Shown here in pieces: positions 1-64,000 of a stretch of DNA of 64,000 nt; position 1 is the first letter of the stretch, and every line of letters begins with the position of its first letter. The DNA comes from Hyphomicrobiales bacterium 4NK60-0047b (GTDB lineage: Bacteria; Pseudomonadota; Alphaproteobacteria; Rhizobiales; HXMU1428-3). The notes under the pieces were generated by a model. It saw only the letters and a list, made by a program, of their open reading frames with translations, was not told where the DNA came from and did no database searches. Where the stretch lies: positions 186,001-250,000 of the forward strand of contig BAABWY010000005.1 in the NCBI GenBank assembly GCA_040367435.1. Direction: 5' to 3'. The position numbers and the translations under genes were made by a program.

Positions 1-116
1 TCATTGATAAAAACCACGTCCCTCAATGGCAACCTCCAACCTTAGAGAGTGTAACGACTGATCAGCTAGATGCTTTGTTCGCCCCTCTTGGCACTGAGGA
101 ATGGCTGAGCAACTAA
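1..116 (+). CDS. 3-hydroxyisobutyryl-CoA hydrolase, C-terminal end (partial)
   Basis: Only the last 37 codons lie in the window (frame starts at base 3, stop TAA at 114-116). The peptide begins IDKNHVPQWQP and ends FAPLGTEEWLSN. This resembles the C-terminus of enoyl-CoA hydratase/isomerase-type 3-hydroxyisobutyryl-CoA hydrolases, which release 3-hydroxyisobutyrate from its CoA ester in valine catabolism. The next gene 45 bp downstream is 3-hydroxyisobutyrate dehydrogenase, the following enzyme of that pathway, which strongly supports the reading. The N-terminus is outside the window, so the catalytic part was not seen. Confidence 0.75.
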   Translation, partial: IDKNHVPQWQPPTLESVTTDQLDALFAPLGTEEWLSN

Positions 117-161
117 AATACTTAAAGAAACAATTTAAAAGACTTTGTTTGGGAGGATGAA

Positions 162-1040
162 ATGGCAAAAATCAGTTTTATTGGCTTAGGTAACATGGGT
201 TTACCTATGGCACAGAACCTCGCCAAAGCTGGGCATGATGTTATTGGATTTGATGCATTACCTGCAGCCAGGGAGGCAGCAACTTCAGCTGGATTTACAA
301 TTGGTGAAAGCAATTCACAAGTCGCAGAGACAGCTGAGATTATCATTTTGATGCTGCCAAACGGGCAGATTGTTCAAGACGTTGCGAGAGAAATTTTAAC
401 AACGCTACCCAAAGGGAGCCTGCTTATTGATTGTTCTACGATTGATGTGAGCTCAGCTAAAGCTCTGCATGAAATGGCAAATGCTACTGAAGTACTTAGC
501 CTAGATGCCCCTGTTTCTGGTGGTGTTGGAGGGGCTGCTGGCGGCACACTTACCTTTATGGTTGGTGGCTCTCAAGATGCTTTTGAGACAGGTGCTCCTT
601 ATTTTGAGATTATGGGACAAAAGGCTGTTCACTGTGGTGATGGAGGCTCTGGTCAATCAGCTAAGATTTGTAACAATATGATGCTTGGTATTTCAATGAT
701 TGCCACTTGCGAAGCCTTTGCAATGGCTGAAAAACTGGGACTTTCTCAATCAGCTTTGTTTGATGTTGTCTCGACCTCTTCTGGATCTTGCTGGTCTGTA
801 AATACTTATTGTCCTGTTCCTGGAGTTGGCCCGCAGTCTCCTGCTGACAATGATTACAAGGCTGGCTTTGCTGCCGCATTGATGTTGAAAGATATGGACC
901 TTTCCCAACAGGCTGCTGGCTCTGTTGAAGCTGCAACGCCGCTTGGGGAACATGCAACGCGTCTTTACAAGCAAATGGTTGATGATGGCCAGGGCGGGGC
1001 TGATTTTTCTGCAATCATTCATCATCTAGATAAAAAGTAA
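162..1040 (+). CDS. mmsB: 3-hydroxyisobutyrate dehydrogenase
   Basis: 292 aa, the usual size for the family. It oxidises 3-hydroxyisobutyrate to methylmalonate semialdehyde with NAD in valine degradation. The N-terminus carries the Rossmann signature GLGNMG at residues 8-13. The substrate loop [11 protein letters not shown] lies near residue 118, and the catalytic lysine is in [12 protein letters not shown] near residue 170. A GGGAGG-like ribosome binding site (gggagg) precedes the ATG by about 6 nt. It sits between the hydrolase tail and an enoyl-CoA hydratase, all same strand with short gaps, so an operon for branched-chain acyl-CoA breakdown is likely. Confidence 0.93.
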
Positions 1041-1063
1041 TTTCAAACGATTGGAACATAATC

Positions 1064-1834
1064 ATGAGCACAACAGTCACATTTGAAAAAAAGGGCCGCG
1101 TTGCTTTATTAACGTTAAACCGCCCAGAAGCTTTGAATGCCTTAAACTCTGAATTACTTGAAACTTTAATGGGCCATATTAACACTCTGGCTGATGATCC
1201 TGACACGGGTTGCATTGTCATCACCGGCTCTGACCGGGCTTTTGCAGCCGGAGCTGACATTAAGGAAATGTCTTCTAAATCTTACATCGAAATGCTGATG
1301 ACAGATCATTTTGGGCGACATAATGCCATGGAGCGGTGCCGCGTTCCAATAATCGCGGCTGTATCTGGGTTCGCATTAGGTGGCGGCTGTGAGCTTGCCA
1401 TGATGTGCGATTTTATTCTTGCTTCCGATACTGCCAAATTTGGCCAACCAGAAATTAAACTCGGCGTCATTCCTGGCATGGGTGGTTCTCAACGCTTAAC
1501 CCGCGCAATTGGTAAATCCAAGGCGATGGATATGATCTTAACAGGCCGGATGATGGATGCTGATGAAGCAGAACGTGCTGGCCTTGTTTCTCGCATCATT
1601 CCTGTAGATGAGCTTTTAGATGGGGCATTGAAAGCAGCTGAGACCATTGCTGACTTTTCTCGCCCTTCCGTTTTTGCAGCCAAAGAAACTGTTGACCGAG
1701 CCTTTGAGACAACCCTTCAAGAAGGGCTTCATTATGAGCAACGTGTGTTCTATCCGCTTTTCTCAACTGAAGACCAAAAAGAAGGAATGGAAGCCTTTAG
1801 TGAAAAGCGTGCTCCAAATTTCAAACATAAATAG
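1064..1834 (+). CDS. enoyl-CoA hydratase
   Basis: 256 aa crotonase-fold protein, typical length. It hydrates trans-2-enoyl-CoA to the 3-hydroxyacyl-CoA. The oxyanion-hole segment [11 protein letters not shown] is near residue 60. The two catalytic glutamates are expected in [11 protein letters not shown] (about residue 110) and [13 protein letters not shown] (about residue 130); both are present. It starts 23 bp after mmsB and ends 11 bp before the thiolase gene, fitting a short-chain or branched-chain beta-oxidation operon. Its exact substrate (crotonyl-, methacrylyl- or tiglyl-CoA) cannot be read from the sequence; the context favours valine/isoleucine intermediates. Confidence 0.92.
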
Positions 1835-1845
1835 GAAGCTAACTC

Positions 1846-3030
1846 ATGTCTGATGCAATTGTAATCGTGGGTGCGGCCCGCACACCTTTGGGCGCTATGC
1901 AAGGTGAACTCTCTGACCTAACTGCCAGTGAACTTGGAGGGCATGCAATTTCTGCGGCGCTCGAGGGTTCTGGTGTCGATAAATCAGAAGTCGATGAAGT
2001 TCTTATGGGCTGTGTACTCCCGGCTGGACAAGGCCAGGCCCCAGCTCGCCAAGCCGGCTTTGCTGCAGGGCTCGATAAAAACGTGCCTGCTGTGACGCTC
2101 AACAAAATGTGTGGCTCAGGCATGAAAACCGTTATGATGGCGCACGACCAACTTAAGGCTGAAAATGGTTCAGTTTTGGTAGCTGGTGGCATGGAAAGCA
2201 TGACAAAGGCACCCTATATGCTACCGAAAATGCGTGATGGAGCGCGGCTCGGGCACGCAACTGTGGTCGACCATATGTTTCTTGATGGTTTAGAAGATGC
2301 CTATGATAAGGGCCGTTTGATGGGTAGCTTTGCTGATGAGTGTGCGCAAAAATATCAACTTTCTCGCGAGGCGCAGGATGACTACGCACTTGCCTCACTC
2401 GACCGCGCTAAAAAAGCGCAAGAGAGCGGCGCTTTTGATGCTGAGATTTCTCCTGTTACCCTTTCGACTAGAAAAGGTGACGTCACGATAAGTAAGGATG
2501 AAGGTCCGTCTCGGGCACGTCCAGATAAAATCCCTCACCTCAAACCAGCTTTCAATAAAGATGGCACAGTGACGGCCGCAAATGCGTCTTCTATTTCTGA
2601 TGGTGGCGCTGCTCTCATTTTAATGAGAGAAACTGAAGCTAGAGACAAGGGCTTGAATATTCGCGCTCGTATTTTAGGGCATACCAGTCATGCTCATGAA
2701 CCTGAGTGGTTTTCGACAGCGCCGGTTCCTGCCATGCAAAATTTACTTAAGAAATGTGGCATGTCGGTTTCTGATGTTGACTTATGGGAAATTAACGAAG
2801 CTTTTGCTGTCGTTCCTATGGCTGCGATGGCTGAAATTGGCATGGATCATAGTGCTGTCAATGTTCATGGCGGAGCCTGTGCCATTGGGCACCCAATTGG
2901 AGCGTCTGGAGCGCGCATATTGGTAACATTGCTTCATGCTCTTGAACATCATGACAAAACAACCGGTATCGCCTCTCTATGTATTGGTGGCGGCGAGGGA
3001 ACGGCAGTTGCCATTGAACGTGCAAGTTGA
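1846..3030 (+). CDS. acetyl-CoA C-acyltransferase (thiolase)
   Basis: 394 aa thiolase. It cleaves 3-ketoacyl-CoA with CoA or condenses two acetyl-CoA. The nucleophilic cysteine is C89 in NKMCGSGMK. The C-terminal motifs are NVHGGACAIGHPIGASG (catalytic His near residue 350) and CIGGGEGTA (second Cys near 380). The order hydratase, thiolase, then a type II 3-hydroxyacyl-CoA dehydrogenase gives the last three steps of isoleucine/short-chain acyl-CoA oxidation. Biosynthetic versus degradative thiolase cannot be settled from sequence alone; no phaB-like reductase is next to it, so degradation is preferred. Confidence 0.92.
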   Translation: MSDAIVIVGAARTPLGAMQGELSDLTASELGGHAISAALEGSGVDKSEVDEVLMGCVLPAGQGQAPARQAGFAAGLDKNVPAVTLNKMCGSGMKTVMMAHDQLKAENGSVLVAGGMESMTKAPYMLPKMRDGARLGHATVVDHMFLDGLEDAYDKGRLMGSFADECAQKYQLSREAQDDYALASLDRAKKAQESGAFDAEISPVTLSTRKGDVTISKDEGPSRARPDKIPHLKPAFNKDGTVTAANASSISDGGAALILMRETEARDKGLNIRARILGHTSHAHEPEWFSTAPVPAMQNLLKKCGMSVSDVDLWEINEAFAVVPMAAMAEIGMDHSAVNVHGGACAIGHPIGASGARILVTLLHALEHHDKTTGIASLCIGGGEGTAVAIERAS

Positions 3031-3052
3031 TCGATAAAGAAAGATTATATAA

Positions 3053-3817
3053 ATGAAATTAGATAATAGCATTTCTGCTGTTGTTACTGGTGCCGCTTCT
3101 GGTCTTGGTGAAGCTGTGGCTCGCGCTCTAGCAGCCAAGGGTGTTCGCGTTACTATTTTTGATATGAATGACGAGCTTGGCAATTTTGTTGCAGGTGACA
3201 TCAACGGGCAATTTGTTTCTGTTGATGTGTCTGATCCAGAAAGTGTGCGACAAGGTTTTGAGGCTGCTCGTACTTCTCATGGCCAAGAGCGAATTATGAT
3301 AAATTGCGCAGGCATTGCACCATCAGCTAAAACAGTTTCTCGTGGCAATGCTCATGATGCAGCTCTTTTTGCAAAGACGGTTGCTGTGAATTTGGTTGGT
3401 AGTTTTAACACTGCCTCACAATCTGCTGAGGGCATGACGAAGGCTGCCCCGCTTGAGGGAAGTGAACGCGGTGTGATTATCAACACGGCGTCTGTTGCGG
3501 CATATGATGGGCAGGTCGGGCAAATTGCTTATGCCTCCTCAAAGGGCGGTGTTGTTGGACTAACCCTGCCGATGGCAAGGGATCTTTCTTCTCATGGTAT
3601 TCGTGTGGTGGCCATTGCCCCTGGCATTTTCAAAACACCGATGATGGCGCAATTTTCTCAAGAAATACAGGATGCACTTGGAGCGCAAGTGCCGTTTCCT
3701 TCACGACTTGGGGAACCTGATGAATTTGCCTCTCTTGGGGTGCATATATGCGAAAACCAAATGCTCAATGGTGAAGTCATTCGTCTCGATGGCGCTATTC
3801 GCATGGCGCCGCGTTAA
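3053..3817 (+). CDS. SDR-family 3-hydroxyacyl-CoA dehydrogenase (HSD10-like)
   Basis: 254 aa classical short-chain dehydrogenase. The NAD-binding motif TGAASGLG is at residues 13-20 and the active site YASSK near residue 164. Closest in style to type II 3-hydroxyacyl-CoA / 2-methyl-3-hydroxybutyryl-CoA dehydrogenases (HSD17B10 group), as judged from the N-terminal pattern and the segment APGIFKTPMM near residue 187. It would supply the ketoacyl-CoA for the thiolase just upstream. Last gene of the operon; a strong intrinsic terminator follows within 30 bp. Confidence 0.88.
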   Translation: MKLDNSISAVVTGAASGLGEAVARALAAKGVRVTIFDMNDELGNFVAGDINGQFVSVDVSDPESVRQGFEAARTSHGQERIMINCAGIAPSAKTVSRGNAHDAALFAKTVAVNLVGSFNTASQSAEGMTKAAPLEGSERGVIINTASVAAYDGQVGQIAYASSKGGVVGLTLPMARDLSSHGIRVVAIAPGIFKTPMMAQFSQEIQDALGAQVPFPSRLGEPDEFASLGVHICENQMLNGEVIRLDGAIRMAPR

Positions 3818-3846
3818 GTATTTCATTTTAATACCGTTTTAAATTT

Positions 3847-3888
3847 AACAAGCTGATTTGAAGGTTTCAAATCAGCTTGTTTTTTTTA
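3847..3888 (+). terminator. Rho-independent terminator of the acyl-CoA degradation operon
   Basis: A perfect 16-bp stem (arms 3847-3862 and 3866-3881) with a 3-nt loop GGT is followed by an uninterrupted T run. It lies 30 bp past the dehydrogenase stop. The A-rich left flank means it could also work for the convergent minus-strand gene. Confidence 0.93.
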
Positions 3889-3911
3889 TTAGCTTAGCAT
3901 CTTCCTGAAAT

Positions 3912-5000
3912 TTAGTTTTTGCTTTTAATTAGTTTTTTTACTTGGTTTAATCTTTGCCATTCTGGAATTTCTGCGGCTAAACTTGTTTCCTTCCATTTGG
4001 GGTGGCGCCCTATTTCCGTAAAATCTGGGAATTTAGCAAAGAACCGGTTGATGAACTTTTCAATCTTTCTTTTTCGTGCACTGTTTTTTGATTGATCCCA
4101 ATTATAAACTGCTAACATGACGCCATTGGCAACTGTTGGCACTTTGCTGCCTTTTTCAATTAAGCCTGGGTAATGCTCATGAGATAAATATGATGGAAAA
4201 TAGAAATGCTCCAGTACATTTACCAGAGGGGTTTTTTCGGAACTATCGAAAAAGAACGTGGCTGGGATAAAATGCAAACCATCCTCTTTGGTAAGACCAC
4301 TTAGTTTATTTAAAGGCGCCCCACCTACTGTGATCATTGCATCAATTTCCCCTCGCTTTAGTTTTTCCAAGGCAACTTCATTGTTGTAAGTTGTGTATTT
4401 AATTTTAACACCAAGCAATTCAAATATATTTCTACTCATAATATTAGTGCCACTATTAGGCGCGGAGATATTGACTAATTTTCCTTTTAAACCTCTGATG
4501 TTTTTATATTTCTTATTTCCAATCACGTGCCATTCAGCGTGATAGAGTTTTGTTATGAAATTAATTTTCTTAAAAATATTATTATAAAGCGACCAGTTTT
4601 TCCCTCGAAGGTGAGCTAGAATATCCGTTTGGATAATACCCAGATCAACTCCATTTAAAAACATTATATCTAGTGCATTTTGTGCACCACCTTTTGAGAG
4701 AACAGGTAATACGCGAATCTGATCACCTAAATCTTCGTTCTTCCCTTCAATCACGTCTACTATGTCTTTGGCTATATGGACCTGAGTATCTGACCCTGCA
4801 TCTATGACGAGTGTAACTGTATTTTTATTAATTACTTTTCTGACAGAGCTTAAATTTGTTGTATTGAATTTATTTTCAAGTTCTCTTTTTTCTTGGGCTG
4901 AGGTTGTGTTCAAATTCATCGTCAATATTATGAAAAGTAGCATTGTTTTGCAGATGGAATTTTTTAAAAATTCTCTCAAATTACTATTTAACTGGCACAT
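3912..5000 (-). CDS. TAXI-family TRAP transporter solute-binding protein
   Basis: 362 aa secreted protein. The hydrophobic stretch MLLFIILTMNLNTTSA near residues 19-36 acts as a signal peptide, and an internal ATG at its start is an alternative initiation site. The body matches the TAXI branch of TRAP substrate-binding proteins: VTLVIDAGSDTQ near residue 63, SKGGAQNALDIMFLNGVDLGI near residues 102-122, and NISAPNSGTNIMSR near residue 178. TAXI proteins usually deliver organic acids to a fused TRAP permease. No TRAP membrane subunit is nearby, so it is an orphan binding protein or a sensor partner. It lies 20 bp downstream of the Cache-domain gene on the same strand, suggesting a two-gene unit. 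Confidence 0.82.
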   Translation of the reverse strand: MCQLNSNLREFLKNSICKTMLLFIILTMNLNTTSAQEKRELENKFNTTNLSSVRKVINKNTVTLVIDAGSDTQVHIAKDIVDVIEGKNEDLGDQIRVLPVLSKGGAQNALDIMFLNGVDLGIIQTDILAHLRGKNWSLYNNIFKKINFITKLYHAEWHVIGNKKYKNIRGLKGKLVNISAPNSGTNIMSRNIFELLGVKIKYTTYNNEVALEKLKRGEIDAMITVGGAPLNKLSGLTKEDGLHFIPATFFFDSSEKTPLVNVLEHFYFPSYLSHEHYPGLIEKGSKVPTVANGVMLAVYNWDQSKNSARKRKIEKFINRFFAKFPDFTEIGRHPKWKETSLAAEIPEWQRLNQVKKLIKSKN

Positions 5001-5020
5001 GTTTTACTCCGGAAACTAAA

Positions 5021-5527
5021 CTATCTAGTTCTTACTGTTTTTGTTTGATAAATCCCAACTCCTACAAAAAGGTTCTCATCAATCCTTTCCAAATAAGTGC
5101 TCTTAAAATCTAGCTTTCCAGTGACAAAGTTGGGCCATTTATAATTTACCCATCCCGTTCTCTTTACCTTCATGACATCCACGAATTCTTGGATCATCAA
5201 TTTTCCATCGCCATCGGTTAAACGAATGATATTTTTGCCAACAAGAGCCTGAAGCACACCGTGAGCAACAATCACTCCCTCATTATTCATAATGAAAGCG
5301 TAGAGATCTCTGTCTCTGAAAATTTTAGTGTGATTGATGGTGTGAAGAGTTTTATTTATTCCATCATTTTTAAATTTTTTAATGACTTGCTTGGCCATTG
5401 AGATAGCTTCGCTTGGTGTTCCTCTATTCGAGGACTGTGCTGATGCCTCAAAAGAGACATTTAAAATGAGCATTGCGCACAGAAAAACGATTTTAATTTT
5501 CTTAAATTTGTTTTTTATATTCAGCAT
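5021..5527 (-). CDS. secreted single-Cache-domain protein
   Basis: 168 aa. The signal peptide covers residues 1-30, ending near EASAQ. The rest resembles a single Cache (type 2) ligand-binding domain: a long N-terminal helix, then YAFIMNNEGVIVAHG (residues 76-90), VGKNI, FVDVMKVKRTGWVNYKWP and a final GVGIYQTK strand. In receptors these domains are followed by a membrane segment and signalling module; here nothing follows, so it is a free periplasmic domain. Paired with the TAXI-type binding protein downstream, it may be part of a two-protein periplasmic ligand system. The partner and ligand are unknown. Confidence 0.7.
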   Translation of the reverse strand: MLNIKNKFKKIKIVFLCAMLILNVSFEASAQSSNRGTPSEAISMAKQVIKKFKNDGINKTLHTINHTKIFRDRDLYAFIMNNEGVIVAHGVLQALVGKNIIRLTDGDGKLMIQEFVDVMKVKRTGWVNYKWPNFVTGKLDFKSTYLERIDENLFVGVGIYQTKTVRTR

Positions 5528-5557
5528 CTTACCTATTAACCACTTTTAAAAACAAAA

Positions 5558-5588
5558 AAAGGGCCCGGGGATAATCCCCGGGCCCTTT
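5558..5588 (-). terminator. strong GC-rich terminator after the porin gene
   Basis: A perfect 14-bp stem (5558-5571 / 5575-5588) with loop TAA. On the minus strand it is followed by a T-rich tract (complement of 5544-5560), and the porin stop is 28 bp upstream. It isolates the highly expressed porin transcript from the Cache/TAXI pair, which must then have its own promoter in the short gap or depend on readthrough. Confidence 0.92.
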
Positions 5589-5616
5589 CTTGATCAAAGG
5601 AATTTAAGTTTTGTAA

Positions 5617-6876
5617 TTAGAACTTAATTACGCCACCGATTAGAACAAGATCAATGTCATCGATTGCAGCTTGGCCGCTAATTTCGAATTCTTGATGTTC
5701 ATAAGTGATATACAGGTGCATTGCAGCTGCATCAATTTCTTGAATTGCGCCAAGTTGCACTTTGTTTGCTTCAGTAGTAGTACCAGCTGCGATGCTAGCT
5801 AGAGCAGCAGTTGCATAACCATTGTTAATCTCTGTGTAACCACCCCAAAGAGTAGTTTTACCTAGAGAATTCCAACGTTGTTTAATACCACCTTGAAGGT
5901 GCCAACCGTATGTATCATCAGCAGAGTCAGGTGCATTTGCAGCTACGAATGAATCATATTCGAAACCACTATATTGACCGTGAATGAATAGACCCGTTGG
6001 GTTATGCATTAAGCCAAAGTTTGCAAGAAGGTTTTCTTCTTTCGTGATGCCACGATCTGAACCAGCAAAACCTTTTCTTGGATCATCACCTTCAAATACA
6101 CGGTAACCAGCAGATGCTTTAAATGTGAAATCACCGAATTTTTGAGTTGTCTTAATTGCAACATCGTAGAAATCGTCTTCACCCCAAGAAGCTGAGATAG
6201 TAAAGCCACCGATAGTCGGGCTATCATAACGAATGATGTTTGTTAGGAAAGATGATTCAAAGAAACTGCCTGATTGCAAGCCACCAGTAATACGGAACAG
6301 AGGTGTGCCATTTACTGTAAAGCTTGAATTGCCTAGGAAGTCAGCTTGAGCACCAGATGTAATTGAACTAAAGCCAGCTACATTTGATGAAAATGTTAAG
6401 TTATCAGTTGGTGATGAGCCAAAGCCCCATGTTAATTTACCAAGAGATTTACTCTTAATGTACATGTTTGAATCACGGATACGTAGTGAATTTGCGTTGT
6501 CATCACTAGCTTGAGATACAGAGAATGTACGATCTGTAAGAGTTTCAATTTCAATGCGGTAACCAGCTGACCACTCGTGGTTGATTTTAGCACCACCAGT
6601 AAATCTGATACGTGTAGATGCAAAAGTAGAATCTACATTGTATGCATCGCTATCAGTGCCATCGTCCCAGATCATAAGGGCTTTGTTAACCCAACCTGAG
6701 ATTTTCAGTGATACCTTACGGTTACCTTTACGAGCTGTTGTTGCTTCAAGTGTAGCAACACGCTCTTCTAAGTCTGCACAACAGTCCCCCCCAAGGTCAG
6801 CAGCAGATGCTGAACCTGAAGTTGCAACCATCATTCCACCGGCAACAAGCGCGGCTAAAGAAAGTTTAGTTTTCAT
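5617..6876 (-). CDS. alphaproteobacterial outer-membrane porin
   Basis: 419 aa from the ATG at 6876, chosen because GGGGAAAT precedes it and the protein then opens with a clean signal peptide (MKTKLSLAALVAGGMM...ASA). A reading frame extends 18 codons further upstream but adds a non-signal-like leader. The mature start ADLGGDCCADLEERVATLE has a short coiled-coil segment. It is followed by VSLKISGWVNKALMIWDDG and alternating beta strands to a terminal LIGGVIKF, the aromatic end expected for BAM-dependent barrels. This is the pattern of the rhizobial Porin_2 family. It forms general diffusion channels for small hydrophilic solutes. Adjacent cysteines (CC) near the mature N-terminus are typical of this family's coiled-coil porins. 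Confidence 0.87.
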   Translation of the reverse strand: MKTKLSLAALVAGGMMVATSGSASAADLGGDCCADLEERVATLEATTARKGNRKVSLKISGWVNKALMIWDDGTDSDAYNVDSTFASTRIRFTGGAKINHEWSAGYRIEIETLTDRTFSVSQASDDNANSLRIRDSNMYIKSKSLGKLTWGFGSSPTDNLTFSSNVAGFSSITSGAQADFLGNSSFTVNGTPLFRITGGLQSGSFFESSFLTNIIRYDSPTIGGFTISASWGEDDFYDVAIKTTQKFGDFTFKASAGYRVFEGDDPRKGFAGSDRGITKEENLLANFGLMHNPTGLFIHGQYSGFEYDSFVAANAPDSADDTYGWHLQGGIKQRWNSLGKTTLWGGYTEINNGYATAALASIAAGTTTEANKVQLGAIQEIDAAAMHLYITYEHQEFEISGQAAIDDIDLVLIGGVIKF

Positions 6877-7251
6877 GATTTCCCCAATCATTAATTTATC
6901 TCCATCCCCATCTAAAAAATGGAAACTCAATAAGTATATTTTAATATTAGAACTATCATTAAATCATTGTTTGAATGTTTAATGATTGCACCTTGGATAG
7001 GAAATGTTGCTCAATAATTTCTGAATTGTTACGAATTGTTGCAAGGAGTGCGAATTCACTTTGTTTGACCATTTAAAGGGTGTACTAGCCCATTTTCATG
7101 ATCTTAACATACACGGTATAATCATACTACGAGCCCCTGAAACACCTCTTTTAGACCTATTCTGCACTGGTACAAAAGTTTAACAAAACGTTACGTTGCA
7201 AAATCGCAACATGTTGTAAAACTATCTCTAAAAATCGACTTTTCAGTGAAT
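6877..7251. promoter_or_regulatory. porin upstream region (375 bp, no gene)
   Basis: AT-rich leader and promoter region of the porin gene. I see a 10-bp near-perfect tandem (gaattgttac / gaattgttgc, 7023-7042) and a small inverted repeat gttgc-n6-gcaac near 7193-7210. No confident -35/-10 pair or regulator site could be assigned. Confidence 0.4.
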
Positions 7252-7857
7252 TTAAAGTTCCTGACCGGGTATTTCTATTAGGAGTGCTCTTTCTTTTAAG
7301 AATGGATGTAGCTTGATAGCCTTTCGTAGTGCCTTTTGCCCTAATCCAGTTCGTCCCTGGCTCATCAAAATTTGTGCTTTTCCAGCTAATGCTCCAAAGT
7401 GGTTTGGTTCTAGCTCTATGGCACGATCAGCGTCCTCTAGAGATTTATCAAATTCTTCACGAAGAAAATGCACGAATGCTCTTTGATTCCAAACTTCGGC
7501 CCAGTCGGGTGTCTTTTCAACCACTTTGTTTAAAATCTCTAAGGACCCTGCGAAATCATAAGCTCTGCGTCGTTCCATAGCTTTTGCCAAAAGATCTGTT
7601 GCTTCGGCATTGGGACCAATTATCCAGCTTTGCCAAATTCTATCTTCTATTGCTCTGGCTGCACTTTCTGTTTTGGAGTTTTTTAATTCTATATATAGAG
7701 CCTCGATTTTTTCATTTGCCATTGCAAACTGCAAATTCCCAGTCGTTAAAACTGCAAACATTAGATGGGATAGTAAAAGTGTATAACTGACAATTAAGGA
7801 CACCTTAAATTTTCGGGCTCTCTTACTAACGACAATAGATTTGGCAATGTCATTCAT
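7252..7857 (-). CDS. periplasmic tetratricopeptide-repeat protein
   Basis: 201 aa from the ATG at 7857, chosen because AAGGAG lies 7 nt upstream; a GTG two codons earlier is in the same frame. A basic N-terminus is followed by a hydrophobic segment (about residues 18-45, VSLIVSYTLLLSHLMFAVL), so the protein is exported or anchored. After a helical region with SWIIGPNAEATDLLAKAM there are about three TPR units: YDFAGSLEILNKVVEKTPDWAEVWNQRA, FDKSLEDADRAIELEPNHFGALAGKA and a third ending near LHPFLKE. TPR proteins mediate protein-protein contacts; no enzymatic motif is seen. Similar short TPR proteins are common in Hyphomicrobiales without a defined role. Confidence 0.75.
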   Translation of the reverse strand: MNDIAKSIVVSKRARKFKVSLIVSYTLLLSHLMFAVLTTGNLQFAMANEKIEALYIELKNSKTESAARAIEDRIWQSWIIGPNAEATDLLAKAMERRRAYDFAGSLEILNKVVEKTPDWAEVWNQRAFVHFLREEFDKSLEDADRAIELEPNHFGALAGKAQILMSQGRTGLGQKALRKAIKLHPFLKERALLIEIPGQEL

Positions 7858-8485
7858 CAGCACTCTCCTTAGTTATATGTCCCGTCTCAAATGCCATGAT
7901 CAAATGCCCTAAATTTAGGCCAGATGACCTCTAGAGACGTCCGCAAAGCATTCTGAATAAACCATACTTAAAGATGTTTGAATATAGGATTTCACGATAT
8001 GTTTACTGGGGAATTACTCCATTAATTTCGACAGGGCTAAAGGATCTCTGTCTCCCTGATAGGTTGATACCCCAATTATATCGGATCAAATCCTCAAGTT
8101 ATTCACAGACTTTTTTCATCGTAACAGCTTGTAGTTACATAAAAACTTTCATTACACAGCTATATCCGTGCGAAACAGTAAAAAAGCACTTTTATTTCTC
8201 ACAATAAATGAGATGATTGCACGGTATTAGGATACTCTTGCCTTGAAACTAAATAAATTCTGATCGCTTGGTGATGCATATCACCTTTCTGAATTTATTA
8301 AGGTGAGTTTCTATTGTTCTTCTGCCAACGCTGTAATCGGGTGAGTTTACCCCTTTAGATTTGGTCGCCCTTCATTTTTGAAGGTATTTTTGTCATTTAG
8401 TAATTTGCGTCATACGAGTTTTAGTTAAGTGCGTTTGTGTTTTTACATGTCGTTTTAGCTGCAGATTTATTCTGTGTGAGGGAAA
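7858..8485. other. intergenic region between TPR gene and outer-membrane gene (628 bp)
   Basis: Divergent control region. It holds the ribosome binding site of the TPR gene, a perfect 12-bp palindrome CCTAAATTTAGG at 7908-7919, and an inverted repeat GGTGAT-gcat-ATCACC at 8270-8285 with further AAGGTG/CACCTT symmetry to about 8307. The short open frame at 7974-8207 shows no recognisable protein. No RNA gene was recognised. Confidence 0.45.
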
Positions 8486-10861
8486 ATGCTTAATAGACAA
8501 TTTTATAGGCGACAAAGGTCAGCTCGGGGGACAGTTCAGGCAAAATTTGAACTAACCTTCAAAATCTTATTCGTTTCAGTTTGTTTCGTTGTGCTCAGTG
8601 GTCTTACCCATTTCAATAGCGCAAGTGCTCAACAAACCAATTCAACTCAAAGACAAGACAGCTTTGAGAAAAGTAAAAAACGGATTTCTAGCCCGAGAGT
8701 AAAATCTGATGACCTCGATAGCATTGGCTATAAGGTGATGGATGGTGTTGTCGTCATTCCTGAGATTAGAGTTGAAGGCGGTTATGATAGTAACTTTGAT
8801 GAATTTTTCCCTGAAGAAGGGTCTTCTTTTGGATTGATCGACGGATCATTTCTTATGGGTTACATCAAAGAAGATCAAGCTGTTACCCTCACATTTAAAG
8901 GCTCTTATGATCGATTTTCAGAATTAAAGCCTGAGGATAGATGGGATGCTGGTGTTAATTTAGATACTTATTATCGTATCTCTCCGAATTTAGAGTATAG
9001 CAGCGGTTTATTTTACTATCGTGATGAAGTTAGTTTGATTAACTCGGAAACGTTTTCTTCTCATTCCAAGCTGGATTACACAGCTGAAACTTTCACAGCT
9101 TACCTACAATCAGAATCCTATAAACTTAGGTATATAGGCAAAGAACCTGATTTAAGCTTTTTAGATGCCAGTGAGCGTCCGTTTTTACGCAATGGAGCTT
9201 TCAATGTAGAACGAAGCGAGATCTCAGGTGGTGGTGTTTGGGGAACGAACCGTCTTGTTGGTCTCTATGGTTCTGCCGGCTTTGGCATTTCAGATTTCAC
9301 AGACCAACCTGATGAAACCCGTTTAGACAGAGATGCTAATGAATTTTGGTTGATTGGTGGTATTCGCCTCAACCTTTCCTCCTACCTTTTGGCTGAACTT
9401 GGCTGGCGCTACAATGAACGAGACATTAAAGATCGTGTTATTGGCAACTATGACAGCAATGGTTTCGACGCTAAGATTACTTGGGTTCCTAATGATTATC
9501 TAACAATTACATTTGAAGCTGATAAGTTTTTTGCTGAGCCATCTGCGGCCTTTGCCGTTGTTGCTGATGTTCAACGTTATGAAATTAGAGCTTCGATAAA
9601 GACTTCTACACGATCTGATTTGGATATTTATGCCTCGCATGAACTCAGACGTGAAGTGGGCTCAAACCTAAAATACGAAGAAGAAACGATTGGTGCTGAA
9701 TACCGTTACCAAGTAACTTCAACACGTCAATTTTACGTAACAGCGCTTTACGAAGAAACCGTTGAGGGATGTAATTGTACTGATTACAATCGCTTCAAAA
9801 TTGGGATTGGCTATAAAATTAATTTTGTGCGGAACCCGAGTGACCTAGATATTGAAGAAAATTATACTGCACGCATCTTACCCGGCGTTAGCATGGTTGA
9901 GACTAGAGTGAGTTACTCTCGTCTAGTTTTACCTGAGATGAACATGGTCGCGATAATTAATTCTGGCTTCACTCAAGTGACTGGTAATGGTGAAGATCAT
10001 GATGGCGAACTTGATGGTGCTCGTATTGATTTTAGAATTCCCGGCTTTGCAGGAATTCAAACTTCTGATGAACTCAATAGGCTTGGCCTTGGCGGACGTG
10101 ATTTAAGTTTTAATCTTGCTGGCTATTATGGGCATTATTCATCAGACCAAACCACAACGTGCGCATCAAGTGGTGTTGATGGCCATTGTGTTTATTTCAA
10201 TGTTTTTGACAGTCAACCAGCTATTGTGAATAGCACTGGACCAGATAGTGATTTCACAACGACTACCAAACGTGATGTTAGCGCATGGGGTGTTGCTTTA
10301 GAGACTAAATTTAATAATGGGCTATCTCCTAACTTCAATTCACCTTTTAGAATTGGTTTATCTCTTAAAGCCTTGCAACAAGATACGCATTTAGTTGCAA
10401 CAGAGTCGACTGGTAACGAACATGTCGATTATCATGAAGATCTGGATAGCTTCTATTATGGCCTTTACATCGCTGTTGATCGTTCCGTTAATCTTGGCAA
10501 TGGTTTCAGTCTGGGTGTAAATGCTGAAGCTGGTGCTTATTTTGTCGATAGTAGTTATAAGGGACGATATACAGCTGCTCTTGAATGTGGTTGCGCCAAC
10601 ATCCACGATAGTGCTGATAGCAAGGCTTCTGACCAAGACATATCTTTTATTGGTTCTCTCAGAGTTGAATTGAATAAGAATATTGGCTGGGGAACATTTG
10701 GACTGTTTGCTGAGGGTGAATACTACTCTTATGCTCCTAAGGTTAAATATAACAACAACGACAATCCATCTGTTACAGGCACTAATGTTGGCACTTCGAT
10801 TGAAGGTGACGAAGCTTATAGCTATAGCTTTGGTGGTCGTTTGAATATTCCACTGAACTAG
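8486..10861 (+). CDS. large outer-membrane beta-barrel protein (BBP2-like, two-part)
   Basis: 791 aa. An N-terminal basic region plus hydrophobic segment ends at SASAQQ (about residue 49), giving a long signal peptide. Residues about 85-455 look like the putative beta-barrel porin-2 (BBP2) family: VVIPEIRVEGGYDSNFDEF opening, repeated R-Y/W alternating strands and a late KIGIGYKINFVRN. Residues about 465-791 form a second beta-rich block starting ARILPGVSMVETRVSYSR and ending SYSFGGRLNIPLN, with a C-terminal strand suited to outer-membrane insertion. Cys pairs occur in CNCTDYN and CGCANIHD. Substrate or export role is unknown. GAGGG precedes the ATG and a terminator follows, so it is probably monocistronic. 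Confidence 0.7.
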   Translation: MLNRQFYRRQRSARGTVQAKFELTFKILFVSVCFVVLSGLTHFNSASAQQTNSTQRQDSFEKSKKRISSPRVKSDDLDSIGYKVMDGVVVIPEIRVEGGYDSNFDEFFPEEGSSFGLIDGSFLMGYIKEDQAVTLTFKGSYDRFSELKPEDRWDAGVNLDTYYRISPNLEYSSGLFYYRDEVSLINSETFSSHSKLDYTAETFTAYLQSESYKLRYIGKEPDLSFLDASERPFLRNGAFNVERSEISGGGVWGTNRLVGLYGSAGFGISDFTDQPDETRLDRDANEFWLIGGIRLNLSSYLLAELGWRYNERDIKDRVIGNYDSNGFDAKITWVPNDYLTITFEADKFFAEPSAAFAVVADVQRYEIRASIKTSTRSDLDIYASHELRREVGSNLKYEEETIGAEYRYQVTSTRQFYVTALYEETVEGCNCTDYNRFKIGIGYKINFVRNPSDLDIEENYTARILPGVSMVETRVSYSRLVLPEMNMVAIINSGFTQVTGNGEDHDGELDGARIDFRIPGFAGIQTSDELNRLGLGGRDLSFNLAGYYGHYSSDQTTTCASSGVDGHCVYFNVFDSQPAIVNSTGPDSDFTTTTKRDVSAWGVALETKFNNGLSPNFNSPFRIGLSLKALQQDTHLVATESTGNEHVDYHEDLDSFYYGLYIAVDRSVNLGNGFSLGVNAEAGAYFVDSSYKGRYTAALECGCANIHDSADSKASDQDISFIGSLRVELNKNIGWGTFGLFAEGEYYSYAPKVKYNNNDNPSVTGTNVGTSIEGDEAYSYSFGGRLNIPLN

Positions 10862-10907
10862 ATGCTCCTTCAGAAACACCTATTCAATAGTACTAGAGAT
10901 TAAGTAA

Positions 10908-10954
10908 GCCCCTGCCATTTAATTAAGTTTAAGTGGCGGGGGTTTTCGTTTTTT
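10908..10954 (+). terminator. terminator after the outer-membrane barrel gene
   Basis: The CCCCTGCCA arm pairs with TGGCGGGGG (one G-T) across an AT-rich loop and is followed by TTTTCGTTTTTTG. It lies about 50 bp past the stop. Confidence 0.82.
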
Positions 10955-11213
10955 GTTTCTTCATCTTTTGTTTTTTCCCGTAAAAATAGAGCCTGCTTAA
11001 CTACCCTCATATCGCTTCAATTGATGGTCTTTAACCTTCCAGCAACACCCCCTAAGTGCTTAATAATTAAGGTTAATTATTCATTACATTCTCACTAACT
11101 TCGGTACATCTCTACCTATTTTGCTACAGATGTTAAGACCTTTTTTACTTTTCAAAACTGGGAGGGGAAAGAGGTTTTTTGTTCATTTTAGTAGTTAGTC
11201 TGGGAGTTAGTTT
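10955..11213 (+). promoter_or_regulatory. leader region of the basic secreted protein gene
   Basis: The gene-free stretch 10862-11213 holds the terminator above and then an AT-rich promoter region. A purine-rich tract (gggaggggaaagagg, 11160-11174) and a second GGGAG at about 11202 precede the start codon at 11214. The second is the likely ribosome binding site. The first could be a translational standby or a longer leader element. Confidence 0.4.
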
Positions 11214-11765
11214 ATGAATAAATTATTATCGCTCGTAGTGGCGATGGTAGCGCTTACAATGCTATCCATCTCTGGTGCACAAGCTGGTGGTTCTGACGGT
11301 GGTCAGAAATATAATCCGGCTAAAAGATATTCTTCAATGATGACTTATAAGCGGCATCGTCCTCATTATGTCATTGTTAAAAAGAAAGTGATTATTAAGA
11401 AGAAATTCGTTAAGAAAAATAATCGCAAAATTAAAAAGCTTATTCGTAAGATCAAGCATCTTAAAAGAAATAAGAGATACAACAAAAAGAAAATCAGACA
11501 CCTTAAAAAAGTTCTTAAGCGTCTAAAGCGTAAGCATCGCGGTCACAAGCGTCATGGTTATAAGCGCATTGTTCGTAAAAAAATCATCATTAAAAAAGTT
11601 CGCATTGTAAAACATTCTCGCCCATGCGGCCGTAGTCACTACTCTGTGAAACATAAAAAATTCCGTAAGCCACATGATCGTCGTAAGACTCAAATGGGTG
11701 GTCGCCCTTCTAAGGGTACAAAAATGAATGGTGGAAATAACCGTAATCGCAACCGTAATGCTTAA
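11214..11765 (+). CDS. small secreted, extremely Lys/Arg-rich protein
   Basis: 183 aa with a clean signal peptide (MNKLLSLVVAMVALTMLSISGAQA, residues 1-24). The remainder is dominated by Lys, Arg and His. From about residue 52 to 145 it alternates charged runs with beta-branched residues (VIVKKKVIIKKKFVKK; later IVRKKIIIKKVRIVK), with a helical KIKKLIRKIKHLKR segment between. The tail is Gly/Asn/Arg rich (GGNNRNRNRNA). There is one cysteine (RPCGRSH). I do not recognise a family. Charge suggests binding to lipopolysaccharide, peptidoglycan, polyphosphate or nucleic acid outside the cytoplasm; this is inference. Own leader and own terminator indicate a single-gene transcript. Confidence 0.7.
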   Translation: MNKLLSLVVAMVALTMLSISGAQAGGSDGGQKYNPAKRYSSMMTYKRHRPHYVIVKKKVIIKKKFVKKNNRKIKKLIRKIKHLKRNKRYNKKKIRHLKKVLKRLKRKHRGHKRHGYKRIVRKKIIIKKVRIVKHSRPCGRSHYSVKHKKFRKPHDRRKTQMGGRPSKGTKMNGGNNRNRNRNA

Positions 11766-11846
11766 TGATTTTGCATCAAATGCCCAAAGACTATAAATGA
11801 TGGGCATACGCATAATATAAAGTATTGATCATTTTCAATGACCTTA

Positions 11847-11876
11847 CCCCTTGCACTAACGTGCAAGGGGTTTTTT
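11847..11876 (+). terminator. terminator after the basic secreted protein gene
   Basis: A perfect 10-bp stem CCCCTTGCAC / GTGCAAGGGG with loop TAAC is followed by six T. It lies about 80 bp past the stop. Confidence 0.93.
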
Positions 11877-11997
11877 ATTTTTCTCTCCCTTTTTAGGGAT
11901 TGCGTTTAAAAACCTAAGGGACCTCTTGCGCTTCTCTCCATTGACTATTAGATTGCCGCATCTGGTTAACCTTTTTAGTTGAAAGTATTGATAGACA

Positions 11998-12258
11998 ATG
12001 AAAGATTTTGAGGGCAGCTCAAAAGAGCATTTGCGGGCCTTTGTTGAGCGTATTGAACGGCTTGAAGAAGAGAAAAAAGCTATTGCTGATGATATTCGCG
12101 AAGTTTTTGCGGAGGCTAAAACTATGGGATTTGATATCAAAGCAGTGAGACAAATTTTAAGTATCAGGAAAAAAGAACCTCATGTTCGCGAAGAAGAAGA
12201 AGCCGTTCTAAATACTTATTTGATCGCCCTTGGCATGCTGCCAGAATTTGAAGATTAA
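11998..12258 (+). CDS. gapR: GapR-like nucleoid-associated protein (DUF2312)
   Basis: 86 aa, highly charged and almost entirely helical. The DUF2312 pattern is clear: [18 protein letters not shown] (residues 12-29), [22 protein letters not shown] (33-54) and the short C-terminal [17 protein letters not shown]. GapR is a conserved alphaproteobacterial protein that encircles overtwisted DNA ahead of replication and transcription machinery and assists topoisomerases. The stop is 4 bp before the rsmB-like gene, so the two are probably cotranscribed. This short gene is a good marker of Alphaproteobacteria. Confidence 0.9.
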
Positions 12259-12262
12259 TTAA

Positions 12263-13672
12263 GTGAGCAAACAATCTCGTCAAAAAAAAGCGGACAATCA
12301 TTCAAAAGGAGTTGGTCTGGCAAAAGATGCTGGTCTAACACCACGTTTCATTGTGCAAGATTGGCTCTTTGATATTTTCCGTCGCGCGAAGCCCTTAGAT
12401 GATCTATTGTCTCAAAGCGAAAACAATAGTGACTGGCAAAAGCTAAATTCTAGAGACCGGGCTTTTGCTCGTTCTTTGCTCATGACCTCATTACGTCATA
12501 AGGGTGAGATAGATTGGATTGTCGGACAGTTTTTAAAGAAACCACCTCAGGCTAAAACGAGAGTCAATGAAATATTGTGCCTTGGTGTTGCGCAATTGCT
12601 TTACATGGAAGTCTCGGATCATGCGGCGATTGATACCAGTGTTCGGTTAGCGAAACGATCAGACAAATCTCGTCACCTAGCGAAACTTGTCAATGCCATA
12701 TTGCGTCAAGTTACGCGGGCCGAACCTAAGGAGCTTACTCCACCAGAGGGCAACAACATCAATGTACCTGAATTATGGAAACAGCGATGGGTGAAGCAAT
12801 ATGGTGAGACGGTTGCATCGAAAATCGCTAAAGCAAGCTTGGAGCCAGCTGCTCTTGATATAATTGTTAAAGAAAATGCGGCTAGCTGGGCGACAAAACT
12901 TAACGGTAGAATTATAGGTGGTGAAAACAATTCTCCGGGTTATGGAATTCGAAAAGACCATCGAGGCATTGTCACAGAGCTTGAAGGGTTTACTGACGGG
13001 GACTGGTGGGTGCAGGATTACTCTGCTCATTTGCCCTGTACACTTTTTGAAAGTGCACCCGGCTTTGGTTCTTTGGCTGAAAAACACGTCGCTGATTTAT
13101 GTGCTGCCCCTGGGGGGAAAACCGCAGCTCTTTTGAATAAAGGTGCTGTTGTGACTGGGGTTGATATCTCAGAAAAACGACTTTCTCGTTTAACAGAAAA
13201 TCTCGACAGACTTAATTTCAAAGCCTCATTAGTTCAAAGTGACATTTTAACTTATACGCCAGAAAACCTATTTGATGCCGTTTTGCTTGATGCCCCCTGC
13301 TCCGCTACGGGAACGATCAGGCGGCATCCGGATATTTTATATTTGAAGACAAAAGATATAATTTTTGAATTGCGTAAACTTCAAAGACAAATGCTTGAAA
13401 AGGCAATTACTTTTCTAAAACCAGGTGGTTTACTTTTATATTGCACCTGTTCCCTTGAACAAGAGGAAGGGGACTTACAAATTGATCATTTTCTTAAAAA
13501 CAATGACATCATCGAACGCGTGCCAGTTGAAGCAAAAGAAATTGGCGGGCATGCTGACTGGTTGACAAAATCTGGTGATGTTCGTCTTTTGCCATTTTTT
13601 AGCCCCTTTAACGACGATGAATGGGCAGGTATGGATGGATTTTTTATTAGTCGATTACGCTTGAAAAAGTAA
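12263..13672 (+). CDS. rsmB: RsmB-family 16S rRNA (cytosine-C5) methyltransferase
   Basis: 469 aa. It starts at a GTG 4 bp after gapR; no clear Shine-Dalgarno is seen, so translational coupling is likely. The N-terminal NusB-like RNA-binding region spans about residues 25-140. The SAM-binding motif DLCAAPGGKTAALL is at about 276. The two catalytic-type cysteines lie in LLDAPCSATG (about 345) and LLYCTCSLEQEEG (about 394), as in m5C RNA methyltransferases. It modifies a cytosine of the small-subunit rRNA (C967 in E. coli). The following heparinase-like gene and purH reproduce an order seen in many Hyphomicrobiales. Confidence 0.9.
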   Translation: MSKQSRQKKADNHSKGVGLAKDAGLTPRFIVQDWLFDIFRRAKPLDDLLSQSENNSDWQKLNSRDRAFARSLLMTSLRHKGEIDWIVGQFLKKPPQAKTRVNEILCLGVAQLLYMEVSDHAAIDTSVRLAKRSDKSRHLAKLVNAILRQVTRAEPKELTPPEGNNINVPELWKQRWVKQYGETVASKIAKASLEPAALDIIVKENAASWATKLNGRIIGGENNSPGYGIRKDHRGIVTELEGFTDGDWWVQDYSAHLPCTLFESAPGFGSLAEKHVADLCAAPGGKTAALLNKGAVVTGVDISEKRLSRLTENLDRLNFKASLVQSDILTYTPENLFDAVLLDAPCSATGTIRRHPDILYLKTKDIIFELRKLQRQMLEKAITFLKPGGLLLYCTCSLEQEEGDLQIDHFLKNNDIIERVPVEAKEIGGHADWLTKSGDVRLLPFFSPFNDDEWAGMDGFFISRLRLKK

Positions 13673-13861
13673 CTGACATAACTCATCCGAATTGATGCAT
13701 GTGAGCTTCATGTGAAATTTTATCTAAAAGCTATATAATAGAAGCCTCGCTTCTGATATATTTTGCATATATCTGCTTTACCTTGAGGGGGATCAAAATC
13801 TTAAGAAAAGCAGATCCTTTAATCAATAGCGGACCCCCAGAGTATAGATTCATATAAGTTT

Positions 13862-16351
13862 ATGGGAAAAATTTTTAATCGTACGCCCTCTTCTAAAACG
13901 TCTTTCTCTAAGACCAAGCGCGGCCTTGCTCTTGGTTTAAAGCGATCACCTTTGCTTCGTTGGCGTTACGGTAAAACGAATGTTGAACAGTTATTATTGG
14001 TTCCTCGGGATTTAAGAACTGCAGACCCAAGTCTTTCTATTGAATTAGATATGGGGCAATTTGGTCTTGCTGGTGCTACCGTTTTTTTAAATGGCAGCTC
14101 GCCCTTACACGCCACTCCTCCTAATATTAATTGGGAAAAAGAGCTGCATGGGTTCGGCTGGATTCGTAACTTACGGGCAGCTCGAACAGATAGAGCTCAA
14201 GAACAAGCTCAAGAAATTACCCGCGATTGGCTTTCTCAGTTTTCATCACAAAAAGGTCTTGCCTGGGAGCCTGAGGTGGTTGCGCGCCGCCTTATTAGTT
14301 GGTTATCTCATTCTAACTTTTTGCTCTATGAATCTGATGAACGTAGTTACCTGGCCATGATGTCAGCCATTGATGATCATATGAAGTTTCTCTCAATGAC
14401 AGGTATTCAGGCAAAACCCGGGATGCCTCGTTTGCTTTCTCTTATTTCCTTGATGTTTGCTGGGCTTTGCGTGAGTGAACAGGAGAAATTTGCGGACCAA
14501 CATGTGAAGCTCATGTGCAATGAACTTGATAAGCAGATCTTATCTGACGGGGGGCATGTCTCTCGTGATAATTCAGTCCTTGCTAGCATTCTTATTGACC
14601 TTTTACCGCTCAAACAATGTTTTGTAACGCGCAACCTTCCTCCGCCTCAGCCGCTTATTGATGCGATTAATCGCATGTTACCTATGATCCACTATATGAG
14701 ACTTGGTGATGGCCTGATGAGCCGCTTTAACGGTGCTGGGACAACCTTACCGGACACTCTCAGCACTGCAATGGCATATGATGATGCTGCGAACGAGCCT
14801 TTAAAGGAAGCACAAGCATCCAAGTATTATCGCCTTCAAAAAGGGAATGTCATTCTCTTGATGGATGGAGGAACACCTCCTGATCTGGATCTTAGTGCTA
14901 AATCCCATGCAGGATGTTTATCATTTGAAATGTCTTCCGGTTCTTGTCCTGTCATTGTTAATTGTGGTGCGGCACCGCCGGCTTATCAGACGATGGCAAG
15001 TAATGCGCGTGCTAGTGTTGCTCATTCAACAGTGACAATTAATAACCGCTCATCAGCACAATTCATTCATGACAAAACTGTTAAACAAAGTGAGCATCCA
15101 AGCTTGTTAGCTGGGCCTGTAAGCGTGAAAGCGTTTTACGAATCTGACGCTGAAAAGAGCAAAATTATTGGCTCGCATGATGGATATTTAGACCGGTTTG
15201 GTTTGATCCATCATCGTATGCTTTCGCTCTCAAATGACGGCTATAGTTTTATTGGTGAAGACTGGATTGAGGTGGCTGCAACCGAAGCTAAAGAAGATCA
15301 TAAAATGGGTTGGCCTTTTGCTGTTCATTTTCATATCCATCCGGATGTGATAACGACACGTGCAGCGAACGGTAAATCAATTACCCTTACTTTGCCTGAT
15401 AGTCAGGAATGGAAGTTTTCAGCACAAGGTCAAATCATTTATTTAGAAGAAAGTATTTTTTATGCTGATTTTGCTGGTCCTTGCCAATCTGTTCAAGCGG
15501 TTATTCGAGGGAATTGCATAGAGAATAAGAAAATATCATGGTTGTTGGCGAAGGTTGTTAAAACTCATTCAACAAAGCAACCGAAGGTGCCAGAGTGGAT
15601 TTCTGAAAATGTCGTCCCATTAGATCGGCAAGAGGATGAAAATGATACGGTTCCTAAACCTATAAAAGAACCTGAACCAGAAATTGCTGGCAAGTCACAT
15701 TTGAATAAGTCTCAGCCAAAAGAAGTAGATGAAATTAAAGGTGGTATCAAGGGCAAGAAGGCCCCACCCCCACCGCCAACTAAAGATGTACCTTCACGGA
15801 TTACTGATCTTGTTGAGGATGATGAATTTGAAGAAGATATAGAAGACGCAGAGAGTAGTTTAATGGCTCGCTTGCCTCACTACAAATTGCCGGAAGAAAG
15901 GTCTGATGCAAGCAAAGAAGACAAAAGTAAATCTGATAAGAAAGACAAAACGTCAGATACCCCGCCGCCGCCACCTCATATTTCTGATCGGCAAAAACCT
16001 TCAGCCTCATCACCTGCTTCTGTCGCGTTATCAGATCGCATAGCTTCAATGCGCGAGCAGAATGAAGAAAACTTAAAATCAACCAGTGTTAAGAAAAAGC
16101 ATACACACAGTAAAACTGGGGTAAAAACACCGGCTAAAAAAGACAAAACCTTAGATGGAGATGGTTTTGCTAAAGACAAGCCATTACCGGTGAAGAAACT
16201 TCCTCCTAAAAAATCACCTGTAAATCATAGTGAAACTAAAAAGAATACTCTTAAACCATTACAAACGTCGAAAAATCCGGAAGCTTCTTCTAAAAAAACA
16301 GGACCTTGGGCTTTCCCCGATGATGAAACAGGACCTAGTGATGAAGAGTAG
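13862..16351 (+). CDS. heparinase II/III-family protein with long disordered C-terminus
   Basis: 829 aa. Residues about 1-570 match the heparinase II/III-like family found next to purH in Hyphomicrobiales. There is an all-helical N-terminal toroid (WLSQFSSQKGLAWEPEVVARRLISWL near 123; DGGHVSRDNSVLASILIDLLP near 237) and a C-terminal beta-sandwich (HAGCLSFEMSSG, HSTVTINN, DGYLDRFGLIHHR). No signal peptide is seen. Residues about 575-829 are low-complexity: acidic/Lys-rich with two proline runs (KAPPPPPTKD, TPPPPPHISD), an acidic patch DDEFEEDIEDAE and Lys-rich repeats. That tail is about 250 residues long and unlike an enzyme domain. Substrate unknown; a role in polysaccharide turnover is only a family-based guess. 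Confidence 0.82.
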   Translation: MGKIFNRTPSSKTSFSKTKRGLALGLKRSPLLRWRYGKTNVEQLLLVPRDLRTADPSLSIELDMGQFGLAGATVFLNGSSPLHATPPNINWEKELHGFGWIRNLRAARTDRAQEQAQEITRDWLSQFSSQKGLAWEPEVVARRLISWLSHSNFLLYESDERSYLAMMSAIDDHMKFLSMTGIQAKPGMPRLLSLISLMFAGLCVSEQEKFADQHVKLMCNELDKQILSDGGHVSRDNSVLASILIDLLPLKQCFVTRNLPPPQPLIDAINRMLPMIHYMRLGDGLMSRFNGAGTTLPDTLSTAMAYDDAANEPLKEAQASKYYRLQKGNVILLMDGGTPPDLDLSAKSHAGCLSFEMSSGSCPVIVNCGAAPPAYQTMASNARASVAHSTVTINNRSSAQFIHDKTVKQSEHPSLLAGPVSVKAFYESDAEKSKIIGSHDGYLDRFGLIHHRMLSLSNDGYSFIGEDWIEVAATEAKEDHKMGWPFAVHFHIHPDVITTRAANGKSITLTLPDSQEWKFSAQGQIIYLEESIFYADFAGPCQSVQAVIRGNCIENKKISWLLAKVVKTHSTKQPKVPEWISENVVPLDRQEDENDTVPKPIKEPEPEIAGKSHLNKSQPKEVDEIKGGIKGKKAPPPPPTKDVPSRITDLVEDDEFEEDIEDAESSLMARLPHYKLPEERSDASKEDKSKSDKKDKTSDTPPPPPHISDRQKPSASSPASVALSDRIASMREQNEENLKSTSVKKKHTHSKTGVKTPAKKDKTLDGDGFAKDKPLPVKKLPPKKSPVNHSETKKNTLKPLQTSKNPEASSKKTGPWAFPDDETGPSDEE

Positions 16352-16629
16352 ACGGTTTAAATTAAGATAAGCCGTTTGACAGCTGCTGATTTAGAGGTTA
16401 GAGCATGTCTTTAAATTCAATCATTCTTTAATAATTGGCTTCTGTGTGGGTTTCATACGGGTTTTTTAGATATTTAAGTCAGGTTCTTCGAGGCTTTATT
16501 CATACTGCCTCACTTATGAGAACTGCTAGGTATGAGGATGGCAAAGAAACTTGCCTCTTCACCAATCTTTGAATGCTTATTTTCTCTTTTATTAAAGCTA
16601 TTTTTTTTGCTGAAAGGTTCTTTTTTCAC

Positions 16630-18213
16630 ATGCTTCGCCCTATTCAACGTGCTCTGATTTCTGTTTCGGATAAAAATGGTATTGTGGATTTTGCAAAGGC
16701 ACTGAATGCACGTGGAATTGAGTTAATCTCAACAGGGGGAACGTCAGCTCTTTTAAAAGAAGCTGGTCTTGATGTTCAGGATGTTTCTGACATCACAAAA
16801 TTTCCTGAAATGATGGATGGCCGCATTAAGACTTTGCACCCAGCTGTGCATGGCGGCCTGCTTGCTGTTAGAGATAATGATGCTCACAGCAAGGCACAAA
16901 AAGACCATGGCATTGAAAACATTGATTTGCTTGTGGTGAACCTTTATCCGTTTGAAGAAACAGTTGCTAAAGGCGCTGATTTTGACACCACGATTGAAAA
17001 TATCGACATTGGTGGCCCTGCCATGATCCGCGCAGCGGCAAAGAACCATGATGGTGTGACTGTGCTTGTTGATAATGATGATTTTGATGCTCTGCTCACA
17101 GAGTTAGAAGCCAATGACGGGAAGGTTTCAGAACGTTTTAGAAAAGTTTCGGCGCAAAAAGCCTATGCGCGGACAGCCAATTATGACGCAGCGATTTCTA
17201 ACTGGTTTGCATCAGCGCTTGAGATTGATCATCCGAAATGGGTGAGTGTTTCTGGTGAACTTTCGCAAACAATGCGCTATGGTGAGAACCCTCACCAAAA
17301 AGCAGCCTTTTACACAACAGGCGATCAACGCAAAGGTGTTTCCAGTGCCACTCAAGTGCAAGGCAAGGAACTTAGTTATAATAACTTAAACGACACTGAT
17401 GCCGCGATTGAGTTGGTGTCTGAATTTGACCCTAGTATTTCACCAGCTGTTGCGATCATTAAACACGCTAATCCTTGCGGTGTCTCAACGGGCAGCTCAT
17501 TAACTGACGCGTACACTAAAGCACTGCGCTGTGACCCAGTATCCGCGTTTGGCGGCATTATTGCCCTCAATCAAACTCTTGATGAAGAGGCGGCAACTGA
17601 GATTACGAAAATCTTTACTGAAGTGGTGGTTGCTCCTGCAGCCACAGAAGGTGCAAAAGCTATTTTGGCGAAGAAGAAAAATGTTCGGCTTCTATTAACT
17701 GAAGGGTTACCGGCACCGAAAGCGGCTGGAATTTCAGCAAAGATGCTTTCTGGTGGGTTCTTATTCCAAGGCCGTGACAATGGCACCATTGAGGAACTTG
17801 ACCTAAAAGTCGTAACAGAGCGCCAGCCATCGGCACAAGAGCTAGCCGATATGAAGATCGCATTTAAAATTTGTAAGCATGTGAAATCGAATGCAATCAT
17901 CTATGTGAAAGATGGTGCAAGTGTTGGCATTGGAGCGGGCCAAATGAGCCGGGTTGACAGCGCGCGCATCGCGGCTTGGAAAGCTGAAGAAGCGTCTAAA
18001 GAAGCAGGCCTTTCGGAAACACTAACCAAGGGCAGTGTTGTCGCATCTGACGCATTCTTCCCATTTGCAGATGGCTTATTAGCCGCTGCAAAAGCTGGAG
18101 CAACGGCCGTTATTCAACCAGGTGGTTCGATGCGCGACGATGAAGTGATTGCCGCGGCAAACGAAGCTGGCCTTGCAATGGTTATGACTGGCATGCGGCA
18201 TTTTAGGCATTAA
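16630..18213 (+). CDS. purH: bifunctional AICAR transformylase / IMP cyclohydrolase
   Basis: 527 aa from the ATG at 16630 ([17 protein letters not shown]), the family's normal start; an in-frame upstream ATG adds 19 hydrophobic residues and is unlikely. It catalyses the last two steps of de novo IMP synthesis. The N-terminal MGS-like cyclohydrolase domain ([24 protein letters not shown]) is followed by the transformylase domain with MRYGENPHQ and KHANPCGVS (about residue 278). The C-terminus [18 protein letters not shown] and [11 protein letters not shown] is canonical. A structured repeat begins 2 bp past the stop codon and may serve as its transcription end. Confidence 0.96.
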
Positions 18214-18215
18214 TC

Positions 18216-18330
18216 CTCTCACGGCTATTCCAAGCGCTTAAGGCGCTTGGGCCTCCGAGGGACGGCGCTAGGCACCGGACGCCCTCTGTCGTCATGTCCC
18301 CCAGTCGAAGTGACTGGGCTCCCTCTTCGT
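18216..18330 (+). repeat. multi-hairpin dispersed repeat, copy A (115 bp)
   Basis: Opens with CTCTCACGGCTATTC. Then comes hairpin 1 (CCAAGCGC 18230-18237 / GCGCTTGG 18243-18250), the linker GCCTCCGAGGGACGGCGC, a middle stem region with GACG/CGTC, the constant GTCATGTC, and hairpin 4 (CCCAGTC 18300-18306 / GACTGGG 18312-18318). It closes with CTCCCTCTTCGT. Same linkers as copies B, C and D; stem sequences differ but pair perfectly. It begins 2 bp after the purH stop. Family not recognised. Confidence 0.85.
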
Positions 18331-18371
18331 GTAGTAGGGTTGTTTGATTTCGTGTAGTAGGGTTGTTTGAT
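18326..18371 (+). repeat. 23-bp perfect tandem duplication at the end of repeat copy A
   Basis: Bases 18326-18348 are repeated exactly at 18349-18371 (unit begins ttcgtgtagtagggttg). The spacer after copy B (ttcatgtgggataggtttttg) is recognisably the same sequence unduplicated, so this is a recent local duplication of the inter-element spacer. Confidence 0.93.
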
Positions 18372-18373
18372 TC

Positions 18374-18440
18374 TCTCTCTCACAGCTATTATTTTTAGTG
18401 GAGTTTCAGGCTGCGCCCACCGGCAATCGCAAGAAACTGT
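18374..18440 (+). repeat. degenerate start of a second multi-hairpin repeat
   Basis: CTCTCTCACAGCTATT at 18374-18389 is one base from the family opening (CACGGCTATT). It stands where copy C stands relative to copy B. It is followed by a different hairpin with outer arms AGTTTC (18402-18407) / GAAACT (18433-18438). Read as a decayed or truncated tandem copy. Confidence 0.5.
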
Positions 18441-18787
18441 GTCAGGCAGCAACATCTAATTTTTCAATTTGAGTTTTTCTTTGCTTCGCAGCGTTATATT
18501 TAACTGCTTTTAGTTAGATCAGAAGAGCTGAAAAAAACCTTCTAATTTATTTCTCAAAACCAGCCCTGACAGCGTGAAAGCTCAATTCATAAGGTGTTGT
18601 TCATCAGCCAATCAACAATATTTAATCAATAATCAACTTTATTATAATACACTAAATTTTACTTAATAACCTGCTTTATTTTAGTTTACTTTTTTTTAAC
18701 TTACTAAACAAGCATACGTGATTTCTATATTAACTATATACTAATCAATTGAATGTGTTTGGTCCTCTGTTGTTTAGGAGAGATGTT
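18441..18787. other. AT-rich region upstream of the response regulator
   Basis: No gene. Very AT-rich from 18610 to 18750 with poly-T/A tracts, consistent with a promoter or UP-element region for the downstream two-component operon. A ribosome binding site AGGAGA ends about 5 nt before the TTG at 18788. No specific operator was recognised. Confidence 0.4.
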
Positions 18788-19633
18788 TTGCCAAAGATTT
18801 TATGCGTTGATGACGAAGAAGACCTCAGACAGGATATTGTCGAAGAGCTGCAAGATGCTGGCTATGAAGTTATTGAAGCCTCCAATGGTAAAGAAGGACT
18901 GCAAGCCATTTTAAATGGTGAACCGGACCTTGTGGTTAGCGACATTACAATGCCTGTGATGGATGGCTATGAATTAATTTCTACCTTAAGAACAAAACAT
19001 CCCAAATTTGACGAAATGCCTTTTATTTTCCTTTCCGCACTTGCTGATAAGGAAAATGTTTTAAAGGGAATGAAAACCGGCTCTGATGATTACATAACCA
19101 AGCCGATAGATTTTGATATCCTTTTAGCCAAAGTTGAAACTCGCCTGCGTCAAGCTGGTCGTATGATTGAGCGTAAGAAGAAAGAACACCTTTTATTATA
19201 TAAAGCCATGAAGAAACGGCAAAATAACGAGGGTGGGCAAGAACCAGCTAAGACACCCCCTCCAGTTGCTAAGAATTTTGTTTTCGTTGGGAAACAAGGG
19301 GCTATGCAATCTGAATTCAAGAGTCTTTTGGAGCAAGAAGGAAATAAAGTAACCACATTTTCCAGCGGCCGAACTTATTTGACGAAAAGAAAACAGATCT
19401 CAGCTGACATTTACTTCTTCTGGCTTAAAACTGATGACTTTGATTTTCCTAAGATTTACTCACGCTGCAATGCTCAGGAGAATAAAATGGTTTATGTGAC
19501 AGAACCATCAGATAGAAAATTTACGAAATTTTTATTGTCTAAAATCGATCTGACGGAATTAACTGGAGTACTAAAACTCCCTTCTGAACATGGTGAAATA
19601 CATGGTCAAATTTCACAGTGGATGAAGGATTAA
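18788..19633 (+). CDS. response regulator with REC domain and possible second pseudo-receiver
   Basis: 281 aa from TTG at 18788 (MPKILCVDDEEDL), preferred because AGGAGA precedes it at 18776-18783. The receiver domain spans residues 1-122: acidic D8, D9, phospho-acceptor D52 in VSDITMPVMDGY, and lysine in YITKPID near 102. Residues about 155-281 have alternating strand/helix pattern (FVFVGKQGAMQSEFKSLLEQ ... MVYVTEPSDRKF ... LTGVLKLP) that looks like a second, degenerate receiver fold. I see no DNA-binding or output enzyme motif. It leads a three-gene unit with a di-heme peroxidase and a histidine kinase, the likely cognate kinase. Confidence 0.8.
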   Translation: MPKILCVDDEEDLRQDIVEELQDAGYEVIEASNGKEGLQAILNGEPDLVVSDITMPVMDGYELISTLRTKHPKFDEMPFIFLSALADKENVLKGMKTGSDDYITKPIDFDILLAKVETRLRQAGRMIERKKKEHLLLYKAMKKRQNNEGGQEPAKTPPPVAKNFVFVGKQGAMQSEFKSLLEQEGNKVTTFSSGRTYLTKRKQISADIYFFWLKTDDFDFPKIYSRCNAQENKMVYVTEPSDRKFTKFLLSKIDLTELTGVLKLPSEHGEIHGQISQWMKD

Positions 19634-19687
19634 TGTTTTTTCGTTTTTAACTTTTTTACTAGGGCGTAGGATTGCTGCGAGATTTCA

Positions 19688-20701
19688 ATGCGTAACTTTC
19701 TAAAACTAATTATAAGTTTCGGGTTCTTGGCTGTTTCTCCTGCGCTGAGTTTAGCCGACGAGGCTCTCTCTTTAAAAAGTCAATTCAAACGGCCATTAGA
19801 AATTAAATTCCCTAAATCAGCTCCCTATTCCCCTCAACTCGTTACTTTGGGAAAAATGCTTTTTTTTGATCCACGACTATCAGGGAAAAACAATCTCAAT
19901 TGCGCCAGTTGCCATAACCCTTCATTTGGTTATGAGGTGCCTGTCAAAACGCCAATAGGTGCAACGCTCACCCCTCTAAAACGTCAAGCACCAACTTTAC
20001 TGAATATGGCTTGGGTTGCCCCCCTCTTTTGGGATGGACGTGCAGAAACACTTGAAGAGCAAGCGGCGGGGCCCATCACTCATCCAGATGAGATGGGCGG
20101 TAACTTTGATACGATTATAGAAAGATTGAACAAAAGTTCAGAATATAAAAAATTTTTCCACTACCTCTTCCCGCAAACCGGCATAACACGCACAAATATT
20201 TTAAAGGCCATTGCCACTTATGAGAGAACTATCATAGCGGGCTGGGCTCCTTTTGATAAATGGGTTGATGGTGACGAAACAGCCATATCAAGTGCCGCAA
20301 AAAGAGGATTTATCATTTTTAACGGTGCTGGGAAATGTGCCGCATGTCATTCTGGATGGAATTTCACAGATAATAAATTCCATGATATTGGCCTTGAAAT
20401 AAAAGAAAAAGATTTAGGACGAGCCGTACAAGACCCTGATGATATATTTGCTAAAAATGCTTTTAAAACACCCACTCTTAGGAACCTCTCTCACCGTGCT
20501 CCTTTTATGCACAATGGTTGTTTTGAAACTTTAGAGGATGTGATTGATCATTATGTGGATGGAATTATTAAACGACCCTCGACATCACCCTTTATAATGA
20601 ATGCCCCCTTAAGCAATGGTCAGAAAGCAGATTTGATTGCTTTTTTAAAGTCTTTAAGTGCTGAACACCAAGATGTCAGCATGCCCATTCTACCTAATTG
20701 A
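19688..20701 (+). CDS. di-heme cytochrome c peroxidase (MauG/CcpA family)
   Basis: 337 aa periplasmic protein. The signal peptide spans residues 1-23 (MRNFLKLIISFGFLAVSPALSLA). Two c-type heme motifs are present, CASCH near residue 76 and CAACH near residue 220. Family motifs include WDGRAETLEEQA near 117, GPITHPDEMG and TPTLRNLSHRAPFMHNG near 262. The protein reduces H2O2 with electrons from a cytochrome c or, in MauG-like members, oxidises another protein. It sits between a response regulator and a histidine kinase with gaps of 54 and 10 bp, so it may serve as, or be controlled by, the redox signal of that pair. The ccm genes elsewhere in the window provide heme attachment. Confidence 0.9.
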   Translation: MRNFLKLIISFGFLAVSPALSLADEALSLKSQFKRPLEIKFPKSAPYSPQLVTLGKMLFFDPRLSGKNNLNCASCHNPSFGYEVPVKTPIGATLTPLKRQAPTLLNMAWVAPLFWDGRAETLEEQAAGPITHPDEMGGNFDTIIERLNKSSEYKKFFHYLFPQTGITRTNILKAIATYERTIIAGWAPFDKWVDGDETAISSAAKRGFIIFNGAGKCAACHSGWNFTDNKFHDIGLEIKEKDLGRAVQDPDDIFAKNAFKTPTLRNLSHRAPFMHNGCFETLEDVIDHYVDGIIKRPSTSPFIMNAPLSNGQKADLIAFLKSLSAEHQDVSMPILPN

Positions 20702-20711
20702 GGGACTAATT

Positions 20712-22259
20712 ATGACATCTATGCGTTCAAAAATTTTCATATCTATCTTTGCAACATTGCTATTAGGCATCATGCTTTGTGGTTATCTTTTTTACGTAGC
20801 AAAATTAGGTAATCATCAAGTCCAAGAAATTACTTATAAGACTTTTAAAACAGCTGAATATTCTGAAGCGTTCCATGATAGTTTTAAAACCATGAATGCT
20901 CTGACCAAACGCGTTTTGACCATGTCAAATTTCATCACAAAAGAAAAAATAAAAGAACAATTTGAAATCACCAATAAAGCTTTTTCAAAGGCCTCTAAAG
21001 GCATGGCTGAATATTCACTCAATCCATCAATTCAACAAAAATTTCAACAAATAAAACTCCATAAAGAAGCATGGGTGAGGGATAGCAAATTACTATTAGG
21101 ATTAGAACAAAGTGATACAATTCCTATCTTGGAGATTTACAAGCGCCGACAAGAAAACCTTCATCATGCACTAGATGAATTTCTTTCACTGGCAAAAAAG
21201 GAAGCCTCGGAACAACTTCTTCTTTCTGAAAAACAGTTGGACAAAACTTTACAGACGACCTTTGGACTTACCTTGATGATCTCTGTTGTCTTTACTATTT
21301 GTGCATATTTCCTTGCCCGTGGCTTAAGTAATCCACTTATTAGTTTGGTGCGTACAGCTGAACAGTTGTCAACAGGTAACACTGACGTAACCTTTACCCA
21401 AGCAAATCGGAGGGATGAAATTGGTGCTGTGGTACGTGCTGTTGCAGGCTTTCGTGATGGCGTGATCGACCGATTATCATTGCAAGAAAGTTTTAAATTG
21501 CAAACGGAAGAGTTGAAGGAAGCCCTTTCTAAAGAAAAAGAACTTAATGAATTACAAAGCGAATTTGTCTCTATGGCAAGCCATGAATTTCGCACTCCAT
21601 TGGCAATTATTGATGCATCTGCCCGCCGTATGGAACGCCGTAAGGAAAAACTATCTCCCGATGATATTGGCAAAAAAACCAAAAAAATTCACAATGCGGT
21701 TAACCGTATGCTCGGCTTAATTGAATCAACATTAATGATGGCCAGGGCCGATAAGGGCAAGCTATCCATTTCACCTAAAGAGTTAAATTTGCGTGAGCTT
21801 ATAGAGCAATGTTGTGAAACTCAAAATGAGATTGTAGCTAGTCACACAGTAACTTATGACCTTGAAGATTTGCCAGAAATTTTTATTGGAGATCAAGCGG
21901 CTCTCACACAGGTTATGACCAACCTATTATCGAATGCAGTAAAGTACTCTCCAGATTCCTTTACAATTGAGGTAAAGGGGTGGGTTCAGAATGCTGATAT
22001 CTACATTTCCGTTCAGGACCATGGGTTGGGCATGGATGAAGAGGATGTCTCAAATTTATTTGGCCGTTTTTTCCGTGCGAAAACATCAACAGGTATTCCT
22101 GGAACTGGAATAGGACTTAACTTGGTCAAAACACTTATTGAACTGCATGATGGTGAAATCTCTGCCTTGTCCTCACAAGGGAAAGGCAGCACCTTTACTT
22201 TCCGGCTTCCTATGAAAGATGAAAATTATAATAACCCTGATTTGGAGATAGCGGTGTGA
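20712..22259 (+). CDS. membrane sensor histidine kinase (HAMP-HisKA-HATPase)
   Basis: 515 aa from the ATG at 20712, 10 bp past the peroxidase stop with GAGGG upstream. TM1 covers about residues 6-30. A helical periplasmic region of about 165 residues lacks Cys, and TM2 covers about 178-200 (FGLTLMISVVFTICAYFLA). HAMP follows (about 201-255). The phospho-acceptor is H291 in SMASHEFRTPLAI. The ATPase boxes follow: N-box NLLSNAVKYS, G1 DHGLGMDEEDV, G2 GTGIGLNLV. Probably phosphorylates the response regulator two genes upstream. The last 34 bp overlap the convergent P-loop gene. Confidence 0.88.
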   Translation: MTSMRSKIFISIFATLLLGIMLCGYLFYVAKLGNHQVQEITYKTFKTAEYSEAFHDSFKTMNALTKRVLTMSNFITKEKIKEQFEITNKAFSKASKGMAEYSLNPSIQQKFQQIKLHKEAWVRDSKLLLGLEQSDTIPILEIYKRRQENLHHALDEFLSLAKKEASEQLLLSEKQLDKTLQTTFGLTLMISVVFTICAYFLARGLSNPLISLVRTAEQLSTGNTDVTFTQANRRDEIGAVVRAVAGFRDGVIDRLSLQESFKLQTEELKEALSKEKELNELQSEFVSMASHEFRTPLAIIDASARRMERRKEKLSPDDIGKKTKKIHNAVNRMLGLIESTLMMARADKGKLSISPKELNLRELIEQCCETQNEIVASHTVTYDLEDLPEIFIGDQAALTQVMTNLLSNAVKYSPDSFTIEVKGWVQNADIYISVQDHGLGMDEEDVSNLFGRFFRAKTSTGIPGTGIGLNLVKTLIELHDGEISALSSQGKGSTFTFRLPMKDENYNNPDLEIAV

Positions 22260-22738
22260 AGGGTAATATTCAGGCTTTCACTTGGAGTTGGCGGCATGAA
22301 GTAACTGGTAATTAAATCGAAGTCATCTTCAGAAGCAGAGAATTCATGATTACCAGATTCATTTCTCTTTTTTAGACGGGCTTTACAGAGTTCATCTGGC
22401 ACATCAATAAAATGTAGTTCATGCCTCACACCAGCAGCATCACTAATTCCTTTCATCCACTCACGTATAGAAACCGTATTGGCAGGAAAATCCAGCACAA
22501 CAGAAACTCCGGAACTTAGTATTTGGCCAACATGACTGCCCATCACTTGACGCAGGCGTTTTGAGCACCTGATGTAGTCATCTATGTTCGATATTTCTTC
22601 AGGGTAGAGCTGCGATAGCCAGGCATCTTCGCTTATGAGTAGCGTTGATGGCTCATCTGCGAGCTTGGAAGCTAATCTTGATTTCCCAGCTGCGATTTTT
22701 CCGCAGATAAGATGCAAAGTTGGAAGATCGTTAGACAT
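22226..22738 (-). CDS. small P-loop kinase-like ATPase
   Basis: 170 aa. The Walker A motif GKIAAGKS is at residues 13-20. A DxD-like start LLISEDAWL follows near 33. GVSVVLDFPANTVSIREW near 79 resembles the second-strand acid of AAA_33/zeta-toxin/gluconate-kinase-type small-molecule kinases, and CKARLKKRN near 112 is an arginine-rich lid. Such proteins phosphorylate small substrates; which one cannot be told. It converges on and overlaps the histidine-kinase gene by 34 bp, so antisense interference at the 3' ends is possible. No antitoxin gene is adjacent, so a toxin role is not supported. Confidence 0.72.
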   Translation of the reverse strand: MSNDLPTLHLICGKIAAGKSRLASKLADEPSTLLISEDAWLSQLYPEEISNIDDYIRCSKRLRQVMGSHVGQILSSGVSVVLDFPANTVSIREWMKGISDAAGVRHELHFIDVPDELCKARLKKRNESGNHEFSASEDDFDLITSYFMPPTPSESLNITLHTAISKSGLL

Positions 22739-23053
22739 TGGTTTTCCTCAAAAAATGCAGATGAACGTCACTTAAGACGTTGGGGCAAACAAATAGAAAT
22801 CCCGACCTAAGTGGTTAAGCCGGGTTGCTAATTCGAATAACACCAGCCAATAGGCATATTGTTGTTTGATGAAAAATCATGACTTTGTTCATATCATATT
22901 GCCAAGATTTAATACAAGAGTGCCCCTAGAATAGCTGAATGAAACCATGTAAAAAGAACCATCATGTTTAAAGCTGATACACAGAAGAGAAACATTTTTG
23001 AGAAACGTTCTGAACCTGAAAATGGGTGAGCTAGTTTGCTCTTAAAGATTGAT
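22739..23053. other. intergenic region with weak minus-strand hairpin (315 bp)
   Basis: No gene seen. On the minus strand, CCCGGCTTAA-ccac-TTAGGTCGGG (complement of about 22800-22823) forms a 10-bp stem with G-T pairs followed by a T-containing tract. It may end the MerR/B12 transcript about 230 bp downstream of its stop. The remainder is AT-rich without recognised signals. Confidence 0.35.
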
Positions 23054-23953
23054 TTAACCTGATTTTTGTCTTTTTAGAAATTTGAGTTTTTCATAAAAAG
23101 GTTCATAGCTTGTAAGTATTGAACTTCGGTCAGGGAAAGAAAATTTAGAGTTCTTTGTCTCAGAATTTGTTCCAATCCATAGCCCTATTTCTTTTGGTAG
23201 TTCCTTGCTTAAATGTGTTAGCTCATTTTCCAAAGTATCATCGTGTTTTTGATTGACTATACTTAGTACTACCGCGGCAGGATTGAATTCATCGATCATA
23301 CCTATCAAATCTTCAAACGGTAAATTAGGCCCTAAATAATGACAATGAAACCCTTCAGAAGCGGCTATATAACTGCCCATCAAAAGGCCAATTTCATGAA
23401 GCTCTTTACTCGGTGTTGTGAAGATTATAGTCGGCCCATTGGCTGACATTTGCAAGGTTCTTATGGCGACCGTTATTTCTTCCTTAAAGATGCTTGTTAA
23501 GGCGTGCTCTGTGGCGATATTAATGGTTTTGTTTAACCACAATTCACCGATTTTTCTCCATGTTGGAGATAGAATATATTCAACGATGCTTGTTGGTTGA
23601 TGAAGAGAGGCTGCATAACCTACTAAGAAGCGGAACCGTTTTAAATCAGAATTTTGAACCGCTTGCAAAAGATCATCTAATAGTTTTTGTTCCTCTTGAC
23701 GCAAGCTCACACGACTTGGCAGGTCACAAAGTTCTTCCAACTCTTTTATAGATTTATTCGCCAAATGTCTTATGGGGTGCCCTGCCTTTACAAGGGAGGA
23801 CAATTTGCTGAGTTTACTTAAATCTTGCTCGCTATAGATACGCTGGCCTTTTTGATCTCTTGAGGGGGCAAGAAATTCAAAACGGCGTTCCCATGTTCTT
23901 AATGTCTCAGAGTTTATGCCAGTTAAATTTGAGATAGCTTTGATTGAATACAT
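23054..23953 (-). CDS. MerR-family regulator with B12-binding domain (CarH/LitR type)
   Basis: 299 aa. The N-terminal MerR helix-turn-helix is at residues 1-70 (YSIKAISNLTGINSETLRTWERRF). A helical cap domain is at about 85-165, and a cobalamin-binding Rossmann-like domain at about 172-295. The cap shows W139 followed after nine residues by E149-H150, the W-x9-EH signature of adenosylcobalamin photoreceptors. The B12 domain has E184-L185-H186-E187-I188-G189, placing H186 as the cobalt ligand (E-x-H-x-x-G). The residue after W139 is Leu rather than the His seen in Thermus CarH. Family members bind DNA as tetramers in the dark and let go in light. It is divergent from a chemoreceptor gene with 11-bp direct repeats between them. 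Confidence 0.85.
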   Translation of the reverse strand: MYSIKAISNLTGINSETLRTWERRFEFLAPSRDQKGQRIYSEQDLSKLSKLSSLVKAGHPIRHLANKSIKELEELCDLPSRVSLRQEEQKLLDDLLQAVQNSDLKRFRFLVGYAASLHQPTSIVEYILSPTWRKIGELWLNKTINIATEHALTSIFKEEITVAIRTLQMSANGPTIIFTTPSKELHEIGLLMGSYIAASEGFHCHYLGPNLPFEDLIGMIDEFNPAAVVLSIVNQKHDDTLENELTHLSKELPKEIGLWIGTNSETKNSKFSFPDRSSILTSYEPFYEKLKFLKRQKSG

Positions 23954-24070
23954 TGATTTAGAAGCCCAAACAGCGTGATGCGAATCAGTCTTATCCTCAC
24001 ATCTTACAATAAAAGAAACAGAACATGGTCAACCTTTCACTCTTATGAACATTATTTTTATAATTAATAA

Positions 24071-24096
24071 GTTGTTCACAGGTTGTTCAGTATGAT
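24071..24096 (+). promoter_or_regulatory. candidate CarH-type operator and -10 element
   Basis: Two copies of GTTGTTCA start at 24071 and 24082, exactly 11 bp apart. TATGAT at 24091-24096 resembles a -10 box for the chemoreceptor gene starting at 24131. CarH-type regulators bind 11-bp-spaced direct repeats overlapping promoters, so this is the best operator candidate in the gap. The -35 is not convincing. Confidence 0.5.
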
Positions 24097-24130
24097 GCAT
24101 TTGCGTAAAAGTGAATGAAAAGGAAGTATC

Positions 24131-25927
24131 ATGGAGTTTGCACAAGATAGAGAAAGTAAGCATCTTGAGACCACTCAAAAATTACAATCAATGAGTGTTG
24201 GCACAAAGGTACTTGCTATTGTGGGTTTTTGTATTGGCTTATTGGTTGCTGTTGCAGGAATAAGTATTTGGCAAATGTCTCGTATTGGGGTTGAAATCAA
24301 CGGAATTGCTGAACGAGACCTTCCCCTCACAGTTATACTTACGAAAGTTACAACCCATCAACTTGAACAATCCATACGGTTAGAGCGCGTTTTAAGAGCC
24401 AAAGGCATTCGTGAAACTGCTGGTTCAGCGGAAGAAAATTTTAAGCTAGCTTTTCAAGACTTTAAAAATTACGCCAACAAGGTTGATAAAGAAATTTTGG
24501 CTGCTGAAGACATCGCCCAAAAAGCCCTTCAACAAGCAAGTTTGGAAAAAGACCGCAAATTATTTTCTGATGTATTTAAAAAATTGAAACGTATTGAGCT
24601 TGAGCATAAGGAATTTGACAAGCATGCGATTGAAGCAATTGCTGCTGCTGAGGCGGGTGATTTTGCGACTGCTCTAAAATTATTACCAATTATATTAAAA
24701 GAAGAAACTGAGCTAAATCATACACTGGAAGAAATGCTCTTGAATATAGAAAATTTCACCTCTAAAGCTGCAATAAAAGCTGAGGAACATGAAAAATTTG
24801 CCTTAAAATTGATAAGCTTCATTTCTATTGCTGCCATTTTCATTGGTATTTTTTTCTCATGGTATCTAGTCAGTCATACGATTTCAAAACCGCTTTCAAC
24901 TATTGTGACAGCTCTTGATGCTCTTTCTAAAAATGATTTTAGCATTGAAGTTGATGTAAAGAGAAATGACGAGATAGGGGCCGTGGCGAGAGCTTGTTTG
25001 CTTTTCAAAAACATCTTGATGAAAACAAAAGAACTTGAAGCTTCACAGAAACTGCAAGAAGAGCAACTAAAAAATGAAAAGAAAAAATTCATGGCTCAAC
25101 TTGCTGATGATTTTGAGAATGCTGTTGGAGTTATGGTTGAGAAAGTTTCTCATTCAGCTGAAGCATTAAATCGTTCTGCTGAGCAAATGGCCAAAGCTTC
25201 AGAAAAAAGTAGCCAGCAATCACAAACCGTTGCTGCTGCTTCTGAGCAAGCATCACAGAACGTAAACTCAGTGGCCTCAGCTTCAGAGCAAATGTCAGTA
25301 TCTATCAGTGAAATCAGTCAACAAATTACCCTTTCAAATCAGACATCTTTGTCAGCTGTTGAGCAAGCGAAGGTAACAGGGAAAGAGATTACTGAGCTAG
25401 CTACAATGGCCGATGAAATTGGTCAGGTTGTTTCTCTTATTTCTGATATTGCAGAGCAAACTAATTTATTAGCGCTAAACGCTACTATTGAAGCAGCACG
25501 TGCGGGAGATGTTGGCAAGGGCTTTTCTGTTGTTGCTTCGGAAGTAAAAAACTTAGCTGATCAAACTGCTAAAGCAACTGAAGAAATTTCATCACAAATT
25601 GAGGCCGTTCAGTCTGCGACACAAAGTTCCGTAAACTCTATTGAGGGAATTGGCAATACGATCACTGAAATCAACGAAGCGACATTAGCCATTACGGCAG
25701 CAATGGAAGAGCAAGGCGCAACGACGGGGGATATTGCACGTAATGTAAATGAAGCTGCAATAGGAACAACCGAAGTTTCAAAGAATATTATTGAAGTTAA
25801 AGAGGCATCTCATCAAACTGGTATCGTCGCCAACAATGTTCTGGCTTCTTCTGAAGAACTTTCCAATCATACTTTACTTTTAAAAACGGAGATAAATGAA
25901 TTTCTTAAAGAGGTTAGAACTGCTTAG
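24131..25927 (+). CDS. methyl-accepting chemotaxis protein
   Basis: 598 aa receptor. TM1 is at about residues 27-50. A periplasmic four-helix-bundle-like domain of about 165 residues follows ([23 protein letters not shown] near 72). TM2 is at about 218-241 ([18 protein letters not shown]) and HAMP at about 242-295. The cytoplasmic coiled coil has the conserved hairpin tip [35 protein letters not shown] near residue 445. It lacks a C-terminal CheR/CheB pentapeptide. GGAAG precedes the ATG. No che genes are in the window, so it works with a pathway elsewhere. Light or B12 control through the divergent regulator is inferred, not shown. Confidence 0.93.
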
Positions 25928-26001
25928 GTACACCGGCACTAATATAAAAGTTTGTAACAAGAAAATGATCTAATTTCTTAAACTATTGCATTTTGCATCT
26001 C

Positions 26002-26871
26002 TTACTTTAGGCAGGCCTTAATCCCCTCTCGGTAGGTTGGGTGTTTTAGTTTTATACCCAGCTCTTCTTTGATGCGTTTGTTGGAGACACGCTTGTTGTC
26101 TGAGTAAAAGCTTTTGGCCATTTTTGACATTTCGGCGTCTTTGAATTCTATCAATGGTGGGGTTTCTACGCCGAGAAGTTCGGCGGCATAGGCCAGCACA
26201 TCTTGGGGTGGTGCTGGCTCATCGTCGGCGATGTTATAGATCGCACCGGGATTAGGATTATGGCAGGAGGTCTCTAACACCATGGCGATGTCTTCCACAT
26301 GGGCGCGGTTAAAAACCTGCCCCTCTTTGTTGATGCGGCGGGCTTTTCCTGCTTTTAGTTTTTCAAGCGGCCCCCGACCTTTTCCATAAATGCCTGGCAA
26401 CCGGAAAATATGAACCGGGATGTCATGCTCTTTATTCAGAGCGATCCATTGATCTTCCGTTCTTTTGCGCCAGAGTGACCTGTCAGAGCCTGGCCTTGTT
26501 TCTGCATATTCATCAACCCACTCACCATCATGATTGCCATAAACACCGACGGTTGAGAGATAACCAATCCATTTTAGATTTTTATTGGCTAACAGGTCTT
26601 CCTGGTGATGTTTTAATAAGGGCCCGCCATCTAATTTTGGGCTGATGGAAATGAGAATATTTTCTGCTTCCCTTAAAATGGGACTTAATTCTTCGGATGG
26701 TGTTTGACCTGTGAAAATTACCGGCGTGGCACCGGCAGCCTCTATGGCACTTGCTTTCTCAATTGTTCTTGTGGTGCCCCACATTTTTTTAGCGGGGTAG
26801 AGTTTCATCATGGTTTGGGCGGTATATCCGGCACCTAAACACAGCAAGTCATTTTTATTGTTCATTTTCAA
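26002..26871 (-). CDS. NAD(P)-binding SDR / epimerase-like protein (YeeZ-like)
   Basis: 289 aa atypical/extended SDR. The nucleotide-binding loop LGAGYTAQTM is at residues 12-21 and TTRT near 34. IGYLSTVGVYGNHDGEWVDE near 137 contains the Ser/Tyr catalytic region. FRLPGIYGKGRGPLEKL near 182 and NRAHVEDIAMVL follow. Its start overlaps the end of queG by 17 bp, showing translational coupling. Similar proteins are annotated as NAD-dependent epimerases, with no firm substrate; adjacency to queG and GST genes recurs in Hyphomicrobiales but does not define function. Confidence 0.78.
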   Translation of the reverse strand: MKMNNKNDLLCLGAGYTAQTMMKLYPAKKMWGTTRTIEKASAIEAAGATPVIFTGQTPSEELSPILREAENILISISPKLDGGPLLKHHQEDLLANKNLKWIGYLSTVGVYGNHDGEWVDEYAETRPGSDRSLWRKRTEDQWIALNKEHDIPVHIFRLPGIYGKGRGPLEKLKAGKARRINKEGQVFNRAHVEDIAMVLETSCHNPNPGAIYNIADDEPAPPQDVLAYAAELLGVETPPLIEFKDAEMSKMAKSFYSDNKRVSNKRIKEELGIKLKHPTYREGIKACLK

Positions 26872-27991
26872 GTTCGCTTTTATGCCATTCGCTTAAAACA
26901 AGCGGGTCTTTTTCTTTCACTATTTCAGTTTGTTTTAGTTTGGTAAAGGCTTCTTTTTCAAGGAGTTGTTCAATGGCCCAAACGGATGTTGCTCGCACAA
27001 GTCCGCTCTCGTCTTTTAAAAGAGGAGCTATTTCTTGTACCAGCTCTTGATCTTTTGAATTTCCGGCTGCGATCAAACAATTGCGGATAAATCTATTGCG
27101 TCCTGTGCGCTTGATGGGTGTGCCTGCAAATTTAGTTCGGAAACTTTCGTCATCCAGTTTCAACAGTTCTTTTAATGGAGGGTTATCAATTTCATCTCTG
27201 GCTAAGAAACGTGCCTCTTGGGCCGTTTGCGCAAATTTATTCCAGGGGCAAATAGCCAAACAATCATCGCAGCCATAAATTCGATTGCCCATTTTTGAGC
27301 GTAGTTCTCTTTCGATCATTCCTTGATGTTCAATGGTTAGGTAGCTGATGCATTTTTTTGCTTCTAGCTTATAGGGCTTTGGAAATGCGTTTGTTGGACA
27401 GATATCCAAGCATTTTCTGCAGGAGCCACAATGATCTTTTTCTCTATCATCACTTTCGAGTTCTTGCGTCGTGAAGATGGCACCTAGAAACGTCCATGAA
27501 CCTAAGTCTTGACTAACCATATTGGTGTGCTTGCCTTGCCAGCCAATGCCAGCTTGCATGGCAAGTGGTTTCTCCATCACAGGCGCTGTGTCGACAAAGA
27601 CTTTAACTTCAGCCCCTGTTTCGGCAACGAACCAACGGGCAAGGTTTTTGAGTTTCTTCTTGACGATGTCATGATAATCCTTGCCCTTGGCGTAGCAAGA
27701 AATGACACCGTTTTTTGTCTTTTTTAATTCAGGGAGAGGGTTTTGCTCAGGGCCGTAATTCATGGCGAGCATGATTATGCTTTTGGCCTCTGGCCAGAGA
27801 TGGGTTGGGCTTTCGCGCCTTTGCTTTTTTTCTTCCATCCAGAGCATGTCGCCATGCCAATTTTTCTCTAGGAATTCTCCAAAAGCGACTTTGTTCAGAG
27901 CTGGCAGCTGGGCCTCGGTAATTCCAACCAAATCAAACCCTTCAAGACGGGCTTGGTTCATGAGCTCTGATTTCAGTTCGCTTTTGATCAT
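26855..27991 (-). CDS. queG: epoxyqueuosine reductase
   Basis: 378 aa, full length for QueG. It reduces epoxyqueuosine to queuosine in the wobble position of tRNAs with GUN anticodons, using cobalamin and two [4Fe-4S] clusters. The cluster motifs are CGSCRKCLDICPTNAFP near residue 190 and YGCDDCLAICPWNKFA near 240. VKVFVDTAPVMEKPLAMQAGIGWQGKHTN near 130 is the family's conserved core. The C-terminal HEAT-like helical repeat (VRATSVWAIEQLLEKE) is also typical. It is one of two B12-linked proteins in the window, the other being the MerR/B12 regulator. Confidence 0.94.
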   Translation of the reverse strand: MIKSELKSELMNQARLEGFDLVGITEAQLPALNKVAFGEFLEKNWHGDMLWMEEKKQRRESPTHLWPEAKSIIMLAMNYGPEQNPLPELKKTKNGVISCYAKGKDYHDIVKKKLKNLARWFVAETGAEVKVFVDTAPVMEKPLAMQAGIGWQGKHTNMVSQDLGSWTFLGAIFTTQELESDDREKDHCGSCRKCLDICPTNAFPKPYKLEAKKCISYLTIEHQGMIERELRSKMGNRIYGCDDCLAICPWNKFAQTAQEARFLARDEIDNPPLKELLKLDDESFRTKFAGTPIKRTGRNRFIRNCLIAAGNSKDQELVQEIAPLLKDESGLVRATSVWAIEQLLEKEAFTKLKQTEIVKEKDPLVLSEWHKSELENEQ

Positions 27992-28014
27992 TGACTTAGT
28001 TTACGGGCTTAGTT

Positions 28015-28698
28015 TTAAAAATCTAAATTAGTATAAAAGGCTGGAGGAACAATGCCTGGCACCGTATCTTGCAGCAGCGGGCGGAACGATGGGCGTGACT
28101 TTACCCTTACGTACCAATTTTTAACAATTGGCGCTCTTTCCCACGTTACATCTCCAATAAAATCCAGACACGAAAAATGAGCTGCTGCTGCGATATCTGC
28201 GATGCTGATATAATCGCCACCAATCCAATATCTCTCTTCTAAAAGGCGGCTTAAATATGCCATGTGATTGTGCAAATTGGCCGTAGCAGCTCGAATTGCT
28301 TCTGGATTTGGTGCTTTTCGGTGAACAAATGGGTTTTCTATTCGTTCATATGAGAGATACGACCAGACTTCATGGTAAAATTTAGTATGAAACCAATCAA
28401 CCATGCGTCTTGTTTCTGCTCTTGAGACAGGATCTTCAGGTAAAAGCTCCGGGATCGTGGCTTCTGAAGTGTAGGTATTTGTTTCCATTAAATATTCGGT
28501 GATTGGATAAATCCCGGATATGGCCGCATTATCTAACAATAAAACCGGTAGGTTACCGCCTGGATTAACTGCCAGGAACGGTGCGCGCCACTCCCAGGGC
28601 TTTTCTTCAGCTAATGCCGTTTCTATGCCATACTCATTTAATAACAGTCTGGCTGTTCTTGAGAGAGGACAAAGGGAATAATGTATCAGCTGCACCAT
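28015..28698 (-). CDS. glutathione S-transferase family protein
   Basis: 227 aa two-domain GST. The thioredoxin-like N-domain begins MVQLIHYSLCPLSRTARLLL, with the potential active Ser/Cys at residues 8-13 and the cis-Pro segment NLPVLLLDN near 53. The all-helical C-domain contains YWIGGDYISIADIAAAAHFSCLDF near 155, where the N-capping box and the conserved Asp are seen. Substrate is unknown; it may conjugate electrophiles or act as a reductase. It lies 23 bp upstream of queG on the same strand. Confidence 0.87.
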   Translation of the reverse strand: MVQLIHYSLCPLSRTARLLLNEYGIETALAEEKPWEWRAPFLAVNPGGNLPVLLLDNAAISGIYPITEYLMETNTYTSEATIPELLPEDPVSRAETRRMVDWFHTKFYHEVWSYLSYERIENPFVHRKAPNPEAIRAATANLHNHMAYLSRLLEERYWIGGDYISIADIAAAAHFSCLDFIGDVTWERAPIVKNWYVRVKSRPSFRPLLQDTVPGIVPPAFYTNLDF

Positions 28699-28900
28699 TA
28701 AGGGCTCCGTTAGTCTTAAACTTTAAGTGTAAGATAGCTTGATCTTACTGTATAAATGGCTGCGTTGATAATGACTTATCATATCAACACAGAACAAGCA
28801 TCAATTATTGGCTTGCGTAAGTTCCCTTTATGGAATACTGAAATTTCATGTCGAAAAACAGACATTTTTTAAACTGCTTCACAAAACAAGTTGTGAGCAT

Positions 28901-29716
28901 ATGGAGGTTGAGTTGCCGATAGAACAGTTGCTCTTATTATCGATTATTCAAGGTTTAACTGAATTTTGGCCCGTTAGCTCTTCTGGGCACCTAAACCTTG
29001 TGCACCTTTTAACCAATTGGCAAGATCAGGGACCTCTTATTGATGTTGCTGTTCACTTTGGCAGTTTATTTGCTGTTCTAATTTATTTTTGGCGAGATAT
29101 CGTCATGTTACTTAAAGCAGCTGGTAATTTGGTTTTAGGTCGCTTTAACCGTGAGACGCAACTGCTGATCTATCTTGTTGTTGCCAGTGTTCCCTTATTA
29201 ATTACCGGATTTCTATTGTTAAAGTCAGGCTATTATAAAGATCTTAGAACAATTGAGGTGATTGCCTGGGCAAATATCATTTTTGCCTTTGTTCTTTGGT
29301 GGTGCGATCAAAACCCGCCAATGACACGGAAATTAGAAGATATCACTTGGAAAGACGCACTTTTTGTTGGATTTTCACAAATCATTGCACTCATTCCGGG
29401 GGCATCTCGTTCTGGCATCACAATGTCTGCTGCTCGTTATTTAGAGTTTAACCGGGTGGAAGCCGCGCGTTTTGCAATGTTGCTGGCTATTCCCTCAATT
29501 TTAGGCCTTGGCCTTGGCACTGTTTATGAGCTTGTTCAATCTGGTGATGCTTCATTACAGAGTGACGCTATTTTTGTTGGCGTTTTATCGTTCCTGACAG
29601 CGTTATTTTCAATCTGGTTTATGATGGCGCTCTTGAAACGAATGTCAATGATGCCGTTTGTGATTTATCGTTTCATTTTAGGGGCAGCCTTACTGGCCTT
29701 TATTTACGTTCTGTAA
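28901..29716 (+). CDS. uppP: undecaprenyl-diphosphatase (BacA/UppP)
   Basis: 271 aa integral membrane protein that dephosphorylates undecaprenyl pyrophosphate so the lipid carrier of cell-wall and polysaccharide synthesis can be reused. Catalytic motifs are QGLTEFWPVSSSGHL near residue 16 and PGASRSGITM near residue 166. About eight hydrophobic helices follow each other to the C-terminus. The start is uncertain: ATG 28901 lacks a Shine-Dalgarno, whereas TTG 28913 has GGAGG 5 nt upstream and would give 267 aa. WPVSSS instead of the common LPVSSS is a small variation. Confidence 0.92.
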   Translation: MEVELPIEQLLLLSIIQGLTEFWPVSSSGHLNLVHLLTNWQDQGPLIDVAVHFGSLFAVLIYFWRDIVMLLKAAGNLVLGRFNRETQLLIYLVVASVPLLITGFLLLKSGYYKDLRTIEVIAWANIIFAFVLWWCDQNPPMTRKLEDITWKDALFVGFSQIIALIPGASRSGITMSAARYLEFNRVEAARFAMLLAIPSILGLGLGTVYELVQSGDASLQSDAIFVGVLSFLTALFSIWFMMALLKRMSMMPFVIYRFILGAALLAFIYVL

Positions 29717-29798
29717 AACCTAATACCTCCAATTTGAATTTACTCCCCTTGAAATTCTTTATCGATTAAGTTTTGCAAAGGGAGTAATGATCAAAGCT

Positions 29799-30311
29799 TT
29801 AAGCGTCTTTAGGCTTAAATGTAAGCGCTACGCCATTGTTGCAATAGCGAAGGCCGGTTGGCGCTGGTCCATCATTGAAGATATGTCCTTGGTGGCCACC
29901 ACAGCGGGCGCAGTGATATTCTGTCCGTTTATAGCCAAGCCAATAATCAGATTTAGTCCCAACGGCCCCATCTAAGGCTTGATAGAAGCTCGGCCAACCT
30001 GTGCCACTTTCATATTTTGTGCTTGAAGCAAATAATGGCAGATCACAGCCAGCACAATGAAATGTTCCTTCACGTTTTTCTTTATTCAAAGGACTTGTGC
30101 CAGCGCGTTCAGTGCCTTCTTTTCGAAGTACACGATACTGCTCACTTGTGAGGATCTCTTTCCATTCTGCATCTGTTTTTTTAATAGGAGTGATGGTTGT
30201 TCCTGCATTTGCTGTACTCATAAATTTAATGCCTCCTACTGCAACTCCAACAGCACCCACTACCATTGCAGTTGAGCTAGCCGTTAGAAAAAGTCGTCTG
30301 TTCAAATTCAT
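29799..30311 (-). CDS. msrB: methionine-R-sulfoxide reductase with Tat-like signal
   Basis: 170 aa from the ATG at 30311, with GGAAG upstream. The N-terminus MNLNRRLFLTASSTAMVVGAVG has a twin-arginine-type motif and hydrophobic region, so the enzyme is probably exported folded. The MsrB domain follows: EQYRVLRKEGTERAG, zinc-binding CAGC (about 84) and CARCGGHQGHIF (about 132), and the catalytic cysteine in GLRYCNNGVAL (about 157). It repairs R-sulfoxides of methionine in periplasmic proteins. The catalytic region reads CNNGVAL where many MsrB enzymes have C-x-NS-x-(S/A)-L. Confidence 0.92.
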   Translation of the reverse strand: MNLNRRLFLTASSTAMVVGAVGVAVGGIKFMSTANAGTTITPIKKTDAEWKEILTSEQYRVLRKEGTERAGTSPLNKEKREGTFHCAGCDLPLFASSTKYESGTGWPSFYQALDGAVGTKSDYWLGYKRTEYHCARCGGHQGHIFNDGPAPTGLRYCNNGVALTFKPKDA

Positions 30312-30673
30312 TCTATCTTCCTTCTCCGCATAAGATCTTAGCATGATTTGTGTTTTTTGTTTTGATTGTTAAAACTTGCTCCATTTATCACCTCATTCCA
30401 GAGATTTATAAGCGAGTTACAATCGTCTTATTCCTAAAATATTCATTAAATTAGGAACGGCGCTGAAAGCGCGCAATGCTGCGATTGTTTGATAGATTGC
30501 CAGAATTCTTGAAAATTGCACTTCAGAGATGTTCACATCTGTGTGAAAGAACGTGATGAGGAGAAGGTGATTTTAAATGTTACTTATAAATCAATCAGTT
30601 ATCGAAATTTATTTCGATATAACAAAAAACGCTGAAAGTCTTAAAGAGGCTTTCAGCGATGTATTTTGATAAT
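30312..30673. other. gap between phoB and msrB (362 bp)
   Basis: No gene. It contains the phoB-operon terminator (annotated separately) and a 20-bp hairpin palindrome TATCGAAAT-TT-ATTTCGATA at 30600-30619. The msrB promoter must lie in 30312-30450 but no clear boxes were seen. Confidence 0.45.
30623..30658 (-). terminator. terminator of the pst-phoU-phoB operon
   Basis: A 9-bp perfect stem CGCTGAAAG (30630-30638) / CTTTCAGCG (30650-30658). On the minus strand it is followed by six T. It lies 15 bp past the phoB stop. Confidence 0.9.
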
Positions 30674-31384
30674 TTAAGCCCGTTCTTGGACTTTTTCACT
30701 TTGATCTGAGATTGAATAACCGGCACCGCGCACAGTTCTGATCGGATCTTGTTCTTTTCCTCGATTTAATGCTTTTCTGAGACGGCCAATGTGAACGTCG
30801 ACTGTGCGTTCATCCACATAGACATTTTGCCCCCACACACTATCGAGTAGCTGACTACGGCTATAAACCCGGCCAGGGCTTTCCATAAGGAATTCCAGTA
30901 GCCTAAACTCTGTTGGACCTAGGCGAACCTCTCTTGGTCCACGGTTGACTTTGTAAGCGCTCCTATCTAGCTCAACATCTCCTACAGTTAAGACGTCAGC
31001 AATGCTTTCCGGGTTGGCACGGCGCAAAACAGCTTTAACCCGAGCTACGAGCTCCGGAACTGAAAAAGGCTTCGTGACATAATCATCTGCCCCTGTTGTT
31101 AAGCCCCGAATTCGATCCGTTTCTTCACCGCGAGCGGTTAGAAGGATAATTGGAATATTACATGTTTTGGCATTTGATCGCACCCGGCGACATAATTCTA
31201 ACCCGGACACACCTGGAAGCATCCAATCCATAATAATTAGATTTGGTGCTGTTTCCAATACAGCTAGTTCAACATCGTCACCATGATCTATGATGTTGAC
31301 GTTAAAACCTTCAGCTTCGAGATTATACTGTAAGAGAAGGGCAAGGGGCTCTTCATCTTCTACCACTAAAATATTAGCGTTCAT
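30674..31384 (-). CDS. phoB: phosphate regulon response regulator PhoB
   Basis: 236 aa from the ATG at 31384 (MNANILVVEDEEPL); an open frame runs 50 codons further upstream through the phoU end and is not the start. The receiver domain covers residues 1-120, with the phospho-acceptor in LIIMDWMLPG near residue 53 and TKPFSVPELV. The OmpR-type winged helix at 130-228 has LGPTEFRLLEFLMESPGRVYSR and VDVHIGRLRKAL. It activates Pho-box promoters when phosphate is scarce. Last gene of pstSCAB-phoU-phoB; its kinase gene phoR lies upstream of pstS. Confidence 0.95.
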   Translation of the reverse strand: MNANILVVEDEEPLALLLQYNLEAEGFNVNIIDHGDDVELAVLETAPNLIIMDWMLPGVSGLELCRRVRSNAKTCNIPIILLTARGEETDRIRGLTTGADDYVTKPFSVPELVARVKAVLRRANPESIADVLTVGDVELDRSAYKVNRGPREVRLGPTEFRLLEFLMESPGRVYSRSQLLDSVWGQNVYVDERTVDVHIGRLRKALNRGKEQDPIRTVRGAGYSISDQSEKVQERA

Positions 31385-31403
31385 TCGTGGGATCCTATAA
31401 TTT

Positions 31404-32120
31404 CTAGTCGTCTTGGTTGATGAGCATCCTTGAGGTGTTATCCCCTTTTGGACGCGCTTCACTGATGTTTGTTCCAAGTACAAGGTAATGCACATTTTCT
31501 GCGATATTGGTTGTGTGGTCCCCGATACGTTCAAGATTTTTTGCGCAGAATAAAAGATGTGTGCAGAGACCGATGTTACGAGGGTCTTCCATCATATAGG
31601 TCAATAACTCGCGAAAGAGAGAATTATAGATGGCATCAATTTCTTCGTCGCCCCGCCAAACTGCGAGTGCTTTTTCTGTGTTGCGCTCAGCGTAAGCATC
31701 AAGAACATCTTTCAATTGTGAAAGTGCTAGATCTTGCATTGATTTCATGCCGTGCATTAATTGTATCGGCTGACTTTCCGAGTGAATGCTAAGAACACGC
31801 TTTGCAATATTTTTTCCCAGGTCGCCAATGCGTTCGAGATCTGAAGTGATTTTAATAGCAACCATAATTTGACGCAAATCCAGAGCCATTGGTTGGCGCC
31901 GGGCGATCATAGTAACAGCTTGCTCTTCAATTTCTAATTCAAACTCATCAATCTTAGCATCATCCAGAATGACGTTATTTGCACTTGCGACATCACCTTT
32001 GCATAAGGCATCAAAAGCTTGAGCGACCAAAGTTTCAGTAAGGCCTCCCATTTGAGCAATTTTACTGTCAAGACTGGCTAGTTCATCTTCGTAAGATGTT
32101 ACGATGTGCTCAGTGGTCAT
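31404..32120 (-). CDS. phoU: phosphate signalling protein PhoU
   Basis: 238 aa, all-helical with two PhoU repeats. Each has an E/D-rich metal-binding segment: DAKIDEFELEIEEQAVTMIARRQPMALDLR in the first and WRGDEEIDAIYNSLFRELLTYM in the second. The C-terminal ERIGDHTTNIAENV is characteristic. PhoU links the PstSCAB transporter to PhoR and keeps the regulon off when phosphate is plentiful. It lies 15 bp after pstB and 19 bp before phoB. Confidence 0.95.
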   Translation of the reverse strand: MTTEHIVTSYEDELASLDSKIAQMGGLTETLVAQAFDALCKGDVASANNVILDDAKIDEFELEIEEQAVTMIARRQPMALDLRQIMVAIKITSDLERIGDLGKNIAKRVLSIHSESQPIQLMHGMKSMQDLALSQLKDVLDAYAERNTEKALAVWRGDEEIDAIYNSLFRELLTYMMEDPRNIGLCTHLLFCAKNLERIGDHTTNIAENVHYLVLGTNISEARPKGDNTSRMLINQDD

Positions 32121-32135
32121 GATAAATCCTATATC

Positions 32136-33014
32136 CTAGCCGAAACGGCCTGTTATATAATCTTGAGTTTTTTCATTTTGAGGGTTTGTGAAGATTTGGG
32201 TTGTCTCCCCTTCCTCAATGACTTTACCTAAGTGGAAAAAGGCAGTTCTTTGTGACACACGGGCTGCTTGCTGCATTGAGTGTGTAACGATGACTATGGT
32301 GTAATTTTGGCGCAATTCATCAATTAATTCTTCGATGGTTGCTGTTGCAATCGGGTCAAGGGCTGAACAGGGTTCATCCATCAAAATAACTTCAGGTTTT
32401 GTGGCAATGGCACGTGCGATACAGAGGCGCTGTTGCTGACCACCTGAAAGCCCAGTGCCTGGACCAGCGAGGCGGTCTTTCACCTCTTTCCAAAGGCCTG
32501 CTTTTACAAGGCTACTTTCTACCAACTCATCTAACTCAGCCTTACTTTCTGTCAAACCATGAATGCGCGGCCCGTATGCGATATTATCGTAAATGCTTTT
32601 TGGAAATGGGTTTGGCTTTTGGAAAACCATGCCGATGCGAGCGCGCAATTCAACCACATCCAATGCCGGATCATAGATGTCATTACCATCAATTTTGATG
32701 GTACCTTTTACCCGGCAAATATCGATGACATCATTCATCCGATTTATGCAGCGAAGATATGTCGATTTACCGCAACCTGAGGGGCCAATAAGTGATGTTA
32801 CAGAATTTTCCAGGATATCCAGGTTAATTCCGAACAACGCTTGTTTCTCGCCGTAATAAACGTCAATATCTTCCGAAGTAATTTTCGTAGATTTTTTAGC
32901 GGGATCAACATTGGTTGTTTCAGCTTCTGCCAAGTTATTTGCATCCTGGTCGTTTACATCTAGCTTTTTATCTAGCATAGGCGCTTCACTTTCAACTATG
33001 TGGGTTGCTACCAT
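32136..33014 (-). CDS. pstB: phosphate ABC transporter ATP-binding protein
   Basis: 292 aa. The core ABC ATPase begins near residue 45 ([26 protein letters not shown]). Walker A is GPSGCGKST near 78, the signature [14 protein letters not shown] near 188, and Walker [14 protein letters not shown]. The N-terminal 40 residues are an acidic, probably disordered extension, and an ATG 12 codons in could be used. It energises high-affinity phosphate import through PstCA. Its start overlaps the pstA stop by 7 bp. Confidence 0.96.
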
Positions 33015-34339
33015 TTTCTTTCATACTTTCTTCTTAAATAAACCGCTGCGGCATTTAAAACAAACAATCCAGCAAGAAGGACCATTGTGGCGCCAGCTGT
33101 ACGTTCAACAAAGCCGCGCTCTGCTGACGTTGCCCACATATAGATTTGTACTGGCAGTGCTGTTGCTGGTTCCATTGGTGTAGTTGGGAAATCCTGCACA
33201 AATGCCACCATGCCAATCATGAGAAGTGGTGCTGTTTCACCTACGGCTTGAACGATGCCGATGATGGTGCCTGTCAAGATACCAGGAAATGCTAACGGCA
33301 AAATATGGTGGAATATGGTTTGCATTTTAGAAGCACCCACTCCATATGCTCCTTCTCTAATTGAAGGAGAGACAGCACGAAGCGCAGCTCTTGTTGCGAT
33401 GATAATCGTTGGCAATGTCATGAGAGCTAATACCAAGCCCCCAACGATGGACCCAGACCTTGGGAGCCCCATGAAATTAATGAAAACGGCTAAGCCTAAC
33501 AGGCCAAACACAATCGAGGGAACGGCCGCCAGATTATTAATATTGACTTCAATGATGTCCGTCACTCTGTTTTTAGGAGCAAATTCTTCTAGATAGAGGG
33601 CTGCTGCGACGCCGATTGGAATGGCTAATAACAAAACAATTATGACCATAAAGAATGTGCCAATAAGCGCTACACCTAAACCAGCGGTTTCTGGTTGACT
33701 GGATGCCGGGTGAGTAAAGAGCCCCCAGTTAAACTGCTTAGCCATTTTACCGCTTGCCACCAGTTTATCTATCCACTCAAGTTGCTGGTCTTTCACCAAA
33801 CGGCTCGAATTTTCTGTATTGCGATCGATCGCACCTTTTAGCAAGGCATCAACATTACCATGGGCATAGAGCCAGATAGGGACGGTTTTACCAATGAGAG
33901 ATGGATCTGCCACGACGACATCACGGATTTGAACATCAACACCACGGGACAGAAGCTTATACATAAGCTTGCGGGTTTTTCTATTCTTTGGTTTGCCGCC
34001 AAGCTCTGCGTAAAGTGCGGTTCTTGCAATTTTTGTGTAGTTAGCCTGCATCAATTTATCGACGTTTCTTTCCCCTGACGGATCGACGATCTCAGGGTCA
34101 AGATTTACATTGAGTTGGATTGATGTTTGCAGGAATGCTGGCCAGCCTTTGCTGATGATGGTCGTGAAAAGGATCACTAAGAACATCATGCCAGTAAAAA
34201 TGGCTGCCATACCATAAAACTGGAATCTTTTCTCAGCAGCTTGTCGTTTTTTCAAACGCTTGCTCATGCGTCTTTTTACTTCCGCAGAATGAGTAGAGAG
34301 ATCGTTTGACATATTCTTTTGTACTTCTTGAGCTTCCAT
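33008..34339 (-). CDS. pstA: phosphate ABC transporter permease PstA (long form)
   Basis: 443 aa, longer than the about 290 aa of enteric PstA. A cytoplasmic basic N-terminus leads to TM1 (about residues 46-66, [19 protein letters not shown]). A periplasmic region of about 150 residues follows, of the DUF3333 type common in Alphaproteobacteria. The five-helix permease core then begins near 225 ([21 protein letters not shown]). The cytoplasmic coupling loop is [22 protein letters not shown]. Pairs with PstC. The ORF shares one base with the pstC stop. Confidence 0.94.
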
Positions 34340-35931
34340 CAGTCATACTGCTCCCGGTATTTGCGCACAATATAAAGCGCGTAGACATTCAGCATTAAGG
34401 TGATTATGAACAAGGACAAGCCAAGCGCAAACGCCACCAATGTTTCAGGGCTACCAAACTCATGATCGCCGGTAAGTTGGTTCACTATTTTCACTGTAAT
34501 GGTTGTTAACGCATCAAATGGATTCATATGTAGTTTGGCGGCGATACCGGCCGCTAGCACCACAATCATTGTTTCACCGATTGCCCTGGACGCTGCCAAC
34601 ATAACAGCTCCCACAAGGCCTGGTAATGCAGCTGGCAATACAACTTTTGTGATTGTTTCTGATTTCGTTGAGCCGAGGCCTAATGACCCTTCTCTTAATG
34701 ATTGAGGCACAGCATTGATAATATCATCTGATAGAGATGAGATGAACGGGATGAGCATAATCCCCATTACAAAGCCGGCTGTTAGTACAGAAGAAGCATT
34801 AATTTCTAAGCCAACGATAGCACCTGCATCTCGAAAGAAGGGGCCGAGAGTTACCAGCGCGAAGAAACCATAAACGATTGTTGGGATACCTGCGAGAATT
34901 TCAAGCGCAGGCTTTGCGATTGAGCGTAATTTTGAGCCGGCATATTCTGACATGTAAATGGCAGCGAATAGCCCAACAGGCACAGCTACGAATAGCGCTA
35001 CAAAAGATATGTAAAGCGTTCCCCAAAGGAGTGGCAAGAACCCATATTGACCGAAGTTGCCATCACCACCTGTTGCGCCCCAGCCAAAACGAGGGTCCCA
35101 AACGGTTCCAAAGAAGAAGTTTGAAGGTGGAATGATTTGGAAGAAATTGATTGTTTCAAAAAGGACTGAGAAGAGAATGCCAAACGTTGTTACAATCGCA
35201 ATGATTGACGCTAAAATCAAAAACCATTTTACGATGGTTTCAACACCATTTCTTGCACGCAATCTGAGTTTTATGCTTGAGTATGCAATCATGAATGAAG
35301 CAATACTCATTAAAATAAACAGGGCATATTTTCCGTACGTACTAAATTGAGTGAAGCTTCGACTTTTAAGGGCAGCACTGAGCACATAGGCTTCAGGATT
35401 TTCTGCAAGAATAATATTTTTGCCTTCAAATAACTTACGAACAGCTTCAGGCTCTACTGGGACAGCGGCCTTATCTCCTTTAGCAGCCTGATCTAATAAT
35501 GCCAGCTCTTTTTGATCTAATTTTTTCAAACCGTTCTCAACGGTTCCGATGACACTTGAAATGAGGTCTTGTTTACCGGCGTCAAGTTGACTAACGCTTG
35601 CTGGTAACGTGCTGTTGACCATGCCTTTGATGACCGGGCCTTCAGCGATACTCCATGCGCAGAAAACAATGACGGCTGGGAGAAATGAGATAAGAGCTAA
35701 AAAAGCTCCGTGATAGGGAGGGCGTGAATGTAGGCTCGATGCATTTGCTGCAGTGTTTGTATTTTTTGCCTGCCCCTGATTAGTTAAAAGGCGATTATTT
35801 AATAGGCGTTGAGCTTTCCACTTACCAATAAAATAGACAATACCGATGACTATAACTGGAGGCAGTATATAGGTGAGGAAACCAGTCACATATAACGAAA
35901 GCACTTCAGACACTTTACCTCGCAGTCCCAC
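34339..35931 (-). CDS. pstC: phosphate ABC transporter permease PstC (long form)
   Basis: 530 aa beginning at GTG 35931; GTG 35913 (MSEVLSLYV) is an attractive alternative because GAGG lies 4-5 nt before it. After an N-terminal helix there is a segment of about 190 residues with extra helices and a periplasmic part. The standard permease domain then runs from about 275 to the end (LWGTLYISFVALFVAVPVGLFAAIYMSEY; coupling loop EGSLGLGSTKSETITKVVLPAALPG). Together with PstA it forms the membrane channel. A strong hairpin separates it from pstS, a usual way to express more PstS than permease. Confidence 0.93.
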   Translation of the reverse strand: MGLRGKVSEVLSLYVTGFLTYILPPVIVIGIVYFIGKWKAQRLLNNRLLTNQGQAKNTNTAANASSLHSRPPYHGAFLALISFLPAVIVFCAWSIAEGPVIKGMVNSTLPASVSQLDAGKQDLISSVIGTVENGLKKLDQKELALLDQAAKGDKAAVPVEPEAVRKLFEGKNIILAENPEAYVLSAALKSRSFTQFSTYGKYALFILMSIASFMIAYSSIKLRLRARNGVETIVKWFLILASIIAIVTTFGILFSVLFETINFFQIIPPSNFFFGTVWDPRFGWGATGGDGNFGQYGFLPLLWGTLYISFVALFVAVPVGLFAAIYMSEYAGSKLRSIAKPALEILAGIPTIVYGFFALVTLGPFFRDAGAIVGLEINASSVLTAGFVMGIMLIPFISSLSDDIINAVPQSLREGSLGLGSTKSETITKVVLPAALPGLVGAVMLAASRAIGETMIVVLAAGIAAKLHMNPFDALTTITVKIVNQLTGDHEFGSPETLVAFALGLSLFIITLMLNVYALYIVRKYREQYD

Positions 35932-36110
35932 CTAAAAGACTTATAAAATCCTCTTTGGTGACTGTTAGCTTGCCCATCTAGATCATATAAACTTAGAGCG
36001 GGCGAATGATTAAAATATATAGTCAGTACAAATTTTTTGTAAAATCACCAGGCCGGAGATCACTTCTTTAATCAAAGATCTCTCTGGCCTGGATAAATTT
36101 GGCAACGTAA
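35932..36110 (-). other. pstS-pstC spacer
   Basis: 179 bp spacer. It contains the stem-loop at 36048-36092 and then an AT-rich stretch leading to the pstC start; a secondary promoter for pstC could lie here but no boxes were assigned. Confidence 0.4.
36048..36092 (-). terminator. attenuating hairpin between pstS and pstC
   Basis: Arms 36048-36061 and 36077-36092 pair (CCAGGCC-GGAGATC with GATCTCTC-TGGCCTGG, one bulge). On the minus strand it lies 19 bp past the pstS stop, followed by TGATTTTACAAAAAA rather than a clean T run. A partial terminator or 3'-stabilising structure is likely, raising PstS relative to the permease. Confidence 0.75.
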
Positions 36111-37187
36111 TTACATTACGTTTTGAGCTTTAATAGCTGCATTCAGCTCATCAAACTCATTCTTAGGCATTGGAACCAAGCCATATTCAGCTAGAGGTCC
36201 ATCTTCACCGATCATTTTTTCAGATGTGAAGAATTCCATGTATTCTTTAAGACCTGGAATTTTGCCGATGTGAGCTTTTTTCACGTAGAAGAATAGTGGA
36301 CGTGAAACTGGGTATTTACCTGTTGAGATTGTTTCAACTGAAGGTGCGATACCTGACATTGTTGCAACTTTAAGCTTGTCAGTGTTGTTTTCGTAGAAAG
36401 AAAGACCGAAAACGCCAATGCCTTGCTTGTTGCTGTCGATGCGACCTAGTGTTTCTGTGTAATCACCAGCGATATCAACTGAAGCGCCGTCTGTGCGTAC
36501 TTTGTAGCAAAGTTTCTTAGCAGCTTTTTTGATTTTCTTTTCAGCAGTTACTTTACCAGCTGCAACAACAGCCGCATGGTGAAGTTTTTCTCCGCCAACT
36601 TCTTTACAACCAGCGCGCATTACTTTCTTTTCGAAAACTTCACGTGTACCGTGGTTTTCACCTGGAATGTAAGCAGTGATTTTCCATTTAGGGAAAGCAG
36701 GGTTAACCTGGTCCCAAGTTTTGTTTGGGTTAGCAACCAATTTGCCACCTACTGGAATTACGTTAGCAAGAGCCAGGTAAACGTCTTTTGGTGTAAGAGC
36801 GAAGTTTTTCCACTCTGATTTTGCGTCACGTGCGAATACGATGCCGTCATAACCGAAGCGAACTTCGATGATTTCTTTCACGCCTTTTTCAGCACATTTC
36901 TTAACTTCTTTTTCTTTCATCTTGCGAGATGCGTTTGCAACGTCAATTGTTGCTTCACCAAGACCTTGACAGAAAAGCTTAATGCCTTTTGAAGAACCGC
37001 CAGATGCGATCACTGTTTTGTGCTTAGGAAAAGCTTTTTTGAATTCTTCAGCAACGATGTTTGCGTAAGGTAATACAGTTGATGAACCTGCAACTGATAC
37101 GTGCTTGCGCTGATCTGCTAATGCAGGTGAGCTCACTAATGTACCAACAGAAAGAACAGCGACTGCTCCGATTAAAAACTTATTCAT
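36111..37187 (-). CDS. pstS: phosphate-binding periplasmic protein PstS
   Basis: 358 aa with signal peptide MNKFLIGAVAVLSVGTLVSSPALA. Phosphate-binding signatures are VAGSSTVLPYANIV near residue 32 and ASGGSSKGIKLFCQG near 61. Later family segments are YIPGENHGTREVFEKKV near 173 and GIGVFGLSFYENNTDKL near 257. This is the larger PstS type seen in Alphaproteobacteria. It captures phosphate for PstCAB. A Pho-box-like site is 137 bp upstream of the ATG and GGGAG precedes the start. Confidence 0.94.
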   Translation of the reverse strand: MNKFLIGAVAVLSVGTLVSSPALADQRKHVSVAGSSTVLPYANIVAEEFKKAFPKHKTVIASGGSSKGIKLFCQGLGEATIDVANASRKMKEKEVKKCAEKGVKEIIEVRFGYDGIVFARDAKSEWKNFALTPKDVYLALANVIPVGGKLVANPNKTWDQVNPAFPKWKITAYIPGENHGTREVFEKKVMRAGCKEVGGEKLHHAAVVAAGKVTAEKKIKKAAKKLCYKVRTDGASVDIAGDYTETLGRIDSNKQGIGVFGLSFYENNTDKLKVATMSGIAPSVETISTGKYPVSRPLFFYVKKAHIGKIPGLKEYMEFFTSEKMIGEDGPLAEYGLVPMPKNEFDELNAAIKAQNVM

Positions 37188-37507
37188 GGGGAACTCCCTT
37201 AAGAGTATTTGATCATTTTCATGTTTTAAAATGCTATCCCAAGCTTTTCGACAACTAAGTACTAAATACGAATAAACTCCAGGACGAGCGCTGCCAAAAC
37301 TAGCGGCCCTTGACTAGAGTTTTATGACACTTTTGCAAAAATATTATGACAACTCAACCTCTTGATTTAAAAGGAAAAGTTATCCACACCCGGCTTTTGG
37401 CCATTCTTCTTTGTCATTAAACAGGCGCACTGATCATTTAATCTTTTAAGAATTTGGTAATGTTAGAGAAAATCTGATCTAAAACTGAAAGTTTTTACCG
37501 CTTAAGG
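37188..37507 (-). promoter_or_regulatory. pstS promoter region (320 bp, no gene)
   Basis: Non-coding stretch between phoR and pstS. It contains the Pho-box-like repeats (annotated separately). A 140-nt leader follows before the pstS start. No other gene or structured RNA was recognised. Confidence 0.5.
37324..37351 (-). promoter_or_regulatory. Pho-box-like site upstream of pstS
   Basis: On the minus strand TTGTCATAATA - TTTTTGCAAAA - GTGTCATAAAA. Two TGTCATAA cores lie exactly 22 bp apart, i.e. two turns of the 11-bp Pho-box period with a degenerate middle unit. This matches the CTGTCAT-n4-CTGTCAT logic of PhoB sites. Confidence 0.72.
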
Positions 37508-38797
37508 CTATGCTTTGGGAAGCAACACCGAAAAAATTGAGCCATGGCCCTGGCGTGAATTGATCTTTAACTCACCGCGATGACGCGTGATGATATGTTT
37601 GGTTATCGCCAAGCCCAGGCCTGTTCCGCCTTTTTCACGGCTTTGCTCAATATCTGCGCGGTAGAAACGCTCCGTCAGGCGCGGGATATGATGAGAAGCG
37701 ATACCGATGCCATTATCTTCTACTATGACCTTGATCTGCTCCTGCTTATTTTTATCCCTTTTTATGTGAGCTAAAAATAAACGTACATAACCTTCACCAT
37801 CGCTTTTGCCATATTTAATCGCATTGTGGACCAAGTTCTGAAAAACTTGAGATAACTCATCTTCCTCGCCAATGGCTACGAACTCTTCTTCTGGTTCTTC
37901 GAATTCAAGTTTGATATTTTGTTGCTCAGCTAAGGGTGTGAGACTATCCATCGTGTTATGCAAGAGTGACACAAGGTCTACTTTTTCATTTGGTATTTTA
38001 TGAGCGTTCATTTCAACACGGCTCAGGGATAATAAATCGTCAACCAAGTTCGTCATTCTTCGACCCTGAACGGCCATAATGCCTAGAAATTTCTCTCTGG
38101 CAGCCTCATCGTTTTTAGCCGGCCCTTGTAAGGTTTCAACAAAGCCGAGCAAAGAGGCGATAGGTGTTCTTAATTCATGGCTTGCATTGGCAATAAAGTC
38201 CGCGCGCATTCTGTTTAAACGTTCCTGCTCAGTTAAGTCTCTGAAATGGACAAGGATTGTTGGGTCTGACTTATCTTCCCTTGCCAGCCATGCGATATTC
38301 ACTGTGAATTGTCTTTCAATTGGAGTGCGCTCAACCAATTGTATTTTTTTCTTTTCCTTGCTTTCTGTGACAGCATCAATCGCTTCTAACAATTTGGGCG
38401 TGCGAATGATGGCTGAAATGCCAACACCTAACCTTTTAATATTGAATATGTTTTTAGCTTGCTCGTTGGCATAAAGCAGTTTGTTTTGTGGCCCTAAAAT
38501 GAAAACCGGATCTGGGATAGATTCTATTAGCTGCTCCCAAATGATTTTTTCATTTTTTCTCTTAGCTGTTTTTGACCGGGCCACTTTTGCGTTTTGCTCT
38601 CTTTCTTTAGCAAGAGGAGCGGAGGCCCAGGCCAGGCCACATGTGGCAGATACGAACGCAAATAATGCACTTGAAAATGAAAGGCTTGTATAGGTGCTGA
38701 TGATGATCAAGACCAGTGCTGTGAACAGCATAAAAGGCCAGGTGCTTAAGAGCCTATAAAAGGCTGATGAGAGTTGTTCTTTCACGTCTCTGTTCAC
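37508..38797 (-). CDS. phoR: phosphate regulon sensor kinase PhoR
   Basis: 429 aa starting at GTG 38797. Two N-terminal hydrophobic segments (about residues 17-55) form a membrane hairpin with almost no periplasmic part, as in PhoR. The PAS domain is at about 90-190 (LIESIPDPVFILGPQNKLLYANEQA). The phospho-acceptor histidine is in ANASHELRTPIASLLGF near 207. N-box FQNLVHNAIKYG, G1 VEDNGIGIASHH and G2 GGTGLGLAIT follow. It phosphorylates PhoB on phosphate starvation. It ends 320 bp before pstS, so the whole regulon runs phoR-pstSCAB-phoU-phoB. Confidence 0.93.
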   Translation of the reverse strand: MNRDVKEQLSSAFYRLLSTWPFMLFTALVLIIISTYTSLSFSSALFAFVSATCGLAWASAPLAKEREQNAKVARSKTAKRKNEKIIWEQLIESIPDPVFILGPQNKLLYANEQAKNIFNIKRLGVGISAIIRTPKLLEAIDAVTESKEKKKIQLVERTPIERQFTVNIAWLAREDKSDPTILVHFRDLTEQERLNRMRADFIANASHELRTPIASLLGFVETLQGPAKNDEAAREKFLGIMAVQGRRMTNLVDDLLSLSRVEMNAHKIPNEKVDLVSLLHNTMDSLTPLAEQQNIKLEFEEPEEEFVAIGEEDELSQVFQNLVHNAIKYGKSDGEGYVRLFLAHIKRDKNKQEQIKVIVEDNGIGIASHHIPRLTERFYRADIEQSREKGGTGLGLAITKHIITRHRGELKINSRQGHGSIFSVLLPKA

Positions 38798-39150
38798 TTA
38801 ATATTGCGTTTAGTTAGGTCTAGATATCTAAAACCTCACCTTAAAACTTATTCGTTGCTCACTCACTGTAAACCTCAAAACTTATTCATTTTATTAAGGA
38901 TTTGGAGCTTGAATGGTTTATTTAGACTTTATTATTGTCCTAAAGTGATGATTTTTTAGCTTTCTATTTATACTGAATAAATAATCTGTGCTCAAATTCA
39001 CAGAATACCTCAAAGCTCATTGACTTCACCTATGGTTTACTTCCACCCTAGTTAGACAAGATCTGACCTGAATAAACAAAAACTGTTTCATTAATATGTT
39101 AGCAGCAAAGTTGTAGGCTTTTTTTGTGCGGAAAGAAAGTAGATCTAATC
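38798..39150. promoter_or_regulatory. divergent phoR / ppk2 control region (353 bp)
   Basis: No gene. AT-rich, with a short imperfect direct repeat (aaaacttattc at about 38843 and 38878). A second Pho box was looked for and not found. A purine-rich ribosome binding site (ggaaagaaag) lies before the ppk2 start at 39151. Confidence 0.4.
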
Positions 39151-40020
39151 ATGAGCAATGAGAAACGACGTGACGCAATAGCAAATTTCAACTTGTCAGA
39201 CCCAGAACTTGATCCATGGATAGAAGAGCACGCTCTTGCAAGTGGCGGGTATCCTTATGAAGATCGTATGAAGCGCAAGGCATATGAAAAGGAATTAACG
39301 GCCCTTCAAATTGAACTCTTAAAACTGCAACGCTCAATTGCTAACACGGGCGAGCGCATTGTTGTTGTGTTTGAGGGAAGAGATACCGCTGGTAAAGGCG
39401 GCACAATTCACCGGTTCCAACAACATTTAAATCCACGCCATGCTCATGCCGTCGCACTTTCCAAACCCTCAGACACTGAGCGAGGTCAATGGTATTTTCA
39501 GCGCTATATTGCTAATTTACCAACCGCTGGTGAAATCGCATTTTTTGATCGGTCTTGGTACAACCGAGCTGGCGTTGAACCAGTCATGGGATTTTGCTCG
39601 GAGGCTCAACATAAACTCTTTTTAGAGGAAGCACCGCGTTTTGAAGAAATGCTAGTGAATGATGGCATTCATCTGATAAAAATTTGGCTGACTATAGGCC
39701 AGGAAATGCAATTACGCCGCCTTCACAAACGACGCCATGACCCTTTGAAACACTGGAAAATTTCTCCTATTGACCTTGAAGCTATTAATCAATGGGATGA
39801 ATATACCGCTGTTAAAGAGCAGATGTTTAAAGCCACGCATAAGCCCAAAACCCCTTGGACAGTAATTTACTCAAATGATAAGCGCCGAGCGCGCCTTAAT
39901 GCGATTAAACTTGTATTGAGCAAAGTGGACTATGGAGCCAAAGACACGGAAATTGCAACTTTGCCAGATCCTAAAATTGCTGGATCTAGCGATGAGTTCT
40001 TTTTTAATAAGTTAAATTAG
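39151..40020 (+). CDS. ppk2: polyphosphate kinase 2
   Basis: 289 aa from the ATG at 39151; a TTG nine codons earlier is in frame but less likely. One-domain PPK2. Walker A is VVFEGRDTAGKGG near residue 70. SKPSDTERGQWYFQRYIANLPTAGEIAFFDRSWYNRAGVE near 101-140 contains Walker B and the substrate-binding Arg/Asp. MQLRRLHKRRHDPLKHWKISPIDLEAINQWDEY is the lid. It transfers phosphate between polyphosphate and nucleoside diphosphates. Position next to the Pho regulon fits a role in phosphate storage. Confidence 0.94.
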   Translation: MSNEKRRDAIANFNLSDPELDPWIEEHALASGGYPYEDRMKRKAYEKELTALQIELLKLQRSIANTGERIVVVFEGRDTAGKGGTIHRFQQHLNPRHAHAVALSKPSDTERGQWYFQRYIANLPTAGEIAFFDRSWYNRAGVEPVMGFCSEAQHKLFLEEAPRFEEMLVNDGIHLIKIWLTIGQEMQLRRLHKRRHDPLKHWKISPIDLEAINQWDEYTAVKEQMFKATHKPKTPWTVIYSNDKRRARLNAIKLVLSKVDYGAKDTEIATLPDPKIAGSSDEFFFNKLN

Positions 40021-40033
40021 TTTAGCTTTATGC

Positions 40034-40185
40034 CTCTCACGGCTATTCCAAGCGCTTTTTAGTGGCACTTCAGTTGCCCACAAACAACCGTGCTAGCGCT
40101 TGGACCTACGAGGGGCGGCCGTTCGCGCCGGACGCCCTGAAGGCGTCATGTCCGTGCTCCTGAAGCGGAGCACTCCCTTCTTCAT
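40034..40185 (+). repeat. multi-hairpin dispersed repeat, copy B (152 bp, with insert)
   Basis: Same opening CTCTCACGGCTATTC. Hairpin 1 arms are CCAAGCGCT (40048-40056) and AGCGCTTGG (40095-40103), but the loop carries a 38-nt insert that itself is a CCCAC-loop hairpin (40065-40093). Then come the linker ACCTACGAGGGGCGGCC, GACGCC-ctgaa-GGCGTC (perfect 6-bp stem), CATGTC, hairpin 4 GTGCTCC (40154-40160) / GGAGCAC (40167-40173), and CTCCCTTCTTCAT-like end. It begins 13 bp after the ppk2 stop. Confidence 0.85.
40065..40093 (+). repeat. CCCAC-loop hairpin inserted in repeat copy B
   Basis: GCAC-ttca-GTTG-CCCACAAA-CAAC-c-GTGC: outer 4-bp and inner 4-bp stems with the conserved CCCACnAA loop. It occupies the hairpin 1 loop of copy B, which is only 4-5 nt in copies A, C and D. 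Confidence 0.75.
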
Positions 40186-40205
40186 GTGGGATAGGTTTTT
40201 GTTTT

Positions 40206-40325
40206 CTCTCACGGCTATTCTATGAGCTGAAGCTCATAGGCCTCCGAGGGGCGGCGCTAGGCGCCGGGCTTCGCTGGTGCTACGCCATGTCTCTCAGCCC
40301 GAAAAGGGCTGAGCTCCTTCTTCGT
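40206..40325 (+). repeat. multi-hairpin dispersed repeat, copy C (120 bp)
   Basis: Tandem with copy B (start-to-start 172 bp). Hairpin 1 is CTATGAGC (40220-40227) / GCTCATAG (40232-40239), with a different sequence from copies A, B and D but fully paired. Linker GCCTCCGAGGGGCGGCGC. Hairpin 2 is CGGCGC-tag-GCGCCG. Then CGCCATGTC and hairpin 4 CTCAGCCC (40293-40300) / GGGCTGAG (40306-40313), with end CTCCTTCTTCGT. Confidence 0.87.
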
Positions 40326-40339
40326 TTAGGTAATTTTGC

Positions 40340-40393
40340 GCTTTAGGTTGCCCGCTTTCTTAGCCTGCCTTCAGATGCCCAGTAGAAACAAGC
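40340..40393 (+). repeat. two degenerate CCCAC-type units after copy C
   Basis: GCTTTAGGTTGCCCGC at 40340 and CTTCAGATGCCCAGTAG at 40369 match the 5' halves of the small hairpin units at 61.7 kb, but their 3' arms no longer pair well. They end just before the stop codon of the MliC-SH3 gene. Confidence 0.5.
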
Positions 40394-40400
40394 AACAACG

Positions 40401-40994
40401 CTAGTTACAGGTTTGGTAGGTTCCTTCTACATATGTGCCGACTGAGCAGACGATGCCGCCCCAGTGATAGCCGATGCGGCCTCGATATTTGATTTTGAAC
40501 CAGGGGCGGTCCTGGAACATTTCACCTGTTTTTTCTAATAAAGTGATCCATTCGCCTTCTTTAAGAGATGCTCTTTTTTTATAATGTTGCCCCGGGCCGG
40601 AGCGTACTTTGCCTCCCCACGATTTGGCTTGTCTTGGAAATGAGATTGCCTCACTGTGAGGTTTATTATGATTGGTGCTCGTCACTTCTGAGCATTTATC
40701 ATCAAATTCACCCTGGGTTCCGACTAGTGCCGTTTTCCCTTTTACATGCAAAACCCAATTGCCATTTGAATATTTAGAGCCTGAACCGGATCTCACACTA
40801 ACTAATGTGATTTTTGGAGAACTATCATGAGAAATTTTTGCGATTGAAACATCGTTTTCCTCCAGATACTCAACAATGAGAGGGATGCCTTCATTACAGG
40901 TATATTCAACAGTTGCCGCGAAACTTTTAGTCGCAAAACCTAATGAGAGACATATTACAACCAGTGGAAGTGAGATTTTTTTGAAAAATTGCAT
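40401..40994 (-). CDS. secreted MliC-like plus SH3 domain protein
   Basis: 197 aa from the ATG at 40994, chosen because MQFFKKISLPLVVICLSLGFATKSFA is a good signal peptide. Upstream in-frame ATGs at 41051 and 41033 would add up to 19 polar residues. After cleavage, residues about 28-105 fit the MliC/lysozyme-inhibitor pattern: VEYTCNEGIPLIVEYLEE, then SGSGSKYSNGNWVLHVKGKT and a closing Cys. Residues about 120-197 are a bacterial SH3-like domain: KVRSGPGQHYKKRASLKEGEWITLLEK, WFKIKYRGRIGYHWGG. Both parts bind peptidoglycan-related targets in known families. Likely periplasmic protection against lysozyme; this is inference from domains. Confidence 0.7.
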   Translation of the reverse strand: MQFFKKISLPLVVICLSLGFATKSFAATVEYTCNEGIPLIVEYLEENDVSIAKISHDSSPKITLVSVRSGSGSKYSNGNWVLHVKGKTALVGTQGEFDDKCSEVTSTNHNKPHSEAISFPRQAKSWGGKVRSGPGQHYKKRASLKEGEWITLLEKTGEMFQDRPWFKIKYRGRIGYHWGGIVCSVGTYVEGTYQTCN

Positions 40995-41051
40995 CACTTT
41001 CAGCCCCTTTTTTCTTTGTAATTCTCTGTCCATGTTCGCAAGTCCCTTCAT

Positions 41052-41458
41052 TTTTATTATTCATACCTAAATTTTATTCTGGATTTGGCCATAAACTCAT
41101 ACATTAACAAAATGACTGGCTTAAAGTTTAAGGCCCACTTTGGGTTTAGAATAGGTCCAATCGAATTTCGATACATTAAATCTCTGTAATTTACGCGACA
41201 AATCGCCTCTTTTATCGCCTTTTGTCTATGTGGACCCATAAAGTTGTTGGAAATTGGACTTATTTTTAGTATAAAAAGTAAAAATCCAATGGGTCCACGG
41301 TTGATCAGATCACCCCTTATTCCCAATGAAATTTTAAAGGTCTCACTTTAAACCGAAATAAGTAACTTTGAGACCTAAAATAAGAATTTTTGCTGTTTTC
41401 AATGTGAGAGACGTCTCTCATCAAACTTTAGGGCCATCTGAGCCATGTTGTGTGAACC
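41052..41458. promoter_or_regulatory. inverted-repeat-rich control region upstream of MocR gene (407 bp)
   Basis: No convincing gene. Three nested signals: GTGGACCCAT (41230-41239) with its exact inverse ATGGGTCCAC (41289-41298); AGGTCTCA (41338-41345) with TGAGACCT (41369-41376); and the 16-bp palindrome at 41405-41420. All lie between the divergent MliC-SH3 and MocR genes. Confidence 0.6.
41405..41420 (+). promoter_or_regulatory. perfect 16-bp palindrome, likely operator
   Basis: TGAGAGACGTCTCTCA reads the same on both strands and lies 38 bp before the MocR start codon. Its TGAGA/TCTCA ends repeat the core of the inverted pair AGGTCTCA / TGAGACCT just upstream. Autoregulation by the MocR protein is the simplest explanation. 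Confidence 0.65.
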
Positions 41459-43186
41459 ATGTTAAAAGCTGCTGAAAATGTAGCCCTCATGCTGAATGTG
41501 AATACTGGCAGACCTCTGCAGGCGCAGTTGTTTGAGCAGGTGCGCGCCATGATCATTGAAGGACAGCTAACCTCAGGCACTCCTTTACCGGCAACAAGAG
41601 CGCTTAGTGAACAACTTGGTGTTTCTCGTAACACCGTCGTTCTTGCTTATGATCGATTGCTTGCAGAAGGGTATATTGAAAGCAAGCGTTCTATTGGAAC
41701 TTTTGTAAGCGATGCTATTCCAGATAATGGTTTAATACCTCAAGAGGTAAGCGCTCAAGAAGTTGAGACACAAGTTACTCAAACAGTGGGAACTCAGATA
41801 GAGCCTCCTTTCTCTGACCTAGAGAAATTTGAAGCCGACACCAACCTTTCTCAAAATACCTCCCCCTCCTCAGATGAGCAATACCTTCCTAATTCCACAA
41901 AAATAAATTCATATAATCCGGACCCATTAGTTATAGACTTTAAACCTGGGGCACCTGATGTTGAGGCTTTTCCTGTTCGTACATGGCGCCGCTTGTTGAA
42001 CAGAAAATTAATGCAGATCGACGATTATTATCATGAAGCGATGGATCCGCTTGGTTCTTTTGATCTGCGGCGTGCAATTGCAGAGCATTTAGGCCCAGCG
42101 CGCGGTATTATTGCTAAGCCTGAAGATGTCGTGATTGTCTCTAGTGTACAAGAGGCACGTGCGTTACTTGCTCAGCTTCTGCTCACAGAAGGAGCGCCGA
42201 CCATTATGGAAGCGCCTGGACCGGACGGTATCGCCCAGCTATTTTCTCATTACAAAACAAATATTTACGGCATTGAAGTTGATGAAGATGGTTTGCATAG
42301 CTCTGCTTTACCTGAGCTTGATGCCTCTTCCTGTTTTCCCCATGAAAACACTCGCTTTTATTCAAATGAAGCCTTTTATACGAATCCTAACAGCTATACG
42401 AATACTGCCAGCGGTATGAGCATTTCGAGCGGTATGGCCTATGTCACGCCCTCTCATCACTTTCCGTTAGGGGTGAGCATGGCTCTTTCTCGGCGCATTC
42501 AATTGCTAGAATGGGCTCATAAAACGGGCATCATGGTTGTTGAAGATGAATCAACCAGTGACTTTCGTTATGGGGGCTCTCCTCTCACGGCTCTTAAGGG
42601 ATTGGATAGCAGGTTAACTGGAAATGGTGATACTGACCCTCACCCTCGTGACGAACGTGTTATTTATTTAGGCGGGTTTAAGAAGTCACTTGGAATACAA
42701 ATTGGATACCTTGTAGTGCCTTCTTTCTTAATTCCTGCTGTGCACCACCTTAAAACTCTTGGATTTGGGGCTGCCTCCTGGCTTGAGCAAGCAACACTTG
42801 CTGAATTTATTGACAATGGCGCCTATGATCGACATTTGCGTAAATTGCGCAAAAAATGTAAAGAAAAGCGCGACCTTCTTATTTCCCTCCTTACCAAACA
42901 TTTTGGTGATGACATTGCCCTTTCTGGCATGGAGGGAGGCTTACATTTGATTTGGGATTTACCAAAACAATTTGGAACTGCTGACGCTGTTTCTAAAAGG
43001 ATGTTAGAAACTCATAGAATTGGCCTCTATGGCGTGCAATCTGGGGGATCAACTGTTGTGACGAATAGTGCAATTGATGAACAAGCTTTGATTTTTGGCT
43101 ATGCATCACTGACACTTGAAGATATTGAAACTGGTGTTTTGAAATTAGCTGCTGAAATTAAAACAAAAAACGGAACGGAACAGTAA
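41459..43186 (+). CDS. MocR-type GntR regulator with aminotransferase-like domain
   Basis: 575 aa. The GntR winged helix is at residues about 15-85 (LQAQLFEQVRAMIIEGQLTSGTPLPATRALSEQLGVSRNTVVLAYDRL, IESKRSIGTFV). A linker of about 70 polar residues follows. The fold-type I aminotransferase domain runs from about 155 to the end. The PLP lysine would be in LGGFKKSLGIQIGYL near 405, and VVEDESTSDFRY holds the cofactor-contacting Asp region. MocR/PdxR proteins control vitamin B6 or amino-acid genes. The target is not evident; the next gene, ccmF, starts 37 bp later but belongs to another pathway. Confidence 0.88.
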   Translation: MLKAAENVALMLNVNTGRPLQAQLFEQVRAMIIEGQLTSGTPLPATRALSEQLGVSRNTVVLAYDRLLAEGYIESKRSIGTFVSDAIPDNGLIPQEVSAQEVETQVTQTVGTQIEPPFSDLEKFEADTNLSQNTSPSSDEQYLPNSTKINSYNPDPLVIDFKPGAPDVEAFPVRTWRRLLNRKLMQIDDYYHEAMDPLGSFDLRRAIAEHLGPARGIIAKPEDVVIVSSVQEARALLAQLLLTEGAPTIMEAPGPDGIAQLFSHYKTNIYGIEVDEDGLHSSALPELDASSCFPHENTRFYSNEAFYTNPNSYTNTASGMSISSGMAYVTPSHHFPLGVSMALSRRIQLLEWAHKTGIMVVEDESTSDFRYGGSPLTALKGLDSRLTGNGDTDPHPRDERVIYLGGFKKSLGIQIGYLVVPSFLIPAVHHLKTLGFGAASWLEQATLAEFIDNGAYDRHLRKLRKKCKEKRDLLISLLTKHFGDDIALSGMEGGLHLIWDLPKQFGTADAVSKRMLETHRIGLYGVQSGGSTVVTNSAIDEQALIFGYASLTLEDIETGVLKLAAEIKTKNGTEQ

Positions 43187-43222
43187 AATGATGGGTAAAC
43201 CCCTTATTCGAGGAGCGTTTGT

Positions 43223-45220
43223 ATGAGTGGTAGTCTTATTGAAATTGGGCTTGGAGCAACCAGCCTTTCATTGATCATAGCTATTGCCTCAATGGTTCTG
43301 GCTTTTCTTTCGCTTTATCGTGGTGCGCCTTCATTTTTGCATTCGGCTCGTCATGGCATGATTTTAATCGCTATTTTGACAACAATTGGTTGTATAACAA
43401 TCATTTGGTCTTTTGTGATCAAGGATTTTTCCGTTTTATATGTTGCGCAAAATTCGAATAGCCAACTTCCTTTGCTTTATCGTCTCACAGCTCTTTGGGG
43501 CGCACATGAGGGCTCACTAATGCTATGGCTTTGGTACTTGGCAACATTTTCTGCTATTGCCGTTTATGTGCACTGGAAAAGCCATCCACTTTCAATGCCT
43601 TATGTGATTATGACATTAGCAGGCCTACAAATTGGCTTTATGGTCTTTATTCTCTTTCTCTCCAATCCCTTCATTGAAGTGCATCCAGCACTACCTGATG
43701 GGCGAGACCTAAACCCCTTATTACAAGACCCTGGTTTGGCCTTTCATCCACCAACGCTTTATATGGGGTATGTTGCTTTTTCTATTCCTTTTGCGTTTGC
43801 TATCGCGGCTTTGGCACGCGGACAATCGGGACGTGAATGGGTTGTGACAACACGGCGTTGGACTTTATTTGCTTGGGTCACACTCACGAGTGGTATTTTA
43901 CTTGGTGGATATTGGGCTTATTATGAGCTTGGTTGGGGTGGCTACTGGGCTTGGGATCCGGTTGAAAACGCGTCTTTGATGCCCTGGTTAACGGGCACTG
44001 CATTCTTGCATTCAATCATGGCGCAAGATCAACGTAACTTATTTCAAACCTGGAATGTGTTTTTAATCATAACGACGTTTGCCCTGTCGCTACTTGGAAC
44101 ATTCCTTGTGCGGTCTGGTGTTCTAACATCCGTGCATTCATTTGCGGCAGATCCAGGACGTGGAGCTTACATCCTTTTATTCCTAATTGTTGTTTCAGTT
44201 ATTGCTTATGGCTTATTGATCTGGCGTGGACACCGCCTGATTGGGCCACACAAGGTTTCAAACCTTGTTTCACGAGAGTCTGCTCTTTTATATAACAACC
44301 TGTTGTTTGTGGCTGCTGCTATTATCGTTTTAACAGGTACACTTTATCCTCTCGCGATTGAGGTGTTAACTGGAGAACGAGTTTCTGTTGCGGCCCCTTA
44401 CTTTAATAAGGTGATGGCTCCTGTGATGCTTGGCATTGTTTTACTCATGGGAATTGGACCTCTAATCCCCTGGCGGAAATCCAGCTACTCGAGAATGCAA
44501 AAGCAATTTAGCATTCCAATTGGTCTTGCTGTTCTTATTTCAATTGTGTCTTATTTCTTAGGAGCCACTGACATCATTGCAATGATAGCTATTGGCTTGG
44601 TTGGTTTTGTTCTTGCTGCCACTTCACTTGATATCTTTGGTGCTGTGAAAGCTCACAGACAAGTGACTAATAGAAGCTGGTTCTCAAGTCTTTCTGTTTT
44701 GGCTGGCAACAATCAACGCCGTTATGGAGGGTTTATTGTTCACCTTGGAACGTTGGTGCTAATCATAGGGGTGATTGGGTCTGCTTTTTTCAAGGAAGAA
44801 GCAACTGTTAACATGAAACCTGGTGACCAAGTTGTCGCTGGACCTTACACACTGACTTACAAAACAATCGTTCCACAAAAGGGACCAAACTATTCTGAGC
44901 GTATGGCGTTTTTTGATTGGAAAAAAGAAGACGGTACTACCGGAACTCTCACACCTTCCAAGCGGAATTACCCGGTTACGCAAACGGTCACTACTGAAGC
45001 TTCCATTCTCTCAACTCTTGTTGGAGACCTTTATGTGGTGCTTGGGAATGAGCATGGCAAAGGTGAAGTAACTACACGAGTATTCTGGAATCCACTTGTG
45101 AATTGGGTTTGGATTGGCTGGATGATTGTTTTATTTGGTGTTTTGTTTGCGATGACCAAACGGGCCCCTAAAATTGTATCAACACCAAATAAGAAACCAA
45201 CAAAAGAGGTGCTGGTGTAA
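43223..45220 (+). CDS. ccmF: cytochrome c maturation protein CcmF
   Basis: 665 aa polytopic membrane protein, normal for CcmF. The WWD/heme-handling region is visible as GGYWAYYELGWGGYWAWDPVENASLMPWL near residues 232-260. HPPTLYMGYV near 177 and WGAHEGSLMLWLWYL near 93 hold conserved histidines. It transfers heme from holo-CcmE to apocytochrome c with CcmH. GAGG-like sequence precedes the ATG, and the stop is immediately followed by ccmG. First gene of the ccm cluster here. Confidence 0.95.
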   Translation: MSGSLIEIGLGATSLSLIIAIASMVLAFLSLYRGAPSFLHSARHGMILIAILTTIGCITIIWSFVIKDFSVLYVAQNSNSQLPLLYRLTALWGAHEGSLMLWLWYLATFSAIAVYVHWKSHPLSMPYVIMTLAGLQIGFMVFILFLSNPFIEVHPALPDGRDLNPLLQDPGLAFHPPTLYMGYVAFSIPFAFAIAALARGQSGREWVVTTRRWTLFAWVTLTSGILLGGYWAYYELGWGGYWAWDPVENASLMPWLTGTAFLHSIMAQDQRNLFQTWNVFLIITTFALSLLGTFLVRSGVLTSVHSFAADPGRGAYILLFLIVVSVIAYGLLIWRGHRLIGPHKVSNLVSRESALLYNNLLFVAAAIIVLTGTLYPLAIEVLTGERVSVAAPYFNKVMAPVMLGIVLLMGIGPLIPWRKSSYSRMQKQFSIPIGLAVLISIVSYFLGATDIIAMIAIGLVGFVLAATSLDIFGAVKAHRQVTNRSWFSSLSVLAGNNQRRYGGFIVHLGTLVLIIGVIGSAFFKEEATVNMKPGDQVVAGPYTLTYKTIVPQKGPNYSERMAFFDWKKEDGTTGTLTPSKRNYPVTQTVTTEASILSTLVGDLYVVLGNEHGKGEVTTRVFWNPLVNWVWIGWMIVLFGVLFAMTKRAPKIVSTPNKKPTKEVLV

Positions 45221-45790
45221 ATGACAACAAATCCTCAAAAAACTGAAGCTCAAAAAACAGTTCATTGGTGGCAATTTGCCCTTATTGGGGTGATGATCAT
45301 GATGTTCATTTTGTTTGCCGCAGGATTGGGCCGGGATACGAAATTTATTCCGTCTCCTCTTATTGGTAAGGCTGCTTATGACTTTGACTTGAAGCAACTC
45401 GGTTCTGAAAAACAGATCAAACTTTCTGACTATAAAGGCAAGATTGTTGTATTAAATTTTTGGGCATCTTGGTGCGTCACATGTCGTGAAGAACATCATA
45501 TTTTGCTTGAAAGCTCAAAAGCCCTGCAACCAACCGGTAAAGTGCAATTTATTGGTGTGAACAGTAAAGACACTGACAAGGCAGCTTTTGGCTTCATGGA
45601 TAAACGAGGGCATTTTCCTTACCCTTCTGTTATCGACAGACAAGGTCGTTTAGCGCTTGAGTATGGTGTCTATGGCATGCCTGAGACATTTTTTATCAAT
45701 AAAGATGGTGTGATTGCGGCCAAGCATATTGGGGCTTTAACGCATAAAATTCTGGCGGATAAATTAAAACAAACGGAGGCCGTTCAATGA
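45221..45790 (+). CDS. ccmG: thiol:disulfide interchange protein CcmG/DsbE
   Basis: 189 aa. An N-terminal membrane anchor (about residues 16-37) leads into a thioredoxin-like domain. The active site is WASWCVTCREEH near residue 84, a CxxC with Val-Thr between cysteines. The cis-Pro region is YGVYGMPETFFINKDG near 147. It keeps the apocytochrome CXXCH cysteines reduced for heme attachment. Its ATG directly follows the ccmF stop, and its own stop overlaps the ccmH start (ATGA). Confidence 0.95.
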   Translation: MTTNPQKTEAQKTVHWWQFALIGVMIMMFILFAAGLGRDTKFIPSPLIGKAAYDFDLKQLGSEKQIKLSDYKGKIVVLNFWASWCVTCREEHHILLESSKALQPTGKVQFIGVNSKDTDKAAFGFMDKRGHFPYPSVIDRQGRLALEYGVYGMPETFFINKDGVIAAKHIGALTHKILADKLKQTEAVQ

Positions 45791-46326
45791 GACAGCTAAT
45801 TGCAATTGTTTGCACAATTATGAGCTTGATTTCAGCGCCCACCACCTTCTTTGCAATGGAAACGGCCTTTGCGGCTGAAACGGCAAAAAGCCCTGTTTCA
45901 AATACAGGACCGCAAGTCAAAGTTGAAAGTGAACTTGAAAAGAAAATACGATCCGTTGCTAGCATGCTGCGCTGCCCTGTTTGTCAGGGTGAGAGTGTTT
46001 ATGACAGCCATGCTGACGTGGCTGTAGAAATGAAGCGCCTGATTGCTGACAAACTGAAAGCTGGGGAAACTACCGAAGAGATTTTGACCTATTTCAAAGA
46101 CCGTTATGGAAATTTCGTACTAATGGAACCTCCTGCTGAGGGATTACATTGGGTTATTTGGGTGTTCCCTATTTTTATGGCCCTTCTTGGAGGACTGTTT
46201 CTCATACAAAATCTGAAATCAGGTGCGAGAGAATTGAATGAGAGCAAACTTGATGATTTTGACAGTCAAGACTCTTCTGATCAGGACCTATCCGAAGTAA
46301 ACGATATTAAGGAGCTGCGTTTATGA
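45787..46326 (+). CDS. ccmH: cytochrome c maturation protein CcmH (CcmL type)
   Basis: 179 aa. The signal/anchor region is at residues 1-30. The reactive motif is LRCPVCQGESVYDSHADVAVEMKRLI near residue 58, where the two cysteines reduce or hold the apocytochrome. YFKDRYGNFVLMEPP near 100 is conserved. One C-terminal helix (WVIWVFPIFMALLGGLFLI) anchors the protein with its tail in the cytoplasm. The tail after it is acidic, longer than usual. It overlaps both neighbours by ATGA. Confidence 0.94.
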   Translation: MRQLIAIVCTIMSLISAPTTFFAMETAFAAETAKSPVSNTGPQVKVESELEKKIRSVASMLRCPVCQGESVYDSHADVAVEMKRLIADKLKAGETTEEILTYFKDRYGNFVLMEPPAEGLHWVIWVFPIFMALLGGLFLIQNLKSGARELNESKLDDFDSQDSSDQDLSEVNDIKELRL

Positions 46327-47231
46327 GTGCGTTAATTAGCATTTTAGCACTTGGGGGGCTTTCGCTCTTTATTATGTTTGTGCCGTTGTGGCAACGCCGG
46401 TCTGATCGATCGCTTGGAACCGGCATTGAGACCAATGACCTTTCTGTGCAATGGGAAAGCGAAAAAGACCGTCTTGTGAAAGAACAAAATGACTTAGACG
46501 TTGCCTTGGCAGAAGGAAAAATAACTGAAAAAACTCACAAAATTGAACGCGAGCAAGTAATGGAAGATGCAAAGCGGGCGCTCAACAAACTGCGCCAGGC
46601 GCGCAGTATGAGTGAAAAACTTGCTACCAGAGCCCATCATAAAGCACGTGCCTATCCAACATATGGAATGGGCTTTGCCGCTGCAGTTTTGATTGCAACG
46701 GGCGGTTTAATTCTTCACCTCAAGGGGCTGGATGTTGTTCGTAAAGTCAGCCCGCAAGAGGTGGCTCAAAACACCACCATGCCTGATATTAAGAAAATGG
46801 TCGCAACGTTGGAGAAACGTGTCTCTGAAGGTGGCAGCAGCAAGCGAGATCAAATGATGCTGGCGCGCTCGTTTCTAGTTCTTGGGCGCAAAGCTGACGC
46901 TATTGCACTTTACAAAAAAATAGTTGCTGAGAATAAGGGTGAAGTTAATGCGCTTATGGCGCTTGGCGAAATTCACTTTAATTCAAAAGGAAAACAAGAC
47001 CAATCAGAGGCGCTAAGTTTTTTCAATCAGGCACTTGATGTTGAGCCAGATAAGCCTGAAGCGCTTTGGTATAAGTCTTTAGCTTTGATCCGTGACAAGA
47101 AAATTGAAGAATCACGCAGAGTACTGACGCGACTGAAAGTGGTCGCTAAAGATAATAAAAAGGCACAGGATGCTGTGACGCAACTGCTTGCCGAACTGGA
47201 TAAAAATCGGGCTAAGTCCCAAGAAAAATGA
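46323..47231 (+). CDS. ccmI: cytochrome c maturation protein CcmI (TPR)
   Basis: 302 aa. TM1 is at residues 1-20, followed by a cytoplasmic leucine/charged coiled region (VQWESEKDRLVKEQNDLDVALAEGKI). TM2 is near 114-134 (YPTYGMGFAAAVLIATGGLIL). A periplasmic TPR domain follows (residues about 175-295, e.g. GEVNALMALGEIHFNSKGKQDQSEALSFFNQALDVEPDKPEALW). CcmI chaperones apocytochrome c to the CcmFH ligation complex. Last gene of the ccmFGHI unit; a terminator follows. Confidence 0.92.
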   Translation: MSALISILALGGLSLFIMFVPLWQRRSDRSLGTGIETNDLSVQWESEKDRLVKEQNDLDVALAEGKITEKTHKIEREQVMEDAKRALNKLRQARSMSEKLATRAHHKARAYPTYGMGFAAAVLIATGGLILHLKGLDVVRKVSPQEVAQNTTMPDIKKMVATLEKRVSEGGSSKRDQMMLARSFLVLGRKADAIALYKKIVAENKGEVNALMALGEIHFNSKGKQDQSEALSFFNQALDVEPDKPEALWYKSLALIRDKKIEESRRVLTRLKVVAKDNKKAQDAVTQLLAELDKNRAKSQEK

Positions 47232-47258
47232 AGCCACGAGAGCTTAAGAGCTTTGTCT

Positions 47259-47286
47259 AACTGAACCTAATTAGTTCAGTTTTTTA
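47259..47286 (+). terminator. terminator between ccmI and hemA
   Basis: Perfect 8-bp stem AACTGAAC (47259-47266) / GTTCAGTT (47274-47281) with 7-nt loop and a T tail. It separates the ccm unit from hemA, which has AGGAAA before its ATG. Confidence 0.85.
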
Positions 47287-47328
47287 AGCACACAAAGACT
47301 TCTCTGTTGGGATTAGAAAGGAAATATC

Positions 47329-48582
47329 ATGTTTCATTATGATCAGTGTCTTGAGGACCATATCAAGTCGCTCCAGGATGAAGGACGTTACCGTGTCTTT
47401 TTGGACTTAGAGCGGATTGTGGGCCAATATCCAAAGGCTTACAACTTTGGTGATTACACCTCTGTAGATGGCAAGTGCCCTCGTAACACACTGGAACCGT
47501 TAAGTGATATTACCGTTTGGTGCTCAAATGATTATCTTGGAATGGGGCAGCATCCCGATGTTTTGAATTCAATGAAAGATGCGATTGATCGCATGGGCGC
47601 TGGTGCTGGTGGGACACGTAATATTTCAGGAAACCATCATCTGATTGTTGAATTAGAGAAAGAACTTGCTGACCTTCATGATAAGGAAGCGGCGCTTGTA
47701 TTCTCATCCGGGTATGTGGCGAACGAATCAACCCTTAGCACTCTATCTAAATTGTTACCTGGATGTGTGATGATTTCAGATGAACTTAATCATGCGTCTA
47801 TGATCCAGGGGATATTGCATGGTAAAGCTGAAAAACGTGTTTTCCGTCATAATGACCTTGATCATTTAGAAGAAATTTTGAAAGAAATTGATCCTTCTCG
47901 TCCTAAATTACTTGCTTTTGAAAGCGTTTATTCCATGGATGGGGATATTTGCCCTATGAAAGAAATTCTGGATTTGGCGGACAAATATAACGCCTTTACC
48001 TACCTTGATGAAGTTCATGCTGTTGGCATGTATGGACCAAGAGGCGGTGGTATTGCGGACCGTGAAGGACTAATGGAACGTGTTGATATCATCCAAGGGA
48101 CACTGGCCAAAGCTTATGGCGTTATTGGTGGTTATATTTCTGGTAAAAGCTCAACAATCGATGCTATTCGCAGTTATGCAAGTGGATTTATCTTCACAAC
48201 GACACTACCCCCAGCTGTTGCTTCTGGCGCGCTAACTAGTGTTCGTCATTTAAAAGACTCTGATACTGAGCGAAAATTACAACAAGAACGTGCGTCAGAG
48301 TTGCGGTCTCTTTTATCTGAAGCTGAGATTCCCTATATAGATAGTGTAACGCACATTGTCCCTGTATTGGTAGGGGACCCTGTGCTTTGCAAGGAAGTTT
48401 CTGACCGGTTGCTTGGGCAATTTGGTATGTATATTCAACCTATTAATTACCCGACCGTGCCACGTGGTACTGAGCGTTTGCGCATCACCCCTGGACCACT
48501 TCACTCAAGTGAGATGTTGAAAGAGTTAGTTTCAGCTCTCTCTAAAATTTGGTCTGAAATAAAATTGCCCAGAGCGGCTTAG
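47329..48582 (+). CDS. hemA: 5-aminolevulinate synthase
   Basis: 417 aa PLP enzyme that condenses glycine and succinyl-CoA into 5-aminolevulinate, the first step of heme synthesis in Alphaproteobacteria. Visible motifs are [17 protein letters not shown] near residue 64 and [21 protein letters not shown] near 90. [18 protein letters not shown] near 224 contains the cofactor Asp. [14 protein letters not shown] near 261 contains the PLP lysine. Its place inside the cytochrome c maturation and oxidase block matches heme supply to demand. Confidence 0.95.
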
Positions 48583-48625
48583 TTTGTGTGGCTTAATTTG
48601 CCCTGCTTAAAGAGAGGTTTAATAA

Positions 48626-49069
48626 ATGACTAGAAAGAAAAAACGTGCCGTGGTGATCGCAGGTGCTTTAACACTTCTTTTTGTCAGTGTTGGTCTTGTT
48701 GCTTTTGCATTTAAAGATAATTTGGTCTTTTTTCTCACGCCGACTGATGTCGTGGCTGGAAAAGCAAAAGGAGCAACCAAACTCCGCATTGGCGGCATGG
48801 TTGAAAACGGCTCTTTAAAGCGCCTTGAAGATGGTTTGACCGTTTCTTTTGAAGTTACAGACTTTAGCCATTCTATTCCAGTAACTTATACCGGCCTTTT
48901 ACCTAATTTATTTAAGGAAGGGCAAGGGGTTATTGCTGAAGGGTCTTTTGAAGAAAATGGCAAATTCAAAGCCAAGACCATTCTTGCTAAGCATGATGAA
49001 AAGTATGTTCCGCGTGAATTACAGGACACAATGAAGAAAAAACCGAAAGCGGAGACCACGAGCTACTAA
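48626..49069 (+). CDS. ccmE: periplasmic heme chaperone CcmE
   Basis: 147 aa. One N-terminal anchor (about residues 8-28) precedes an OB-fold domain (FLTPTDVVAGKAKGATKLRIGGMVENGS). The covalent heme site is the histidine of LAKHDEKYVPRE near residue 131, in the H-x3-Y form. It carries heme from CcmC to CcmF. In many Alphaproteobacteria ccmE stands in ccmIEFH; here it is split off behind hemA. The ccmABCD exporter genes are not in the window. Confidence 0.95.
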   Translation: MTRKKKRAVVIAGALTLLFVSVGLVAFAFKDNLVFFLTPTDVVAGKAKGATKLRIGGMVENGSLKRLEDGLTVSFEVTDFSHSIPVTYTGLLPNLFKEGQGVIAEGSFEENGKFKAKTILAKHDEKYVPRELQDTMKKKPKAETTSY

Positions 49070-49108
49070 TTTTCAATGTAAATTCTTATATAAAAGATAT
49101 ATCTTAAA

Positions 49109-49122
49109 TTGACATAGATCAA
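49109..49122 (+). promoter_or_regulatory. FNR box upstream of fnr
   Basis: TTGACATAGATCAA matches the TTGAT-n4-ATCAA consensus with one change. It is centred about 57 bp before the fnr start codon, so FNR probably controls its own gene. Confidence 0.82.
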
Positions 49123-49171
49123 TAATATCGTGCAAAGTAAGTTAAGCTTTTGCGCATATATAGGAATGATT

Positions 49172-49939
49172 ATGCATAATAAAAACGTTGTCCCTTTTAT
49201 TTCTGAAAAATCTGATTGCGGGTCTGATCATCCTGTATGCCAAGCGTGCGAAGTTCGCGCTTGTGGCATGTGTTCTGAGTTGAATTCAGATACACTTCAA
49301 GAATTGCGCAAAATTACCCGCACAAAAGAATATAAGGCGGGTGAGCAGATTTTTTGTGATGAAGAACCGACCGAAAATTATGCAACCATTAAGAATGGTA
49401 TAGTTAAGCTTTCTAAAATTTTACCGGATGGCCGCCAACAAACCATTGGACTTGGCTTTCCACCAGACTTTATCGGACGAGCATTTAAAGACAAGAACTC
49501 ATCTTTTGCTAGCGCACTCACTGATGTGACCGTCTGTACATTTCCTCGTGATTTATTTAATGACTATTTAAAAGCCACACCTAGCCTTGAACACAAGCTC
49601 TTTGAACTCACTTTAAATGAACTTGATTCAGCGCGTGAATGGATGCTGATGCTTGGCCGCATGACAGCACTTGAGAAAGTTGCAGCCCTTTTACTTGATT
49701 TTTCTGAGAGATTACACAAAGCCCGCCTACTACAAAGTTTGGAAAGTGAAAAGAATAATTTTGAGCTCCTTCTCACCCGATCTGAAATTTCGGACTTTCT
49801 TGGTTTAACAATTGAAACAGTAAGTCGTCAATTTTCTATACTGAAACAAAAAAACTTAATTGCTGTTAAAAATCAAAGATTTATAGAGATTTTAGATCGA
49901 CCTTCTCTTGATACACTTGCGGGACATGAGGTTTATTAA
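49172..49939 (+). CDS. fnr: oxygen-responsive CRP/FNR regulator (FnrN/FnrL type)
   Basis: 255 aa from the ATG at 49172, with TAGGAA upstream; a GTG 14 codons earlier is in frame. The N-terminal cysteines C23, C26 and C34 have the C-x2-C-x7-C spacing of FnrN, with additional C16 and C31. A central cysteine in DVTVCTFPRD completes a likely [4Fe-4S] oxygen sensor. The cyclic-nucleotide-like beta roll is followed by helix-turn-helix LTRSEISDFLGLTIETVSRQFSIL with E-x2-SR, the FNR-box-reading residues. It activates microaerobic genes; FNR boxes lie before itself and before ccoN. Confidence 0.92.
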   Translation: MHNKNVVPFISEKSDCGSDHPVCQACEVRACGMCSELNSDTLQELRKITRTKEYKAGEQIFCDEEPTENYATIKNGIVKLSKILPDGRQQTIGLGFPPDFIGRAFKDKNSSFASALTDVTVCTFPRDLFNDYLKATPSLEHKLFELTLNELDSAREWMLMLGRMTALEKVAALLLDFSERLHKARLLQSLESEKNNFELLLTRSEISDFLGLTIETVSRQFSILKQKNLIAVKNQRFIEILDRPSLDTLAGHEVY

Positions 49940-50293
49940 GTCACCCTTTTAAGAGCATCATATGCTTATTTCTTTGTTGTTGTTAGCTACAACTTGTTAG
50001 TAGTTTTTGTTTTTTGAAACCTGTTTCATTGATTGTTTTGCAATTTCAAGTCTCAATTTTCCACCTGCGACAAGATACCTCACCTCACTTAAAACATGAA
50101 ATTGACCTGCATCAATACATCTTTTCATTGGCTTGCCTAAGACAGGGGTGTGGGACAGTTTTAAATATAAGGGTTTTATTTAAACTGTGGTTTGTGTTCA
50201 TATTTTACCCTAGTTCGCATATGCCCAATGATCTTTCTTCATTGTCCTCCAAAAACATTTTGAAACCATACAATAACTCAATGAGGACTTCTG
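49940..50293 (+). promoter_or_regulatory. ccoN promoter region (354 bp)
   Basis: No protein gene supported (an overlapping open frame from 50014 lacks family features). The FNR box at 50102-50115 lies here. A long leader of about 150 nt follows to the ccoN ATG, ending with GAGGACTTCTG as ribosome binding site. Confidence 0.6.
50102..50115 (+). promoter_or_regulatory. FNR box upstream of ccoNOQP
   Basis: TTGACCTGCATCAA, TTGAC-n4-ATCAA, one mismatch to consensus and the same half-site variant as the box before fnr. It implies low-oxygen induction of the cbb3 oxidase operon. Confidence 0.82.
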
Positions 50294-51907
50294 ATGGATC
50301 CTATCAGCACCATTGCCGCAGCTGCTACAGTTCTGCTCGCAATCATTTTAGCTTTATATTCCTCAGCTCAGGCCCATGACACAGTTTTTGCTGTTCACAT
50401 GATGATCTTTGCAATTGCAGGTGGCTTGACGCTCTTTTATCTCGTTCGTAACTGCTCTTTTTCGGCAGTCAGGGCCGAAGGGCCACAAACGTATAATGAT
50501 AACATTGTGCGATACGGGGTTATAGCCACTTTGTTTTGGGGCATTATCGGATTTGCCGTTGGTCTTCTCCTTGCTAGTCAATTAGCTTTTCCTGTTCTAA
50601 ATTTTGACCTGCCCTGGACTAATTTTGGACGCTTGCGCCCCTTACACACATCTGCTGTTATTTTTGCTTTTGGCGGTAATGCATTGATTGCAACTAGTTT
50701 TTATGTTGTTCAACGTACATGTAGAGCTCCTCTGGCATTTGGCGGGTTGGCTTGGTTTGTCTTTTGGGGCTATCAGCTATTTATCGTTTTAGCCGCTACT
50801 GGTTATGTACTTGGTTCGACCCAGGCTAAAGAATATGCTGAGCCAGAATGGCATGTTGATTTGTGGCTTACTATTGTTTGGGTTGCTTATTTACTAGTAT
50901 TTTTCTTTACGCTACTGCGCCGCAAGGAACCGCATATCTATGTCGCAAATTGGTTTTACCTGGCCTTTATTGTTACCGTTGCCATGCTGCACGTGGTAAA
51001 CGGTTTGGCTGTGCCAGTATCTTACTTTTCTTCACATAGTTATTCGGCTTTCTCAGGTGTGCAAAGTGCACTTGTGCAGTGGTGGTATGGCCACAATGCT
51101 GTTGGCTTTTTCCTGACAGCTGGCTTCTTGGGGATGATGTATTACTTTGTCCCAAAACAAGCGAACCGGCCTGTTTACTCTTACCGCCTTTCAATCATTC
51201 ACTTTTGGGCTGTGATTTTTCTTTACATTTGGGCAGGTCCACACCACCTGCATTACACAGCCTTGCCTGACTGGGCGCAAAACCTTGGCATGGTCTTTTC
51301 TATCATGCTTTGGATGCCAAGCTGGGGTGGGATGATTAATGGTCTAATGACCCTTTCAGGCGCATGGGACAAGTTACGTACCGACCCAATTTTGCGGATG
51401 ATGGTTGCCTCTATTGCCTTCTATGGCATGGCGACTTTCGAAGGACCACTTATGTCAATTAAATCTGTAAACAGTCTTAGCCACTATACCGACTGGACTA
51501 TTGGTCACGTTCATTCTGGTGCTCTTGGCTGGAATGCTCTTGTTACCTTTGGTGCGATGTATTTCCTTGTGCCTAAGTTATGGGGCCGGAGAGAACTTTA
51601 TAGCCTTAAGCTTGTTAACTGGCATTTCTGGACAGCCATGATGGGGATTGTGATTTACGCCTCTTCTATGTGGGTTTCTGGAATTATGCAGGGCTTGATG
51701 TGGCGTGAATATAATAGTGAAGGCTTCCTTGTTTACTCCTTTGCAGAAACCGTTGTTCAAATGCACCCCTTCTACGTGCTTAGAGCTCTTGGCGGTTTGA
51801 TGTTCCTCATTGGTGGAGTGATCATGGTCTACAACGTTTGGCGTACTATTCGTGGTGAGGCCAAAGTTGATCAGCCTGTATCTCAAGTCATTACAGTTGG
51901 TGCATAG
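50294..51907 (+). CDS. ccoN: cbb3-type cytochrome c oxidase subunit I
   Basis: 537 aa heme-copper oxidase core subunit with about 12-14 membrane helices. Heme and copper ligands are seen in [15 protein letters not shown] (low-spin heme His), [22 protein letters not shown] (CuB His), [13 protein letters not shown] (CuB His-His) and [13 protein letters not shown] (heme b3 and b His pair). It reduces O2 to water with very high affinity. The first helix is extended by about 60 residues compared with some CcoN. Operon ccoNOQP follows with short gaps. Confidence 0.96.
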
Positions 51908-51917
51908 GAGAAAAATA

Positions 51918-52637
51918 ATGAATCACAGCACAATTGAAAAAAATGGTTCTATCCTGCTCGTTCTTAGTCTTCTCGTAGTTACGATCGGCGGTATAGTTGA
52001 AATTGCTCCTCTCTTTTATCTTGAGAATACGATTGAGAAAGTTAAGGGTATGCGCCCTTACTCCCCTCTCGAATTAGTGGGGCAGAACATTTACAAACGG
52101 GAAGGGTGTAACCTTTGTCATAGTCAGATGATCCGCCCGTTTAAAGATGAAGTTGAACGGTATGGCCATTACTCCCTTGCCGCAGAGAGCATGTATGATC
52201 ATCCGTTTGTCTGGGGGTCAAAAAGAACGGGACCTGATTTAGCTCGTGTTGGTGGGCGCTATTCAGATGAATGGCACAGAGAGCATCTCATTGCTCCCCG
52301 TAATCTTGTCCCTGAGAGTGTGATGCCTGGATACCCTTTTTTAATGCAACCCTTAAAAGTGCATGACATCAAAGCGCACTTGATTGCTAGCAAAACAGTG
52401 GGGGTTCCTTACACAAAAGAGCAAATTGACAATGCTGCAGTTGACCTTGTTTCACAGGCCAACCCAGATTCAGATGGCGCTGAAGATGTTTCTGATCGTT
52501 ATCCAAAAGCTATTGTCAGGGACTTTGATGGCAAACCAGAGACGTTAACTGAAATGGATGCACTGATTGCATATTTGCAGGTGCTTGGAACCATGGTTGA
52601 TTTCTCTACTTACGATGCAAAAGCCAATTTAAGGTAG
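51918..52637 (+). CDS. ccoO: cbb3 oxidase mono-heme cytochrome c subunit
   Basis: 239 aa from the ATG at 51918, preceded by TAGGAGAAAAATA. One N-terminal membrane helix (about residues 10-32) anchors a periplasmic domain with heme motif CNLCH near residue 71. Methionine ligand candidates lie in SVMPGYPFL. It passes electrons from CcoP to CcoN. The gap to ccoN is only 10 bp. Confidence 0.95.
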
Positions 52638-52647
52638 GAGATCTCTC

Positions 52648-52815
52648 ATGGAAACTTACACCGCAATGCGAGCCTTTGCAGATAGTTGGGGCTTACTTTA
52701 CATGGTCCTGATTTTTATCGGCGTTTGTGTTTTTGCATTCCGTCCTGGGTCAAAGAAGATTTACGACGAACAAGCCCGTATACCCCTCAATGAGGAGACA
52801 TTAAACAATGACTAA
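52648..52815 (+). CDS. ccoQ: cbb3 oxidase small subunit CcoQ
   Basis: 55 aa. It begins METYTAMRAFADSWG and has one membrane helix (LLYMVLIFIGVCVFAFRPG) with a short positively then negatively charged cytoplasmic tail ending LNEETLNND. Size, topology and position between ccoO and ccoP identify it. GGAG precedes the ATG by about 8 nt. The last 8 bp overlap the ccoP start. CcoQ stabilises the oxidase complex. Confidence 0.92.
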   Translation: METYTAMRAFADSWGLLYMVLIFIGVCVFAFRPGSKKIYDEQARIPLNEETLNND

Positions 52816-53674
52816 AAGACCTATTGATGACATTACAGGAACAGAGACAACCGGACATGAGTGGGATGGTATTCGTGAGCTTGACACCCCCATGCCGCGT
52901 TGGTGGTTGATTACTTTCTATATCACCATTGCCTGGTCAATTGTTTATTGCGTGCTTTACCCGGCCATTCCTCTTATAACCAGCAACACAAAAGGAACGC
53001 TTGGTTATTCTTCTCGAGGTGAGCTTGATAAATCTTTACAGCAAGCACGAGATGCGCAAACAGGTTTACGTGATAAAATCAAAAGTAGTTCACTTGCTGC
53101 AATTATTACAGATCCTCAACTCTTTTCATTTGCTAAAGCTGGTGGCAAGGCTGCTTTTAAAGTGAACTGCGTTCAATGTCATGGGTCCGGTGCTGAGGGC
53201 TCTATCGGCAATCCAAACCTAAATGACGACGATTGGTTGTGGGGTGGTAAGCTTGAAGAAATTCACCAAACCATTAAACACGGTGTTCGCTATGAACAAG
53301 ATGATGACACGCGTTTATCTGACATGCCCGCTTTTGGTAAAGACGAGCTTTTAGATAAAAACCAGATAGAGCAAGTCGCTGATTATGTTCTTTCTCTAAG
53401 TAAAAACTCAGCTGATGCATCTAGCACCGGCGCACAAATTTTTGCTGATAATTGCGCGTCATGTCATGGTAAAACTGGTGCTGGTGACCGCTCCGTTGGT
53501 GCGCCACCTCTAAATGATCAGATTTGGCTTTATGGCGGCGATAAAAAGACAGTCATGGAAAGCATTCACAATTCCAGGAAAGCTGTTATGCCAGCTTGGA
53601 CGCACCGTCTTGATACCGAAACCATCAAACAATTAGCCATTTATGTTCACTCCCTCGGGGGTGGAGAGAAGTAG
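52808..53674 (+). CDS. ccoP: cbb3 oxidase di-heme cytochrome c subunit
   Basis: 288 aa. The N-terminal cytoplasmic stretch ITGTETTGHEWDGIRELDTPMPRWW is the family signature. A membrane helix follows (about residues 32-54). Two c-type heme sites are CVQCH near residue 119 and CASCH near 217. It accepts electrons from soluble cytochrome c or the bc1 complex. It ends the structural operon; a 154-bp gap with a hairpin precedes ccoG. Confidence 0.95.
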   Translation: MTKRPIDDITGTETTGHEWDGIRELDTPMPRWWLITFYITIAWSIVYCVLYPAIPLITSNTKGTLGYSSRGELDKSLQQARDAQTGLRDKIKSSSLAAIITDPQLFSFAKAGGKAAFKVNCVQCHGSGAEGSIGNPNLNDDDWLWGGKLEEIHQTIKHGVRYEQDDDTRLSDMPAFGKDELLDKNQIEQVADYVLSLSKNSADASSTGAQIFADNCASCHGKTGAGDRSVGAPPLNDQIWLYGGDKKTVMESIHNSRKAVMPAWTHRLDTETIKQLAIYVHSLGGGEK

Positions 53675-53756
53675 GTGTATAGCAGGCGCTTATAGGCCCC
53701 CCATGACCTTTTAGCTCCTCTTGCACCTACTTCACCCGATATACAAGTTTAAGGTT

Positions 53757-53786
53757 CAGGGTTGATAATTTTATTTTTCAACCCTG
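53757..53786 (+). terminator. hairpin between ccoP and ccoG
   Basis: A 9-bp perfect stem CAGGGTTGA (53757-53765) / TCAACCCTG (53778-53786) with an AT-rich 12-nt loop, followed by GATTTTCAAAAAA. It is a weak terminator or mRNA-processing/stabilising structure that could set the ratio of oxidase to assembly factors. Confidence 0.5.
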
Positions 53787-53828
53787 GATTTTCAAAAAAT
53801 ACAGAGCTTCATTTAAGGTGATAATTGA

Positions 53829-55328
53829 ATGACCAAACCTTCACAGATTGAACAATTTGATGTTCAGGCTGTTAATAAAGCTGGTGCAAAAAAATTATTT
53901 GCCGCCGCAAAAAAAATATATCCCAAACGAGTTGATGGTAAATTTCGCCAGCTGAAATGGTTGATCATGACTGTCACTTTAGCGATTTATTATATCACTC
54001 CCTGGCTTCGCTGGGATCGCGGAGAGTTTGCCCCTGACCAAGCCGTACTGGTTGACCTTGCGAACCGCCGTTTTTACTTTTTCTTTATTGAAATTTGGCC
54101 ACAAGAATTTTTCTATGTGGCAGGCTTGCTCATTATGGCTGGCATTGGTTTGTTTCTTGTGACTTCCGTTTGGGGACGGGCTTGGTGTGGTTATACATGC
54201 CCGCAAACCGTTTGGGTTGATTTGTTTTTGGTGATTGAACGCGCTATTGAGGGTGATCGCAATGCTCGTATGAAACTTGATAAAGCTTCATGGAATTTTA
54301 AAAAGTTCCGCATGAAACTTACCAAACATATCGCCTGGCTTTTGGTCGCCATTTCAACTGGCGGTGCCTGGATTTTTTATTTTGCTGATGCTCCCTCTTT
54401 GTTTGTTAGCTTCTTCACTTTAAATGCTCCTTTTGTTGCTTACTCTACTGTGGCTGTTCTAACAGCTACCACCTATATCTTTGGTGGTTTTATGCGGGAT
54501 CAGGTTTGCACTTATATGTGTCCTTGGCCGCGTATTCAAGCAGCGATGCTTGATGAAGAGAGCCTGGTTGTTACATATAATGACTACAGAGGTGAGCCTC
54601 GCACTGCCCATCGTAAAAAGCATGCTAATGATGATGTCTCACAAGTTCCTATGGGCGACTGTATTGATTGTAACAAGTGTGTGGTTGTTTGCCCGATGGG
54701 TATTGATATTCGTGATGGACAACAGATGGAATGCATCACCTGTGCGCTTTGTATTGATGCTTGTGACAGTGTGATGGAAAAAGTTGGCAAACCGAAAGGG
54801 CTTATTTCTTACGCCACTTTGAAAGAATATGATCAAGCCGCTGCTGGTAAACCTGTTCAAAACTCTGTGCCAATTTTATTTCGTCCACGTACTCTTATTT
54901 ATTCAGCCATTTGGTGTCTTGTGGGCTTAAGCATGCTTTTTGTACTTGCCACACGCAGCCGTCTGGATGTCAATGTTTTGCATGATCGCAACCCTTTGAT
55001 GGTTCAGCTTTCTGATGGTTCTGTTCGCAATGGCTATATTGTTAAGATCCTTAATATGGAACCTAAGAAACATACTGCTTTTCTCTCATTTCAAGGTTTG
55101 CCTGAAGGATTTATGCGGATTGAACAAGAAGGTACTCGCTTAGTTAAAAATGGTGAAAGCTACAAATTAATGTTGGAACCGGATGTTCTAAGAGAACTCA
55201 AAATTTACGTCACAATACCTCAAGCCTCTTTACCAAAATTGGATCAGGCATTTAAATTTGTTGCAGAAATTCCTGCAAGTGAAGAATATCATGAAACAAC
55301 AACTAAATTTCATGTGAAGAAATACTAA
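53829..55328 (+). CDS. ccoG: cbb3 oxidase assembly ferredoxin-type protein CcoG/RdxA
   Basis: 499 aa membrane iron-sulfur protein. Membrane helices surround CGYTCPQTVWVDLF (near residue 120) and CTYMCPWPRIQAAML (near 228). The two [4Fe-4S] motifs are CIDCNKCVVVCPMGI (near 279) and CITCALCIDACDSV (near 304). The C-terminal beta-domain (about 375-499) is periplasmic. It is thought to reduce copper for insertion into CcoN. First of the ccoGHIS unit. Confidence 0.94.
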   Translation: MTKPSQIEQFDVQAVNKAGAKKLFAAAKKIYPKRVDGKFRQLKWLIMTVTLAIYYITPWLRWDRGEFAPDQAVLVDLANRRFYFFFIEIWPQEFFYVAGLLIMAGIGLFLVTSVWGRAWCGYTCPQTVWVDLFLVIERAIEGDRNARMKLDKASWNFKKFRMKLTKHIAWLLVAISTGGAWIFYFADAPSLFVSFFTLNAPFVAYSTVAVLTATTYIFGGFMRDQVCTYMCPWPRIQAAMLDEESLVVTYNDYRGEPRTAHRKKHANDDVSQVPMGDCIDCNKCVVVCPMGIDIRDGQQMECITCALCIDACDSVMEKVGKPKGLISYATLKEYDQAAAGKPVQNSVPILFRPRTLIYSAIWCLVGLSMLFVLATRSRLDVNVLHDRNPLMVQLSDGSVRNGYIVKILNMEPKKHTAFLSFQGLPEGFMRIEQEGTRLVKNGESYKLMLEPDVLRELKIYVTIPQASLPKLDQAFKFVAEIPASEEYHETTTKFHVKKY

Positions 55329-55360
55329 GGCTTAAGCCCATAATTATTAGGAGCTGAACT

Positions 55361-55975
55361 ATGACAGATCCATCATATTCAAAAGATCGAAAACCCTTTA
55401 CTGGCAAACATATGTTGATTGTTATGTTGAGCTTTTTTGGCGTTATTATTGCTGTTAACCTGACAATGGCGACTTTAGCAACGAGTAGCTGGACCGGCTT
55501 AGTGGTTAAAAACGGCTATATTGCTAGTCAACACTTCAATAAAAACCAAGAGGTGCAGGAAAAATTAGTGGCTGCTGGTTGGCGCAGTGAACTTGAGTAT
55601 AGCGATGGTGTTTTTGTTTTATCTCTGAGTAAAAACTCCAAGAGTTTAGTAAACTGTCAGGTTTCTGGCCTACTAAGCCGGCCCGTTCATGAAAATGAAA
55701 ATCAAGTTCTTTCGTTTAAATATTCCAACACAGGAACGAGTACATATTCTATGACCGGACAGAAAAAAACTGGCGGACAATATATCGCCCCCATCAAAGA
55801 AGTTTCTCAGGGGCAAGCACATGAACAATCAAAGAGCCCCCTCAAACCTGGTCGTTGGAATTTGGAAGTTCAAGCTCTTTGCCCACCAGCTGAAACAGGC
55901 TCATCTCATGAGACTAATGATAAATTCATACAGACTTATAAATTTTTAGCGCCTGAACTATCTTCAGCTAAATAA
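55361..55975 (+). CDS. ccoH: cbb3 oxidase assembly protein CcoH/FixH
   Basis: 204 aa. It starts with KPFTGKHMLIVMLSFFGVIIAVNLTMATLA, the typical FixH N-terminus and single membrane helix, then SSWTGLVVKNGYIASQHFNK. The periplasmic domain is beta-rich (VNCQVSGLLSRPVHENE; PGRWNLEVQAL). It is longer at the C-terminus than many FixH (about 160 aa), with an extra segment around GGQYIAPIKEVSQGQAHEQ. It acts in maturation of the oxidase. Confidence 0.9.
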   Translation: MTDPSYSKDRKPFTGKHMLIVMLSFFGVIIAVNLTMATLATSSWTGLVVKNGYIASQHFNKNQEVQEKLVAAGWRSELEYSDGVFVLSLSKNSKSLVNCQVSGLLSRPVHENENQVLSFKYSNTGTSTYSMTGQKKTGGQYIAPIKEVSQGQAHEQSKSPLKPGRWNLEVQALCPPAETGSSHETNDKFIQTYKFLAPELSSAK

Positions 55976-56004
55976 GCATTCTTCTGCGCAACTAGGTAAA
56001 TGCA

Positions 56005-58326
56005 ATGGCACTTATAACCGATCATAAAATAAACGTAACGCCTTCAGAATTAGTGCCCTCTACCCAAAGAGAGGTGCCTGATAAGACCTTTGTTTTGCAA
56101 AAAGACATTTCGTTGTTCCAGACTGTCTCAGGTCATGGAGTGGTTGGTCTGGATCTAATAGTAGCCAATATGAATTGCGCTGGATGTATGTCTAAGATTG
56201 AACGGCATTTTTCTAATGACACCAGGCTCAAGAAAGTCCGTGTCAATTTAAGCCAAAAACTTGTTCACTTTGAATGGCTTGAAGGATCCACAACCGCCAA
56301 TGAACTTTTTAATGATCTGACAGAACTTGGATATAAAGCATCTCCTTTTCTTAATAACAATGATTTGGTTGAAGTTGAACGTACTGAGATGCGCCGTCTT
56401 CTTTTGTGTCTTGGGGTTGCAGGGTTTGCTGCTGCCAATGTGATGCTTCTTTCCGTTTCTGTTTGGTCTGGTGCGACGGGCGCCACACGAGATTTATTCC
56501 ACTGGCTTTCTGCTCTAATTGCAATACCGGCTATTGCCTTTGCCGGCCGTCCTTTTTTTAGTTCTGCTTGGCTTGCTCTAAAGTCTGGTCACTTGAATAT
56601 GGATGTTCCTATTTCATTAGCGGTTATTTTAGCAACAGGGCTTAGCCTTTTTGAAACGGCTACTCACGGAGAGCACGCTTTTTTTGATGCCGCTCTAACC
56701 TTATTATTTTTCCTTCTTATTGGTCGCACTCTCGACAGGTTGATGAGAGACCAAGCTTTTTCTGGTGTGCGGCAGCTACTTGCTTTTAAAAGTACGATTG
56801 CTCAAATTGTAGATGCTGATGGACAGCAGAGCACTCTTCCTATCTCACAGATAGAAGTCGGCATGCGGGTTTTGGTTTTACCTGGGGAGACTATCCCGGT
56901 TGATGGAGAGATCCTTATTGGCAAAAGTGATATTGATTGGTCTTTGGTCAATGGCGAATCTGTTCCACGCAATGCAAAGCCAGGAGATGAGGTGTTTTCA
57001 GGACTTGTGAATTTATCTGGCCCTTTAGAAATTAAAACGACCGCTGTTGGAGAGACAACCCTTCTCTCTGAAATCATTCGTTTAATGGAGCAAGCGAATG
57101 AAAGAGCACCGCGTTACAGAACACTTGCGGATAGGGCAGCTTCCGTTTACGCACCTCTTGTTCATCTGATTGCACTTTTCACATTTACTGGGTGGATGCT
57201 ATATGGCATGCCTTGGCAAGGCTCGCTTTATACTGCTATTTCCGTTCTTATTATTACATGCCCTTGTGCTCTTGGTCTTGCTGTTCCTGTTGTACAAGTA
57301 GTGGCGAGCTCCATTGCTCACAAACACGGCCTCTTAATGAAGGATGGTACGGCGCTTGAGAAATTAAGTGAAATTGATACTGTAGTTTTTGATAAAACAG
57401 GAACACTTACCCTATCCAAGCTCACTCTCTCAGGAAAATTTTTTGAAGCGGATCGTTTATCTTCCCTCGCGTCTCAACTTGCGAAAAACAGTCTCCACCC
57501 TCTCTCTAAAGCTTTAGCAAGTGCTTATCAAAACCGCTCCTCAGAGAAAACAAAATTTTCTACAGAAGCGCTGCTAGATGTTGAAGAACACCCTGGTTTA
57601 GGAATGCGAGCGACATATGAAGGGGGTGAGTTACGTCTTGGCTCTTTCGAGTGGTGTAATATTGACGACACGTTTGAAACATATGATGGGGCTGATTTAA
57701 TGCTTTGGGCTTCATACTGCCAGGCGGGAGAAAAACCAGTTGTAGCTCTCTTTACTTTCGAAGATGAATTACGTCCTGGCGTTATGGGATTAATTCGAAC
57801 CTTGAAAGCGCAAGACATGGACGTGCAGCTCTTATCTGGAGACAGACAAGAGCCGGTTCAGCGCATGGCTCAATTGCTCAACATAGATCATTTCAAAGCT
57901 GAAATGAAACCTGATCAGAAATGCCAGTATATCGAAAAGCTTGGGCGAAATGGCTCAAAGGTTCTTATGATCGGCGATGGGATCAATGATGGCCCTTCTT
58001 TAAAAGCCGCTTTTACATCCCTCTCCCCTTCAAGTGCGAGTGATGTGGCACAAGTTACGGCTAACTTTGTTTTGATGAATGATAGTTTGAAATCTATTAT
58101 TGGTCTTTTTCAGCTGGCCAAAAGTGCCAGGGCACTGATTTATCAAAATTTTGCACTTGCTCTCGTTTATAACATGATTGCTGTTCCTATCGCTGTGTTT
58201 GGATACGCCACCCCGATTGTTGCTGCTATAGCTATGTCTCTTTCATCTATGATTGTGACTTTGAATGCGTTACGCTTGCACCTTCTAGCTTCTTCTTATC
58301 AATGGCAAGAAGATGATAAACTCTAA
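56005..58326 (+). CDS. ccoI: copper-exporting P1B ATPase CcoI/FixI
   Basis: 773 aa. The N-terminal heavy-metal-associated domain has MNCAGCM near residue 57. The metal site in the membrane is CPCALGLAVP (near 420) and the phosphorylation site DKTGTLTLSK (near 463). The hinge is MIGDGINDGPSLKAA (near 654); the usual DG-x-ND-x-PAL has Ser-Leu in place of Ala-Leu. It delivers copper to the periplasm for CcoN assembly. About eight membrane helices are visible. Confidence 0.94.
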   Translation: MALITDHKINVTPSELVPSTQREVPDKTFVLQKDISLFQTVSGHGVVGLDLIVANMNCAGCMSKIERHFSNDTRLKKVRVNLSQKLVHFEWLEGSTTANELFNDLTELGYKASPFLNNNDLVEVERTEMRRLLLCLGVAGFAAANVMLLSVSVWSGATGATRDLFHWLSALIAIPAIAFAGRPFFSSAWLALKSGHLNMDVPISLAVILATGLSLFETATHGEHAFFDAALTLLFFLLIGRTLDRLMRDQAFSGVRQLLAFKSTIAQIVDADGQQSTLPISQIEVGMRVLVLPGETIPVDGEILIGKSDIDWSLVNGESVPRNAKPGDEVFSGLVNLSGPLEIKTTAVGETTLLSEIIRLMEQANERAPRYRTLADRAASVYAPLVHLIALFTFTGWMLYGMPWQGSLYTAISVLIITCPCALGLAVPVVQVVASSIAHKHGLLMKDGTALEKLSEIDTVVFDKTGTLTLSKLTLSGKFFEADRLSSLASQLAKNSLHPLSKALASAYQNRSSEKTKFSTEALLDVEEHPGLGMRATYEGGELRLGSFEWCNIDDTFETYDGADLMLWASYCQAGEKPVVALFTFEDELRPGVMGLIRTLKAQDMDVQLLSGDRQEPVQRMAQLLNIDHFKAEMKPDQKCQYIEKLGRNGSKVLMIGDGINDGPSLKAAFTSLSPSSASDVAQVTANFVLMNDSLKSIIGLFQLAKSARALIYQNFALALVYNMIAVPIAVFGYATPIVAAIAMSLSSMIVTLNALRLHLLASSYQWQEDDKL

Positions 58327-58409
58327 CAATATCTGTTGCTTATTTTAAAGGCACGGAACGGATTTATTCTTTGATGCATTCGTGTTGAGCTGCTTACTAG
58401 GAGGTCATA

Positions 58410-58562
58410 ATGAGTAATTTATTATTTCTTATTCCCATAGCACTTGGGCTTGGATTCCTAGGACTGCTTGGTTTTCTATGGGCGTTAAAAAACAACCAGT
58501 TTGACGATTTAGAAGGATCTGCCCATCGGATCCTTGATGATGATGATAAACCTCTGAAGTGA
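58410..58562 (+). CDS. ccoS: cbb3 oxidase maturation protein CcoS
   Basis: 50 aa. MSNLLFLIPIALGLGFLGLLGFLWALKNNQFDDLEGSAHRIL has the CcoS hallmark: one helix followed by W-x-(L/K)-x2-x-QFDDLEGxAxRIL. The acidic tail DDDDKPLK closes it. TAGGAGG lies 7 nt before the ATG. It is needed for cofactor insertion into the oxidase. It completes ccoGHIS, 83 bp after ccoI. Confidence 0.92.
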   Translation: MSNLLFLIPIALGLGFLGLLGFLWALKNNQFDDLEGSAHRILDDDDKPLK

Positions 58563-58598
58563 ACTGGCTACTGCAGAGATAAGTCTGCATTTATTTGT

Positions 58599-58657
58599 GC
58601 TTTAGGATACCCACGAAACATTCAGTTTTTACGCTTTAGATGCCCACGAAACATCCG
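58599..58657 (+). repeat. pair of CCCAC-loop hairpin units
   Basis: Unit 58599-58624 (GCTTTAGGATACCCACGAAA...) is degenerate. Unit 58632-58658 is ACG-cttta-GATG-CCCACGAAA-CATC-CGT, with inner and outer stems paired. Spacing is 34 bp start to start, the same period as the triplet at 61.7 kb. Confidence 0.65.
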
Positions 58658-58663
58658 TTGACC

Positions 58664-58731
58664 CAACACGCAAAGTCTTTTTTAAGCGTGTTGTTTATCG
58701 TAAAAACCGGTATCCACTTTTACGCAACACG
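58664..58731. repeat. three-arm hairpin region downstream of ccoS and the hybrid kinase
   Basis: CAACACGC (58664-58671) can pair with GCGTGTTG (58686-58693). Alternatively CGTGTTG (58687-58693) with CAACACG (58725-58731) encloses CGTAAAA (58699-58705) / TTTTACG (58718-58724) around ACCGGTATCCAC. The two folds exclude each other. It lies between convergent ccoS and the hybrid kinase and includes the latter's stop codon and last codons. It probably ends both transcripts. Confidence 0.6.
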
Positions 58732-61263
58732 TTTTATTGGTGTCTGCCATTTCAACAAGATTTCTTTGAGCTGCTCTTGTTCAAAAGGTTTGGCTAAGTG
58801 ATCATCCATACCTGCTTTGATGCATTTTTCCCGATCTTCAGGGAATGCATTTGCTGTTAGAGCAATAATAGGGACCGTTTTAGATATTGTATTTTCATGG
58901 TTTTCTAAATAATAACGTACAGCTTTAGTTGCTGCAAAACCGTCCATCTCAGGCATATGGATATCCATCAAGATATAATCAATTGATCTAGCTGCCTCAT
59001 TATAATCTTTTACAATTTCTAAAGCTGCTTCACCATTTTTAACATGCAGAACCTCAACTCCAAGCTTTGATAAAACCGTCCTTGCTAACAAGGCATTTAT
59101 CTCATTATCTTCAGCCAATAAAATGGTTGTCTTTTGATTTTTATTGATTAATTCACATGCTTCATTCTTTTTAAAGTGGCCTGAATTCTTTGCTGTATTT
59201 TTAATTGAATAGTCAGCATTTATTCTCGCAAATAACGAAATTGGTCGAACAGGTCTTGTTAAATATGCATCCACACCTTGCTCTTGCAAAATGGAAAAAC
59301 CACCTCGCTCAGAGACTTCCATAATTACAATAATCCTAGGCCCAATATTTTTAGTACATTCTTGGAGATAAGTTTTAAATTCTTTTGATAGTTTATTGTA
59401 AACTGTATTCGCTGTTTTGGTGTCTAAAATTAGTGTGTCATAGGGATGACCCGATTTGCCAGCAGCAGTAATTTTTTGCAAAGCGTTTTTCGACTGACAA
59501 TATTCAGCACATAGACCTGCCGCTTTTAAAGTTTTTATAATCGCCTTCATCTCGATATCTAATTCACCAACAAGCAAGACATTATGAGGATCTTCTGGTA
59601 ATTGATAGAATTGATAAAGGTGACTTGAATTTTCGCTTCGTTTCAACTCAACTTCTATATGGAATTCTGCACCAGAATTTTGTTCACCTTCGACTTGCTC
59701 TGACGTGATGCTAATATTACCATTCATTTTTTCTATGATACGCTTGGTGATTGCTAGCCCAAGGCCAGTTCCGCCAAAACGACGTGCATGTGAACTATCT
59801 GCTTGCTCAAAATCACCGAAAACTTTTTTCTGAGCCGTTTTGGTTAGACCAATACCAGTGTCTTTCACGTTTATTCTTATTTTTTGCGTCGGAGCTGAAC
59901 TCGGCTTCTCAAAATATTGGTCACTTTTATCTTTTTTATCAGCGTCCAGGATTTCAACTGTTATACCGCCTGTTTGAGTAAATTTGATTGCATTGCCAAC
60001 TAGATTTGTCAGGATTTGGCGTAGCCTCACCTCATCACTGATTAGTGTTTCTTGTATTGTTGGATCTATGTACCAGGCCATTTGCAATTTTTTATCATGA
60101 GCACGGGGCGCTAATAACTCAACAACTGACTGGGCAATATCACGCAAATCAATCGGTTGTTCTTCAAGTTCTAATTTGCCTGCTTCAATTTTTGAAAAAT
60201 CAAGAATTTGATCTATGAGTGAAAGAAGACTTTTTGCTGAGCAATTGATTGCTCTTGCATATGTTTTTTGCTCAGCTGATAATTGAGTGTCCATCATCAA
60301 ACCAGTCATCCCCAGAATACCATTCATTGGAGTTCTGATTTCATGACTCATAGTTGCCAGAAATTGCCCTTTTGCCGAATTGGCACGAAGAGCTTGATCG
60401 CGGGCTTCCTGCAGTTCATCTTCCGCTTGCTTTTGATCTGTAACATCGCGACCAATAGACTGGATTTCGATAATATTCAAAGCATTATCACGAATGGCAA
60501 ATTCTTCCCATTCAAACCACCTTAACCCCAAGGAAGTTGCGATGCGCTGCGTATAATTTCTGCGACCCTGGCCAACCTCAAAATCAGATGGAGGAGTTTC
60601 GTCTCCTGCAATAATAGTCGGATTAAATTTTTGCCCACCCTCTGATGGTAAGAGATTTCCAAATTGCCGACTAAAAGCACTGTTTGTAAAGGTCAGCATA
60701 CCATGAAGATCTTTTCGAATGATGATATCATTTTGGCAATCAAGCAAATCTCGGTAGCGACTTTCACTATCTCTTAACTCCCATTGAACGTCACTAAACT
60801 GCTCAACCTGTTCGTTTAACTCATCGACTAGGTTATCTTTTGAAACATTCGTCGAATTTGATGCTGTTAGGAAATATGCCCCCCAACAGGTTCCCATCAT
60901 CATCAAGATTGAGAGAAAAGACAGGCCAGCCCAGTTTGGGTCAATGGTGCTTGCTAATAAAATGATGGATAAGACGAATGTTAATGTTGAGCAAATGAGC
61001 GATAGAAACGCGCCAGCTGTTATTAGTTTTTTGACTGATACACTTTGTAAAAAACCTTCATTATCACCTGTAATCTCAGCTTGTTTTATTTTTGAATTAG
61101 CTTGATTTAATAGAGGAGTGATATATTCGCTCTGAGTTTTTTCGCAACGAAGCTCATCATTTAAACCCGTAAATGACTGATCTTCACTATCATAACTTGC
61201 TTGTTGATTCAGAATAAATTTTTCTGAGTAATTTGGATTTATAATTTTCACGAATGGACTCAA
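58720..61263 (-). CDS. hybrid sensor histidine kinase with PAS and two receiver-like domains
   Basis: 847 aa, apparent start TTG at 61263; no ATG occurs early in the frame, and GTG four codons in is an alternative. Two membrane helices are at about residues 83-131. A coiled region follows, then PAS at about 165-278 (YRDLLDCQNDIIIRKDLHGMLTFTNSAF). HisKA has MSHEIRTPMNGILGMTGLM near 313. The ATPase boxes are NLVGNAIKFT, DTGIGL and GGTGLGLAIT. A receiver-like domain lacking clear acidic pocket residues is at about 560-675. A complete receiver at about 715-840 has AEDNEINALLA and phospho-acceptor DYILMDIHMPEMDGF. The partner (Hpt or regulator) is not nearby. Confidence 0.88.
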   Translation of the reverse strand: MSPFVKIINPNYSEKFILNQQASYDSEDQSFTGLNDELRCEKTQSEYITPLLNQANSKIKQAEITGDNEGFLQSVSVKKLITAGAFLSLICSTLTFVLSIILLASTIDPNWAGLSFLSILMMMGTCWGAYFLTASNSTNVSKDNLVDELNEQVEQFSDVQWELRDSESRYRDLLDCQNDIIIRKDLHGMLTFTNSAFSRQFGNLLPSEGGQKFNPTIIAGDETPPSDFEVGQGRRNYTQRIATSLGLRWFEWEEFAIRDNALNIIEIQSIGRDVTDQKQAEDELQEARDQALRANSAKGQFLATMSHEIRTPMNGILGMTGLMMDTQLSAEQKTYARAINCSAKSLLSLIDQILDFSKIEAGKLELEEQPIDLRDIAQSVVELLAPRAHDKKLQMAWYIDPTIQETLISDEVRLRQILTNLVGNAIKFTQTGGITVEILDADKKDKSDQYFEKPSSAPTQKIRINVKDTGIGLTKTAQKKVFGDFEQADSSHARRFGGTGLGLAITKRIIEKMNGNISITSEQVEGEQNSGAEFHIEVELKRSENSSHLYQFYQLPEDPHNVLLVGELDIEMKAIIKTLKAAGLCAEYCQSKNALQKITAAGKSGHPYDTLILDTKTANTVYNKLSKEFKTYLQECTKNIGPRIIVIMEVSERGGFSILQEQGVDAYLTRPVRPISLFARINADYSIKNTAKNSGHFKKNEACELINKNQKTTILLAEDNEINALLARTVLSKLGVEVLHVKNGEAALEIVKDYNEAARSIDYILMDIHMPEMDGFAATKAVRYYLENHENTISKTVPIIALTANAFPEDREKCIKAGMDDHLAKPFEQEQLKEILLKWQTPIKRVA

Positions 61264-61324
61264 TCTCGTTTAACTGCCGCATTAGAGTTATTTACTCTTT
61301 TAATGCTCCTCCAGTTGGCTTTTT

Positions 61325-61354
61325 TGTGCTTCAGATGCCCACTAAGCATCTGCA
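61325..61354 (+). repeat. CCCAC-loop hairpin, best-paired single copy
   Basis: GTGC-ttc-AGATGC-CCACTAA-GCATCT-GCAC: 6-bp inner stem and 4-bp outer stem with a 3-nt one-sided bulge. It lies about 60 bp upstream of the hybrid-kinase start on that gene's template orientation. Confidence 0.8.
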
Positions 61355-61520
61355 CAAGCAACCTTACTTTTGTTAGCCTTGAGATTTCTCACTAGCGATC
61401 GGCACGAAGCATTTATCTAAAACAATACACTCGAGTATTAGTTAACCAGAATTCATTTGAGAAAGGCTTAGAATAACAGTTCAAATTTTATCTAATTCGT
61501 ACAAATTTGTAGTTTTTCTT

Positions 61521-61696
61521 CTCTCACGGCTATTCTAAGCGCTTATGGCGCTTAGGCCTCCGAGGGGCGTCGCATTTCTTTCGATCAGCTTATCTGTGCT
61601 CGCTAAAGCTCCGCTCAGGTTGACCTGGTGCACCGGCCTTCGCGAAGCGCTATGCCATGTCACTCAGCCCTAAAAAGGGCTGAGCTCCTTCTTCGT
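61521..61696 (+). repeat. multi-hairpin dispersed repeat, copy D (176 bp, with insert)
   Basis: CTCTCACGGCTATTC opening. Hairpin 1 is CTAAGCGC (61535-61542) / GCGCTTAG (61548-61555). Linker GCCTCCGAGGGGCGTCGC. An extra segment of about 55 bp sits where copy C has its compact hairpin 2. Then GCACCGG..CTTCGC, TGCCATGTC, hairpin 4 CTCAGCCC (61663-61670) / GGGCTGAG (61677-61684), and end CTCCTTCTTCGT. Confidence 0.86.
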
Positions 61697-61702
61697 AAGT
61701 TG

Positions 61703-61798
61703 AGCTTTAGGTTGCCCACTAGCAACTGCTTATCTGAGCTTCAGATGCCCACTAGCATCCGCTTGTCTCACGCTTCAAATACCCATTAGTATCCGCTT
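61703..61798 (+). repeat. triplet of CCCAC-loop hairpins with 34-bp period
   Basis: Units start at 61703, 61737 and 61771. Inner stems are GTTGC/GCAAC, GATGC/GCATC and ATAC/GTAT, around loops CCACTA, CCACTA and CCATTA. The outer AGC/GCT is kept in units 1 and 2. Each stem change is matched by its partner. Unit 3 overlaps the last codons of comM. Confidence 0.87.
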
Positions 61799-63357
61799 AA
61801 TTGATTGTTTTTTGCAATTTGAGGGCTTTGGCTATCTACTTTATTACCGCGATAGGATAAGGCTTCAGCGATGTGAGCGCGGCTCACTCTTTCAGAGTTT
61901 TCTAAGTCAGCTAAAGTTCGTGCAACTCTTAAGGCTTTATGGAAGCCTCTTGCAGAAAGGTTGAGTTTGACTGCTGCTTCTTTTAGTAGCTTTTTACCTA
62001 ATTCATCCGGGGCGGCGATTTGCTCTAACAAGGGGGCCGAGCAGGTAGCGTTTAAAAGTTCAGGGCTGTCATTTATTTTTTCGAACCGTTCTCGCTGGAT
62101 TAACCGTGCCATTGTCACCCGCTTTCTAATCTCAGCGCTGGTTTCAACGGGGCTTTCATCAAGAAGGTCCAGAGCTGTTACGGCTGGAACTTCAATTTGG
62201 AGGTCTATTCGGTCTAGCAGAGGGCCTGAAATTCGAGATTGATAACGCTCAGCACAATTATTCCCGCGTGAACAAGCAAACCCAGGCTCAAAGGCTTTAC
62301 CGCAACGGCAGGGGTTCATAGCAGCGATAAGCTGAATTTTAGACGGATATGTAATACGGTGGTTGGCCCTTGCAATTGATGTTTCGCCTGACTCAAGCGG
62401 CTGGCGCAAACTGTCTAGGACCTGAGCTGTAAATTCAGGGAGCTCATCAAGAAACAAAACGCCATGATGGGCCAAAGCGACTTCACCTGGTTTGGGCCTG
62501 CTACCTCCGCCAACTAAGGCTGCCATTGTGGCTGAGTGATGTGGTGCTCTAAAAGGGCGTGCTTGTTTGAGTTCACCCCCGCTTAACTCACCGGCCAAGC
62601 TTTGAATCATAGAGACCTCAAGCATTTCTTCAGGTGAGAGTGGAGGCAAGATTGTTGGTAAGCGCGAGGCCAGCATGGTTTTCCCCGCGCCAGGTGGGCC
62701 AGACATCAGCAAGTTATGGCCACCAGCTGCTGCTATTTCCAAACAACGTTTTGCGCCTTCCTGACCTTTGATATCAGCCATATCTGGCTTGCCTTCATCT
62801 GAAGAGGCCTCCGCGCTTATTTTAGGTTTTGGTGGACTTAGGACCTGTGTCCCTTTGAAATGATTGATTAAATTGAGCAAATGATTGGGCGCTAAGATGT
62901 CCATATCTTCCGCAGCCCAGGCGGCTTCTGGCCCACATGAAGAGGGGCAAATCAGACCGAGGTTCTGCCTATTTGCACTAATCGATGCTGGCAACGCGCC
63001 CACAACAGAGCTAATTCCACCATCAAGGGCAAGTTCGCCTAATACCAGATACCTTGCTAGCGGGTCTTTTGATATAGCGTCTGTTGCTGCCATTAACCCA
63101 AGCACAATGGGGAGATCATAATGGGAGCCATATTTAGGTACGTCAGCTGGTGCTAAATTCACTGTAATTCTTTTGGGAGGGAGCCCAAGCCCCAGAGCAT
63201 TTAGAGCGGCTCTCACACGCTCGCGGCTTTCAGCTACGGCTTTGTCTGGCAGGCCTACAATGTTAAAGGCAGGGAGACCAGATGCCACTTGCACTTGTAC
63301 ATCAATTGGCTTGGCTTCAACCCCGATAAAAGCAACTGTTTTCACTTCAGCGTACAT
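61786..63357 (-). CDS. comM: YifB/ComM family Mg-chelatase-like AAA+ ATPase
   Basis: 523 aa. The N-terminal Lon-type domain covers residues 1-170 (VASGLPAFNIVGLPDKAVAESRERVRAAL, VNLAPADVPKYGSHYDLP). The AAA+ core has Walker A MSGPPGAGKTMLA near 222 and Walker B GVLFLDELPEF near 302. A zinc-like cysteine cluster CRCGKAFEPGFACSRGNNC lies near 357. The C-terminal domain has LNLSARGFHKALRVARTLADLE. ComM is a branch-migration helicase for natural transformation; many bacteria carry it without known competence. GGGGA precedes the ATG. The last residues LSGY are encoded within a small repeat unit. Confidence 0.93.
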   Translation of the reverse strand: MYAEVKTVAFIGVEAKPIDVQVQVASGLPAFNIVGLPDKAVAESRERVRAALNALGLGLPPKRITVNLAPADVPKYGSHYDLPIVLGLMAATDAISKDPLARYLVLGELALDGGISSVVGALPASISANRQNLGLICPSSCGPEAAWAAEDMDILAPNHLLNLINHFKGTQVLSPPKPKISAEASSDEGKPDMADIKGQEGAKRCLEIAAAGGHNLLMSGPPGAGKTMLASRLPTILPPLSPEEMLEVSMIQSLAGELSGGELKQARPFRAPHHSATMAALVGGGSRPKPGEVALAHHGVLFLDELPEFTAQVLDSLRQPLESGETSIARANHRITYPSKIQLIAAMNPCRCGKAFEPGFACSRGNNCAERYQSRISGPLLDRIDLQIEVPAVTALDLLDESPVETSAEIRKRVTMARLIQRERFEKINDSPELLNATCSAPLLEQIAAPDELGKKLLKEAAVKLNLSARGFHKALRVARTLADLENSERVSRAHIAEALSYRGNKVDSQSPQIAKNNQLSGY

Positions 63358-63417
63358 GCTTGTTCCCCTTTATATATGCCCCTCTTCAAGACACATGAAT
63401 AGTTCAAGCCCGATAGA

Positions 63418-63924
63418 TCAATAATACCAAGACCGATAGAGCTCTTTTTCATCTTTCAAATCTTGATATAGCCAAACCATTCTATCTAAAAACCAGCTTT
63501 TGCCGATCATGGTGATGGCTGTGCCAAAAATAGTTGGCCAAATTGCAAATTGGATTAAACCCCAAATAGCAAGCAAGAAGCCTGCGAATGTGATGATGTT
63601 TAAAATTCTTATAGCGCGGTGGTGGTGATCTGGAATTTGATCTTTTGGGTGTTGCAGCCAAACACGTTCGCCAAGCACTGCCTTTGAAGCCCAATGATTG
63701 GTGGTTTTTGGTTTGCTAAAAAATCGCGGATTTAGCCAGGTCCAGAGACAAACAAGAGCTATTGGCGCTAGCGAGAGATAGCCAATCCATTCTCTTGACC
63801 AAACGGCTAATGCCAAAAGCGGAAGACAAGAATATCTTGTCCATACACTCCATGGGTTGGCATGACGGGCCCAGACCTCATCTGACATGGAAAAGAATTT
63901 TTCGATGGTTGTTTTTGATGCCAT
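63418..63924 (-). CDS. DUF6653-like membrane protein
   Basis: 168 aa from the ATG at 63924 (MASKTTIEKFFSMSDEVWARHANPWSVWTRYSCLPLL); the frame continues three codons to a TTG. The opening SDEVWARHANPWSVWTR and NHWASKAVLGERVWLQHPKDQIP near 85 fit the DUF6653 pattern as I recall it. Two hydrophobic hairpins, about residues 30-65 and 110-145, indicate an integral membrane protein. Function unknown. It lies 60 bp upstream of comM on the same strand. Confidence 0.7.
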   Translation of the reverse strand: MASKTTIEKFFSMSDEVWARHANPWSVWTRYSCLPLLALAVWSREWIGYLSLAPIALVCLWTWLNPRFFSKPKTTNHWASKAVLGERVWLQHPKDQIPDHHHRAIRILNIITFAGFLLAIWGLIQFAIWPTIFGTAITMIGKSWFLDRMVWLYQDLKDEKELYRSWYY

Positions 63925-64000
63925 ATCATTCAAGCTGTATTAGCTTCCCCAAATCGAATTTCTGAATTTAACTTAACGGAAACGCTTTGTATGCGCAAGA
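63925..64000. other. window end
   Basis: 76 bp upstream of the DUF6653-like gene. Nothing further can be identified before the window stops. Confidence 0.3.

Follow-up and report, generated by a model that had tools for sequence, protein, structure and literature searches.

What kind of object is a short hairpin that recurs with the same loop while both of its stems change? The window, by which we mean the whole 64,000-nucleotide stretch analysed here, raises this question because an earlier note had described such CCCAC-loop hairpins in it and called them functional or mobilised. Many bacterial genomes are full of short palindromic repeats, whose manner of spreading is understood chiefly in cases with a RAYT. 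Judged from sequence, we give roughly an even chance to the reading that the repeat, termed the A unit, is a non-autonomous mobile hairpin repeat that spreads with two further families, B and C, through single-stranded DNA.

The A unit is dispersed across one alphaproteobacterial genus (Hyphomicrobiales MAGs). It is about 40 nt long; a 5′ oligo-T tail leads into a hairpin of two storeys, in the order outer stem, 5′ TTYA bulge, inner stem and CCAC-N loop. The B element is a longer repeat of four hairpins, in which the hairpins vary and the linkers are constant (2 of 50 B copies were excluded). The elements located in the window are as follows.

18211..18337, + strand: uninterrupted B element (B family comparison)
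18372..18440, + strand: 5′ fragment of B joined to a diverged A unit (by eye)
40029..40186, + strand: B element whose hp1 loop is occupied by an A unit (junction mapping)
40056..40095, + strand: that A unit, between hp1 arms AAGCGC (40050-40055) and GCGCTT (40096-40101); covariance model (CM) 42.9 bits; junction at alignment column 27
40201..40332, + strand: uninterrupted B element (B family comparison)
40338..40402, + strand: nested A remnants (by eye)
58597..58624, + strand: A unit, first of a pair, stem degraded; CTT anchor 58600; no counterpart in the orthologous intergenic regions of G002, G003 and G006 (by eye)
58631..58658, + strand: A unit, second of the pair, 34 bp on; CTT anchor 58634; CM 36.5 bits; outer stem ACG/CGT, inner stem GATG/CATC; no counterpart in the G002, G003 and G006 regions
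61305..61319, + strand: older A hairpin that received another A unit in its loop, 5′ half (ortholog comparison, by eye)
61320..61355, + strand: the A unit inserted in that loop; CTT anchor 61329; CM 47.8 bits; T-run 61320-61325; outer stem GTGC/GCAC, inner stem GATGC/GCATC (fold, ortholog comparison)
61356..61363, + strand: 3′ half of that older A hairpin, with the GCAACC arm (ortholog comparison)
61513..61697, + strand: B element with a C element in its hp2 loop; many-copy in sister genomes
61574..61631, + strand: that C element, a diverged copy with a T-run and a GATCAG-type hairpin (position by eye)
61702..61732, + strand: A unit 1 of a 34-bp tandem array; CTT anchor 61705 (TRF)
61736..61766, + strand: A unit 2 of the array; CTT anchor 61739 (TRF); CM 47.5 bits
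61770..61799, + strand: A unit 3 of the array; CTT anchor 61773 (TRF)

A units stand where the earlier note had placed them, at the six CTT anchors, and the outer and inner stems it named are present. Its 34-bp period holds in the window, where TRF reports 2.9 copies at 61701-61799 (period 34, 80% match), but not as a general spacing: in the genome from which the window comes, 60 of 103 A–A spacings of up to 60 fall at 37-41. The third unit of the array has a counterpart that closes the region in G003 and G002. We note that the earlier coordinates miss the larger element beside the A units, and that A also occurs beyond them, at 40056-40095 and as the remnants at 40338-40402.

The strict pattern CTTYRGNTGCCCACNNGCANC matched the own genome 117 times (62 forward and 55 reverse) against 0 + 0 in the control. 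A looser regex gave 160 matches in 1.04 Mb and a single one when the sequence was reversed, which upholds the earlier view that the repeat is not due to chance. In a separate set of regex hits, 4 of 29 were excluded. With 30% of the own genome read, a covariance model located 306 copies; the search discards overlapping hits, so that tight arrays and short periods are undercounted, and thresholds differ between searches (143 hits at E ≤0.1; 148, 110 and 15 at E ≤0.01). This model was used in place of a home-made looser detector, which had a high background (458 leading, 186 lagging). A simple ORF caller placed 258 of 291 copies in intergenic DNA, and 45 of the 143 clusters with scored gene context lie between convergent genes. 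Density is uneven: sampling 140 kb of C4:1-150000 yielded 5 hits. Among the congeners, for each of which 150 candidates were scored, G001 has 4 copies, G005 41 and G004 45, while G002, G003, G006 and G007 have at least 146-172 each. A viral origin was dropped, as no viral contig matched the A pattern.

Both stems of A covary and the bulge and loop are nearly constant, as had been claimed for the loop and stems. In 140 distinct copies there are 172 double-change cells against 55.5 in shuffles, with a covariation score of 0.344 against 0.122; neither observed value was reached in any of 500 shuffles. The stem pair xTGC...GCAy is A/T in 77 copies, T/A in 57 and other in 11 (n = 145). Folded as DNA, single units are mostly no stabler than shuffles: the four gave z values on the + strand of −3.18 (61323-61362), −1.07 (61699-61732), −0.32 (58630-58658) and +0.30 (40056-40096, where the expected fold is not adopted on that strand). 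The A core with 3 mismatches also shows no excess in the window (62 against 54.1 by chance). The case for A is thus a genome-wide and comparative one. In all four folded units the opposite strand is about equally stable or more so, and hence stability cannot produce the orientation bias described below.

A T-run of at least 4 precedes 291 of 415 A units (70%), against 29% of random same-strand intergenic places; for a run of at least 3 the chance figure is 55%, intergenic DNA on the strand of A being T-rich anyway. Its length varies from 3 to 9. In isolated units the T-run before the hairpin on one strand is an A-run after the hairpin on the other. Apart from this run, just outside the 5′ basal stem, and their orientation, A, B and C share little.

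Orientation follows replication. Leading and lagging strands were called from AT and GC skew rather than from a mapped origin; a skew flip was sought within contig C4 and none was found. In the own genome 295 of 306 A copies are on the leading strand, that is, they have the sequence of the lagging-strand template, regardless of gene orientation. For clusters in the first 41 sources the figure is 144 of 150 (p 2e-35), and clusters flanked by two lagging-strand genes are still on the leading strand in 51 of 53 cases; relative to the coding strand A is split 51:49. In G003, 104 of 110 copies are on the leading strand by AT skew and 99 of 110 by GC3 skew. B behaves likewise (70/72 and 27/30). Arrays of A are direct and in one orientation (about 96%). 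A therefore has the lagging-strand-template bias that is a trait of IS200/IS605-type elements.

A units are nested in apical loops, both those of B and those of one another. Left junctions could be mapped for 29 of the 33 leading-strand A units that lie between B motifs: the 5′ edges of the four apical loops account for 18, the hp1 base for 8 and a mini-hairpin for 3. The other four comprise three just after CACGG(C) and one within an array. The flanks of A clusters pair mutually over at least 7 bp in 32 of 240 cases (15.0 expected from permuted flanks), and 36 candidate A-in-A nests, 35 of them on the leading strand, include 19 that are clear by reading. A test of A in B that relied on stems gave a weak result, with observed/expected values of 21/16.5, 14/10.5, 11/6.5, 9/4.0 and 5/2.5 at ≥4 to ≥8 bp (p 0.079, 0.13, 0.044, 0.014 and 0.11). 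By manual count the left outer arm GCAC is common to 8 of 10 units at the hp1 loop edge; since these nested copies share an arm and are not independent, B::A composites probably spread as units. Junctions of A in B often carry left-arm deletions, and no target-site duplication was seen at A insertions.

Sister genomes differ in which A units are present at orthologous sites, the comparison that the earlier note had called for. One A hairpin loop is, by eye, empty in G002, where it lacks a T-run, filled by A in the window, and filled by a different A unit in G003. Array length varies between species. Syntenic stretches contain 95 own units, of which 43 align to an orthologous copy, 9 lie opposite a gap, 11 have matching flanks only and 32 are undecided. 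After insertion no constraint is detectable. In 34 orthologous pairs (9 of the 43 were left out for gaps) unit identity is 94.4% and that of noncoding flank 93.9%, and none of 22 changed pairs is a double change that keeps pairing; with a divergence of just ~6%, this test of drift is a limited one. Flank-like divergence and the lack of compensatory change suggest that stem covariation probably arose in moving lineages. Of the earlier alternatives, "mobilised" is thus favoured by species-specific presence, nested insertions and flank-like evolution, while function at each locus lacks support, the 34 pairs showing neither excess conservation nor compensatory change. Covariation across copies seems here to mark a mobile structure and not a per-site function, a trap for RNA-motif discovery.

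If A is mobile through single-stranded DNA, the moving form would be a tailed single-stranded hairpin. Folding of the lagging-strand template at the fork would provide its place of capture, in many cases a loop's 5′ edge. Stem covariation would then reflect pairing required for moving, and the bulge and loop may be constant through being read by something. Three things can be read directly from sequence: the target of the family, namely the loops of other hairpins; its strand, that of the lagging-strand template; and its history, in sites that are empty in one sister species and filled in another. As these are visible although no enzyme of a usual kind was detected, the mechanism is testable.

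Searches for such enzymes gave the following. The Y1 transposase/RAYT domain (PF01797) had no match in the own genome or in 6 of 7 congeners; G003 has two, and A and B motifs are absent from those 3.3-kb loci. A Y1 gene may have been lost. The Y2 transposase (PF04986) was not matched in the own genome and was matched once, partially, in G003, with a control that matched 0 of 14 genomes and leaves sensitivity unproved. Reverse transcriptase (RVT_1, PF00078) gave no match in the own genome or in 5 of 7 congeners. REP/RAYT, IS91 and RT-driven retroposition thus receive no support from gene searches of the own genome, and the acting enzyme would have been lost, be of another kind or belong to the host machinery. 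We note that the mobile single-stranded reading is left with no candidate enzyme, and that the left-arm deletions and lack of target-site duplication are unlike a clean IS200-type insertion. None of the 8 genus genomes gave an SbcD (TIGR00619) match, and SbcCD loop cutting as the source of the 5′-edge junctions was rejected on this ground. The control was matched in 13 of 14 genomes (8 over cut-off), the exception being Caulobacter vibrioides, an alphaproteobacterium; either the class is without SbcD or TIGR00619 misses it there.

A doubtful but distinct formulation makes A, B and C a family of tailed hairpins that nest in one another and spread without a dedicated transposase; the everyday enzymes of replication and repair would join short A-tailed structured RNAs, or the equivalent T-tailed DNA hairpins, into single-stranded apical loops of the lagging template, SbcCD being undetected in this lineage. 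Retroposition proper we hold to be somewhat less probable again. Here A, B and C would be structured RNAs, and the T-run, read from the opposite strand, their 3′ A-tail; a 3′-OH at the loop edge of the lagging template would prime copying from the tail, and the RNA 5′ end would lie near the stem base. The enriched T-runs of variable length, which with orientation are nearly all that the three families share, the empty G002 loop without a T-run and the junctions at 5′ loop edges speak for it. RVT_1, however, went unmatched as described, nothing points to transcription, T-runs are common here and prone to slippage, and B truncations have no preferred side: on the leading strand of the own genome 15 copies have the start without middle or end, 14 the start and middle without the end, and 34 the end without the start (17 with the middle, 17 without), many of these being motif misses.

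Replication errors alone are an unlikely source. Slippage and template switching at palindromes would yield arrays, nests and covariation with no mobile process; array length does differ between species, palindrome correction can make double changes, and with SbcD undetected hairpins may persist. Unlinked copies with similar ends (left T-run, right outer-stem end) nevertheless require transfer of sequence in trans, and orthologs show no double changes in place. Marginally less probable still are sites selected by the host, strand-specific hairpins that mark the direction of replication or serve lagging-strand priming or restart. Such sites would fit the very tight tracking of replication, the intergenic location and the constant loop with variable stems. 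They would not fit orthologous loci without excess conservation or compensatory change, copy numbers from 4 to more than 170 inside one genus, the uneven density, or older copies broken by nesting. Ordinary RNA hairpins, terminators or 3′-end stabilisers, are very improbable, since despite the mostly intergenic and partly convergent setting isolated units have the T-run before the hairpin, the reverse of a terminator's order, orientation is independent of gene direction, and the window has 0 Rfam matches at gathering score.

Chi-like recombination sites were also considered and dropped: the stems are variable and the G-rich strand is on the lagging side, opposite to E. coli Chi, although some loops hold the complement of that site. 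Nor is this a CRISPR array, as copies differ and the spacers are flanks or other repeats. Cyanobacterial small dispersed repeats are reportedly very small mobile intergenic hairpins as well (Elhai, 2008).

Returning to the mobile reading, comparison with known systems suggests, as the best reading, that A works like REP/IS200 elements yet lies outside REP. It resembles REP/REPIN with RAYT in being a short intergenic hairpin of hundreds of copies with a single-strand link, and an excised form of REP with a 5′ tail is reported in excerpts of PMC3116915 and PMC6006769. The REP/REPIN 5′ foot GT[AG]G is, however, no constant tag in A, occurring in just 53 of 416 model-aligned units (GTGG 49, GTAG 4); the commonest feet are TTTG (50), GTGG (49) and GTTG (43). 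A further differs in its direct arrays in place of inverted pairs (BIME/REPIN), its loop nesting and the absence of a detected Y1 gene from the own genome. Excerpts of Di Nocera 2013 (PMC3733652) describe CGTC-tagged REPs, alphaproteobacterial short palindromes likewise without a dedicated transposase. Their loops are given there as 4-5 bases, whereas A has the longer CCAC-N loop, a two-storey stem with a 5′ bulge and one-orientation arrays; of 416 A units, 63 carry CGTC in the 3′ foot, and the majority consensus lacks it, so that it is no constant tag. According to parts of PMC6006769 and PMC5371416, IS200/IS605 elements and integron attC sites recombine as folded single strands with a preference for the lagging-strand template. 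Unlike IS200/IS605, A is not accompanied by a Y1 transposase match in the own genome, nor were genes seen flanked by a pair of subterminal hairpins. The rhizobial RIME, ABC and Sm repeats, from the same bacterial order, are similar by description; parts of PMC2573895 count dozens of such structured intergenic repeats, of unknown function. Mitochondria too have repetitive hairpin elements, given in excerpts of PMC2800124 as very small mobile intergenic hairpins together with tandem hairpins; in those of sponge mtDNA, by the same excerpts, stems are conserved and loops vary, the reverse of what is observed in A and B.

The window's contig, C5, is one of 26 in a 3.47-Mb genome. The CCCAC-loop hairpins described in the earlier note are present at 58599-61798. 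Each unit of this repeat, here termed A, reads 5′ to 3′ as a T-run, a short spacer, an outer stem, TTYA, an inner stem, the CCAC-N loop, the returning inner stem, one base and the returning outer stem. The note proposed a genome-wide motif search; the strict pattern gave 62 + 55 matches, and its reversed form 0 + 0. Exact-pattern matches in named records lie in 26 stretches whose sources are MAGs of Hyphomicrobiales, among them Methyloligella sp. DHS20C07 and OFTM213. A covariance model built from 25 copies located at least 192 copies in the genome at E ≤ 0.1, with 150 of 1767 candidates scored. Applied to the window and 49 further stretches (1.04 Mb, 30% of the genome), the model returned 306 copies, a total that mixes cut-offs (143 at E ≤ 0.1, 163 at E ≤ 0.01); many of these stretches were picked for holding copies, so their copy density does not represent the genome as a whole. 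Contig interval C4:1-150000 gave five matches in 140 kb sampled.

Most single units in the window do not fold more stably than shuffled sequences, and the core, allowing three mismatches, is not more frequent there than expected by chance. The case for A thus rests on comparison. In an alignment of 140 distinct copies, which was fitted to the model and hence leans toward it, 91.1% of cells are paired and 172 are double changes versus 55.5 in shuffles, bearing out the stem covariation seen by the earlier reader. Sliding the structure on the same copies lowers the paired cells to 23-49%. A smaller MAFFT alignment agrees (19 versus 8.3), and a plain regular-expression count found A/T or T/A in 134 of 145.

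Two separate measures, AT skew and third-position GC skew, were used to call the replication strand of each stretch, the origin being unmapped. By either skew, 283 of 291 copies in the first 41 sources from this genome lie on the leading strand (144 of 150 clusters, p = 2 × 10⁻³⁵), and thus have the sequence of the lagging-strand template. With contig C4 added the count is 295 of 306. In the sister genome G003 it is 104 of 110 by AT skew and 99 of 110 by GC skew. A simple ORF caller placed 258 of the 291 copies in intergenic DNA, versus 18% of bases. Coding DNA of those stretches splits 51:49 between the strands, and 51 of 53 clusters flanked by two lagging-strand genes are nonetheless leading. 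Four units folded on both strands gave −9.4/−9.9, −4.4/−4.3, −1.3/−1.5 and −2.6/−4.6 kcal/mol, the opposite strand being about equally stable or more so in all four. Fold stability therefore cannot explain the orientation bias; the unpaired bases or the tail must be read by something. A T-run of at least three precedes 240 of 271 clusters, but intergenic DNA on the A-bearing strand is T-rich, with such a run at 55% of random places. Longer runs are clearly enriched (at least four, 291 of 415 units versus 29%; at least six, 101 of 415, or 24%, versus 6%).

Adjoining A units is a longer repeat, B, comprising a T-run, CTCTCACGGCTATT, four hairpins with constant linkers between them and a terminal CTCCTTCTTCG. 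Comparison of 48 uninterrupted copies shows double-sided changes, in one sequence or more, at 22 of 30 predicted pairs, and the linkers are nearly invariant. B is oriented as A is (70 of 72 copies here, 27 of 30 in G003). A third repeat, C, lies mostly inside the second hairpin loop of B (by script flag, in 18 of 25 cases listed); by eye the other seven are three B-like, two chance-like and two free-standing. At 18326-18372 in the window, a perfect tandem duplication of 23 bp lies at a B copy's end, immediately before a B fragment.

A units also lie inside B. The left junction, taken as the start of the T-run, could be mapped in 29 of 33 leading-strand A units between B motifs: 18 fall at the 5′ edge of one of the four apical loops, eight at the first hairpin's base, three at a mini-hairpin and none elsewhere (p = 6 × 10⁻¹², for windows chosen after the fact). 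Three of the four unmapped junctions come directly after CACGG(C); the fourth belongs to the second unit of an array. Of the ten A units at the edge of the first loop, eight have the left outer arm GCAC in common, so B::A composites have probably spread as units and the 29 junctions are not independent events; it is the different loops that form independent classes. Support from a cruder stem test was weak. In a permutation test across all clusters, flank-to-flank stems of at least 7 bp occur at 32 of 240 A clusters, against 15.0 expected. One of the few lagging-side units, at 12889 (+) of stretch L073, is inverted in the loop of B's fourth hairpin and preceded only by TTT. Nests of A in A number 36 candidates (35 leading, 19 clear on reading) and are more varied than those in B. 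The window holds the following:

61320-61355, A unit nested in an older A hairpin's loop (ortholog comparison by eye)

By eye, the orthologous loop of the host hairpin is empty in the sister genome G002 and holds a different A unit in G003. The insertion replaced loop bases, and the T-run arrived with the insert.

Comparison of orthologous intergenic regions, also suggested in the note, showed the pair at 58597-58658 to be absent from G002, G003 and G006, a third congener. Of 95 A units in 13 syntenic stretch pairs with G003, 43 align to an orthologous copy, 9 lie opposite a gap, 11 have matching flanks only and 32 are undecided. For one flanks-only case (L135) the G003 interval does hold an A copy; some of the remaining 19 gap or flanks-only cases may be losses in G003 or changes in array length. 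In 34 cleanly aligned orthologous pairs, identity is 94.4% for the unit, 95.7% for stems, 93.4% for unpaired bases and 93.9% for the aligned noncoding flank. None of their 22 changed base pairs is a double change preserving pairing; in seven a change on one side keeps the pairing, 12 are paired in just one of the species and three in neither. Copies thus seem to drift after settling in place, and the family-wide covariation was probably built in moving lineages; at only about 6% ortholog divergence, the comparison supports this but does not prove it.

A is present in all eight genomes of the genus, the seven congeners holding from 4 to at least 172 copies at E ≤ 0.01 (150 candidates scored per genome). 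Two genomes of one other family gave 1 and 3 matches, and three further genomes gave none. Among 397 genomes of the order, B is multi-copy in seven of the eight genus members and has a single match in each of two genomes from other families. Genome G065, of another family in the order, has a tandem array (stretch L183, about 1500-2100; period roughly 95 bp by eye) that overlaps long ORFs and contains a B-like module, CTCTCACG.CT.TTCC...GGGCCTTCGAGGG.

A is dispersed, oriented, nested in loops, variably present between species and drifting. The moving form would be a single-stranded hairpin that carries oligo-T at its 5′ end and enters the lagging-strand template at folded, open places. Such movement would resemble single-strand transposition of the REP and IS200 types: REPIN work reports a hairpin excised with a tail at its 5′ end (PMC3116915), and IS608-type elements use the lagging-strand template (PMC6006769). 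We found no Y1 gene in this genome and detected no Y2 family, by a search positive in 0 of 14 controls; a transposase may have been lost, and REP genomes without the gene are noted (PMC6006769). A route through RNA, with the T-run a copy of an A-tail, would accord with both the tail and the 5′-edge junctions, but no reverse transcriptase family was detected in this genome. Membership of A in REP itself was rejected: a GT[AG]G foot occurs in only 53 of 416 units, inverted pairs are not the rule and Y1 was not found. The GTGG/GTTG minority (92 of 416) is still compatible with a distant REP-like origin.

SbcD (TIGR00619) was undetected in all eight genus genomes and likewise in Caulobacter, the one control known to be an alphaproteobacterium, so its absence may be class-wide or a model effect. 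In E. coli, hairpins on the lagging-strand template are a target of SbcCD (PMC8053094); the absence of SbcCD would thus let such hairpins persist.

Small mobile hairpins are already known in several lineages. In the open-access literature as far as consulted, we recognised no paper describing the A family or replication-oriented, loop-nesting repeats. A is notable because its strand, its target and an undetected enzyme come together.

Other hairpins were noted. One, whose stems vary around the loop AAACCGG..CCACTTTT, is dispersed (window 58684-58732; stretches L062, L066, L075, L078 and others; 12 leading and 4 lagging in this genome's stretches) and resembles a repeat known from many Rhizobiales genomes. 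In L066 (about 3150-3400) a hairpin with base stem AGAGCA...TGCTCT surrounds A units; by eye, the entire structure is absent at the corresponding place in G003. In L071 (about 14050-14200) an A unit is adjoined, by eye, by a similar hairpin, AGAGCATTT...AAATGCTCT. The chromosome has two kinds of region, C1, C2 and C4:20001-190000 with strong GC skew and C3, C6, C7 and C8 with weak skew. Third-position GC skew is about 0.3-0.45 in most C1/C2 stretches and about 0-0.15 in the weak-skew kind, and the repeat orientation rule holds alike in both.
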